Shown here piece after piece: positions 1-32,466 of a stretch of 32,466 nt of DNA. The first letter of the stretch is position 1, and each line of letters opens with the position of its first letter. The position numbers and the translations under genes were made by a program. The notes below the pieces were generated by a model that was given only the letters and a program-made list of their open reading frames with translations, was not told the DNA's origin and searched no databases. Origin of the DNA: a virus. The stretch spans positions 1 to 32,466 of the IMG/VR virus record IMGVR_UViG_3300044800_000301, one strand, 5' to 3'.

Positions 1-98
1 GTGCTTGGGTTTGACATGAGACGCTACGCTTACATTGTGGCATAATCCCGACTTTCCACACATACAGGATTGCCGGAGAACTGCCGATTCTCGGGGTA

Positions 99-1064
99 GT
101 GCCCTCGCCCCGACATGCTCACGCCCGCTTCGAAGCCCCTGCCCTCGACCTGGTGGAAGCCCAACGCCGGCGGTTTCAGCACGCCGAGCTGGCGCCGCGA
201 ACTGTGCTTTCCTACGAGGCGGACTGGCGCGTGTTCGCGGCGTGGTGCCAGGCGGCCGGCCGGCAGTCGCTGCCAGCTTCCAGCGATACGGTCGAGATCT
301 ACGTCACTGACCTGATAGGGCTGGGGCGGCGTGTAACGACCGTGGAGCGGCACGCCATCGCCATCCAGCATCACCACCGGGCCGCCGGCTATGAAAGCCC
401 CTGCGGAGCGGGACTGCGGTTGCTGCTGGCAGGCGCTCGGCGAACGCTCTGCCAGGTCCCGCTCCGCAAGCAACCCATCGGATCGGCCGAGATTCGCCGC
501 ATGGTGAAGAAGATCGGGTGCGATGGTCCCATCCAGGCGCGCAATGCGGCGCTGCTGGTCTTTGGCTTCGCGACCGCGCTCCGACGCTCGAACCTGGCGG
601 GCATGCGGCGCGAGGACCTCACTATCGGGAGCGGGGGGATCATCGTGCGGGTGCGCAACGAGAAACAGGATCGGAAGGGGAAAGGCAGAGTCATCGCCGT
701 CGCCGCGGGGAAGAACCGGTTCACCGATCCGGTGCGCGCCATGCGGCGCTGGCTGAAGTGGAGGGGCGACCAGGCCGGACCGCTGTTTTCGCGCGTACTG
801 AACGGGCGCGTCGATAACAAGGCGATCCTGCCCAACCGCATCGGGCAGATCGTGCAGGAATGCGTGGAGGCTATCGATCTCGACCGGCATCGGTATTCGG
901 CGCGCTCGCTGCGGGCTGGGTTCGTGACCGAGGCCCTGGAGCGGGGGGTGAACGAGATCGCCATCGCGCGGCAGACGGGGCACGCGTCGCTCGATACCTT
1001 GCGGATCTACGCGCGTTCCCGCGACCCGTTCCGGGCCAACGCCAGCGCGATGGTGGGGCTGTAG
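99..1064 (+). CDS. int: Tyrosine recombinase / phage integrase
   Basis: Site-specific recombinase of the phage integrase (tyrosine recombinase) family, 321 aa, expected to integrate and excise the element. An N-terminal SAM-like core-binding domain covers about residues 15-115. The catalytic domain follows: Arg162 in ALRRSNL, a beta-hairpin lysine near 189-195 (NEKQDRKGKG), box II RSLR at 269-272, the GH at 294-295 and the nucleophile Tyr304 in RIYAR. The usual HxxR box II histidine is replaced by Arg269, in a context (YSARSLRAGF) that otherwise matches relatives carrying SGHSLRAG. The GTG start at 99 gives a complete N domain. The frame is open further upstream, to 15, but I see no better start there. 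It lies at the window edge and is convergent with a small minus-strand ORF, as is common at a prophage end. Attachment sites could not be assigned. Confidence 0.93.
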   Translation: MPSPRHAHARFEAPALDLVEAQRRRFQHAELAPRTVLSYEADWRVFAAWCQAAGRQSLPASSDTVEIYVTDLIGLGRRVTTVERHAIAIQHHHRAAGYESPCGAGLRLLLAGARRTLCQVPLRKQPIGSAEIRRMVKKIGCDGPIQARNAALLVFGFATALRRSNLAGMRREDLTIGSGGIIVRVRNEKQDRKGKGRVIAVAAGKNRFTDPVRAMRRWLKWRGDQAGPLFSRVLNGRVDNKAILPNRIGQIVQECVEAIDLDRHRYSARSLRAGFVTEALERGVNEIAIARQTGHASLDTLRIYARSRDPFRANASAMVGL

Positions 1065-1066
1065 GG

Positions 1067-1231
1067 TCATGCGGCGGCGGTTGTTTTGGGGTGCCAGCGG
1101 GCGTTAGCGGCGCGGCGAGCGCGCTCGGACCGCTCCTCGAGAGTCATAGTCTCGCGGCGTTTCTTCAGTGCTGCCCTGCCGCCTTGAGAGGCCAGAATCT
1201 TGCGGGCTTGCTTCAGATCGGCTCGGGTCAT
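1067..1231 (-). CDS. Small basic hypothetical protein
   Basis: A 54-aa product if translation begins at the internal Met codon at 1231. The frame is open to 1303, but the extra 24 residues run into the repeat region next to it. The sequence is highly charged, with GGRAALKKRRETMTLEERSERARRA followed by NARW. Short proteins ending in an (R/K)KAAxARW-like segment are frequent in high-GC bacteria, and their function is not established. The gene is convergent with the integrase, whose stop is only 2 nt away. The upstream Shine-Dalgarno is weak (GGAATG touching the start). It could be a chromosomal remnant beside the integration site rather than a phage gene. Confidence 0.5.
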   Translation of the reverse strand: MTRADLKQARKILASQGGRAALKKRRETMTLEERSERARRAANARWHPKTTAAA

Positions 1232-1284
1232 TCCACTTTGGAGAGTACGCCGGATGCGGGCTGGAATGCAAGCTTTATTTTGAT

Positions 1285-1344
1285 GTAGTGACCCGGATAC
1301 CACAGGGGTAGTGATCCCGAGACCGCCTGAAGTAGTGATCGGGA
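1285..1344. repeat. Three direct repeats GTAGTGAYC, about 23 nt apart
   Basis: Three copies of a 13-nt unit start at 1285 (GTAGTGACCCGGA), 1308 (GTAGTGATCCCGA) and 1332 (GTAGTGATCGGGA). They share GTAGTGAYC and are spaced 23 and 24 nt, about two helical turns. Such regularly phased units are typical of multiple binding sites for a recombinase or transposase. They could be integrase arm-type sites, as they lie 220 nt after int, or the terminus of an IS21- or IS481-like element whose body is missing. No second end was found in this window. Confidence 0.6.
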
Positions 1345-1428
1345 CTTAGCGTATTGAAAGTCTTAAACCTTTGAAAGGGGGCAAGGCGGAAAGGGCGGGG
1401 GTTCGGTGGATGAATTGATGCAATCCGT

Positions 1429-1460
1429 CGTCGTCGTCGGAAAGATCCGCGACGACGACG
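1429..1460 (-). terminator. Strong hairpin directly after the LuxR-type gene
   Basis: A perfect 11-bp inverted repeat has its left arm at 1429-1439 (CGTCGTCGTCG), a 10-nt loop, and its right arm at 1450-1460 (CGACGACGACG). The right arm ends exactly at the stop codon of the minus-strand regulator gene (1461-1463). It is well placed to end that transcript or protect its 3' end. There is no run of U residues, so it is not a canonical intrinsic terminator. Confidence 0.5.
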
Positions 1461-1793
1461 TCAGCCTGTTCTCAGCCGCTCATTGATCCTGCCGAGACAG
1501 CCTGGCGCACCGCAGCCGCAACTCCCGGCGTGGAGTCCCGGTTCGTTGGCGGCGCCGGCGTCGAGGCACCCGGGATTCTGGTAGATGTAGAGCATAAGCT
1601 CGCCTCTGTCGGCGACTTTGGCCTTGAGGCACATCGCCTCGATGCGCTCGTGACAGGTGGACGGAGCGATCTCGAGGTGGTCGGCGATGAGCTTGGGCCG
1701 CATGGCTGCCGCGAGCAACTCACCGAGATCACGCTCGCGGCGGTTAAATCGCACCTTGCCGTTATGCGGGTAGTTCTGCTCCCGCGCATTCAT
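1461..1793 (-). CDS. Small LuxR-type HTH regulator
   Basis: A 110-aa protein consisting mainly of a LuxR/GerE-type DNA-binding domain. The pattern RRERDLGELLAAAM, then PKLIADHLEIAPSTCHERI, then a KAKVADRGEL segment (about residues 17-70) matches the four-helix LuxR C-terminal domain. No receiver or ligand-binding domain is present, so it is probably a stand-alone DNA-binding protein. The C-terminus holds a Cys cluster (SCGCGAPGC, 91-99) that might bind metal. The ATG at 1793 is preceded by GAAGG and begins the compact domain; the longer open frame to 1928 runs through the intergenic region and is rejected. The gene is divergent from the phage early genes, where a lysogeny or early-switch regulator would sit, but that role is inferred. 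Confidence 0.8.
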   Translation of the reverse strand: MNAREQNYPHNGKVRFNRRERDLGELLAAAMRPKLIADHLEIAPSTCHERIEAMCLKAKVADRGELMLYIYQNPGCLDAGAANEPGLHAGSCGCGAPGCLGRINERLRTG

Positions 1794-1929
1794 CTTGCCT
1801 TCAGTATAGCCCGACTGGGCGGGAATTTTTCCAGAAAACGATGGGTTTGTCCGAAAGCTGGACGCAGGTCCAGAAATCGGAATTATTACTATAGAAAGGC
1901 GCGCGGCGCTGGCCCATTCTCGTTTCAAG
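1794..1929. promoter_or_regulatory. Divergent intergenic control region
   Basis: 136 nt between the minus-strand regulator and the rightward phage operon, AT-richer than its surroundings. It contains a perfect dyad CTGGAC-gcag-GTCCAG at 1858-1873, a likely operator. An AT-rich segment with TACTAT at 1887-1892 could be a rightward -10 box. For the leftward gene, TATACT lies at 1808-1803, with a CCCG...CGGG dyad just upstream of it. No convincing -35 boxes were seen, so the exact promoters are uncertain. Confidence 0.45.
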
Positions 1930-2358
1930 GTGTCTGCACTCAGAGAGGTACCCGGACCTCTGTCCGTCCCGGAGATGGCCGACGAGTACGGCGACCTGGA
2001 CCGGCAGATTCACGCGTTCGCCCCCAAGGCGGCGCGGCACAAAGCACTCAGGGCGAAAATCGAGGAGGCCGTGAAGGAGCATCCCGCCGACCTTCCGGCG
2101 CTGCTGCAAGGCAAGCTGTACCAGTTGCAGCTCAGCCCACGCAAGAACGAGCGCACGCTGACTGACAAGGCGAAGGCGTGGGCGCTGCTGCGGAAAGTGC
2201 TAGGAATTGAAGCGCTGATCGCCGCGGTGACCATTCCACTGACGCTGCTCGACAAGTGGGTGCCTAAGGACCGCCAGGCGGGATTCGTAAGCGAGGCGCG
2301 CACGGGCACGCGCATCATCACGGTCGTGGCACTGGCGCCGCCGGGAAAGGCGGCGTAG
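1930..2358 (+). CDS. Conserved phage-type hypothetical protein, early gene
   Basis: A 142-aa protein with no assigned function. It starts at GTG 1930; ATG 1975 (MADEYGDLDRQ) is an alternative that would remove 15 residues. The N-terminal half is charged and helical (YGDLDRQIHAFAPKAARHKALRAKIEEAV). The second half has a hydrophobic stretch, ALIAAVTIPLTLLDKWV, and ends in EARTGTRIITVVAL. I recall similar short proteins in proteobacterial phage early regions, where they are annotated as hypothetical. It is the first gene of the rightward operon and lies 2 nt before the next ORF. Confidence 0.65.
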   Translation: MSALREVPGPLSVPEMADEYGDLDRQIHAFAPKAARHKALRAKIEEAVKEHPADLPALLQGKLYQLQLSPRKNERTLTDKAKAWALLRKVLGIEALIAAVTIPLTLLDKWVPKDRQAGFVSEARTGTRIITVVALAPPGKAA

Positions 2359-2360
2359 CC

Positions 2361-2564
2361 GTGGCGGAGATCGCGTCGCGACCGTACCAGCCGAACCCCG
2401 AGTATTGCTGTGAGCGGTGCGTGTTCGGGCGCGGCGAGCACGCGCAATGGTGCCCGAAAGCGGCGGTTAAACCGCCCCGGCCGTGCCCCTGTGCCCTCTG
2501 CCGAGGGGAGTTCGAATACCATGCCGAGCGGAACCAAAGCCGAGAAGGCCGCCAAGCGGCGTAA
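2361..2564 (+). CDS. Small Cys-rich, probably zinc-binding protein
   Basis: A 67-aa ORF starting with GTG 2 nt after the previous stop. It has a Cys cluster, CCERC at 16-20, then WCPK and PCPCALC, giving several CxxC-like pairs suited to bind zinc. Its last 44 nt overlap the small-terminase-like gene in another frame. No function is recognised. The tight spacing and Cys pattern support a real gene, but such a short GTG ORF in GC-rich DNA could be spurious. Confidence 0.5.
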   Translation: MAEIASRPYQPNPEYCCERCVFGRGEHAQWCPKAAVKPPRPCPCALCRGEFEYHAERNQSREGRQAA

Positions 2565-2961
2565 GGTCGCGGGCGCGCTGGTCGCGGGCAAGCCGCTGGG
2601 CGCGGCGGCCCAGGCCGCGGGGTGCTCGAAGCGCCACGTGCAGCGGCTGGAAGCCGAGCCGGAGACACAGTTCTTGATCGCCGAGGCGTTGCGGCCCCAC
2701 CAGAAGCTACTCACCAAGATGGCGGGCAAGGCAATCAAAGCCGTCGAGCGGGCGTTCACGGCGCGGAAGACGGATGGCGCCGATCGCGTGGTGCAGCTCC
2801 GCGCCGTCGAGCGCTACGGCGAGCTGATGTCGCTGGCGCAGGGCAAGGGGACGGCAGCAGCCGAGCGCGACGGGCTGGTGACGTGGGAAGAGTTTGTCGT
2901 CTTGTTCAGATCGCGAAAGGAGACGCATGGGCAGACAACTGGATCAGCCGAAGCCGATTGA
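2521..2961 (+). CDS. terS: HTH protein, candidate small terminase subunit
   Basis: A 146-aa protein. The chosen ATG at 2521 has GAGGGGAG upstream; the longer frame from 2410 is low-complexity and overlaps another ORF. A helix-turn-helix is visible at about residues 15-40 (GALVAGKPLGAAAQAAGCSK then RHVQRLEAEP). After it come long amphipathic helices that could form an oligomer. This is the layout of small terminase subunits, which recognise packaging DNA and control the large subunit. Its position upstream of the large terminase agrees, although two small genes and a sigma factor lie between them. Small terminases diverge strongly, so a different DNA-binding role remains possible. Confidence 0.65.
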   Translation: MPSGTKAEKAAKRRKVAGALVAGKPLGAAAQAAGCSKRHVQRLEAEPETQFLIAEALRPHQKLLTKMAGKAIKAVERAFTARKTDGADRVVQLRAVERYGELMSLAQGKGTAAAERDGLVTWEEFVVLFRSRKETHGQTTGSAEAD

Positions 2962-3142
2962 CCTGGATCGGCTCAAGAAAGATGCCGAGTGGGGCCGGGG
3001 CAAGAGTAAGTCGGCCGTGCGCCGACGTGCGGAGAGAGCGCGCGGCAAACTGCACACCGGAAGGCCGGGCGAGGTAATCACGATGAGCGGAGGCCGCGAA
3101 TACACGGTCGCGTTCGACGGCTCATTCCGCAGGCAGGCGTGA
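2927..3142 (+). CDS. Small basic hypothetical protein
   Basis: A 71-aa product. ATG 2927 is preceded by an excellent Shine-Dalgarno (AAAGGAG, 5-6 nt spacing) that lies inside the end of the upstream gene. It is rich in Arg/Lys (KSKSAVRRRAERARGK), so it may contact nucleic acid. The C-terminal half has a predicted beta-type segment, GEVITMSGGREYTVAFDGSF. Its stop overlaps the start of the sigma factor gene in a TGATG arrangement, so translation of the two is probably coupled. Confidence 0.7.
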   Translation: MGRQLDQPKPIDLDRLKKDAEWGRGKSKSAVRRRAERARGKLHTGRPGEVITMSGGREYTVAFDGSFRRQA

Positions 3143-3864
3143 TGTCGGTTATTCGTCTGACCGTCCGGCTGTGGGCCGAATACACGCGCCAGGTGCGCAG
3201 GGGCGGGCATCTACGGCCGCAGACGGAGGCGCGCTGGCAGGAGCGCGTCGACCAGCTCGTCACCGAGCACCTGCCACTGGCCGAGAAGATCGCGCGCCAG
3301 GTCTGGCGGACGTTCACGCGCGCGGGGCAGGGCGGGTATTCGTGCCGGATCGACGTGGAGGACATGATCTCCTGCGCGCACATCGGGCTGGTGGAAGCGG
3401 CGCGAAGGTACGATCCCTCGCACGGCGAGTTTCCGCGGTTCGCCTACTGGCGGGTGCGCGGGGCGATTCTGGAGCGCTACCGGCGCAACGCCTACCGCGA
3501 CATGCAGCACGAGTCCATCGACGGCGCGGAGAGCGAGGTGGCCGCAGACCGCGCGAACGGGAGCAAGCACGCGCCACGGTCCGGAGGCAGCCACGGCGCG
3601 GTTGCGGCGATCCTCAGCGCTCTGGTTGATCCCGGGCCGCTACCGGACGCGATCGCGGCGATGCGCGAGCGGCGGCGACTGGCGGCGCGCGCGATTCTGG
3701 GGCTGCCGGACGACGAGCGGGCGGTGATCGCCGAGGTGCTGAGCGGAGCGCGGCTAGAAGTCGCGGCGGCTGGGATGGGGCACAGCGCGGCGTGGGCCCG
3801 GGCCAAGCTCGCGGCCGGGCGCGAGAAGGTCGCGGCCATCGTGCAGGGGAGACGGGCGGCGTGA
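3142..3864 (+). CDS. Sigma-70 family RNA polymerase sigma factor
   Basis: A 240-aa protein (241 if the GTG at 3139 is used). Sigma region 2 is clear at about 30-125: HLPLAEKIARQVWR, then the region 2.1-2.2 signature VEDMISCAHIGLVEAARRYDP, then FPRFAYWRVRGAILERYRR, as in SigF/FliA-type factors. A region 4-like HTH follows near the C-terminus (LGLPDDERAVIAEVLSGARL...AAAGMGHSAAWARAKL). The Ala/Gly-rich linker at 130-170 replaces a full region 3. It should bind host core RNA polymerase and direct it to phage promoters, most likely late ones. It is joined to both neighbours by overlaps (TGATG upstream, GTGA downstream). A sigma gene inside the terminase segment is unusual. Confidence 0.85.
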   Translation: MSVIRLTVRLWAEYTRQVRRGGHLRPQTEARWQERVDQLVTEHLPLAEKIARQVWRTFTRAGQGGYSCRIDVEDMISCAHIGLVEAARRYDPSHGEFPRFAYWRVRGAILERYRRNAYRDMQHESIDGAESEVAADRANGSKHAPRSGGSHGAVAAILSALVDPGPLPDAIAAMRERRRLAARAILGLPDDERAVIAEVLSGARLEVAAAGMGHSAAWARAKLAAGREKVAAIVQGRRAA

Positions 3865-4016
3865 TTCACCAGTGGCGCGTGCGCGGGTGGATCGTCGAGG
3901 TGTGCCTGGTCAACGGGCTGCTGCTCGGGTTTAGCGTGCCGCTCCACGGGCAGAAAGAGAACCGCATCTGGGCGGTGAACGCGGGGCCGCTCGCTCTGCT
4001 GCTCTACCGTCCATGA
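3861..4016 (+). CDS. Tiny hypothetical protein coupled to terminase
   Basis: A 51-aa product starting at GTG 3861, which overlaps the sigma stop (GTGA), and ending in an ATGA overlap with the large terminase start. It begins MIHQWRVRGWIVEVC and continues LVNGLLLGFSVPL. The hydrophobic centre looks beta-rich rather than a clear membrane helix. No function is recognised. The perfect overlaps on both sides are the main support for translation. Confidence 0.6.
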   Translation: MIHQWRVRGWIVEVCLVNGLLLGFSVPLHGQKENRIWAVNAGPLALLLYRP

Positions 4017-5752
4017 GACCCGAAGAAATCTACTCGGGCTTCCAGGATCATGCGCGCTTCTGCCGCGAGTCGTTGATCGTCGAGACGGAGGGGCGGAAGC
4101 TCATCCCCATGGCGTTCGCGGAGCCGGACGACCAGGCCTACTCGCCGGGGCAGATTCGCTTGCACGAAGCGATCCGCAAGCAGCGGCTCGCCGGCCGGCC
4201 CGTCCGCATCATCTACTTGAAGAGCAGGCGCATCCGGGCCACCACTGGGACCGCCGCGCATTTCTTTCACGACACGGCATTTCAGGCGGGCGTGCACACC
4301 ATCGTGCTGGCCCACGAAGCGAAGTCGGCCGAGACGATCTTCTCGATCTACGAAAGGTTCTACAAGAAGTACAAGCCCTTCGGCGGCGCGATCAAACTGC
4401 CTCCGTCGCGGCCTCTCACCGACCGGATCTATTTCGAGTACTCGGGCGATCCCGAGAGCTCCTTTATTCAAGTCCACACCGCGGGGAACGTCGATTTCGG
4501 GCGTTCGTTTCGGATTACGAACGTCCACTTCTCGGAGTACCCGTACTACGCGGACTCGGCCGCCACGCGCGCGGCCATCATGTCGGCGGTGCCGAAGACG
4601 GCGGATACGTGCGCCATCATCGAGGGCACGGCGAAGGCCATCGGCGACGAGTTTCATAAGACGTGGCAGACGGCGATAGATTCAGCCGTCGAGTCCGAGT
4701 GGGAACCGATCTTCCTGGGGTGCTTCGAGCATCCAGGTAACCGCATGGCCCTGGTGATCCCCGCCGACCGGTTCCAGGCGTCGCTTACGCCCGAAGAGCG
4801 CGATTTGATGGGGCGCCATGGTCTCTTCCTGGAGCAACTTGCTTGGCGGCGTTGGACCATTCAGAACGATTTCAACGGCGACGTGCAGCGCTTTCGGCGG
4901 GAGCACCCGGCCACACCGGAGGAAGCGTTCACGGCCGGCAGCCGGAACCGCTTCAGTATCCCGCACATTCAGCGGATGCCGATTCAGCGGCAACCGATGG
5001 TGGGCGAGCTGAGCACCGAAGAGGTTGGCCCGGAAAAGCGTATCATCTTCCTCCCGGGGGAATACGGCGCGCTGCGCATCTACCGGCTGCCCGAGAAGGG
5101 GCGGTGTTACGCGGCGGGGGCAGACCCGTCCGGCGGGGCGGATGCGGCGGAGGGAGTGGGAGAGTCCGATCCGGACTGGGCGGTGTGTCACATCCTCGAC
5201 CGGGATAATAACGAGCAGTGCGCGGTGCTGCGCGCCAGGCTGATGCCGGGCGAGTTTGGACGTTACTGCAATGTGCTGCTGCGCTGGTACAACAATGCGC
5301 AGGTGTGCCTGGAGCGCACGGGCGCCGGCATCGGGTCGCTCGAAGCCCTGCTGAACGCGGGCTACCCGGCAAGCCTGATCTACCACCGGCCCATGACCCC
5401 GGACCAGGACCCGCAAGTGCGCTCCGACAAGATCGGCTGGGAGACGGGGGGGATCTCGCGCGAGCAATTGCTGAGCGCGCTGGACGAGGCGATCCGGCTG
5501 GGCGCTATCTTCGTTCACGATTCGACGACGCAACAAGAGCTGCTGAACTTCTGTATCAACGCGCGCGGCAAGGCCGAAGCGCAGAAAGGCTGCCATGACG
5601 ACACGGTAATGGCGCTGGCCATGGCGGTGATCGTGATTACGCGGATGCCGCGGCCGGCGCCGGCCATCGGGATGCAGGCGCGGCCCCAGGTGACGAAGTA
5701 CGGGCAGCCTGTCGAATCGAGTAGCAGAGGGCAGCGTGTTCGATTGCGATAG
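4013..5752 (+). CDS. terL: Terminase large subunit (ATPase-nuclease)
   Basis: A 579-aa packaging motor subunit: the N-terminal ATPase pumps DNA into the prohead and the C-terminal RNase H-like nuclease cuts it. The Walker A region lies at 69-78 (LKSRRIRATT) and is degenerate, lacking the usual Gly. The Walker B region is at 168-176, FSEY with Glu175 as likely catalytic base. A coupling motif IIEGTA follows at 202-207. In the nuclease half, Asp371 (AAGADPSGGADA), Glu434 (VCLERTGAG) and the HDD at 528-530 are in the expected order for metal-binding acids. The length is normal for this family. The ATG at 4013 overlaps the previous stop (ATGA). The 3' end overlaps the next small gene by 17 nt. 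Confidence 0.92.
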   Translation: MRPEEIYSGFQDHARFCRESLIVETEGRKLIPMAFAEPDDQAYSPGQIRLHEAIRKQRLAGRPVRIIYLKSRRIRATTGTAAHFFHDTAFQAGVHTIVLAHEAKSAETIFSIYERFYKKYKPFGGAIKLPPSRPLTDRIYFEYSGDPESSFIQVHTAGNVDFGRSFRITNVHFSEYPYYADSAATRAAIMSAVPKTADTCAIIEGTAKAIGDEFHKTWQTAIDSAVESEWEPIFLGCFEHPGNRMALVIPADRFQASLTPEERDLMGRHGLFLEQLAWRRWTIQNDFNGDVQRFRREHPATPEEAFTAGSRNRFSIPHIQRMPIQRQPMVGELSTEEVGPEKRIIFLPGEYGALRIYRLPEKGRCYAAGADPSGGADAAEGVGESDPDWAVCHILDRDNNEQCAVLRARLMPGEFGRYCNVLLRWYNNAQVCLERTGAGIGSLEALLNAGYPASLIYHRPMTPDQDPQVRSDKIGWETGGISREQLLSALDEAIRLGAIFVHDSTTQQELLNFCINARGKAEAQKGCHDDTVMALAMAVIVITRMPRPAPAIGMQARPQVTKYGQPVESSSRGQRVRLR

Positions 5753-5942
5753 CACCGCGACGGCGAGAGCGAAGCTGAGGCCCAGCCCGCGGTGGGACCG
5801 CGAGCGCGCCCTGGTGCACGACTTCAACAACGCGGTAGCCGAGTTCACTCTGGCCGTGCAACTCACGGACGCGCGGCTGGTGGCGTTCTGCGGGGCCGAG
5901 TTGACGCGGCTGTACTGTGCGGCGCTCAAAGGAGATCTCTGA
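5736..5942 (+). CDS. Small helical hypothetical protein
   Basis: A 68-aa product starting at GTG 5736, with AGAGG just upstream inside terL. The C-terminal part is a helical hydrophobic/charged segment (HDFNNAVAEFTLAVQLTDAR then LVAFCGAELTRLYCAAL). The stop overlaps the next start (TGATG). No function is recognised. It is the first of three tiny genes joined by overlaps between terminase and portal. Confidence 0.65.
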   Translation: MFDCDSTATARAKLRPSPRWDRERALVHDFNNAVAEFTLAVQLTDARLVAFCGAELTRLYCAALKGDL

Positions 5943-6112
5943 TGGCGATCCACATCAAAGCGAGTCATAAGGGGAAGCTGCACCGCGCGCTGGGCGTGGC
6001 GCAGGGCGAGAAGATCCCGGCGGGGAAGCTGGCGGCGGCGCTCCACAGCAAGTCTGAGGAGCTGCGCAGCGAGGCGCAGTTCGCGAAGAACGCGAAGGGA
6101 TGGAAGCACTGA
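5942..6112 (+). CDS. Conserved small phage protein (MAIHIKxSHKG family)
   Basis: A 56-aa protein starting MAIHIKASHKGKLHRALGV, followed by a GEKIPAGKLAAAL segment and ending in KNAKGWKH. I recognise this as a widespread short phage protein type found near terminase and portal genes in many tailed phages. The family is usually annotated as hypothetical, so no reaction or partner is claimed. The start overlaps the previous stop and its own stop overlaps the next start (TGATG on both sides). Its high Lys/His content would fit nucleic-acid or virion binding. Confidence 0.8.
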   Translation: MAIHIKASHKGKLHRALGVAQGEKIPAGKLAAALHSKSEELRSEAQFAKNAKGWKH

Positions 6113-6267
6113 TGGAGAGCTATTGCCCGGCGTTAGGCATCGACGGGGCACACCTCCGCGATCATGCCCGAGTGTGGCTGGCCGATTTCTACCGAGCGCT
6201 ACAGGACTGTGGCTGGGAGGACATCGACCGCATTGAAGTGGCACACATCCGAGTGGTGAGCAGATGA
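6112..6267 (+). CDS. Tiny hypothetical protein before portal
   Basis: A 51-aa ORF beginning MESYCPALGIDGAHLRDHAR and ending in the segment DIDRIEVAHIRVVSR. Its ATG overlaps the preceding stop (TGATG), and its stop overlaps the portal start (ATGA). The sequence looks like a compact helical protein with acidic and basic residues alternating. No family is recognised. The start/stop junctions on both sides make translation likely. Confidence 0.65.
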   Translation: MESYCPALGIDGAHLRDHARVWLADFYRALQDCGWEDIDRIEVAHIRVVSR

Positions 6268-8447
6268 CCCAACAAGACTATCAACTGAAGTGGCCGCAGG
6301 CGGAACGGGAGCGCATCGGCAACCGGGTGCTGATGGACTACCGCGCGTCGATCTCGGACCATAACCGGCGCATCAATAAGTGGCGCGAGTACTTGCGGCG
6401 GTGGCTGGGCAGCGTGGACACGCCGGCGCAGGGCGAAGAGGACGCGTCGAATGTTCCGGTGCCCTACATCCGGTGGAACATTCTCACGAAGTGGGCCAAG
6501 GAAATGGACGCGCTCTTCGGCGACGACGCGGAGATCGTGGCCGTGCCGGTGGGCGCGAGCGAGTACAAGCGCGACCGGAAGATCTCGAAGTACATGACCT
6601 GGCGCGTGTTCAACAGCATGAAACTGCTGAACAAGTTCTGTGTCTTCGTCGTGCGCAAGTTGATCTTCGGCCGGTCGATAGCGTACTCGCCGTGGAAGCG
6701 CGACACGTTCGAGGTGATCGACCCGAAGACCGACGAAGCGCGGGAAATCGTCGATTACGAGGGACCCGGTTTCGACCCGCAGTGGCCCGATGACATCATC
6801 GTGCCCGTCGAGGAAGTAGACTCCATCCACGATTTCAGCTTCGTGATCCGGCGCTACCGCGTGCGGCCCGACGATCTGCTGAAGGGCGAAGAGGAAGGGC
6901 GGTACCAGGGCATCACCGGGAACTGGGAGCAGATCCTCAACCTGGCGCAGCGCGGAATGCAACGAGCGTGGGAAGGCGAGGAGATCAAGCTCGAAAAGGA
7001 CGAAGCGGAGGGACTGCAATACCAGCGGCCACTCTCGTCTGGCGAGTGGGTCATGGTTCTGGAGTGGTACGGGCGCTGGCGGCCGTTGAAGAAAGGGCCG
7101 CGCGGAGGAATGCCCGACGCAAGCGAGTGGGACACCAAGAAGCGCGAGATCCGGCAGCGCGAGTTCGTGGTGCGCTACATCCTGGATTTGAACCTGGTGA
7201 TCGGCGTCCAGGACCTGCAAGAGCTTTACCCGACCAAGAAGCGGCGCCGGCCTTTCGTCGAGTCCTCGATGTTCAAGGACGGGCGCTACTGGTCGGCAGG
7301 GATGGCCGAGCTGCTGATCGACCTCGAAGACGAGCTGCGGACGAATCATAACCAGGCGACGGAAGCGGGGCAGCTCGCTATTAGCCCGCCGACTCTGTAC
7401 CGTCCAGCGTCCGGCATGAATGCCGAGACTTTCAGAATGGAGCCGGGACTGTGGATTCCAACCGATAACCCGGCCACGGACGCCGTGCAGCTCAAGATCG
7501 GCGCGAACATGGACATCGCGCAGTGGAAAGAGCAGTGCGTGCTGGCCTACGGCGAGAAGCTCACCGGGCAGGGCGACTTACAGATGGGGCGGCAGAGCGA
7601 CCGGCCGAACGCGCCGCGCACTGGGATGCAGACCGTGGCGCTGCTTGAAGAGGGGAACGTGCGCATTTCGCTCGACAGCAAAGTGCTGGCGGCGGATATG
7701 TCGGAAGTGCTGAGTCACTTCTGGGACCTGGAGTACATGTTCGCGAGCGACCAGACGTTCTTTCGAGTGACCGAGGAAGACGCGGACGGGCTGTTCGAGT
7801 GTAACAACGGCGGGTCGATACTCACGCTGGAGGATCGCGACGGGCGGTACGACTTCAAGCTCCAGTTCGCGAACTCGGTCTACTCGCGGGAAGCCAAGAA
7901 ACAACAGAAGCTCGCGCGCTACCAGTTGGACCTACAGAATCCGCTGATCGTGCAGAACCTGCGCGCGCTCTGGGAAGTGACCAAGGACGCGCACGATGCG
8001 CTGGGCGATCCGAATTTCGCGGACTTGGTGCCGCAGCCGCCGCAGCCGGACCTGCCGGCGGACCCCAAGGAAGAGTGGGTGCGGATGCTGCACGGCGAAG
8101 AGGTGCAGGTCAACCCGCAGGATAACGACGTGCTGCACATGACGCGGCACATGAAGGACCTCCAGCGGGCGGAAGCGCAGCCGGGCGGAGCGACGGGCGA
8201 TCCCGACGCCATGCGCAACCTGGTGATTCACTACCACGATCACCTGATTCAATTGCAGCAGAAAAAGCTCCAACAGGCCGTTGTCGAGCAGGCGGTGCAG
8301 GCTGCGGCGCAGCTTGCGCAGTCTGGGAAACCCCTGACGTTTCCGAACGGCCTGTTTGGCAATCCGCCACATGAGCCGGCGGGGAACCCGGCGGCGACGG
8401 GGCCGAACCTGTACAGCGGGCATTCGGAGGTGATGCATGAGCAGTAA
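6264..8447 (+). CDS. Portal protein, P22-like
   Basis: A 727-aa protein, almost exactly the length of P22-type portals, which form the dodecameric DNA gate at one capsid vertex and dock the terminase. It follows terL in the usual order. The central part has features I associate with portal proteins: YIRWNILTKWAKEMDALFGD near 70-90, a core segment with MAELLIDLEDELRTNHNQ near 345-362, and helical regions up to about 600. The C-terminal 100 residues are Gln/Ala-rich (HLIQLQQKKLQQAVVEQAVQ), consistent with a long barrel helix. The start is set by the ATGA overlap at 6264. Identification rests on size, order and partial pattern, not on an alignment. Confidence 0.85.
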   Translation: MTQQDYQLKWPQAERERIGNRVLMDYRASISDHNRRINKWREYLRRWLGSVDTPAQGEEDASNVPVPYIRWNILTKWAKEMDALFGDDAEIVAVPVGASEYKRDRKISKYMTWRVFNSMKLLNKFCVFVVRKLIFGRSIAYSPWKRDTFEVIDPKTDEAREIVDYEGPGFDPQWPDDIIVPVEEVDSIHDFSFVIRRYRVRPDDLLKGEEEGRYQGITGNWEQILNLAQRGMQRAWEGEEIKLEKDEAEGLQYQRPLSSGEWVMVLEWYGRWRPLKKGPRGGMPDASEWDTKKREIRQREFVVRYILDLNLVIGVQDLQELYPTKKRRRPFVESSMFKDGRYWSAGMAELLIDLEDELRTNHNQATEAGQLAISPPTLYRPASGMNAETFRMEPGLWIPTDNPATDAVQLKIGANMDIAQWKEQCVLAYGEKLTGQGDLQMGRQSDRPNAPRTGMQTVALLEEGNVRISLDSKVLAADMSEVLSHFWDLEYMFASDQTFFRVTEEDADGLFECNNGGSILTLEDRDGRYDFKLQFANSVYSREAKKQQKLARYQLDLQNPLIVQNLRALWEVTKDAHDALGDPNFADLVPQPPQPDLPADPKEEWVRMLHGEEVQVNPQDNDVLHMTRHMKDLQRAEAQPGGATGDPDAMRNLVIHYHDHLIQLQQKKLQQAVVEQAVQAAAQLAQSGKPLTFPNGLFGNPPHEPAGNPAATGPNLYSGHSEVMHEQ

Positions 8448-8703
8448 CCGGGCGAAGCCGGCGCGCTTCGACACTCTGCAAATCGACTTATTCAAAAAGA
8501 CGATCGAGAGCGAAGCGTTCCGGAGAATATGGCTGCGGATCGGGGTCGAACAGGCGCGTGCGGTAGCGCGGTGCGCGCGGGAAGATACCGACATTGAGTT
8601 CCGCCGTGCGCAGGGAGCGCAGGCTGCGCTGGCCAGCGTGCTTGCACTGCCCGAGCAGATTCTCGCGGAAATGCGTGCGGGAAAGCAGGCAAGGGGCGAA
8701 TAG
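8437..8703 (+). CDS. Small helical hypothetical protein
   Basis: An 88-aa protein. ATG 8437 is preceded by one of the best Shine-Dalgarno sequences of the window (GGAGGTGA at 8425-8432), located inside the portal 3' end with an 11-nt overlap. The sequence is helical and charged (TLQIDLFKKTIESEAFRRIW, then EQILAEMRAGKQARGE). The strong ribosome site suggests abundant product, perhaps an assembly factor, but function is unknown. Confidence 0.7.
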   Translation: MSSNRAKPARFDTLQIDLFKKTIESEAFRRIWLRIGVEQARAVARCAREDTDIEFRRAQGAQAALASVLALPEQILAEMRAGKQARGE

Positions 8704-8711
8704 GCCATCAT

Positions 8712-8918
8712 ATGATGCCCAACTTCATCGAAATCGGCAACACCGTGCTGGCGACAGGCCGAATCTCGCGCATCGACTTCACTAAGACGCTGCTGACGCG
8801 CAAGCTCCAGGCACGCCTATGGCTCCACGGCGCGCCGGGTATGACGGTGCGCGGCGAGCTCGCGCTGGCGCTGCGCAAGTTCTTTGCCGCTCCCGAGGCG
8901 CCCGCGCCGGCGGCGTGA
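8712..8918 (+). CDS. Small hypothetical protein
   Basis: A 68-aa ORF starting ATGATG at 8712/8715. The sequence MPNFIEIGNTVLATGRISRI and following segment alternate hydrophobic residues as in a small beta-sheet protein. The tail is an Ala/Pro-rich stretch. No Shine-Dalgarno is evident. No function is recognised. It lies 8 nt after the previous stop and 3 nt before the next ORF. Confidence 0.6.
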   Translation: MMPNFIEIGNTVLATGRISRIDFTKTLLTRKLQARLWLHGAPGMTVRGELALALRKFFAAPEAPAPAA

Positions 8919-8921
8919 ACC

Positions 8922-9455
8922 GTGGGCGCGAGTGCAGCCATGGCGATGGAATGGACGCGCGAGAACTCGATCGGTCTGGCGCGAGTCGGATGCCGGCAGT
9001 GTCATGGCTTCGGGATACGGCTTTCCCGGCATGGCGCGGAGGTTCCCTGCGGATGCGTGTTTCGCTCGGCTTTCCGCGCCTGTTACAACCGGTTCCGCGA
9101 ATTCTCCGTTCAAGGGGACCGCATCAGCGTGGTGTCTCTGGAGTGGGTCTGCGGTACGGACGGCCGGCGGTTCTATTCGCGCAAGCGGGAGGAGTACCGG
9201 GCGGACTTCTGCCTGGTGAGCCGGCGCGTGCTGGACGATAATAGCCACCGGCTGTTTCGGCTGCACTTTGTGCTCGGAGCGGAATGGAAACTCTGCTGCC
9301 AGCGGTTGCGGATGGATCGCGGCACGTTCTTTCACGAGGTGTACAAGATCGAGCAGAGGCTCGGGCGCGTGTTCGCCGAGCTGGAGCCGTACGCGCTGTT
9401 TCCCCTGAGCGATTACTTCAGTCCGCCGACGCGGGAGATGAGGAGCGCGGCGTGA
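8922..9455 (+). CDS. Zinc-finger-like protein, possible HTH C-terminus
   Basis: A 177-aa protein from GTG 8922; ATG 8940 or 8946 are alternative starts. A DnaJ-like cysteine motif CRQCHGFG at about 24-31, with PCGC at 42-45, indicates zinc binding. Cys residues recur (FRACYNRF, WVCGTDG, FCLVS, KLCCQRL). The C-terminal segment LCCQRLRMDRGTFFHEVYKI followed by EQRLGRVFAELEPYALFPL resembles a sigma region 4- or antitermination-type helix pair, but this is only a visual impression. It sits in a cluster of small Cys-rich genes between portal and scaffold. A regulatory role is possible and not proven. Confidence 0.6.
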   Translation: MGASAAMAMEWTRENSIGLARVGCRQCHGFGIRLSRHGAEVPCGCVFRSAFRACYNRFREFSVQGDRISVVSLEWVCGTDGRRFYSRKREEYRADFCLVSRRVLDDNSHRLFRLHFVLGAEWKLCCQRLRMDRGTFFHEVYKIEQRLGRVFAELEPYALFPLSDYFSPPTREMRSAA

Positions 9456-9658
9456 AGCGAGCGGCGGTGCGAATCTCGACCGAGGCGCTGGCGAGCGTTT
9501 TGCACCTGCGAGCCGGCATCAGGGTCACCGGTGCCAAACACGATCGGAGCATGGCCTGTGTGACGTTCTATCTGGAGGGCGCGGACCTACCTGAGCATGG
9601 CAAGTTGGATGAGGCTCGGCGATTCCCGCTTCACGAGCTGATGGACTGGGAACTCTAA
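9452..9658 (+). CDS. Small hypothetical protein
   Basis: A 68-aa product from GTG 9452, which overlaps the previous stop (GTGA) and has GAGGAG 6-7 nt upstream. The sequence (VRISTEALASVLHLRAGIRV, then MACVTFYLEGADLP) looks like a mixed alpha/beta small protein. The stop at 9656-9658 directly abuts the next ATG. No function is recognised. Confidence 0.65.
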   Translation: MKRAAVRISTEALASVLHLRAGIRVTGAKHDRSMACVTFYLEGADLPEHGKLDEARRFPLHELMDWEL

Positions 9659-10015
9659 ATGACGGGCGTTCTCATCGCGGTGGGTTGTCACTTCTGCTCC
9701 CGGCAGCTTGCGCCGTCGCGCGTCCACAAGATCGGCAGCGGCGGCCAGACGATTTGCGACTACTGCCTGGAGTGGCACTTTCGCGCGCTGGAGTTCCTGG
9801 GCGGGGCCGTGCCGCGCGGGTGCCAGGAGTGCGGGAGGACGTGGGAAACCATGCAGGCCGAGTCTCCGGCTATCGAAATGGCCGTGCGCGTTTTCGTCGT
9901 GCAGAAAGACGGCATCTACCAGATGCTGTGTCCGGTCTGCGCGGCAAAGTACGTGCCCAAGCGGGCGGATTTATATCAGGGAACTGAGTTCGGAAGGAAC
10001 ACTTTGAAGCTATGA
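9659..10015 (+). CDS. Zinc-ribbon protein with four CxxC motifs
   Basis: A 118-aa protein. Four CxxC pairs occur in order: CHFC (10-13), CDYC (34-37), CQEC (55-58) and CPVC (91-94), enough for two zinc ribbons or one treble-clef plus ribbon. Between them is YLEWHFRALEF-like helical sequence. Function is unknown; small zinc proteins in phages often bind nucleic acid or protein partners. The ATG directly follows the previous stop, and its own stop overlaps the scaffold start (ATGA). Confidence 0.75.
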   Translation: MTGVLIAVGCHFCSRQLAPSRVHKIGSGGQTICDYCLEWHFRALEFLGGAVPRGCQECGRTWETMQAESPAIEMAVRVFVVQKDGIYQMLCPVCAAKYVPKRADLYQGTEFGRNTLKL

Positions 10016-10830
10016 GTCCATCAACACCAGCAACGGTTGTATCGGCGGCTACGCCGAGTGGCGCCGCGCCGCCAGTCGCCGCGCCTGCCGAAGACGTGGC
10101 GGCATTAAAAGCCAGGATAGCGGCGCTCGAAGGCGAGACGACTACCCTCAAGACGACCAACACCGAGCATCAGCGCAACGCGCAGTTCTGGTATGAGAAG
10201 GCCAGGGGCGGCGCTACAGTCGATCCGCCGAAGCCGAAAGAAGAGCCCGACGCGGAAGTCGACCTGCTCGAACTCATCACGACGCAAGGCACCAAGGGAC
10301 TGACGGCGTACCTGAAGAAACAGGGACTCGCGACGCGCGACCAGGTCGAGAGCCTGGTGAACACGCGCGCGGCGCAACTCACCACCGAGCAGCAGCTTCT
10401 CACCCAGTATCCCGAACTGGGAGACAAGAAGTCGGAGTTCTTTCAGACCACGGCGGGGCACTACGGAGAGTTGAAGAAGGAAGGCGTGCCGGAAGCCACG
10501 GCCATGCGCCTGGCGGCGCAGATGACCGAGATGGACGGCATCCAGGCCGGCACCATCAAGACCAAGGCGCAGCGCACGGCGGACGAGAAGGCCGAGCGCG
10601 AGGCCGACCGGCGGGCGCGGGCCAACGCGCAGGCCGGAGATCGCGGCGGACGCACGCCCCAGGCGGCGGAAGAGGACGACACGCTCGACGCCGACGAAGA
10701 GGCGGCGTGCAAGAATCTCGCGGACGCCCTGGAGATTCCCATCGAGAAGGCGCGAGAGCGATACATTGCGCGTGCCAAGGCGGGGGTGAACACGAGTTTG
10801 GGCGTGAACCTCGATAGGAGGAGACGGTGA
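10012..10830 (+). CDS. Probable capsid scaffolding protein
   Basis: A 272-aa protein, low in aromatic residues and high in Ala, Glu and Lys. A coiled-coil segment is visible at about 28-52 (VAALKARIAALEGETTTLKT), and charged helical regions continue to the basic C-terminus (EKARERYIARAKAG...DRRRR). Such a helical, charged protein between portal and coat genes is typical of scaffolding proteins, which guide prohead assembly and then leave. A basic C-terminal helix also fits, since P22 scaffold binds coat through its C-terminus. The start is fixed by the ATGA overlap at 10012. Evidence is composition and position only. Confidence 0.65.
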   Translation: MSPSTPATVVSAATPSGAAPPVAAPAEDVAALKARIAALEGETTTLKTTNTEHQRNAQFWYEKARGGATVDPPKPKEEPDAEVDLLELITTQGTKGLTAYLKKQGLATRDQVESLVNTRAAQLTTEQQLLTQYPELGDKKSEFFQTTAGHYGELKKEGVPEATAMRLAAQMTEMDGIQAGTIKTKAQRTADEKAEREADRRARANAQAGDRGGRTPQAAEEDDTLDADEEAACKNLADALEIPIEKARERYIARAKAGVNTSLGVNLDRRRR

Positions 10831-11732
10831 GTCAGAAGACGATCAAGAGACCAGCGGCAGCCAAGCCGGGAGACGAGACGGAGGCGCATAATCGGCAATT
10901 GCTGCGCGAGCGCGCCGTGCGTTTGGAAGCTAACCGGCCGGAATTGCCGGACCTGGGACTCGCGTTGCAGCCGAGAGAGCCGGAGACGGCGGCCGAGTTC
11001 ATGGACGAATTCGACAAGAAAGCGTTCGGCTACGGCGACCAGGCCACTATAACGAAGATCATCTGGGGACCCGACCCGCTGGTGGATAACTCGCCGGCGT
11101 TCCGCGACATGCTGGACCGGCACGGGCGCGAGGACCTGGCGGGATTGTACGCCGAGGCGATCATCGCCAAGGGCGCGGCGGCCATGCCGGATCCGCTGAT
11201 GGCGAAGTCGCTGACCGTGGCGATCAACAGGTTCGGACGGGAGCAAGTGGCGGCGGCATTCCGCGACCGCGTGCTGAAGATCCCGTACAAGACCGTGGAG
11301 ATCGACGCCTCGGACGAACTCGATCCGGAGATTCGAGGCTCCGCGGTTCTGGCGGAGACCGTTCGCCGCTACGAGCGGCCGGGGATGATGTACCGCTTCT
11401 TTACCCAGCTTTGCGTGGACCGGATGGGATGGCGGGGCTACACCCCGGTCCGGGAGAACGGCGACATCGTGCGCTGCGGCACACTGATGCTCGGCGAGGT
11501 CCGGCGCGAAGTGGTGGAGCGGCGGCGGCTGCGGCTGGCGGAAGAGAATCGCGAGAAGCTGGCCAGCGTGGCGCAATCCTACGGCGAAGGTGGCGAACAG
11601 GCGCAGGGAGTCTCGGCGCTACAGCCGGGCGAACAGGTCACAGCCAGGGCGGGCGTGGGCGGCGACGATCGGGATGGGTATTTGGGGCAGACGCGCGGCG
11701 TGGGCCTGGAGATCGGGCGGCAGGAGATCTGA
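10827..11732 (+). CDS. Unknown protein in capsid assembly segment
   Basis: A 301-aa protein from GTG 10827, with a strong GGAGGAG upstream and a GTGA overlap with the scaffold-like gene. The first 225 residues look globular and mixed alpha/beta (LVDNSPAFRDMLDRHGREDL, then AVINRF-like and YKTVEIDASDELDP segments). The last 75 are low-complexity, with Gly/Gln/Glu. I do not recognise a family. Location between scaffold and capsid genes suggests a head-assembly role. Confidence 0.7.
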   Translation: MSQKTIKRPAAAKPGDETEAHNRQLLRERAVRLEANRPELPDLGLALQPREPETAAEFMDEFDKKAFGYGDQATITKIIWGPDPLVDNSPAFRDMLDRHGREDLAGLYAEAIIAKGAAAMPDPLMAKSLTVAINRFGREQVAAAFRDRVLKIPYKTVEIDASDELDPEIRGSAVLAETVRRYERPGMMYRFFTQLCVDRMGWRGYTPVRENGDIVRCGTLMLGEVRREVVERRRLRLAEENREKLASVAQSYGEGGEQAQGVSALQPGEQVTARAGVGGDDRDGYLGQTRGVGLEIGRQEI

Positions 11733-11738
11733 GCGGCG

Positions 11739-11760
11739 GGGGCCGGGCGTGCCCGGCCCC
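11739..11760. repeat. Perfect REP-like palindrome
   Basis: A 10-bp perfect inverted repeat with a 2-nt loop: left arm GGGGCCGGGC at 11739-11748, GT, right arm GCCCGGCCCC at 11751-11760, followed by TACG. Palindromes of the form GGGGC...GCCCCTACG are a recurrent intergenic repeat type in high-GC genomes. It lies 7 nt after a stop codon inside an otherwise tightly packed virion operon. It could be an RNA hairpin that reduces read-through or stabilises mRNA before the highly expressed capsid genes. Confidence 0.7.
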
Positions 11761-11881
11761 TACGTCCGAACATTTCCCAGCCGGGCAGATCGTAGACGGC
11801 CGGCTCATCGTCCTCGAAGGGCCACACACCGATGCTTTCGCCTTGAGCGCGAATCGCGGGAAGTGGCGAATAGCGTTTTAG
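11750..11881 (+). pseudogene. Possible remnant of a small ORF before capsid genes
   Basis: One frame of this gap reads like a real protein end: HFPAGQIVDGRLIVLEGP, then HTDAFALSANRGKWRIAF and a stop at 11879-11881, which overlaps the Shine-Dalgarno of the next gene. No ATG, GTG or TTG start in this frame lies after the preceding gene, and a perfect palindrome occupies the place where a start would be expected. The GTG at 11749 is in another frame. It may be a small gene cut off by palindrome insertion, or one using a rare start. The evidence is weak. Confidence 0.3.
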
Positions 11882-11893
11882 GAGGGGGCGAGT

Positions 11894-12457
11894 TTGGCCA
11901 ACACCAATTTACTCTTCGGATTTCGGGCAATCGGGCGCGATGGGGGCGGACCGCTTGCGGCGGGGCAATACTGCAAGGTCGTCGCGCACACCCAGGCGAT
12001 CTTCGTAGGCGATATCGTCTCGAAGTCGGCGGTCAGCGCGGCGGCTCCGGATGCGGGTCTGCCGATTCCCGGCTGCACGAGCTTGCAGAACGGGACTCCC
12101 GGCACCACGCTGTGGCTCGGTAGCGCGATCAACTACGGCGCGCCGGCCACGATCACCGATCACTGGGTGTTCGACACCCCCGATACGGTGTTCATCGGAC
12201 AGGGCAACGGAGCTGACGCACTGACCCAGGCCGCGGTAGCCGGCAAAAACGCTCTCTTTGTGACGGGCACGGGGAACGCGGTCACTCTGAAGAGCACCAT
12301 GAGTTTCAACTCGGGCGCGCTGCAGACCACCTACGCCAACTCCGACACGCGCGTGCTGCGGCTCCACAATCGCGTGGGCAATGTCGAGGGCGCGTACGCG
12401 GTGATCGAGGTTCTCATCATCCGGCACGCCAAGGCGCAGGGGTCGGCGGGAGTCTAA
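11894..12457 (+). CDS. Probable capsid decoration/accessory head protein
   Basis: A 187-aa protein starting at TTG 11894, which is preceded by a strong GGAGGGGG. It opens MANTNLLFGFRAIGRDGGGP and continues with alternating Gly/Ala/Val and polar residues (AIFVGDIVSK, PDTVFIGQGN, VIEVLIIRHA), the pattern of an all-beta protein. Proteins with this opening (MANxN.xFGFrp.. then a .FIGDxV. segment) are often encoded just before the major capsid protein and are thought to be head decoration or accessory proteins. It lies 9 nt before the coat gene. The function is inferred from pattern and place. Confidence 0.65.
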   Translation: MANTNLLFGFRAIGRDGGGPLAAGQYCKVVAHTQAIFVGDIVSKSAVSAAAPDAGLPIPGCTSLQNGTPGTTLWLGSAINYGAPATITDHWVFDTPDTVFIGQGNGADALTQAAVAGKNALFVTGTGNAVTLKSTMSFNSGALQTTYANSDTRVLRLHNRVGNVEGAYAVIEVLIIRHAKAQGSAGV

Positions 12458-12466
12458 GGGGCAAAC

Positions 12467-13390
12467 ATGGTTATCAGACAGAGTATTCCTGACCTTTACC
12501 TGGCGTCGATGCTGCCGGCGCTGGACGAAATCGTGCAGGACCGCTACAAGCGGTGGCCGCCACAGTTCCCGAACTTCTTCCGGATGCGCTCGACCAATCG
12601 CGGCATCGAGCAGACCACGGAAATGACCGGCTTCGGTCAGATGGTGGTGGTGCCGGAAAACGCGCCGGTGCCTTACAGCCAGCCGTACCCGGCGTTCCGC
12701 AAGACCTATCTGACGGCGCAGTACGGCCTCGGGTTCAAGGTGTCGCGGCTGGCGCGCGACGACGACCGGCATGGGGTGGTCGCCAAGTTCGCGAGCGAGC
12801 TGGGCGAGAGCGCCCTGGAATCGCGCGAAGTGGTGGCGGCCAGCGTGTTCAACAGCGGCTTCAGCGACACGGGCCCGGACGGCGTATCGCTGTTCTCGAC
12901 GGCCCACCCGCTGGTGGGTCCGGCGGGCGGCACGCAAACCAACCGCGCGGCGGCGGCCAGCGATCCCGATATGACCTCCATCGGCCTGGCGCTCACCGAT
13001 ATGCGCCAGACGGTGGATCACACCGGCAAGAAAAAGCGCATTCCGCCCAAGCAGGCGATCTTCCCGAGCGGCCTGGAATTCGTGGGCGCCACGATGTTAG
13101 GAGGCTCGGACGAGCCCGGCACGGCCAACCGGAACATCAATCCCTTCCGGCGCAGGAGCGGGCTGCCTTCCTTCGATAGCTGGGCGCTGTGGGACTACCT
13201 GACCGACATGCACGCCTGGTTCATCGAGAGCGAAGTGTCGATGACCGAGTTGCGGTTCTACGAACAGGAAGCCTTCAACACCGTCCACGATGTCGATTTC
13301 GATACGCGGACGCTGAAGACGGCGGGGTGGATGCGGTTCGCCGTGGGCTACAACGGCTTCTTCGGCGTGTACGGAGTGCCGTCGAGCTAA
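12467..13390 (+). CDS. Major capsid protein (HK97-fold type)
   Basis: A 307-aa protein. The N-terminal helix, a spine-like segment and the central LFSTAHPLVGP followed by an AAA-rich helix resemble Mu-type (gpT-like) and related HK97-fold coat proteins, in which an FS.HP motif is recurrent. Later segments (FPSGLEFVGATML and NPFRRRSGLPSF near 203-238) also fit. GGGGC is a modest ribosome site 7-8 nt before the ATG. It follows the decoration-like gene as expected. The protein should form the icosahedral shell around a scaffold core. Confidence 0.85.
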   Translation: MVIRQSIPDLYLASMLPALDEIVQDRYKRWPPQFPNFFRMRSTNRGIEQTTEMTGFGQMVVVPENAPVPYSQPYPAFRKTYLTAQYGLGFKVSRLARDDDRHGVVAKFASELGESALESREVVAASVFNSGFSDTGPDGVSLFSTAHPLVGPAGGTQTNRAAAASDPDMTSIGLALTDMRQTVDHTGKKKRIPPKQAIFPSGLEFVGATMLGGSDEPGTANRNINPFRRRSGLPSFDSWALWDYLTDMHAWFIESEVSMTELRFYEQEAFNTVHDVDFDTRTLKTAGWMRFAVGYNGFFGVYGVPSS

Positions 13391-13418
13391 ATAGAGGGGC
13401 AGTGGTTTGGCCGCTGTG

Positions 13419-13439
13419 CTCCGGAGCCAAGCTCCGGGG
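13419..13439. promoter_or_regulatory. Hairpin between capsid and beta-helix genes
   Basis: A perfect 7-bp stem, CCGGAGC-caa-GCTCCGG, at 13421-13437, extendable with a wobble pair. It lies in the 64-nt gap after the capsid stop, just before the AGGAGG ribosome site of the next gene. There is no U-tract. It may act as a partial terminator or mRNA 3'-end stabiliser that lowers expression after the abundant coat protein. Confidence 0.4.
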
Positions 13440-13454
13440 TCCCAGGAGGATGAG

Positions 13455-14435
13455 ATGGGTGTGACGAATTTCGACGTGGTGCAGGCGAACGCCTTCATCG
13501 GAGCGCAGGATCTGCCATTGGGCGGGACGCACTATTTCGTGCGGCCGAAGTACGGCCTGGACGACAACAGCGGGAGATCGCCGCGGAATGCGTTCAAGAC
13601 GCTGGCGCGGGCGTACGCGGTGGCGGCGTCCGGCAAGAACGATATCGTGCACTTCATCGGCGAAGGCAACGCGGCGTCGCTGTGCACGGACTATCAGAGC
13701 GCTCTGCTGACTTGGGGCAAGGACCTGCTGCACCTGGTGGGAGAGGGCGCGGGCACCCGCATGTCTCCGCGATGCCGGGTGGGGTTCCTCTCGACGTATG
13801 CGGCGGCCACCGGCCTCTTCAAGGTTTCGGGGAATGGCTGCATCGTCCGGGGAATGCAATTCTGGGGCGGGTTGGACGGAAGCGCGCTGCCACTGGGCGC
13901 GGTGGAGGTCACCGGCCGGATGAACCGGTTCCAGCGCTGCCACATTGCGGGCATGAACGGGGCGGCTGCGGAGAACGACATCCTCGGGGCGTATTCGCTG
14001 AAGCTCACGGGCGCGATCGAAAACGAGTTCGAAGACTGCGTAATTGGGAGCTTGACGAATTCCATCGGCGCATACGCTAATTCGCAGATATTGTTCGCCA
14101 CGTTGGCGCAGGAGAATCTCTTCCGGCGCTGCTCGATCGTCATGCAGGCCAATCACGCGACCAATCACGTGTTCCTGCGCGCACCCACCGGGTCGGGGGT
14201 CTGCTGGAACGAGTTCGAGGACTGCGAGTTCATCAACACCGGGACGACTCTGACTGCCTCGACCGCGGGGGCGTTCGTGGTTGCGACCGACCACGGCGGA
14301 CTGGTATTGTTACGCGGCCCCAAGACGAGCTTGTATGGCGCCAACGGCTGGGGCACGAACTACAATAAGGTGCTCGCCTGCGGATATTCGACGGCCGCGG
14401 CCACCTTCGGGTTCTCGACGCCGGTAACGGCGTAG
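13455..14435 (+). CDS. Beta-helix (pectin-lyase-like) virion protein
   Basis: A 326-aa protein. ATG 13455 has AGGAGG 5-6 nt upstream; the longer frame from 13407 crosses a hairpin and is rejected. It begins with a YFVRPKYGLDDNSGRSPRNAF segment like the opening of right-handed beta-helix proteins. Repeating short rungs follow (GCIVRGMQFWGG, NRFQRCHIAGM, NEFEDCVIGSL, NLFRRCSIVM, NEFEDCEFINTG), with xxFxxCxI stacks typical of parallel beta-helices. Such proteins are usually tail spikes or glycan-binding fibres. Here it follows the major capsid gene, so it could decorate the head. A small hairpin ACGCCG-gtaa-CGGCGT overlaps the stop. Confidence 0.75.
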   Translation: MGVTNFDVVQANAFIGAQDLPLGGTHYFVRPKYGLDDNSGRSPRNAFKTLARAYAVAASGKNDIVHFIGEGNAASLCTDYQSALLTWGKDLLHLVGEGAGTRMSPRCRVGFLSTYAAATGLFKVSGNGCIVRGMQFWGGLDGSALPLGAVEVTGRMNRFQRCHIAGMNGAAAENDILGAYSLKLTGAIENEFEDCVIGSLTNSIGAYANSQILFATLAQENLFRRCSIVMQANHATNHVFLRAPTGSGVCWNEFEDCEFINTGTTLTASTAGAFVVATDHGGLVLLRGPKTSLYGANGWGTNYNKVLACGYSTAAATFGFSTPVTA

Positions 14436-14444
14436 GGGTAAGCC

Positions 14445-14864
14445 ATGCACCAGGTCAAGAGTCTTCGCCGGAACATCATCCCGTCCACGGCGATGACGAC
14501 CGGCCAGACACTCACGTCGAAAACCGAGCAGGCGCTCTATGGGCGCGGCATCCGGCTGTACGTCACGCTCTCTTCGGTGGGTACTGCGAGCGGCAACGAT
14601 CTGCTGCACCTATGCGCGGTGCCTCCCGGCGCCATCACGCCGGTGCCCCTGGTGGGATTCACGGGCGCCGCGTTGCTTTCGACGGCGGGCACGTTCATGT
14701 TCGACTTCTATCCTGGGGCATGGCTGCCGGCATCAGGGCTGTCAGCCAACGGGTGCCTGAAGGGCGCGGCGGGCGTGGAGCTGCCGGGAAGTTGGGCGGT
14801 CCAACTGACGATGGCGACGGGATCGAGCGCCACCGTGGTGGTGGACGCGGAGTTGCTACCGTAG
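14445..14864 (+). CDS. Beta-rich structural-type protein
   Basis: A 139-aa protein starting at ATG 14445, just 9 nt after the previous stop, with AGGGG upstream. After a basic N-terminus (MHQVKSLRRNIIPS), the sequence alternates as a beta-sandwich (IRLYVTLSSVGTASGNDLLH, GTFMFDFYPGAWLP, SWAVQLTMATGSSATVVVDA). No family is named with certainty. The location and composition suggest a minor virion or decoration protein. Confidence 0.6.
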   Translation: MHQVKSLRRNIIPSTAMTTGQTLTSKTEQALYGRGIRLYVTLSSVGTASGNDLLHLCAVPPGAITPVPLVGFTGAALLSTAGTFMFDFYPGAWLPASGLSANGCLKGAAGVELPGSWAVQLTMATGSSATVVVDAELLP

Positions 14865-14901
14865 CACTCTGCTGTCGAATTGAACCGTAGGAGGGCGCGC
14901 C

Positions 14902-15225
14902 TTGTACGTCGGAACCTTTACGGCCACCCAAGCGCCGGCGGCGCCTACGCCGATCACGGCCGCGAGTTTCACCACCCTCATCGTCGTGGGCGAAGATCCG
15001 AGCGTCGCCAACTGGCCGACGACGCCTTACAACGTCTGGAAAGTGACGGCGGCGGGCGCCACGGTGGGACCGCGCCGGGTGGCAGTGGGGCGCGAGTACG
15101 CCTTTGAGTCGCGCGGGGCGCCGTTCGCGCAGGGGCAGGTGGTCGGCTACATTCAGCCGATCACTACCAGCACGTTCTTCCAGGATGAGCACGCGGTGGG
15201 GAGGCCGGTAGGGTATGCCCAGTGA
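14902..15225 (+). CDS. Small structural-type hypothetical protein
   Basis: A 107-aa protein from TTG 14902, preceded by AGGAGGGCGCGCC. It is rich in Thr, Ala, Gly and Val, with beta-type alternation (YVGTFTATQAPAAPTPITAA, SFTTLIVVGED, NVWKVTAAG). No function is recognised. Its end overlaps the next gene start by 11 nt. Confidence 0.55.
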   Translation: MYVGTFTATQAPAAPTPITAASFTTLIVVGEDPSVANWPTTPYNVWKVTAAGATVGPRRVAVGREYAFESRGAPFAQGQVVGYIQPITTSTFFQDEHAVGRPVGYAQ

Positions 15226-16126
15226 GCGCGTGAAGGTCGATAGTTTTCCTGAGTTGGCCCGGCTCGTGGGCCACGAGCTCAGCGTAGAGGTTCCAGCCGC
15301 GGCGCTGGAGCTGTTGCGCGGGGATCCCGGATTCGCGCACCTCGAGGAAGCCGAGCGGGAAGCGGCCATGATCTTTGCGGCGCTGACCCACCCGGCCTGG
15401 CGAAAGGCAGATCTGGTTCCGCAGGTTGAATTGCCGATGGTGGACGCCGGGACCGCGCAGCCAGCGGATCCAACAGCGGCGAATTCGCCGACCGGCGCCG
15501 GCGCGCGGCTCGGCGAGTGGCTCTGGCGCGCGGCGGTGCTGGCGATTCTGCTATGGATGGCAGTTGGCGCGGCGCATTGCCAGAACAACAGCTTTCTTGC
15601 GCAGGGGCTCGACGGGAGCGGCAACGTGGTAGCGACCTTCCCCTCAGTGCTGCGGTTGAAGCCAGGGAGTAATTGCGCCCTCAGTGTTTTGGGTACCGTC
15701 CTGACAATCAACTGCTACCCGAACCCCACGGCTTGCGAGGTGGTCTTCGGAGGCACCAGCGCGCTGGCGGCTCCCATCCCGAGCGATGACGCGATGCCCT
15801 CGGTCTGCGGAAACCAGATCGGCGTGGACATGAAGGTTACGTCGGTAGCCTGCAAAGCCTGTGAGGATTCGACCTGCGCGACCTACTCTGGATCAAGCAC
15901 TGTGGACGTGCTGGCAAGCGGGGGCGGATCGATACTGTCGGCGCCCTTGACCTGCGGCGCCGGGGTTTGGGCGGCTGGAGCAGTGAGCGGCACGCCTCTG
16001 GTGCACCCGTTCGGGGCGGATGGGATCACATGCGCGAGCGGGCCGTGCACGTTGGACGTCCAGATGGTGACACCGGACGGCCTCGCGAAGTATATTGTAG
16101 TGAGGATTGGCCGAAGCGTGAACTGA
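15215..16126 (+). CDS. Membrane-anchored or secreted Cys-rich protein
   Basis: A 303-aa protein in two parts. Residues 1-100 are cytoplasmic-looking and helical (SFPELARLVGHELSVEVPAA, then ALELLRG). A hydrophobic segment follows at about 103-122 (WLWRAAVLAILLWMAVGAAH), then a Cys-rich domain of 180 residues (NCYPNPTACEVVF, VACKACEDSTCATY, GITCASGPCTLDV). The internal GTG at 15537 would produce a normal signal-peptide protein (VLAILLWMAVGAAHC), so an alternative start could make a second, exported product. The Cys pairs suggest disulfides outside the cytoplasm. No family is recognised. The stop overlaps the next start (TGATG). Confidence 0.65.
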   Translation: MPSERVKVDSFPELARLVGHELSVEVPAAALELLRGDPGFAHLEEAEREAAMIFAALTHPAWRKADLVPQVELPMVDAGTAQPADPTAANSPTGAGARLGEWLWRAAVLAILLWMAVGAAHCQNNSFLAQGLDGSGNVVATFPSVLRLKPGSNCALSVLGTVLTINCYPNPTACEVVFGGTSALAAPIPSDDAMPSVCGNQIGVDMKVTSVACKACEDSTCATYSGSSTVDVLASGGGSILSAPLTCGAGVWAAGAVSGTPLVHPFGADGITCASGPCTLDVQMVTPDGLAKYIVVRIGRSVN

Positions 16127-16524
16127 TGGCTCGATGGGCAATCGCACTACTGCTGGCGGCGACGGCACACGCGGGGCAGTTGATCTGCACCGGCGGCGAC
16201 TTCACCCTCGAAACCGGCGGCACTCTGACTATCGTTTTAGGCGTAGACGCTGGAGTGTCCGGCAACGTGGCAGTCACCGGGAGTTGCCCGGTGATTTTAA
16301 TGGGAACTCTCACCATCGGGCAAGGTGTCGTTCCGTTGACGGGACTGCCCTACGGATCGCACTTTCACTTATTCCAATCCAGTGGTGCGGTGGCAGGCTA
16401 CACCGACCCGACCAAGCGGGCATTGGTGTGGCCGGCGCTCCCGCTGGATTGGTACGTGGTGTATGGGCCGCACGATGTCTGGCTCGTCAAGACCCGGATT
16501 CAGCACAGGGTGACGCTCAGATGA
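16126..16524 (+). CDS. Secreted beta-rich protein with Sec signal peptide
   Basis: A 132-aa protein with a clear signal peptide, MARWAIALLLAATAHAG, and an AHA cleavage site after residue 16. Its mature part is Gly/Thr/Val-rich and beta-like (GGDFTLETGGTLTIVLGVDA, GTLTIGQGVVPL), ending in a Tyr/Trp-containing segment, PLDWYVVYGPHDVWLVKTR. The start is set by the TGATG overlap at 16126. It is unusual for a tailed-phage virion operon to encode exported proteins. It could be an envelope protein, a lysogenic conversion product or a glycan binder. Not recognised. Confidence 0.65.
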   Translation: MARWAIALLLAATAHAGQLICTGGDFTLETGGTLTIVLGVDAGVSGNVAVTGSCPVILMGTLTIGQGVVPLTGLPYGSHFHLFQSSGAVAGYTDPTKRALVWPALPLDWYVVYGPHDVWLVKTRIQHRVTLR

Positions 16525-16838
16525 TGAGTTCGAGGTCTTACGCGGAGCATCGGAGGCTGACGAGGCTGGCGCGTTGGACGCGGGAAGCGCAAGAGTTTGT
16601 GATCCCGCGCGTCTTTTTGGCGAATAGTCCGGCATGGGGGCGATACGCACCGCCGTGGTGGCGGTCATTCTTTCGGGCGCGGCACTGGCCCAGACGGTCA
16701 TTGTTCCATCGCAGAGTTCGCCGGCCGTCTCAACGAGCTGGCTCTACTACAACAAGATGCGGTGGGCGGGAGCGTGGAGCGGCAGCGCCACGTACAGTAG
16801 CCAGGAAGTGGTCACTTACGCGGGCTATACCTACGTAA
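16521..16838 (+). CDS. Possible overlapping small ORF
   Basis: ATG 16521 overlaps the previous stop (ATGA), and the frame runs 105 aa, MMSSRSYAEHRRLTRLARWT onward, strongly basic and Trp/Arg-rich. The first 38 codons fill the only gap (109 nt) before the spike gene. The rest overlaps that gene's signal peptide by 205 nt in another frame. Translational coupling supports use of this start, but the overlapping end looks like out-of-frame sequence. It may be a short real gene that lost its stop, or a spurious ORF. Confidence 0.3.
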   Translation: MMSSRSYAEHRRLTRLARWTREAQEFVIPRVFLANSPAWGRYAPPWWRSFFRARHWPRRSLFHRRVRRPSQRAGSTTTRCGGRERGAAAPRTVARKWSLTRAIPT

Positions 16839-19060
16839 GCAGCGCGGTCCTGAACTTCAACCACGCGCCGGCGCCGGGCGGCACGGCATATTGGGCGCAG
16901 CTTCCTACGATGAGCTCGGTCTGGGGCTCCATCGGCGGGACGATGGCCGCGCAGACGGACCTGGCGGCAGCGCTGGCCGCGCGCGAACCCAGCATCACCG
17001 CGGGAACCACGGCGCAGTTTTGGCGCGGTGACAAGAGCTGGCGCACGCTCGACACCGCGGCCGTGCCCGAAAACGGCAATTTATATTTCACGCCTGCGCA
17101 CGCGATCGCGGCGGTCTCCGGGACGAGCCCAATCTCGCTGAACTCGGGGACCGGGGCCTTTTCGTGTCCGACGTGCCTGGTGTCCACGAGCAGCTACGTG
17201 GATCCGCCCTGGCTCACCTTCACTTTGGCCGGCGGCCGCATCAGCGGCTGGCCGACGCCCACGGCGCAGGGGCAACATCTCCGCATCGCGTTCAATAAGG
17301 GCAACGACACCACCCTGGAGTACGCTTCGCCGACTGTCCTCAACCCGGACGATTACAACTTCCCGGCCCAGTCGCCCGCAGGGGAGCTGATCGAAGGGAA
17401 CACCACGATCACCTTGGCGCCGGTTCCGCAGGGCGTAAACTGGAACGATCCCGCAGACTCCCATCTTCTTTGGGTCGCTGGAACTGGGACACCAGAAGCC
17501 TGCCACATCCTCACGGCCGGTCCGGGCACGGCTATTGGCCACGCAACAACGGGTACGCTTACGATCACGTGCGCCAAGGAGCATAGCGCTGGCTGGACAA
17601 TCCAGAGCGTGGCGGGCGGTGGCCCGGAAGCAACACAACATGCGGTGGATTTGGGACTTTCCGGCGCGATCATCGAAATAGCCACGCCCATTCGGGCTCT
17701 CGCGAAGTGGACAATTTCGGACGGGAATTTTGTGTTGCGTGGCTCCAACCAGAATGCCAACGCCACGAGATACGCAAGCATCTGGAGGGCTTCGGGCTTC
17801 ACTACCGATCACATGATTTCTGTGATGGGAACCGCTTGGGTGACGTTTGAGGATATGGAAGTTGCTGCCCGCGACAGCACGGCACACTACGCCTCGATTT
17901 ATTGTGGGAGCGGTTCGGCGAAGATTGAGACAAATCGCGTCATCGTCACGACCGGATGGAAGGGCATCATTTCGGATGGCTGTGGTGGCACTATCCTAGA
18001 TCAGACGTTCTATTATAACGACAATTCCGCGGGCGACAAGGCGGCGGCTGGATTCACTTCAACTTGCACGACGGGCCAGAGTGCTTTTTTCATGAGTAAT
18101 AGTGGGTGTGAAGCAAATGGAAATCCAGAACTACCTGTCTGCGTTCAGCTGGATTGTGTTGATGGCCTGCGCCTTGATAACGTTCATGCGGGTGCGCAGA
18201 TTGGGCTGTTATTCGATCCATCTGGTCATCAGTACATTGCCAATGCGGAGATCAACGGCTTTGTCTGGGACGCGGTCAATGCGAGCTCCCTGATTGGGAT
18301 AGAGTTTGCGGGAACGCCCACACTGAGCGGATCGTACTACAGAAACATCAACGTCCACGGAGGGTGGATAAACTGCGAAGGCATCAGCGGGGCGCGCGGC
18401 ATCGACGTGGGGCAGTACTATCCAGGAACCAACCTCTACAGGCTGAACGTTTCCGGCGTGAACATCCAGGATTGCGGGGTAGGGGCCTCCGCAATCGACG
18501 TAGGGCGCATCGTCTCTCCGGGTGGGCTGTACTCGTTTACAGGCAACCAGGTTTCCAGCGGCAGTGCTGGTGGGAGTGGATTTCTGCTGAACAACAACGT
18601 CAGCACGGATACCCTGACGCTTGCAGGCAACACTATCACGGGGTTTAGCGCGGGGTTGAATCTTGCCAGCGCTGTGACGGACCTTCAGGCGGGAGGCAAC
18701 AACCTCACAGGGAACACCTACCCGATTGTGGCCCCGGTCTCGATCACGGGAACGATTGCGAACAACGCAGGCATCGACAGCGTGGTGGGTGCGGCGACGC
18801 TTAACGGCAGCACGCTCACGGTGCCCTTCAACCCAATCTGGGTCTTGCCTGCCGGCAGCAACAGCATCACCGGCATACTGATTTACCAGCCTTCGGGTTC
18901 ACGCGGGCACTTCCGCGTGCCCACCGTGGCGGAGGGGGGCGTGGCGGACGCCTTCACCGCCGGCGCGACCATCGGCAACACCGGCGTGGCGCTGGCTGGG
19001 AAGGTTTACGAGTGGTACATGGAAGGGGCGCTGTTCTGGATCTCGGGGAGCGGTTTCTGA
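16634..19060 (+). CDS. Spike/fibre-like protein with Sec signal and beta-helix
   Basis: An 808-aa protein. It begins with a clear signal peptide (MGAIRTAVVAVILSGAALA, Gln20 next). At about 43-91 is a module like chitin-binding CBM5/12 or phage fibre repeats: AWSGSATYSSQEVVTYAGYT then YWAQL. A short tail-fibre motif, FWRGDKSWRTLDTAAVPEN, follows near 130-150. Residues about 320-720 have right-handed beta-helix character, with stacked rungs such as GIISDGCGGTILDQTFYYND and NVSGVNIQDCGVG. The C-terminus is a Trp/Tyr/Gly domain. The middle segment (nt about 17750-18320) is AT-richer than the rest, as expected for an exchanged receptor-binding module. A host-surface glycan-binding role is likely. 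Why it carries a Sec signal is unexplained. Confidence 0.75.
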   Translation: MGAIRTAVVAVILSGAALAQTVIVPSQSSPAVSTSWLYYNKMRWAGAWSGSATYSSQEVVTYAGYTYVSSAVLNFNHAPAPGGTAYWAQLPTMSSVWGSIGGTMAAQTDLAAALAAREPSITAGTTAQFWRGDKSWRTLDTAAVPENGNLYFTPAHAIAAVSGTSPISLNSGTGAFSCPTCLVSTSSYVDPPWLTFTLAGGRISGWPTPTAQGQHLRIAFNKGNDTTLEYASPTVLNPDDYNFPAQSPAGELIEGNTTITLAPVPQGVNWNDPADSHLLWVAGTGTPEACHILTAGPGTAIGHATTGTLTITCAKEHSAGWTIQSVAGGGPEATQHAVDLGLSGAIIEIATPIRALAKWTISDGNFVLRGSNQNANATRYASIWRASGFTTDHMISVMGTAWVTFEDMEVAARDSTAHYASIYCGSGSAKIETNRVIVTTGWKGIISDGCGGTILDQTFYYNDNSAGDKAAAGFTSTCTTGQSAFFMSNSGCEANGNPELPVCVQLDCVDGLRLDNVHAGAQIGLLFDPSGHQYIANAEINGFVWDAVNASSLIGIEFAGTPTLSGSYYRNINVHGGWINCEGISGARGIDVGQYYPGTNLYRLNVSGVNIQDCGVGASAIDVGRIVSPGGLYSFTGNQVSSGSAGGSGFLLNNNVSTDTLTLAGNTITGFSAGLNLASAVTDLQAGGNNLTGNTYPIVAPVSITGTIANNAGIDSVVGAATLNGSTLTVPFNPIWVLPAGSNSITGILIYQPSGSRGHFRVPTVAEGGVADAFTAGATIGNTGVALAGKVYEWYMEGALFWISGSGF

Positions 19061-20028
19061 TGACCTGGGGACAACTACGTTTCCAACTCCAGATTTTCGG
19101 TCCGGGCGTGAGTGGCGACCTGCTCGACGCCGCCCTCAACTCGCGGTACGAGCAAGTGCTGGAGGCGACCGACTGGAGCGGAATGGAGGCCCACGCCACC
19201 ATCCAAACCACCGCGGGCTACCAATCCGGAGCCGACACGGTTACGCTCAGAGTGGGCTCGGCCGACGTGGCCGGATCCGGCACCGCGTTCGGCGCGGCCA
19301 CGGTGGGGATGCGCTTTTACCGGCCCGGCGACACCGCGATCTATACGGTGATACCGGGGACGACGGCCAATTTGCTGACACTCGACCGGCCTTACGAGGG
19401 CAACAGCGGCGCGGCGGCGGGGACGGTCTACACGGGCGCGGCGTATGTGCTGATGCAGAACGTGTACGCGCTGCCGGCGGACGTACGCTCGATCTCGACG
19501 GTGCTCGACCCGGTCGTGGGGCTGCCGCTCGAGAAATTCTCGAAAGACCAATTGGACGCGAGCGCGGGACTGCGCACGCTGGTGGACGATCCCAGAGTGT
19601 ACGCGGCCTACGACGATTCGGACGAAGCGAATCCGCCGGTGCTCAAGCAGATCGAGTTTTACCCGCCTCCACTGATGGCGCGTGGCTACCTGCTGGCCTA
19701 CTTGCGCGCGGCCGCGGGTTTCGACGGGTCGGCTACGGGATCTTCACCGCTGCCGTTCGTGTCGGACACGGTGTTGCTCTATGGGTGCCGGGCGGACATC
19801 GCGGCTCACCTGGCCAACGAAGCGGCCCGGGGGGGCGACGCCGCGGCGTGCGGCGCGCACCTGATGGTCGCCAAGGCTCAGGAGGCTAAGTACCAGGAGG
19901 AACTCGCCAAGCTGCTGCGCGTGGAGCATTGCGAACGACGCCCGAGAGTGGCGCTTCGGATGGCGAATCGGTTTACGCGGCATCGGATGGCGAGGGCATC
20001 GCGGGGATTGCGCCGGATTTATCCATGA
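19060..20028 (+). CDS. Connector/adaptor-like protein 1
   Basis: A 322-aa protein. ATG 19060 overlaps the previous stop (TGATG), which fixes the start (the frame upstream is a shadow). It begins MTWGQLRFQLQIFGPGVSGD and continues with LLDAALNSRYEQVLEATDWS, a helical start like head-to-tail adaptor proteins. The centre is beta-rich. Near 195-255 is the segment IEFYPPP...YLLAYLRA...LPFVSDTVLLYGCRADIAAHL, which the next two genes resemble. The function is likely to join portal and tail. The C-terminal 30 residues are Arg-rich and overlap the next gene only at its ATGA. Confidence 0.65.
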   Translation: MTWGQLRFQLQIFGPGVSGDLLDAALNSRYEQVLEATDWSGMEAHATIQTTAGYQSGADTVTLRVGSADVAGSGTAFGAATVGMRFYRPGDTAIYTVIPGTTANLLTLDRPYEGNSGAAAGTVYTGAAYVLMQNVYALPADVRSISTVLDPVVGLPLEKFSKDQLDASAGLRTLVDDPRVYAAYDDSDEANPPVLKQIEFYPPPLMARGYLLAYLRAAAGFDGSATGSSPLPFVSDTVLLYGCRADIAAHLANEAARGGDAAACGAHLMVAKAQEAKYQEELAKLLRVEHCERRPRVALRMANRFTRHRMARASRGLRRIYP

Positions 20029-20750
20029 ACCTGGCCACGATGTACGGGCTGGTCTCCCAGAGACTGAATGAAGGGCAGACGGGCTTCGTATCCTACCCCA
20101 AGGCGGAGATCATTGCGGCAGTTAACGAGGCGCAGCGCTTCTTCTGTCTGCTGACCCTGGGGCTGGAGATTACCCAGACGTGGACCGTCCCGGGGTTTGC
20201 GCCGGGCGCGCAGAATACCATTTTTCGGATGCTGACAGTTTTCCCGGACTGGATTTGCCCGCTTCGGATCACGACAACGGCCGGCGCCAAAGTGCGTCCG
20301 GCGCGGTTGGAGGATCTAGCCGCCCTCGATAGCCAATGGATGATGTCCCTTGGCGCTCCCAAGCGGTATGCGAGCCGCGGAGTGGACCTGGTGGCGTTGT
20401 ATCCCCAGCCGAGCGCCGCGACGCCCCTGGCGGTTACGTATGCGCGAGCGCCGGTGCTCGTAGTAAACGATGGCGACGTGCCGGAACTCCCGGACGAGTA
20501 TCACCCGCGCCTGGTGGACTACGGAATCTATCGGTTGCGCCAGGGTGAGGGGGCGCAGGAATTCGAGGCGGCGCTGGCGTTGTTCGGCTCCTTCCTCGAC
20601 GGGGCCACGCACTACGGCAACTACGTCCGGTCGCGCAACCTGGGAAGCCGTTACGACACGGTGCCGATCGAGCTCGATAAGTTCGACCGGTCGCAGGTGC
20701 CGCAGTTGCGCAAGAACGTAATGCCCGGGGGAAAACCGCGCGATGGTTGA
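20025..20750 (+). CDS. Connector/adaptor-like protein 2
   Basis: A 241-aa protein from ATG 20025 (ATGA overlap). The upstream extension to 19929 in the same frame lies inside the previous gene and is rejected. An N-terminal helix (MNLATMYGLVSQRLNEGQTG) precedes AEIIAAVNEAQRFFCLLTLG. A C-terminal part has VDLVALYPQPSAATPLAVTY, then ELPDEYHPRLVDYGIYRLRQ, matching the pattern 'aromatic-YPxP ... LPxxxxxxLxxY' of the flanking proteins. P22 gp4-like adaptors are a likely analogue. The stop overlaps the next start by 8 nt. Confidence 0.7.
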   Translation: MNLATMYGLVSQRLNEGQTGFVSYPKAEIIAAVNEAQRFFCLLTLGLEITQTWTVPGFAPGAQNTIFRMLTVFPDWICPLRITTTAGAKVRPARLEDLAALDSQWMMSLGAPKRYASRGVDLVALYPQPSAATPLAVTYARAPVLVVNDGDVPELPDEYHPRLVDYGIYRLRQGEGAQEFEAALALFGSFLDGATHYGNYVRSRNLGSRYDTVPIELDKFDRSQVPQLRKNVMPGGKPRDG

Positions 20751-21390
20751 CGTCTCCAGCTCGCTATCGGACGCGGTGTTCCGGCTAGGGTTCCAGAACC
20801 TGGGCGACTCGCAGGCTTCCGAGGCCTGGGTGTCCAGCGCCGAACTCTACCAATTTGTTGACGATGCGTTGAAACATCTGTCGTATCAGGCGGGCATCTT
20901 CGTGGGGCTGGACACTTCCGTGGCGGTAGCGGCGGGGACCGCGGTTTACGTCCTGCCGGCTTCCCACGTCTTCACGATTTTCGCGTGGGTGGCGCCGCAG
21001 GCGGGAGTGGGCGGGAGCAATCAAGCCTTGCGGGCTACACCCGTGGGATCCCTGTTCGCGCTGGATGAGACCTGGGCGACGACCACGGGCGAGGCGCGCC
21101 GCTACTCGCTCGATGCCGGCTCGGTGGGAACGGTGACGGTCTACCCGATTCCGCTGAACAGCGGGACGCTGAATCAGATCTGCCAGGAGTTCCCGGGAAC
21201 GGTATCGGCCGGGGCCCCGCAGGTGGCTACGCTGCCGAGCGTGCTACAGGACTATCTCACCTACGCGATGCTGGCCGGCGCTCGGGGTAAAGAGAGCGAC
21301 TACGCGCTGCCGGAGATGGCGGCGCACTTCCGCGAGCGGATGGAGCTGTACGAGCGGATCATCGAGCATCTGTGGGGGCAGGGGCAATGA
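20743..21390 (+). CDS. Connector/adaptor-like protein 3
   Basis: A 215-aa protein, ATG 20743. The N-terminal helix includes AELYQFVDDALKHLSYQAG. It has the shared C-terminal pattern seen in the two preceding genes: VTVYPIPLNSGTLNQICQEF, then TLPSVLQDYLTYAMLAGARG and a long helix, EMAAHFRERMELYERIIEHL. Its last 32 nt overlap the convergent minus-strand gene. It is probably another member of the portal-tail joining set. Confidence 0.65.
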   Translation: MVDVSSSLSDAVFRLGFQNLGDSQASEAWVSSAELYQFVDDALKHLSYQAGIFVGLDTSVAVAAGTAVYVLPASHVFTIFAWVAPQAGVGGSNQALRATPVGSLFALDETWATTTGEARRYSLDAGSVGTVTVYPIPLNSGTLNQICQEFPGTVSAGAPQVATLPSVLQDYLTYAMLAGARGKESDYALPEMAAHFRERMELYERIIEHLWGQGQ

Positions 21391-21643
21391 GCGGTTCGAA
21401 CTGCACACATCCGAACTCCGGCCGGGTGAACAGGGCTGCTAGAAAGCCCGATCCGTCGCGCGCTTGGGCCATGCCGAGGGCGGTTTTGTGCTCGTCAGTG
21501 GCGAAGACGGTTGGCAAACAGACGCGGTACTTGGCTGCCTCCGGACCGAACGGGCCATGCAGGCCCCGAAGTCCGAACTCGAACTCCGGCAAATCGTCGG
21601 CCTGGGTCAACGTCACCCAGTGTTTGCAGCTTCCACAATGCAC
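21359..21643 (-). CDS. Small Cys-containing protein on minus strand
   Basis: A 94-aa protein encoded against the operon. It starts MHCGSCKHWVTLTQADDLPE and ends in ALFTRPEFGCVQFEPLIAP. A CGSCKHW opening with a C-terminal xPxFGCVxFE is a pattern I recognise from a class of short Cys proteins in phages and bacteria (HCGxCxHW ... FGCVxxE), whose function is not known; zinc binding by two Cys pairs is possible. The GTG start is preceded by AGAGGTG, and TATACT lies 15 nt upstream of the start. The opposite frame at 21372-21665 looks like a shadow. It is convergent with the connector 3 gene, overlapping it by 32 nt. Confidence 0.65.
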   Translation of the reverse strand: MHCGSCKHWVTLTQADDLPEFEFGLRGLHGPFGPEAAKYRVCLPTVFATDEHKTALGMAQARDGSGFLAALFTRPEFGCVQFEPLIAPAPTDAR

Positions 21644-21683
21644 TACACACCTCTGCCCAGTATAACTGGCGAATTCCGCAGTA

Positions 21684-24600
21684 GTGGGCTACCAGCGTAA
21701 AGAGCTTCAAATTCTCGGCGGATCGTTCAACCTGAATCCGCCGGGCGACAAGATTCCCAAGACGGATTACCTACTGGCACAGAACTGGCGCGTGGACCGG
21801 GTGGGGTCGCTGGTGTCGCGTTTCGGGTACCCGCAGAAATTCTCGATCGCCGGCGCCGGGGTGGCGCACTCCGCTTTTGTGCACGGCGGTATCAACGGCG
21901 ACTACTATGTGGGCGCCGGCTCGGCGGTGTATTGGAACTTCAACGCGTCTGCGATCGCCACCGGACTCGATGGCGCCCGCGTGGGCTTCGCCGGCATGAA
22001 CGGGTGGGTGTGGTTCATGAACCGCGCCAAGCAGGGGCGGCACATTGCCAGCCTGGGCGCCGGGGCGACCTCCCAAAGCTGGAACTTGGCGGCGCCCGGC
22101 GGCTCGCCTACGGCCACGGCGGCCTCGACACCCACGGCGTCGGCGTCGGTCACCTACACCTATTCAGCGCAAAGCTATGGGTACATCCACTACCTGAGCA
22201 TCGCGGGCGTCGTCTACCAGTTTCCCGACATCGGGTACTCCTCGGCGCAGGTGGCGCAGTTGATCGCCTGGTTCGCCAACGCGGACCCCAACGCCTCGGT
22301 CAGTTACGGCGCCGGGGGCAGCACCGTCGTCATTACGCCGATCCCCGCCAATACCCTGATTCAAGTCAGCGGCTCAGACTCCAACGCCAATACCAGCCTG
22401 GCCACCGGGTCGGTGACCTCACTGCCCAACGGGACCTACACATTCTATGTGACCTTCGAAAGCGCGGACGAGACCTTAGAGTCGAACGGCAGTCCGGTAT
22501 CAAATCCGGTCCTGCTGGCCAGCCAATCGGTCACCCTGACCAACATTCCCATCAGCTCGGATTCGCGGGTAACCAAGCGGAATCTCTACGCCATCGGCGG
22601 AACGCTCGAACAGGCGTATCTGGTGGGAACCGTGCCCGACAACGCCACCACAAGCTGGACGCTGTCGTTTTGTGATCTCTCGGTGACCAACGGCGGCACG
22701 GTCATGCCGACCACGAACGATCCGCCGCCAGCCTGCTCGGGAATGGCTGGGCCGCACTTCAGCCGGCTGTTCGCCTGGGCTACGGTTGCCAATCCCAACC
22801 GGCTGTTCTACACCGAACCGGACTTGCCCCAATATTGGCCCGGCTCGGGAGATCCGGCGATCGGCAACTGGGTGGATGTCGGCGCCGAGGGCGAAGCCAT
22901 TATCTGGTGCACGGTCCATAGCAACACGCTCATCATCTACAAGGAGCACTCCATCTGGATGCTGGTCGGCGACCCCGATACGGGTTACCTCCAAATGGTG
23001 AACGACACCATTGGATTATCGGGAGCTTCCGCGGTGGTGGGCGCCGGCGCGGTGGATTACTTCGTGGGGTCGAACGGGCTCTACCGCTTCAATCTCGACC
23101 GGTTCGAAGACATTACCGGCCCCGTCCGGCCGCTCTTCCAGGCGGGCTTGGTCAAGGGGGCGCTGACGCAGCCGGGAAGCATCCTGCCGGGCGCGGTGTT
23201 CCCTTACGACTTGGCGCTGGGCTACGCCATGGGAAAGCTCTACATCACCTATCAGGAAGCCGTGAGCCAGTTCACCTCGCGCTGTCTGCTGGTGTACCAC
23301 GAGGAGAGCGGCCGCTGGTTCTACCACCGCTCGACGAGCACACTCTCCAACGGGTTCTACGGCTTCGTGTTCGACGGCGTCGAGATGGTGGGCCTCACCC
23401 GATCGATCGCCAGCGCCGCGATCGGCCTGAACCTCGACGATTTCCGCGGGGCGACGACGGTGGACGCCGGAAGCCTCGATTGGATCGGCTGCACGTACCA
23501 GTCGCACTACGAGGACGCGGGGCTGCCCGACAATCAGAAAAACTGGCTGGAGATAGTCATCGATTACGAATTCGCGGGCGACACCGCGACGGTGAGTGTG
23601 GGTTACGACAACGGCACTACCGCGCTGGCGAGCATCGGAACGATCACCGGGACAGTCCGCCAGCAAACCAGTTTCCGGCTGGGTACCGATGGCGTGAAGG
23701 CCAAGAATATCTCGGTAATGATCAGCGCGCCCGCGGCCAATCGGCTGATTCTGCACAACGTCTACCTGTACTACTACGAGGAGGCCCGCCTGGCGCTGGC
23801 GGCCAGCACGCTGCCCACCGATCTGGGGGTGGGCAAGGTCAAGCAGTGCAAGGAGCTGCAACTCGACATCGACCCCTCCAACGGCCCGGTCGATGTCAAC
23901 ATCTACTCCGATCTGCCGGACAACCAACTCGCCGTGCGGCAGACGCCAACGGTGGCGCAGGGCACCGGCCGGGCGATTATGAAGTTCCCGTTCGCCGTCA
24001 CCGAGGGCTATCTCTGGCGCGTGGCGTTGCGTGCCAGCGAAACTTTCCGGCTGTATGCCGCGCGACTCCTGATGCGGGTAGTGGGCGTGTACGTGGAGGC
24101 GTACGAAGCCGCAGCGGGGTTTGTGTGGGACTCGATGGAGCAGAGCTTCGAATCGGGCATCACCAAAGTGCCGCGCCTCTATCAGATCGCGCTGGCGGCC
24201 ATGCCTATCAAGCGCGTGCGCGAAATCAGCCTGGAGATGGACACGTTCGGTAGCGCGGTGAACGTGGCGCTGTGGTCGGACCTGCCAGGTAACGCGCAGG
24301 CCGTGCGATTCGTCAAGTCTGTAATTACGGCCAACGGGCGCCGGTTTGTGCGTATTCCGCTACCCGGAGGAACCGACGCGCCGATTGAAGGGCGCATGTT
24401 CCGGCTGCTGCTCTCGGGGATCTCGAAGTTCATCCTCTACGGAGCCGCGCTCGAGATTCTAGCGGTGGGCGTCTACATCGAAGCCGAAGAGGGCCGGGGC
24501 GGCGCGGTGTACGATTCCCGTGAGCTCGACTTTGGCACGCCGGCGGTAAAGGAGTGCCGCGAGCTGGAACTGGACATCGAGACGGTGCCCGCGTACACTC

Positions 24601-26909
24601 CGCCGCCTTTCGCCGTATCCAAGGTAGTGGCGGAGGTGCTGAGCGACATCGCCTGGGTGGGCGGGGTGGAGCAGCCGGGAGCGCTGGCCAACCGGGTGAC
24701 AAAGGGCATCGCCACCAATGGGCGGCAAAAGGTAATGCTGCCGCTCACTGTGAGCGCGGCGGCGGAGCAGTTCATCGAGGGGCGTCTGCTGCGGCTGATC
24801 CTGAGCGGCACCGACGCGTTGCGGTTGTACGGCGCGCGGATGCGGGTACGGCCGTTCGGGTGTTTCCTGGATGCCAGCGAAACCATTCAGGGCGCGCTGT
24901 GGGACTCGACGGATCTGGATCTGGGGACGCCGGCAGTGAAGCAGATTCGCGAGCTGGAACTGGACCTCTGGGCCTATGGCGCGTTCACTCTCACGGCGTA
25001 CACGGACCTGCCGGACAATGCGATGGCATCGCGGGTCACCTACCAGGGCCCGGCAACGGCCGGCCGCACAAAAGTCATGGTGCCGCTGCCCCAGGGGTCG
25101 GTGCCGGACGCATACACGCTGGGGCGGCTGCTGCGGGCCACGATTACCAGCGCGGCGACCATCAAACTCTACGGCGCGCGCGTCCATCTTCGCGCAGTCG
25201 GCTGCTACGTGGAGGCGTACGAAGCGGCCGGCGGGGCGGTGTGGGATTCGAGCGAGCAGGATCTGGGCACGCAAGCGGTGAAGCAACTGCGCGAGCTCGA
25301 GCTGGAGATCAGCGCGACGGGGGCCTACACGGTGACCCTGTACACCGATCTGCCAGGCAACGCCATGGCCGAGCGCGCGGTGAAGACGCAGGCGGCGACC
25401 TCCGGCCGCACGACGGTTCAGATCGCGCTGCCGCAGGGCGGTGTGCCGGACAACTATCTTTACGGGCGCCTGCTCCGGATCGTGGTCGGCAGTGAGAACG
25501 CCTTTCAGCTCTACGGCGGCCGGGTCCGGGCGCGAGCCCTGGGCTGCTACATCGAGGCGTACGAAGCGGCCGGCGGGGCGGTGTGGGATTCGAGCGAGCA
25601 GGATCTGGGCACGCAAGCGGTGAAGCAACTGCGCGAGCTCGAGCTGGAGATCAGCGCGACGGGGGCCTACACGGTGACCCTGTACACCGATCTGCCAGGC
25701 AACGCCATGGCCGAGCGCGCGGTGAAGGTGCAGGCGGCGACCTCCGGGCGCACGACGGTTCAGATCCCGCTGCCGCAGGGCGGTGTGCCGGACAACTATC
25801 TTTACGGGCGCCTGGTGCGGGTCACGATATCGAGCGCGGCGGCGTTTGCGCTCTACGGCGCGCGCATTCACTTCCGGGCCATCGGAGTGTACGCCGAAAG
25901 CTACGAAGCCGCCCGCGGGGCGGTGTGGGATTCAATGGCCCAGGATCTGGGCAATCCGAACGACAAGTATTTCGACCAACTGCGGTTCGAGATGGATTCG
26001 GACGGCGCCGCCGTCGTGGACGTCTACACCGATCTGCCGGGCGAATCGATGAGAAACCGCTTGAGGGTGGCTCTGACGGCCGGCCCTACTTCCCGGCACT
26101 GGGCCACCGCGCCGCTGCCAGCGGGAGCAAACGCGGCATTCTCGGTGGAAGGGCGCTCGATCCGCGCGGTGGTGTCCAGCGCCTACGGCTTCCGGCTGTA
26201 CCGGGCGCAGGTCCGGAGCTGCCGGATCGGCCGGTACCTGGCGGCCACGCCGCCCTCCGGGTTGCAGGACGGCCTCAACACTCTGGAGTTCGACTTCCAA
26301 AGCGGGCGGGTGAAGGTACACAAGAAAGTCGAGATCGACGTGGCGGCCGATGGCGAGCTCGCCATCGCGCTCTACACTACGCAGGGCGGCGCGCTCTCCG
26401 AAGTGTGGACGACGACGATCTCGACACCCAACGGCCGCAAAGTGTTCCGGCTGCCGCTGCCGCCCGGGATACGCGGAAGCCTGCTGCGCATCTCAATGGC
26501 GAGCGCGGCGGCGGCGCGGGTCTTTCGCCTGCGCACCTGGAGCCGGGAAGTCAACCGGGCGGACGCGCGCTGGGACTGGGACGAGTACCCTCTGGAATCG
26601 AGCGATGCGCTCCCGGCATGGAGCGATCTGCCGATGCCGGCGACGGCCGCGGAGTTTACATGGGCGGACCTGCCGGTGGCCAAGACGCCCAGCGAGTTCG
26701 CGTGGAGCGATCTGCCGATTCCGAAAACGCCGGCTGAATTCAGTTGGGCGGACCTGCCGGTAGAGCCGACCAAGCCGGAATGGCAATGGGCGCCGTGCCC
26801 GGTGAATCCCACCGAACCGCAATGGTTCTGGGCGAAAGTGTTGAGCGTGGAGGAAACGCCGGAAACCTGGACGTGGGTGGACGTGCCGTTCGAGGTGACC
26901 GGAGCGTGA
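21684..26909 (+). CDS. Giant tail-stabilisation-like protein with tandem domains
   Basis: A 1741-aa protein from GTG 21684. Residues about 1-690 have a propeller-like, beta-rich head resembling the tail or packaged-DNA stabilisation proteins of podoviruses: LQILGGSFNLNPPGDKIPKT, RNLYAIGGTLEQAYLVGTV, FSRLFAWATVANPNRLFYTE, IIYKEHSIWMLVGDPDTGYL. An Ala/Thr-rich region with a small domain lies at about 140-240. Residues about 700-1625 hold eight tandem domains of 108-130 residues (starting near 700, 801, 929, 1059, 1173, 1287, 1401 and 1516). Residues 1646-1741 are a 14-residue Trp repeat. The gene follows the three connector-like genes. The repeats could form a rod or fibre at the tail tip. The stabilisation role is inferred. 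Confidence 0.75.
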   Translation: MGYQRKELQILGGSFNLNPPGDKIPKTDYLLAQNWRVDRVGSLVSRFGYPQKFSIAGAGVAHSAFVHGGINGDYYVGAGSAVYWNFNASAIATGLDGARVGFAGMNGWVWFMNRAKQGRHIASLGAGATSQSWNLAAPGGSPTATAASTPTASASVTYTYSAQSYGYIHYLSIAGVVYQFPDIGYSSAQVAQLIAWFANADPNASVSYGAGGSTVVITPIPANTLIQVSGSDSNANTSLATGSVTSLPNGTYTFYVTFESADETLESNGSPVSNPVLLASQSVTLTNIPISSDSRVTKRNLYAIGGTLEQAYLVGTVPDNATTSWTLSFCDLSVTNGGTVMPTTNDPPPACSGMAGPHFSRLFAWATVANPNRLFYTEPDLPQYWPGSGDPAIGNWVDVGAEGEAIIWCTVHSNTLIIYKEHSIWMLVGDPDTGYLQMVNDTIGLSGASAVVGAGAVDYFVGSNGLYRFNLDRFEDITGPVRPLFQAGLVKGALTQPGSILPGAVFPYDLALGYAMGKLYITYQEAVSQFTSRCLLVYHEESGRWFYHRSTSTLSNGFYGFVFDGVEMVGLTRSIASAAIGLNLDDFRGATTVDAGSLDWIGCTYQSHYEDAGLPDNQKNWLEIVIDYEFAGDTATVSVGYDNGTTALASIGTITGTVRQQTSFRLGTDGVKAKNISVMISAPAANRLILHNVYLYYYEEARLALAASTLPTDLGVGKVKQCKELQLDIDPSNGPVDVNIYSDLPDNQLAVRQTPTVAQGTGRAIMKFPFAVTEGYLWRVALRASETFRLYAARLLMRVVGVYVEAYEAAAGFVWDSMEQSFESGITKVPRLYQIALAAMPIKRVREISLEMDTFGSAVNVALWSDLPGNAQAVRFVKSVITANGRRFVRIPLPGGTDAPIEGRMFRLLLSGISKFILYGAALEILAVGVYIEAEEGRGGAVYDSRELDFGTPAVKECRELELDIETVPAYTPPPFAVSKVVAEVLSDIAWVGGVEQPGALANRVTKGIATNGRQKVMLPLTVSAAAEQFIEGRLLRLILSGTDALRLYGARMRVRPFGCFLDASETIQGALWDSTDLDLGTPAVKQIRELELDLWAYGAFTLTAYTDLPDNAMASRVTYQGPATAGRTKVMVPLPQGSVPDAYTLGRLLRATITSAATIKLYGARVHLRAVGCYVEAYEAAGGAVWDSSEQDLGTQAVKQLRELELEISATGAYTVTLYTDLPGNAMAERAVKTQAATSGRTTVQIALPQGGVPDNYLYGRLLRIVVGSENAFQLYGGRVRARALGCYIEAYEAAGGAVWDSSEQDLGTQAVKQLRELELEISATGAYTVTLYTDLPGNAMAERAVKVQAATSGRTTVQIPLPQGGVPDNYLYGRLVRVTISSAAAFALYGARIHFRAIGVYAESYEAARGAVWDSMAQDLGNPNDKYFDQLRFEMDSDGAAVVDVYTDLPGESMRNRLRVALTAGPTSRHWATAPLPAGANAAFSVEGRSIRAVVSSAYGFRLYRAQVRSCRIGRYLAATPPSGLQDGLNTLEFDFQSGRVKVHKKVEIDVAADGELAIALYTTQGGALSEVWTTTISTPNGRKVFRLPLPPGIRGSLLRISMASAAAARVFRLRTWSREVNRADARWDWDEYPLESSDALPAWSDLPMPATAAEFTWADLPVAKTPSEFAWSDLPIPKTPAEFSWADLPVEPTKPEWQWAPCPVNPTEPQWFWAKVLSVEETPETWTWVDVPFEVTGA
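23784..26558 (+). repeat. Eight tandem domain repeats in the giant tail protein
   Basis: Each unit has a GxYxEAYEAAxGAVWDS opening, an ExxxLELE strand, an xYTDLPxNAMAxR segment, and a PLPQGxVPDxYxxGRLxR close, then xLYGARxxxRA. Lengths in order are about 100, 128, 130, 114, 114, 114, 115 and 108 residues. Units five and six are nearly identical in DNA. nt 25213-25471 and 25555-25813 differ at four positions by my reading, with a period of 342 nt. Hence that pair duplicated recently or is kept alike by gene conversion. The first and last units are the most divergent. Confidence 0.8.
26619..26906 (+). repeat. 14-residue Trp tandem repeat, 42-nt period
   Basis: Seven consecutive units begin with Trp codons at 26619, 26661, 26703, 26745, 26787, 26829 and 26874. 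The first four keep W(A/S)DLP(M/V/I)xxTxxE(F/W)x. The last are degenerate (WAPCP, WAKVL, WVDVP). All have spacing 42 nt except the last (45 nt). They form the C-terminus of the giant tail protein. The regular Trp/Pro/acidic composition suggests a docking tail, or a rod of short strands. Confidence 0.85.
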
Positions 26910-27604
26910 GCGACCAGATTCCGCAGATTCCGCCGGGTGTGGAGGGCCGCGACCTGGTCGCGGTTATGAATGACCGTATCCGGCGCATCAACCTGGCGCT
27001 GGGCGGCGGCGCACCAGCCGGGTCAACCAGCGCCGCGATCGCCTACGGTACGCGAAATACGCGGCTGCAACGGCCGATCTCCGACTATGGGGATGGTGCC
27101 CTGTTCGTGGAAACCGATCAGGGCGCCATCTTCCAGAAGCAAAACGGCGCCTGGGTGGGCATCGGAGCCGCGGGGGCGGTGGCGTATGCCAGCGGGAATT
27201 ACACCCTCACCACTGCCTACGACAGTATACCGGGGGCGACCTTGACCTTGGCGCGCGCGGGCCGGTACCTGATCAGAGGTTGTTTCGACATGCTCGGCAG
27301 CGGCGCCAACGACGCCACTTGGGCAGCCTTCGGGCAACTGATAGCCGGGCCTTCTGGCAACGAGGTAGTGCAGGGGCCAGCTAACGCCATTACGCTCCTG
27401 GCCCCTCTGGTCATCGTTGTTGCCGGAACCGGAGTGACGGGCTCGCCGGTGGTGATCGGTCTTCGAGCCATGGTCACTCAGCAGTGGTCTTACACCGCGA
27501 CCGCGAACGACGTTGTGACGTTGCAAGCCAAGAAAAACGGGGGGACCGGAGGCAGCTTCGCGGCGGGCGCGACTAGCATCGAGGCGCTCTGGCTGGGACC
27601 GTAG
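26906..27604 (+). CDS. Tail-type hypothetical protein
   Basis: A 232-aa protein starting at GTG 26906, overlapping the previous stop (GTGA), with GGAG just upstream. It begins SDQIPQIPPGVEGRDLVAVM followed by NDRIRRINLALGGG, then has YGDGALFVETDQGAIFQKQN, a motif type common in phage tail proteins, and a beta-rich C-terminal half (YTLTTAYDSIPGATLTLARA, AITLLAPLVIVVAG). It is probably a minor tail or tail-tip protein. A frameshifted copy of a similar C-terminus follows directly after its stop. Confidence 0.65.
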   Translation: MSDQIPQIPPGVEGRDLVAVMNDRIRRINLALGGGAPAGSTSAAIAYGTRNTRLQRPISDYGDGALFVETDQGAIFQKQNGAWVGIGAAGAVAYASGNYTLTTAYDSIPGATLTLARAGRYLIRGCFDMLGSGANDATWAAFGQLIAGPSGNEVVQGPANAITLLAPLVIVVAGTGVTGSPVVIGLRAMVTQQWSYTATANDVVTLQAKKNGGTGGSFAAGATSIEALWLGP

Positions 27605-27711
27605 TCCCGGCGGCGCTGGGCGCAACGCTTACGCTGAAGGTGCTGGCGGGGAGCACGCCGGTGGGGACGACGTTTCCGGGGGCGGACCTGACGGTGATGG
27701 TGAGGTTTTAA
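27604..27711 (+). pseudogene. Remnant of a tail-protein C-terminus
   Basis: After the stop of the preceding gene, the next frame reads VPAALGATLTLKVLAGSTPV followed by a TTFPGADLTVMVRF-like end and a stop at 27709-27711. That is a typical end of a phage beta-rich tail protein, and resembles the end of the intact gene (VVTLQAKKNGGTGGSFAAGA...). It has no own start. It is best read as the 3' end of a replaced C-terminal module or of a broken paralogue, left at the edge of an inserted cassette. Confidence 0.55.
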
Positions 27712-28583
27712 CCGTGGATCCCGGCGTCATTTTCGCCGATGGTGGACCCAATTGCCGCGAGCAGGGCCTGCTTTTTCAACGCGGGCATGCGTTCGAGTTT
27801 GCCCGTCCAACTTGCGATCTGGCGCTTCAGATCCTGCCGCTGGTGCGCGGTCTCGCCCAAGTAGCGATAGTCGTGCAGGGCGACGGGGGGATCGAAGTTG
27901 AACCAGAGCCATTCGGTGGCCATCCCGCCGCGAGTCATGGCTTCGAAGTGGATGGAGTTCCACCGACGCAAGACGTCGGCGTACATCTCCGACCAGTAGC
28001 CGGAGATCATCACGCGGCAGGGCAGATCGCCGATGCTGGCCAGCAACTCGGCGTGTTGCTCGTCGCTGAAGTTATGCCGGTAGCGCGGGCGGCTCGCGAG
28101 GGTTTCCAGCAGGTAGGGCGGATCGCAGTAGATCAAGTCGTCGGGAGCGAAGGGATAGGACTGTAAGAAGGTGAGGGCGTCGCCGCGGAGGAAGCGGAAG
28201 CGCGGAGGCTCACCATCACCGGTCGGCGGATCGACCGAGCGGCGCCGGCGAAGATCGGCGGGGACCCCGTCGTCGGATCCGCCTGCTGCGGCCGAGGTCG
28301 GCGGATTCGACGGGCCTCGAGGCGCGGCAGGTCTGCCGATGTCGCCGGCGGAATCGGCTTTTTCGCCGTCGCGGACCGCGAGAGCGTTTTCGCCGATGCG
28401 CGATCGCCAATCGGCGATTACACCGGCGTCGAGGTCCACGCCGATGTTGTAGGGGGCGGGGCGCTTCAGGCGCATGACGGCGCCCCCGCCCAGGAAAGGC
28501 TCGATGTAGGTGTGGTGGGGCGGCATGAGGTTTATCAGCCGGTGGTAGACGCCGGGACCGGATTTTCCGCCAGGGTAGTCCAT
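27708..28583 (-). CDS. Adenine-specific DNA methyltransferase (D12 class)
   Basis: A 291-aa N6-adenine methyltransferase of the Dam/D12 class. The opening MDYPGGKSGPGVYHRL is the SAM-associated start motif, the FLGGGAV segment at 30-36 is the glycine-rich SAM motif, and DPPY at 154-157 is the catalytic motif. Later segments (GYWSEMYADVLRRWN, ATEWLWFNF) match the family. No restriction enzyme is nearby, so it is an orphan methylase, perhaps protecting phage DNA or altering expression. Residues about 61-126 are a low-complexity Gly/Pro/Arg/Ala stretch not expected in the family. The ATG at 28583 has no Shine-Dalgarno; the longer frame is rejected. Its stop overlaps the plus-strand remnant. Confidence 0.87.
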   Translation of the reverse strand: MDYPGGKSGPGVYHRLINLMPPHHTYIEPFLGGGAVMRLKRPAPYNIGVDLDAGVIADWRSRIGENALAVRDGEKADSAGDIGRPAAPRGPSNPPTSAAAGGSDDGVPADLRRRRSVDPPTGDGEPPRFRFLRGDALTFLQSYPFAPDDLIYCDPPYLLETLASRPRYRHNFSDEQHAELLASIGDLPCRVMISGYWSEMYADVLRRWNSIHFEAMTRGGMATEWLWFNFDPPVALHDYRYLGETAHQRQDLKRQIASWTGKLERMPALKKQALLAAIGSTIGENDAGIHG

Positions 28584-28590
28584 ACCAGGG

Positions 28591-28610
28591 AGTATCGGCG
28601 AAATCGCCGA
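28591..28610 (-). promoter_or_regulatory. Methylase promoter with operator-like dyad
   Basis: Reading leftward, GATACT at 28596-28591 lies 7 nt before the methylase ATG. Just upstream is a perfect 7-bp dyad, TCGGCGA-TT-TCGCCGA on the minus strand (28595-28610), overlapping the -10 region. Transcription from such a -10 would begin at or near the start codon, so the mRNA may be leaderless. The dyad is a plausible repressor site. No clear -35 was seen. Confidence 0.45.
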
Positions 28611-28661
28611 CGAAGTCAAGCGGCATGACCAAGCTCCAGCCCGATTTGGTGTAACTGGCGA

Positions 28662-28844
28662 ATGTCTCTGCAAAGGAGATACCCTATATCCGTCGAACTG
28701 ATCGAACCGTTTCCCGAGATGTATTGGCCGCTGGCCTGGGCGTGGCTGGACGCGGCGCGCGGCCAGGTGGCGGACGACTTCACGCCCAAGACGGCCGGGG
28801 AATTTGTCGAAGCAAAGGGGACCCAATTCGATGCACGTCTTTAA
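28662..28844 (+). pseudogene. Truncated copy of the GNAT-like gene 5' end
   Basis: The frame reads VELIEPFPEMYWPLAWAWLD followed by AARGQVADDFTPKTAGEFVE. This matches the first 42 residues of the gene at 29139 (DLVEPFPEMYWPLAWAWLDS...) with several differences. Similarity in DNA spans about 28690-28812 and stops after GAATTTGTCGAA. The rest of the frame is unrelated and overlaps the next gene. AAAGGAG precedes an in-frame ATA at the expected start; ATG 28662 is further upstream. It is a 5' fragment left by a duplication or insertion event. Confidence 0.75.
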
Positions 28845-29142
28845 CCGCCCCCATCATACCCTCTCGCTGGAGCCAGGATGTGGGTTTCTCGGAGGCCTGT
28901 GGCCCACCGGGTTGTTTAGGCTGAGGTTTTTGTGGCGGCCGGCACCAGCTGAGTACAGCGTGGCCATGGGCGACACTGATCGGGATATCTTCCGACTGGC
29001 TTGCCATCTTGGCTCACGGCGGGGAGTGCTGGCGTTATGGAGGTACAACATCGGCGGCACCGTGCGTCGCGGAGTACATCTGGCCTGGCAGCGGCGCGAT
29101 CGTGAGGCGAAACTGCTCGTGGTGCGATTCTACAAGCTATGA
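28831..29142 (+). CDS. Small hypothetical protein in the moron island
   Basis: A 103-aa ORF from ATG 28831, with AAGGGG about 11 nt upstream. Its stop overlaps the next start (ATGA). It begins MHVFNRPHHTLSLEPGCGFL and has a basic C-terminal half (FRLACHLGSRRGVLALWRYN, then RREAKLLVVRFYKL-like). It is less GC-rich than its neighbours, and is placed between the truncated and the full copy of the GNAT-like gene. No function is recognised. It may be cargo of the duplicated segment. Confidence 0.5.
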   Translation: MHVFNRPHHTLSLEPGCGFLGGLWPTGLFRLRFLWRPAPAEYSVAMGDTDRDIFRLACHLGSRRGVLALWRYNIGGTVRRGVHLAWQRRDREAKLLVVRFYKL

Positions 29143-29981
29143 TCGATCTCGTTGAACCGTTCCCGGAGATGTACTGGCCGCTCGCCTGGGCGTGGCTCGA
29201 CAGCGCGCGCGCGCAGGTGGCCGACGACTTCACGCCCAAGACGGCCGCGGAATTTGTCGAATCATACAGTAGGCGATTCGGGGCGGCCCGGACGTTCGGA
29301 GTGCTGAAGGACGGGCAACTCGGGGGGGTAATCGTATTCGAGCCAGCGAGCGAGGTAGTAGCTGTCCTGCACGTGCTGTTCGCGCGCCGGCTGTGGGGAC
29401 TCGCGACCACGGCGGACGCCATCCTGCGGGCGTGCGGGCGGATGTTCGAGAGCACGCCGGTTATCAAGATTCTGGCGCTCATCCCGGAGTACAACCGCCT
29501 TGCCGTTCGCGGGGCGGCGCGGTACGGGACGGTCGAAGGCGTGTTGCGCCATCAGACGTTGCGGGGCGGGCGGCCGGTGAACGCGGTAGCGGTGGGACTG
29601 ACCAAGGAGGAATTCGGTGGGATTAGGGATCGGCGGGTCGACGGGCGGGACGAGCACTTCGAGCACGGCCAACGCCAGCAACACGCCGACGTTCAGCCCG
29701 TGGCAGACGCAACTCCAGTCGATGCTATCGGGAGTGATGAGCACGCTGCTGCCCTCGGTGGCGTCGGGGGGGATCTCGCCCAACGTGCAGGCGACGGAGA
29801 CGGCCAGCGCGGACCAAATCAACAAGGGCTACTCGGGGATCGGCGACCGGATGAACAAATTTCTGGCGGCGCGCGGGTTCGGACAAAGCGGAAAGACGGG
29901 GCAGGCGGCGCTGCAAACCGAACTGGGAAGACAGGGCGCGCTGGCGGGAAACGCAAGCAACGCCGCGGGCCAGCAGCTTAA
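29139..29981 (+). CDS. GNAT-like acetyltransferase, extended C-terminus
   Basis: A 280-aa frame. Residues 1-160 look like a phage N-acetyltransferase-type protein: an N-terminal EPFPEMYWPLAWAWLD segment, a beta pair (FGVLKDGQLGGVIVFEP), the RLWGLATTADAILRACGRMF helix, LIPEYNRLAVRGAARYGTVE, and GLTKEEFG as the normal end for such proteins. From about 160 on, the frame simply runs out of phase through the next gene for 365 nt and becomes Arg/Gly-rich. The natural stop seems to have been lost, or the overlap is tolerated. The start is fixed by the ATGA junction at 29139. Confidence 0.65.
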   Translation: MIDLVEPFPEMYWPLAWAWLDSARAQVADDFTPKTAAEFVESYSRRFGAARTFGVLKDGQLGGVIVFEPASEVVAVLHVLFARRLWGLATTADAILRACGRMFESTPVIKILALIPEYNRLAVRGAARYGTVEGVLRHQTLRGGRPVNAVAVGLTKEEFGGIRDRRVDGRDEHFEHGQRQQHADVQPVADATPVDAIGSDEHAAALGGVGGDLAQRAGDGDGQRGPNQQGLLGDRRPDEQISGGARVRTKRKDGAGGAANRTGKTGRAGGKRKQRRGPAA

Positions 29982-30132
29982 CCTCAATACCACGTACCTG
30001 TCGGATGCGCTAAACGCGGCATTCAACACGCCGGGGTCGAATTCGAGCGGGACGACCTCGGGAAGCGGGTCGCAGTGGGGCTTCGGCGCCGGGGCTTCGG
30101 CGGACTTCTCGAAACTGCTGGGGCTGGGTTAG
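29617..30132 (+). CDS. Probable internal virion/ejection protein, small
   Basis: A 171-aa protein from GTG 29617, with a very strong AAGGAGG 6-7 nt upstream. It is rich in Gly, Ser, Ala, Asn and Thr with few charges, and includes helical patches (SGIGDRMNKFLAARGFGQSG, GNASNAAGQQLNLNTTYLSD). In P22-like phages three internal proteins (gp7, gp20, gp16) are ejected with DNA; this small one may correspond to the first. The match is by order and composition only. Confidence 0.6.
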   Translation: MGLGIGGSTGGTSTSSTANASNTPTFSPWQTQLQSMLSGVMSTLLPSVASGGISPNVQATETASADQINKGYSGIGDRMNKFLAARGFGQSGKTGQAALQTELGRQGALAGNASNAAGQQLNLNTTYLSDALNAAFNTPGSNSSGTTSGSGSQWGFGAGASADFSKLLGLG

Positions 30133-30133
30133 C

Positions 30134-31432
30134 ATGGCGCAATTCGCACCCATGATGTCGCCGGAGAACCCCGCGTTGGGGGCGGCGTCGAGCGCGGCCA
30201 GCGGGGCCATGCAATTGGCCAGGTCGCTGCGGTCGGCGGCGCAGCAGCAGCAGCAAGTCCAGGCGCAGAAAGACAAGCAGTCCATGGCGGAGCAGCTCGA
30301 CATGGCGCGGCTGGTGAATGAGGGCTGGCAGGTCTACGAGCCGTCGAGCAACGTGCAGGGCGAGCCGGGCAAACTCAAGACGCGCGACTACACGCCGCCG
30401 CCGGCCAACATGGTGACTCTGCCGACCATCGGCAAGCAACTGTACCGGCCGGACCAGACGGCACAGCAAAAGCAGGCTCAGCAGCGGCAGGGCTTCACGG
30501 ACTTGCGCACAATGCTCGACCAGGGCGCCGAGCCTTACAACGGCGGGAACGTCAATCAGGACCGGGGGACGCCGCGGGCGCGCATGGACGCGGGGGGCAA
30601 CGTCACCGATACCGGCGAGTTCGGAGTGAACACGCCGCCCGATCCGGGGCGGCTCATCACGCCGCCGGGCGGCTATCAGCGGTATTATATGCCCCCGAAG
30701 TCGGACCTGCTGGCGGATAGGCTGCACACGGAAGCGGCGGCGAAGGAGCCAACCGCGCCGACCGTGGACACCGAGCACTTCTCGGCGCCGGTGTCGATCG
30801 ATCACCGGACGGGTAAAGTCACGGCACTGACTCTGCCCGATGGCGTGACTCACGACGACAAGACGCCGAAGTACACCTACAACCATTTCACGGATGACGC
30901 GGGGCGCGTGAACGTGACGCGGATCGGCGCGGACGGCGTGCCGCAGAAGTGGGATGGGAACACGTGGGCGGCGCTCGAAGGGAACGCGGCGTTGGGGCCG
31001 AAGCGGAAAGATCCGGACGCGGCGAAGCCGGAGAAACAAGCCACGCCAGCCCAGTTGAACGCGGTCGAGGGGAAGAAACGGGCGGGCCTGGTGCGCGCGG
31101 AAGTGGCGTACAAGAAGGCCATGAAAGACGCGACGGTGGGCGGCTACACCGATCCGGACGCGGCCAAGGCGGCGGGAGACGCGCTGCTGAAGGGCAAGCA
31201 GGACGCGCAGGACGCTTACGAGCAGGCGCTTACGGAGTACGGCAAGCCGGTGGAGCACGTGGACTACGCGAGCCAGCCTGAGGCGGCGCCGGCGAAAGCG
31301 GCGACGGCGGCCGCGGGCGGTGGAAGGGGAACCGCGGGCGGCGGCGGTCGTGTGCGGGTGAAGCTGCCGGACGGGCGCACGGGAACCGTCGACGCGGGCG
31401 AGTTCGACGCCAAGACGATGACAAAGCTGTGA
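30134..31432 (+). CDS. Probable internal virion/ejection protein, medium
   Basis: A 432-aa protein starting 2 nt after the previous stop. Gln-rich helix at about 35-58 (SAAQQQQQVQAQKDKQSMAE), Pro/Gly/Asp-rich middle, and charged helices near 310-365 (KKRAGLVRAEVAYKKAMKD, AYEQALTEYGKPVEH). An Ala/Gly-rich linker leads to a terminal VRVKLPDGRTGTVDAGEFDA motif, seen at ends of several phage internal proteins. It may be the second ejection protein. No enzymatic motif is visible. Confidence 0.6.
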   Translation: MAQFAPMMSPENPALGAASSAASGAMQLARSLRSAAQQQQQVQAQKDKQSMAEQLDMARLVNEGWQVYEPSSNVQGEPGKLKTRDYTPPPANMVTLPTIGKQLYRPDQTAQQKQAQQRQGFTDLRTMLDQGAEPYNGGNVNQDRGTPRARMDAGGNVTDTGEFGVNTPPDPGRLITPPGGYQRYYMPPKSDLLADRLHTEAAAKEPTAPTVDTEHFSAPVSIDHRTGKVTALTLPDGVTHDDKTPKYTYNHFTDDAGRVNVTRIGADGVPQKWDGNTWAALEGNAALGPKRKDPDAAKPEKQATPAQLNAVEGKKRAGLVRAEVAYKKAMKDATVGGYTDPDAAKAAGDALLKGKQDAQDAYEQALTEYGKPVEHVDYASQPEAAPAKAATAAAGGGRGTAGGGGRVRVKLPDGRTGTVDAGEFDAKTMTKL

Positions 31433-31438
31433 CCGGGT

Positions 31439-32466
31439 ATGGCCACACCTGCCAGCTTCGTTCCTGACGACGGGACGCCCAAGAGCTTTGTAGCGGACGC
31501 CGCGCCCGAGGCCTCCGCACCCGACACTCTGGCCGCGCGCGGCGATAGCATCCAGCCGCAAGACCGGCGGCCGGCGTTTCTGCGGCCGTCCGAGACCCTG
31601 ATCCAGCCAGACGTGGCGGACCATCACACGACCGTCGTAGCGCGCGCGCTGGCGGAAGCGGCGACGAGACCGCCGGCAATAACTCCGCAGCCGTCGCTGC
31701 TGGACACGGCCGGCCAGGTGGCCACCACGCACGCGATCAAGGCGCTGGGCGGCTCGACCATGACCGAGATCTGGGAGCGCGCGGGGCACTCCGCGAAAGA
31801 TCTCATCGAGAATTTCCTGGGCGAGCCGTGGGAAGCGACGCGAACGCGGGCGCCGCAGCCGGCCAAGACGGCCGAGTTTCTGTACCACGCGAGCAAGATC
31901 GTTCCGGGCATCGCGGATTTCCTGTTCACGCCGGCGGGCGCGGCTACGGCGGCGCTGCCTGGCGCGCATCCGGCGGTGCAGGCCGCCATCGGGGCGTACT
32001 ACGGCACCCAGATGGCGAAGGGGACCAAGGAATCCTACGATCGGTTCAAGGCGGACCCCTCGGCCGCCACCGGGGGGAACCTGGCGGGCCAGGTGGCCGG
32101 AACGCTGCTGCCGCTGGTACACGCGGCGGGCACGGAATACCGCAATCAGGTGCGGAAAGCATACATCGAACGGGCGCAGACGCCCGACAGCTTTATCGAG
32201 GAGAAACCAAATGCAGAACAGACCGTCGGCGCTAGTGCGCCGCAAAAGCAGCCCGAAGAGCAGCCGGCCTCAGGGGTCGCTACTCCAGGCGCTCAACCAG
32301 GCAACCAACCGGCCCAGCAGCGGCCTGGTTCCCCAGGCCCCGCCGCCGCCCCGCTGCCGGAAGTAGCGCCTTCCGAATGGAGCGCGGAAGCCGGTGGAGA
32401 GGTTAGGCTACGGCGGCCCAACGGTGCGGACATTACACTGAACGCGCGGGAAGCCGGGGAGTTCCA
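31439..32466 (+). CDS. Probable internal virion protein, 3' end outside window
   Basis: An open frame from ATG 31439 through the window edge, at least 342 aa, starting MATPASFVPDDGTPKSFVAD. It is Ala/Pro/Thr-rich at first, then has helical and hydrophobic segments (TAGQVATTHAIKALGGSTMT, EFLYHASKIVPGIADFLFTP, QAAIGAYYGTQMAKGTKESY). After residue 260 comes a Gln/Pro/Ala-rich linker, then VRLRRPNGADITLNAREAGE, which echoes the C-terminal motif of the previous gene (VRVKLPDGRTGTVDAGEFDA). It is likely a larger ejection protein; a downstream enzymatic domain would lie outside the window. Confidence 0.6.
   Translation, partial: MATPASFVPDDGTPKSFVADAAPEASAPDTLAARGDSIQPQDRRPAFLRPSETLIQPDVADHHTTVVARALAEAATRPPAITPQPSLLDTAGQVATTHAIKALGGSTMTEIWERAGHSAKDLIENFLGEPWEATRTRAPQPAKTAEFLYHASKIVPGIADFLFTPAGAATAALPGAHPAVQAAIGAYYGTQMAKGTKESYDRFKADPSAATGGNLAGQVAGTLLPLVHAAGTEYRNQVRKAYIERAQTPDSFIEEKPNAEQTVGASAPQKQPEEQPASGVATPGAQPGNQPAQQRPGSPGPAAAPLPEVAPSEWSAEAGGEVRLRRPNGADITLNAREAGEF

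Follow-up and report, generated by a model that had tools for sequence, protein, structure and literature searches.

Gene remnants border an orphan adenine methyltransferase gene in the tail-fibre module of a probable acidobacterial phage

The phage and its tail-fibre locus

The window, meaning the whole stretch of DNA analysed here, is the complete IMG/VR virus record IMGVR_UViG_3300044800_000301 (32,466 bases). A tyrosine-recombinase-type integrase lies at its start, and terminase, portal-like, capsid and tail genes are also present. A similarity search of the DNA against known phages and plasmids returned no match; at the protein level, scans picked up relatives both in viral contigs and in contigs from genomes of Bryobacterales and other Acidobacteriota. 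From these relationships the window appears to be a (pro)phage with its closest relatives in Acidobacteriota (Bryobacterales) genomes, and since the relatives are found in such contigs, its host is probably an acidobacterium.

Thirty related loci were compared, some of which represent one phage twice. The gene order common to the relatives is tail, fibre, a GNAT-like gene and a small structural gene, named E29617; the position of the GNAT-like gene is conserved across all 30. In the window an intact tail-fibre-like gene (26906-27604, plus strand, 232 aa, GTG start, ending ALWLGP) follows the tail gene. Its N-terminus is conserved in relatives, and the whole protein shows 39% identity to the fibre of locus L023. 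The intact GNAT-like gene (29139-29616, plus strand), with an acetyltransferase domain (phrog_4470, 1.7e-5), begins only after a further 1,534 nt. Several relatives have 0-17 nt at this place: the fibre of L023 ends ALWIGP and the GNAT start lies 17 nt further, L013 has a 17-nt gap as well, and L021 has none, its fibre stop abutting the GNAT start. A sequence-only reading had described an island here with broken genes at its borders, and such an island is present with every element that it listed: the fibre end, an out-of-frame remnant, a minus-strand methylase, a truncated GNAT copy and a 103-aa open reading frame (ORF). Relatives that lack the island do show a clean junction, and an identical arrangement with intact genes throughout was not found among the 30 loci.

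The methylase gene

The methylase gene (27708-28583, minus strand, 291 aa), whose start had to be moved to the ATG at 28583, scores 37.2 bits against PF02086 (gathering cut-off 22), carries the catalytic DPPY motif within IYCDPPYLL and matches phrog_56 at 3e-28. Domain score and motif together place it among D12-class N6-adenine methyltransferases. Against the NCBIfam Dam model (TIGR00571) it reaches 33.6 bits with a cut-off of 114.85, and it is therefore not Dam proper. No nuclease partner gene was seen, and the methylase is classed as an orphan; its probable role is modification of phage or host DNA, for instance as protection from restriction. The base composition of the gene is not unusual and resembles that of the rest of the phage. 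Within the coding region, 28210-28420 is a variable, repeat-rich insert of CGGCGGATTCGAC-like units, the length of which differs between relatives and which occurs as tandem copies in L043.

Scanning with the methylase alignment yielded 55 loci. The gene is absent from most relatives of the window and its presence is sporadic; copies 64-72% identical stand at other junctions of related phages. Four other junctions are occupied, with the gene antiparallel every time: in L013 it separates the p20743 gene from the tail gene, in L051 the tail gene from the fibre gene, in L043 and L055 the fibre gene from a large receptor-binding-type gene, and in L045 that large gene from a distant GNAT-like gene. 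Similarity of the methylases is incongruent with that of the tail genes: the window and L055 share 64% in the tail gene and 49% in the methylase, and the methylase of L045 is 72% identical to that of the window. On the independent contig L043 (1200-3000), a second fibre C-terminal fragment (46 nt, 80%) flanks the methylase on one side and a 66-nt, 92% repeat of the start of the large gene flanks it on the other, an island that parallels the bracketed structure in the window.

The methylase promoter and its dyad

Upstream of the methylase lies a sigma70-type promoter sequence, TTGACT-N17-GATACT (28591-28619, minus strand), the sole promoter-like site found in 26800-30200. TTGAC occurs upstream of the methylase start in 23 of 40 methylase sequences, the window included, against 2.1 expected. 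The gene thus seems to possess a promoter of its own, which would work without reliance on the late operon. As the -10 element ends 7 nt before the ATG, a leaderless transcript is probable. No terminator-like site was found on the minus strand in 26800-30200.

The spacer between -35 and -10 contains the dyad TCGGCG-N4-CGCCGA, which (also as TCGCCG-N4-CGGCGA) is present upstream of about 21 methylase relatives (L043-L097). In 22 of the 23 TTGAC-bearing sequences the six spacer pairs are complementary in 96 of 132 cells, compared with 9-52 after one arm is shifted along the other; at the fourth pair, 11 of these sequences have C-G and 7 have G-C. The dyad is thus conserved through paired changes across phages and travels with the methylase gene, and it has the appearance of a symmetric, operator-like element. 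That the methylase binds its own dyad is offered as a hypothesis only; a literature search for autoregulated phage orphan methylases gave nothing specific in the library covered.

The old fibre end and a possible stub of the large gene

The remnant at 27607-27711 (plus strand) is out of frame with the preceding fibre gene and reads FPGADLTVMVRF followed by a stop codon; its reading frame is closed upstream at 27574, and its own stop overlaps that of the methylase. It is the C-terminus of a different fibre, matching the intact fibres of L055 and L043 with E values of 4e-9 and 1e-6 (two-sequence blastp). The final residues before the stop are FPGSDLTVMVRF in L055 and FPGSDLTLLVQF in L043 (in longer form GLTFPGSDLTVMVRF or GLTFPGSDLTLLVQF), and GTTFPGADLTVMVRF in the window. 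The same C-terminus is found in L045, L051, L100 and L102, where it precedes the large gene. L055 and L043 belong to the same phage group as the window (tail gene 60-64% identical overall), and both have the order fibre, antiparallel methylase, large receptor-binding-type gene, followed in L055 by GNAT and then E29617. The remnant adjoins the methylase stop as the intact fibre does in L055; in L043 that place is taken by a second fibre C-terminal fragment, ending FPGSDLTILVQA.

On the other side of the methylase, the large gene of L043 and L055 starts just outside the methylase -35 element with MSETIYKLQPDRTM and MVSSVSEAISKLQPDRML (KLQPDRTM and KLQPDRML, respectively). At the same spot the window has ATGACCAAGCTCCAGCCCGATTTGGTGTAA, which reads MTKLQPDLV and a stop codon (28625-28654, plus strand). 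Local alignments of this segment against shuffles give p 0.004-0.03 for most relatives and are not significant for L100 and L111; 28625-28654 is possibly a nine-codon stub of the start of the large gene, short and modestly significant. Because the fibre remnant, the neighbours of the methylase and the stub match the order in L055 and L043, 27605-28815 is best read as the leftover of an older stretch composed of fibre, methylase, (large gene) and GNAT.

The two GNAT ends

An ungapped repeat search of the region gave one outstanding pair, 28693-28830 with 29143-29280 (83%), which exceeds by far any other repeat and represents the two GNAT copies whose alignment the earlier reading had proposed. 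The truncated copy (28686-28815, plus strand) is 86% identical to 29142-29261 over 120 nt, the first 40 codons, the two reading in frame VELIEPFPEMYWPLAWAWLDAARGQVADDFTPKTAGEFVE and IDLVEPFPEMYWPLAWAWLDSARAQVADDFTPKTAAEFVE. No second 5' copy was found in any of the 30 related loci. In the truncated copy the start position is occupied by ATA, where the aligned codon in L014, L018 and L019 is ATG; an SD-like AAAGGAGA lies seven bases upstream, and the copy ends at about codon 42. With neither an intact start codon nor the full domain, it does not qualify as a functional gene.

Of the differences between the copies, 11 of 17 fall at third codon positions (p 0.008). The estimates are dS 0.47, dN 0.09 and dN/dS about 0.2, with wide error as they rest on about 120 nt; for the intact copy compared with its counterpart in phage L018, dN is 0.14 and dS 0.45. 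On these values each copy seems to have been a working gene while the two drifted apart, over roughly the time that separates two different phages. Since this divergence is biased to synonymous sites and reaches the between-phage level, the two ends were probably joined by recombination and not duplicated in place.

The motif TTTGTCGAA (28803 and 29253), at which the truncated copy stops, lies within GNAT and its codons are nearly identical across distant relatives (TTT in 8 of 11, GTC in 11 of 11, GAA in 10 of 11). It was considered as a repeated phage promoter and rejected, its occurrences within the window being limited to the two GNAT copies. The GNAT frame stays open beyond 29616 up to 29981 (29617-29981), into the following gene, and such an opening of 100-133 codons is shared by 14 of the 15 loci examined. 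Against synonymous shuffles the p values of individual loci run from 0.007 to 0.4, so that a long overlapping coding region downstream of GNAT is no more than possible.

The 103-aa ORF

The 103-aa ORF (28831-29142, plus strand) is preceded by an SD-like AAAGGGGA and its stop forms an ATGA overlap with the GNAT start. Its codon score is -0.12, compared with 0.12-0.23 for the fibre, GNAT and other pieces scored in their coding frames, and its GC3 is 0.68 compared with 0.73-0.87 in genes with known relatives. Searches of the protein against phages, plasmids, viral contigs, Pfam, PHROGs, PADLOC and NCBIfam returned nothing, and 200 genomes of the order plus the relatives gave weak matches in other frames or at chance level. 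With neither homologues nor phage-like codon usage, it is by these measures an ORFan with poor coding signal, and may be a young gene, a foreign gene or a product of chance. Derivation of the region from the end of the large gene, or from the gap before GNAT in L100, L101 and L111, was rejected for want of similarity. A transposon or homing-endonuclease origin of the island was likewise set aside: no such family was matched by the island ORFs and no short target duplication was seen. The earlier reading named the 103-aa ORF as the cargo. By the comparisons above, the demonstrable, moron-like mobile cargo of the island is instead the methylase; the 103-aa ORF has no relative found and a weak coding signal.

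Proposed history of the junction

We consider it fairly probable that the region is a mosaic junction in the tail-fibre module, arising from two or more staggered crossovers (illegitimate or short-homology) that took place between related phages. In an ancestor or donor the order would have been a fibre of the FPGADLTVMVRF type, an antiparallel methylase, the large receptor-binding-type gene and GNAT. A new fibre with an L023-like C-terminus would then have been joined upstream, leaving behind the last 35 codons of the old fibre, and the large gene would have been deleted, perhaps down to the nine-codon stub. In a second crossover the old GNAT would have been cut after about codon 42, and the DNA attached there would have brought in the 103-aa ORF together with the intact GNAT of a related phage; a staggered crossover between two related genomes directly explains the divergence of the GNAT ends. 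The methylase would have remained as moron-like cargo, its own promoter freeing its expression from the late operon. That recombination inserted or rearranged DNA here, leaving remnants of genes at the edges, had been proposed from the sequence alone and is supported by the clean junctions of relatives and by the remnant fibre type standing beside the same methylase in L055 and L043; the earlier interpretation as a whole is partly supported.

The less likely part held that insertion of a 103-aa cassette duplicated the 5' segment of GNAT on the spot, so that the duplicates bracket the cargo. The ORF does lie exactly between the copies, with its SD-like sequence and the ATGA overlap, but a copy truncated at birth would lose its third-position bias, and the observed dS and dN/dS are those expected if both copies diverged as functional genes in different phages, probably in separate genomes; as the ORF is also poor cargo, having no relative found and a weak coding signal, we regard such a duplication as very unlikely. 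An assembly chimera, with false partial duplications arising because sequences of two related phages from the same sample were merged in silico or through a chimeric read, has a similarly slim chance. The junctions rest on one contig from one metagenomic sample, no second contig with the same junctions was found among the records searched, from which very near ones may be missing, and related phages with different arrangements exist; yet neither junction falls at a shared exact repeat, the longest exact GNAT match (25 nt) being internal and away from the joint, the independent L043 contig has a bracketed methylase of the same kind, and the ATA start of the truncated copy suggests real decay.

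It is also conceivable, though quite unlikely, that both the truncated copy and the 103-aa ORF have a function. The copy would be translated as a short leader (ATG 28662 to stop 28844), to which translation of the 103-aa ORF and then of GNAT would be coupled. The leader overlaps the start of the 103-aa ORF by 14 nt, the stop of the latter overlaps the GNAT start, and the intact GNAT has no SD sequence upstream. However, no relative shares this arrangement, codon usage of the 103-aa ORF is poor, and GNAT directly follows the fibre gene in several relatives. The mosaic junction accordingly remains our preferred reading. A more speculative extension, to which we attach a low probability, is that methylase, promoter and dyad form a self-contained, self-regulated mobile cassette, whose integration would move it between tail-module junctions and leave flanking genes copied in part, the pattern of the window and of L043. 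The operator of the cassette would then be bound by the methylase or by a factor specific to that enzyme, because the fourth pair of the dyad (C-G or G-C) largely tracks the methylase clade.

Comparison with known systems

Phage morons are additional genes that stand between two neighbours contiguous in relatives, and they have their own promoter and usually a terminator (PMC3029335, PMC2147016). The window methylase likewise lies between genes that abut in relatives, is antiparallel, has a conserved promoter sequence and is sporadic and mobile, being absent from most relatives. It differs in its phage-like composition, in the broken ends of neighbouring genes that accompany it and in the terminator, which is typical of morons though not universal; as none was found, we term the gene only moron-like. 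With phage orphan D12-class adenine methyltransferases (phrog_56, PF02086) it shares the domain, the DPPY motif, the phage context and the lack of a visible nuclease partner, and it differs in its score below the Dam cut-off and in a promoter dyad conserved across phages. Such an orphan methylase has settled at several junctions of one module in phages with apparent Acidobacteriota hosts, and since the symmetric promoter element is conserved and changes in matched pairs, it provides a testable case for an autoregulated moron.

Exchange of tail-fibre C-termini and modular exchange of receptor-binding proteins are known, for example from tailspike modularity (PMC10408124). The window fibre resembles these in its conserved N-terminus, exchanged C-terminus and hypervariable tail-GNAT region, but unlike them it keeps the old C-terminus downstream, so that the event is seen before clean-up. 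Mosaic recombination in finished phage genomes is usually visible only as the clean result; here the intermediate can still be read in the former fibre end, in what may be a stub of the gene that followed and in the cut-off end of a conserved gene, each with intact versions in relatives. The island is ordinary phage mosaicism caught midway, and what is unexpected is the symmetric, operator-like element moving with the methylase.

The tail protein upstream of the fibre (21684-26909) is 1741 aa long, compared with lengths of about 1390-1510 aa for several relatives. Near-identical domains (GGAVWDSSEQDLGTQAVKQLRELELEISATGAYTVTLYTDLPGNAMAERAVK) recur within it, and it has therefore probably been enlarged by internal duplication.
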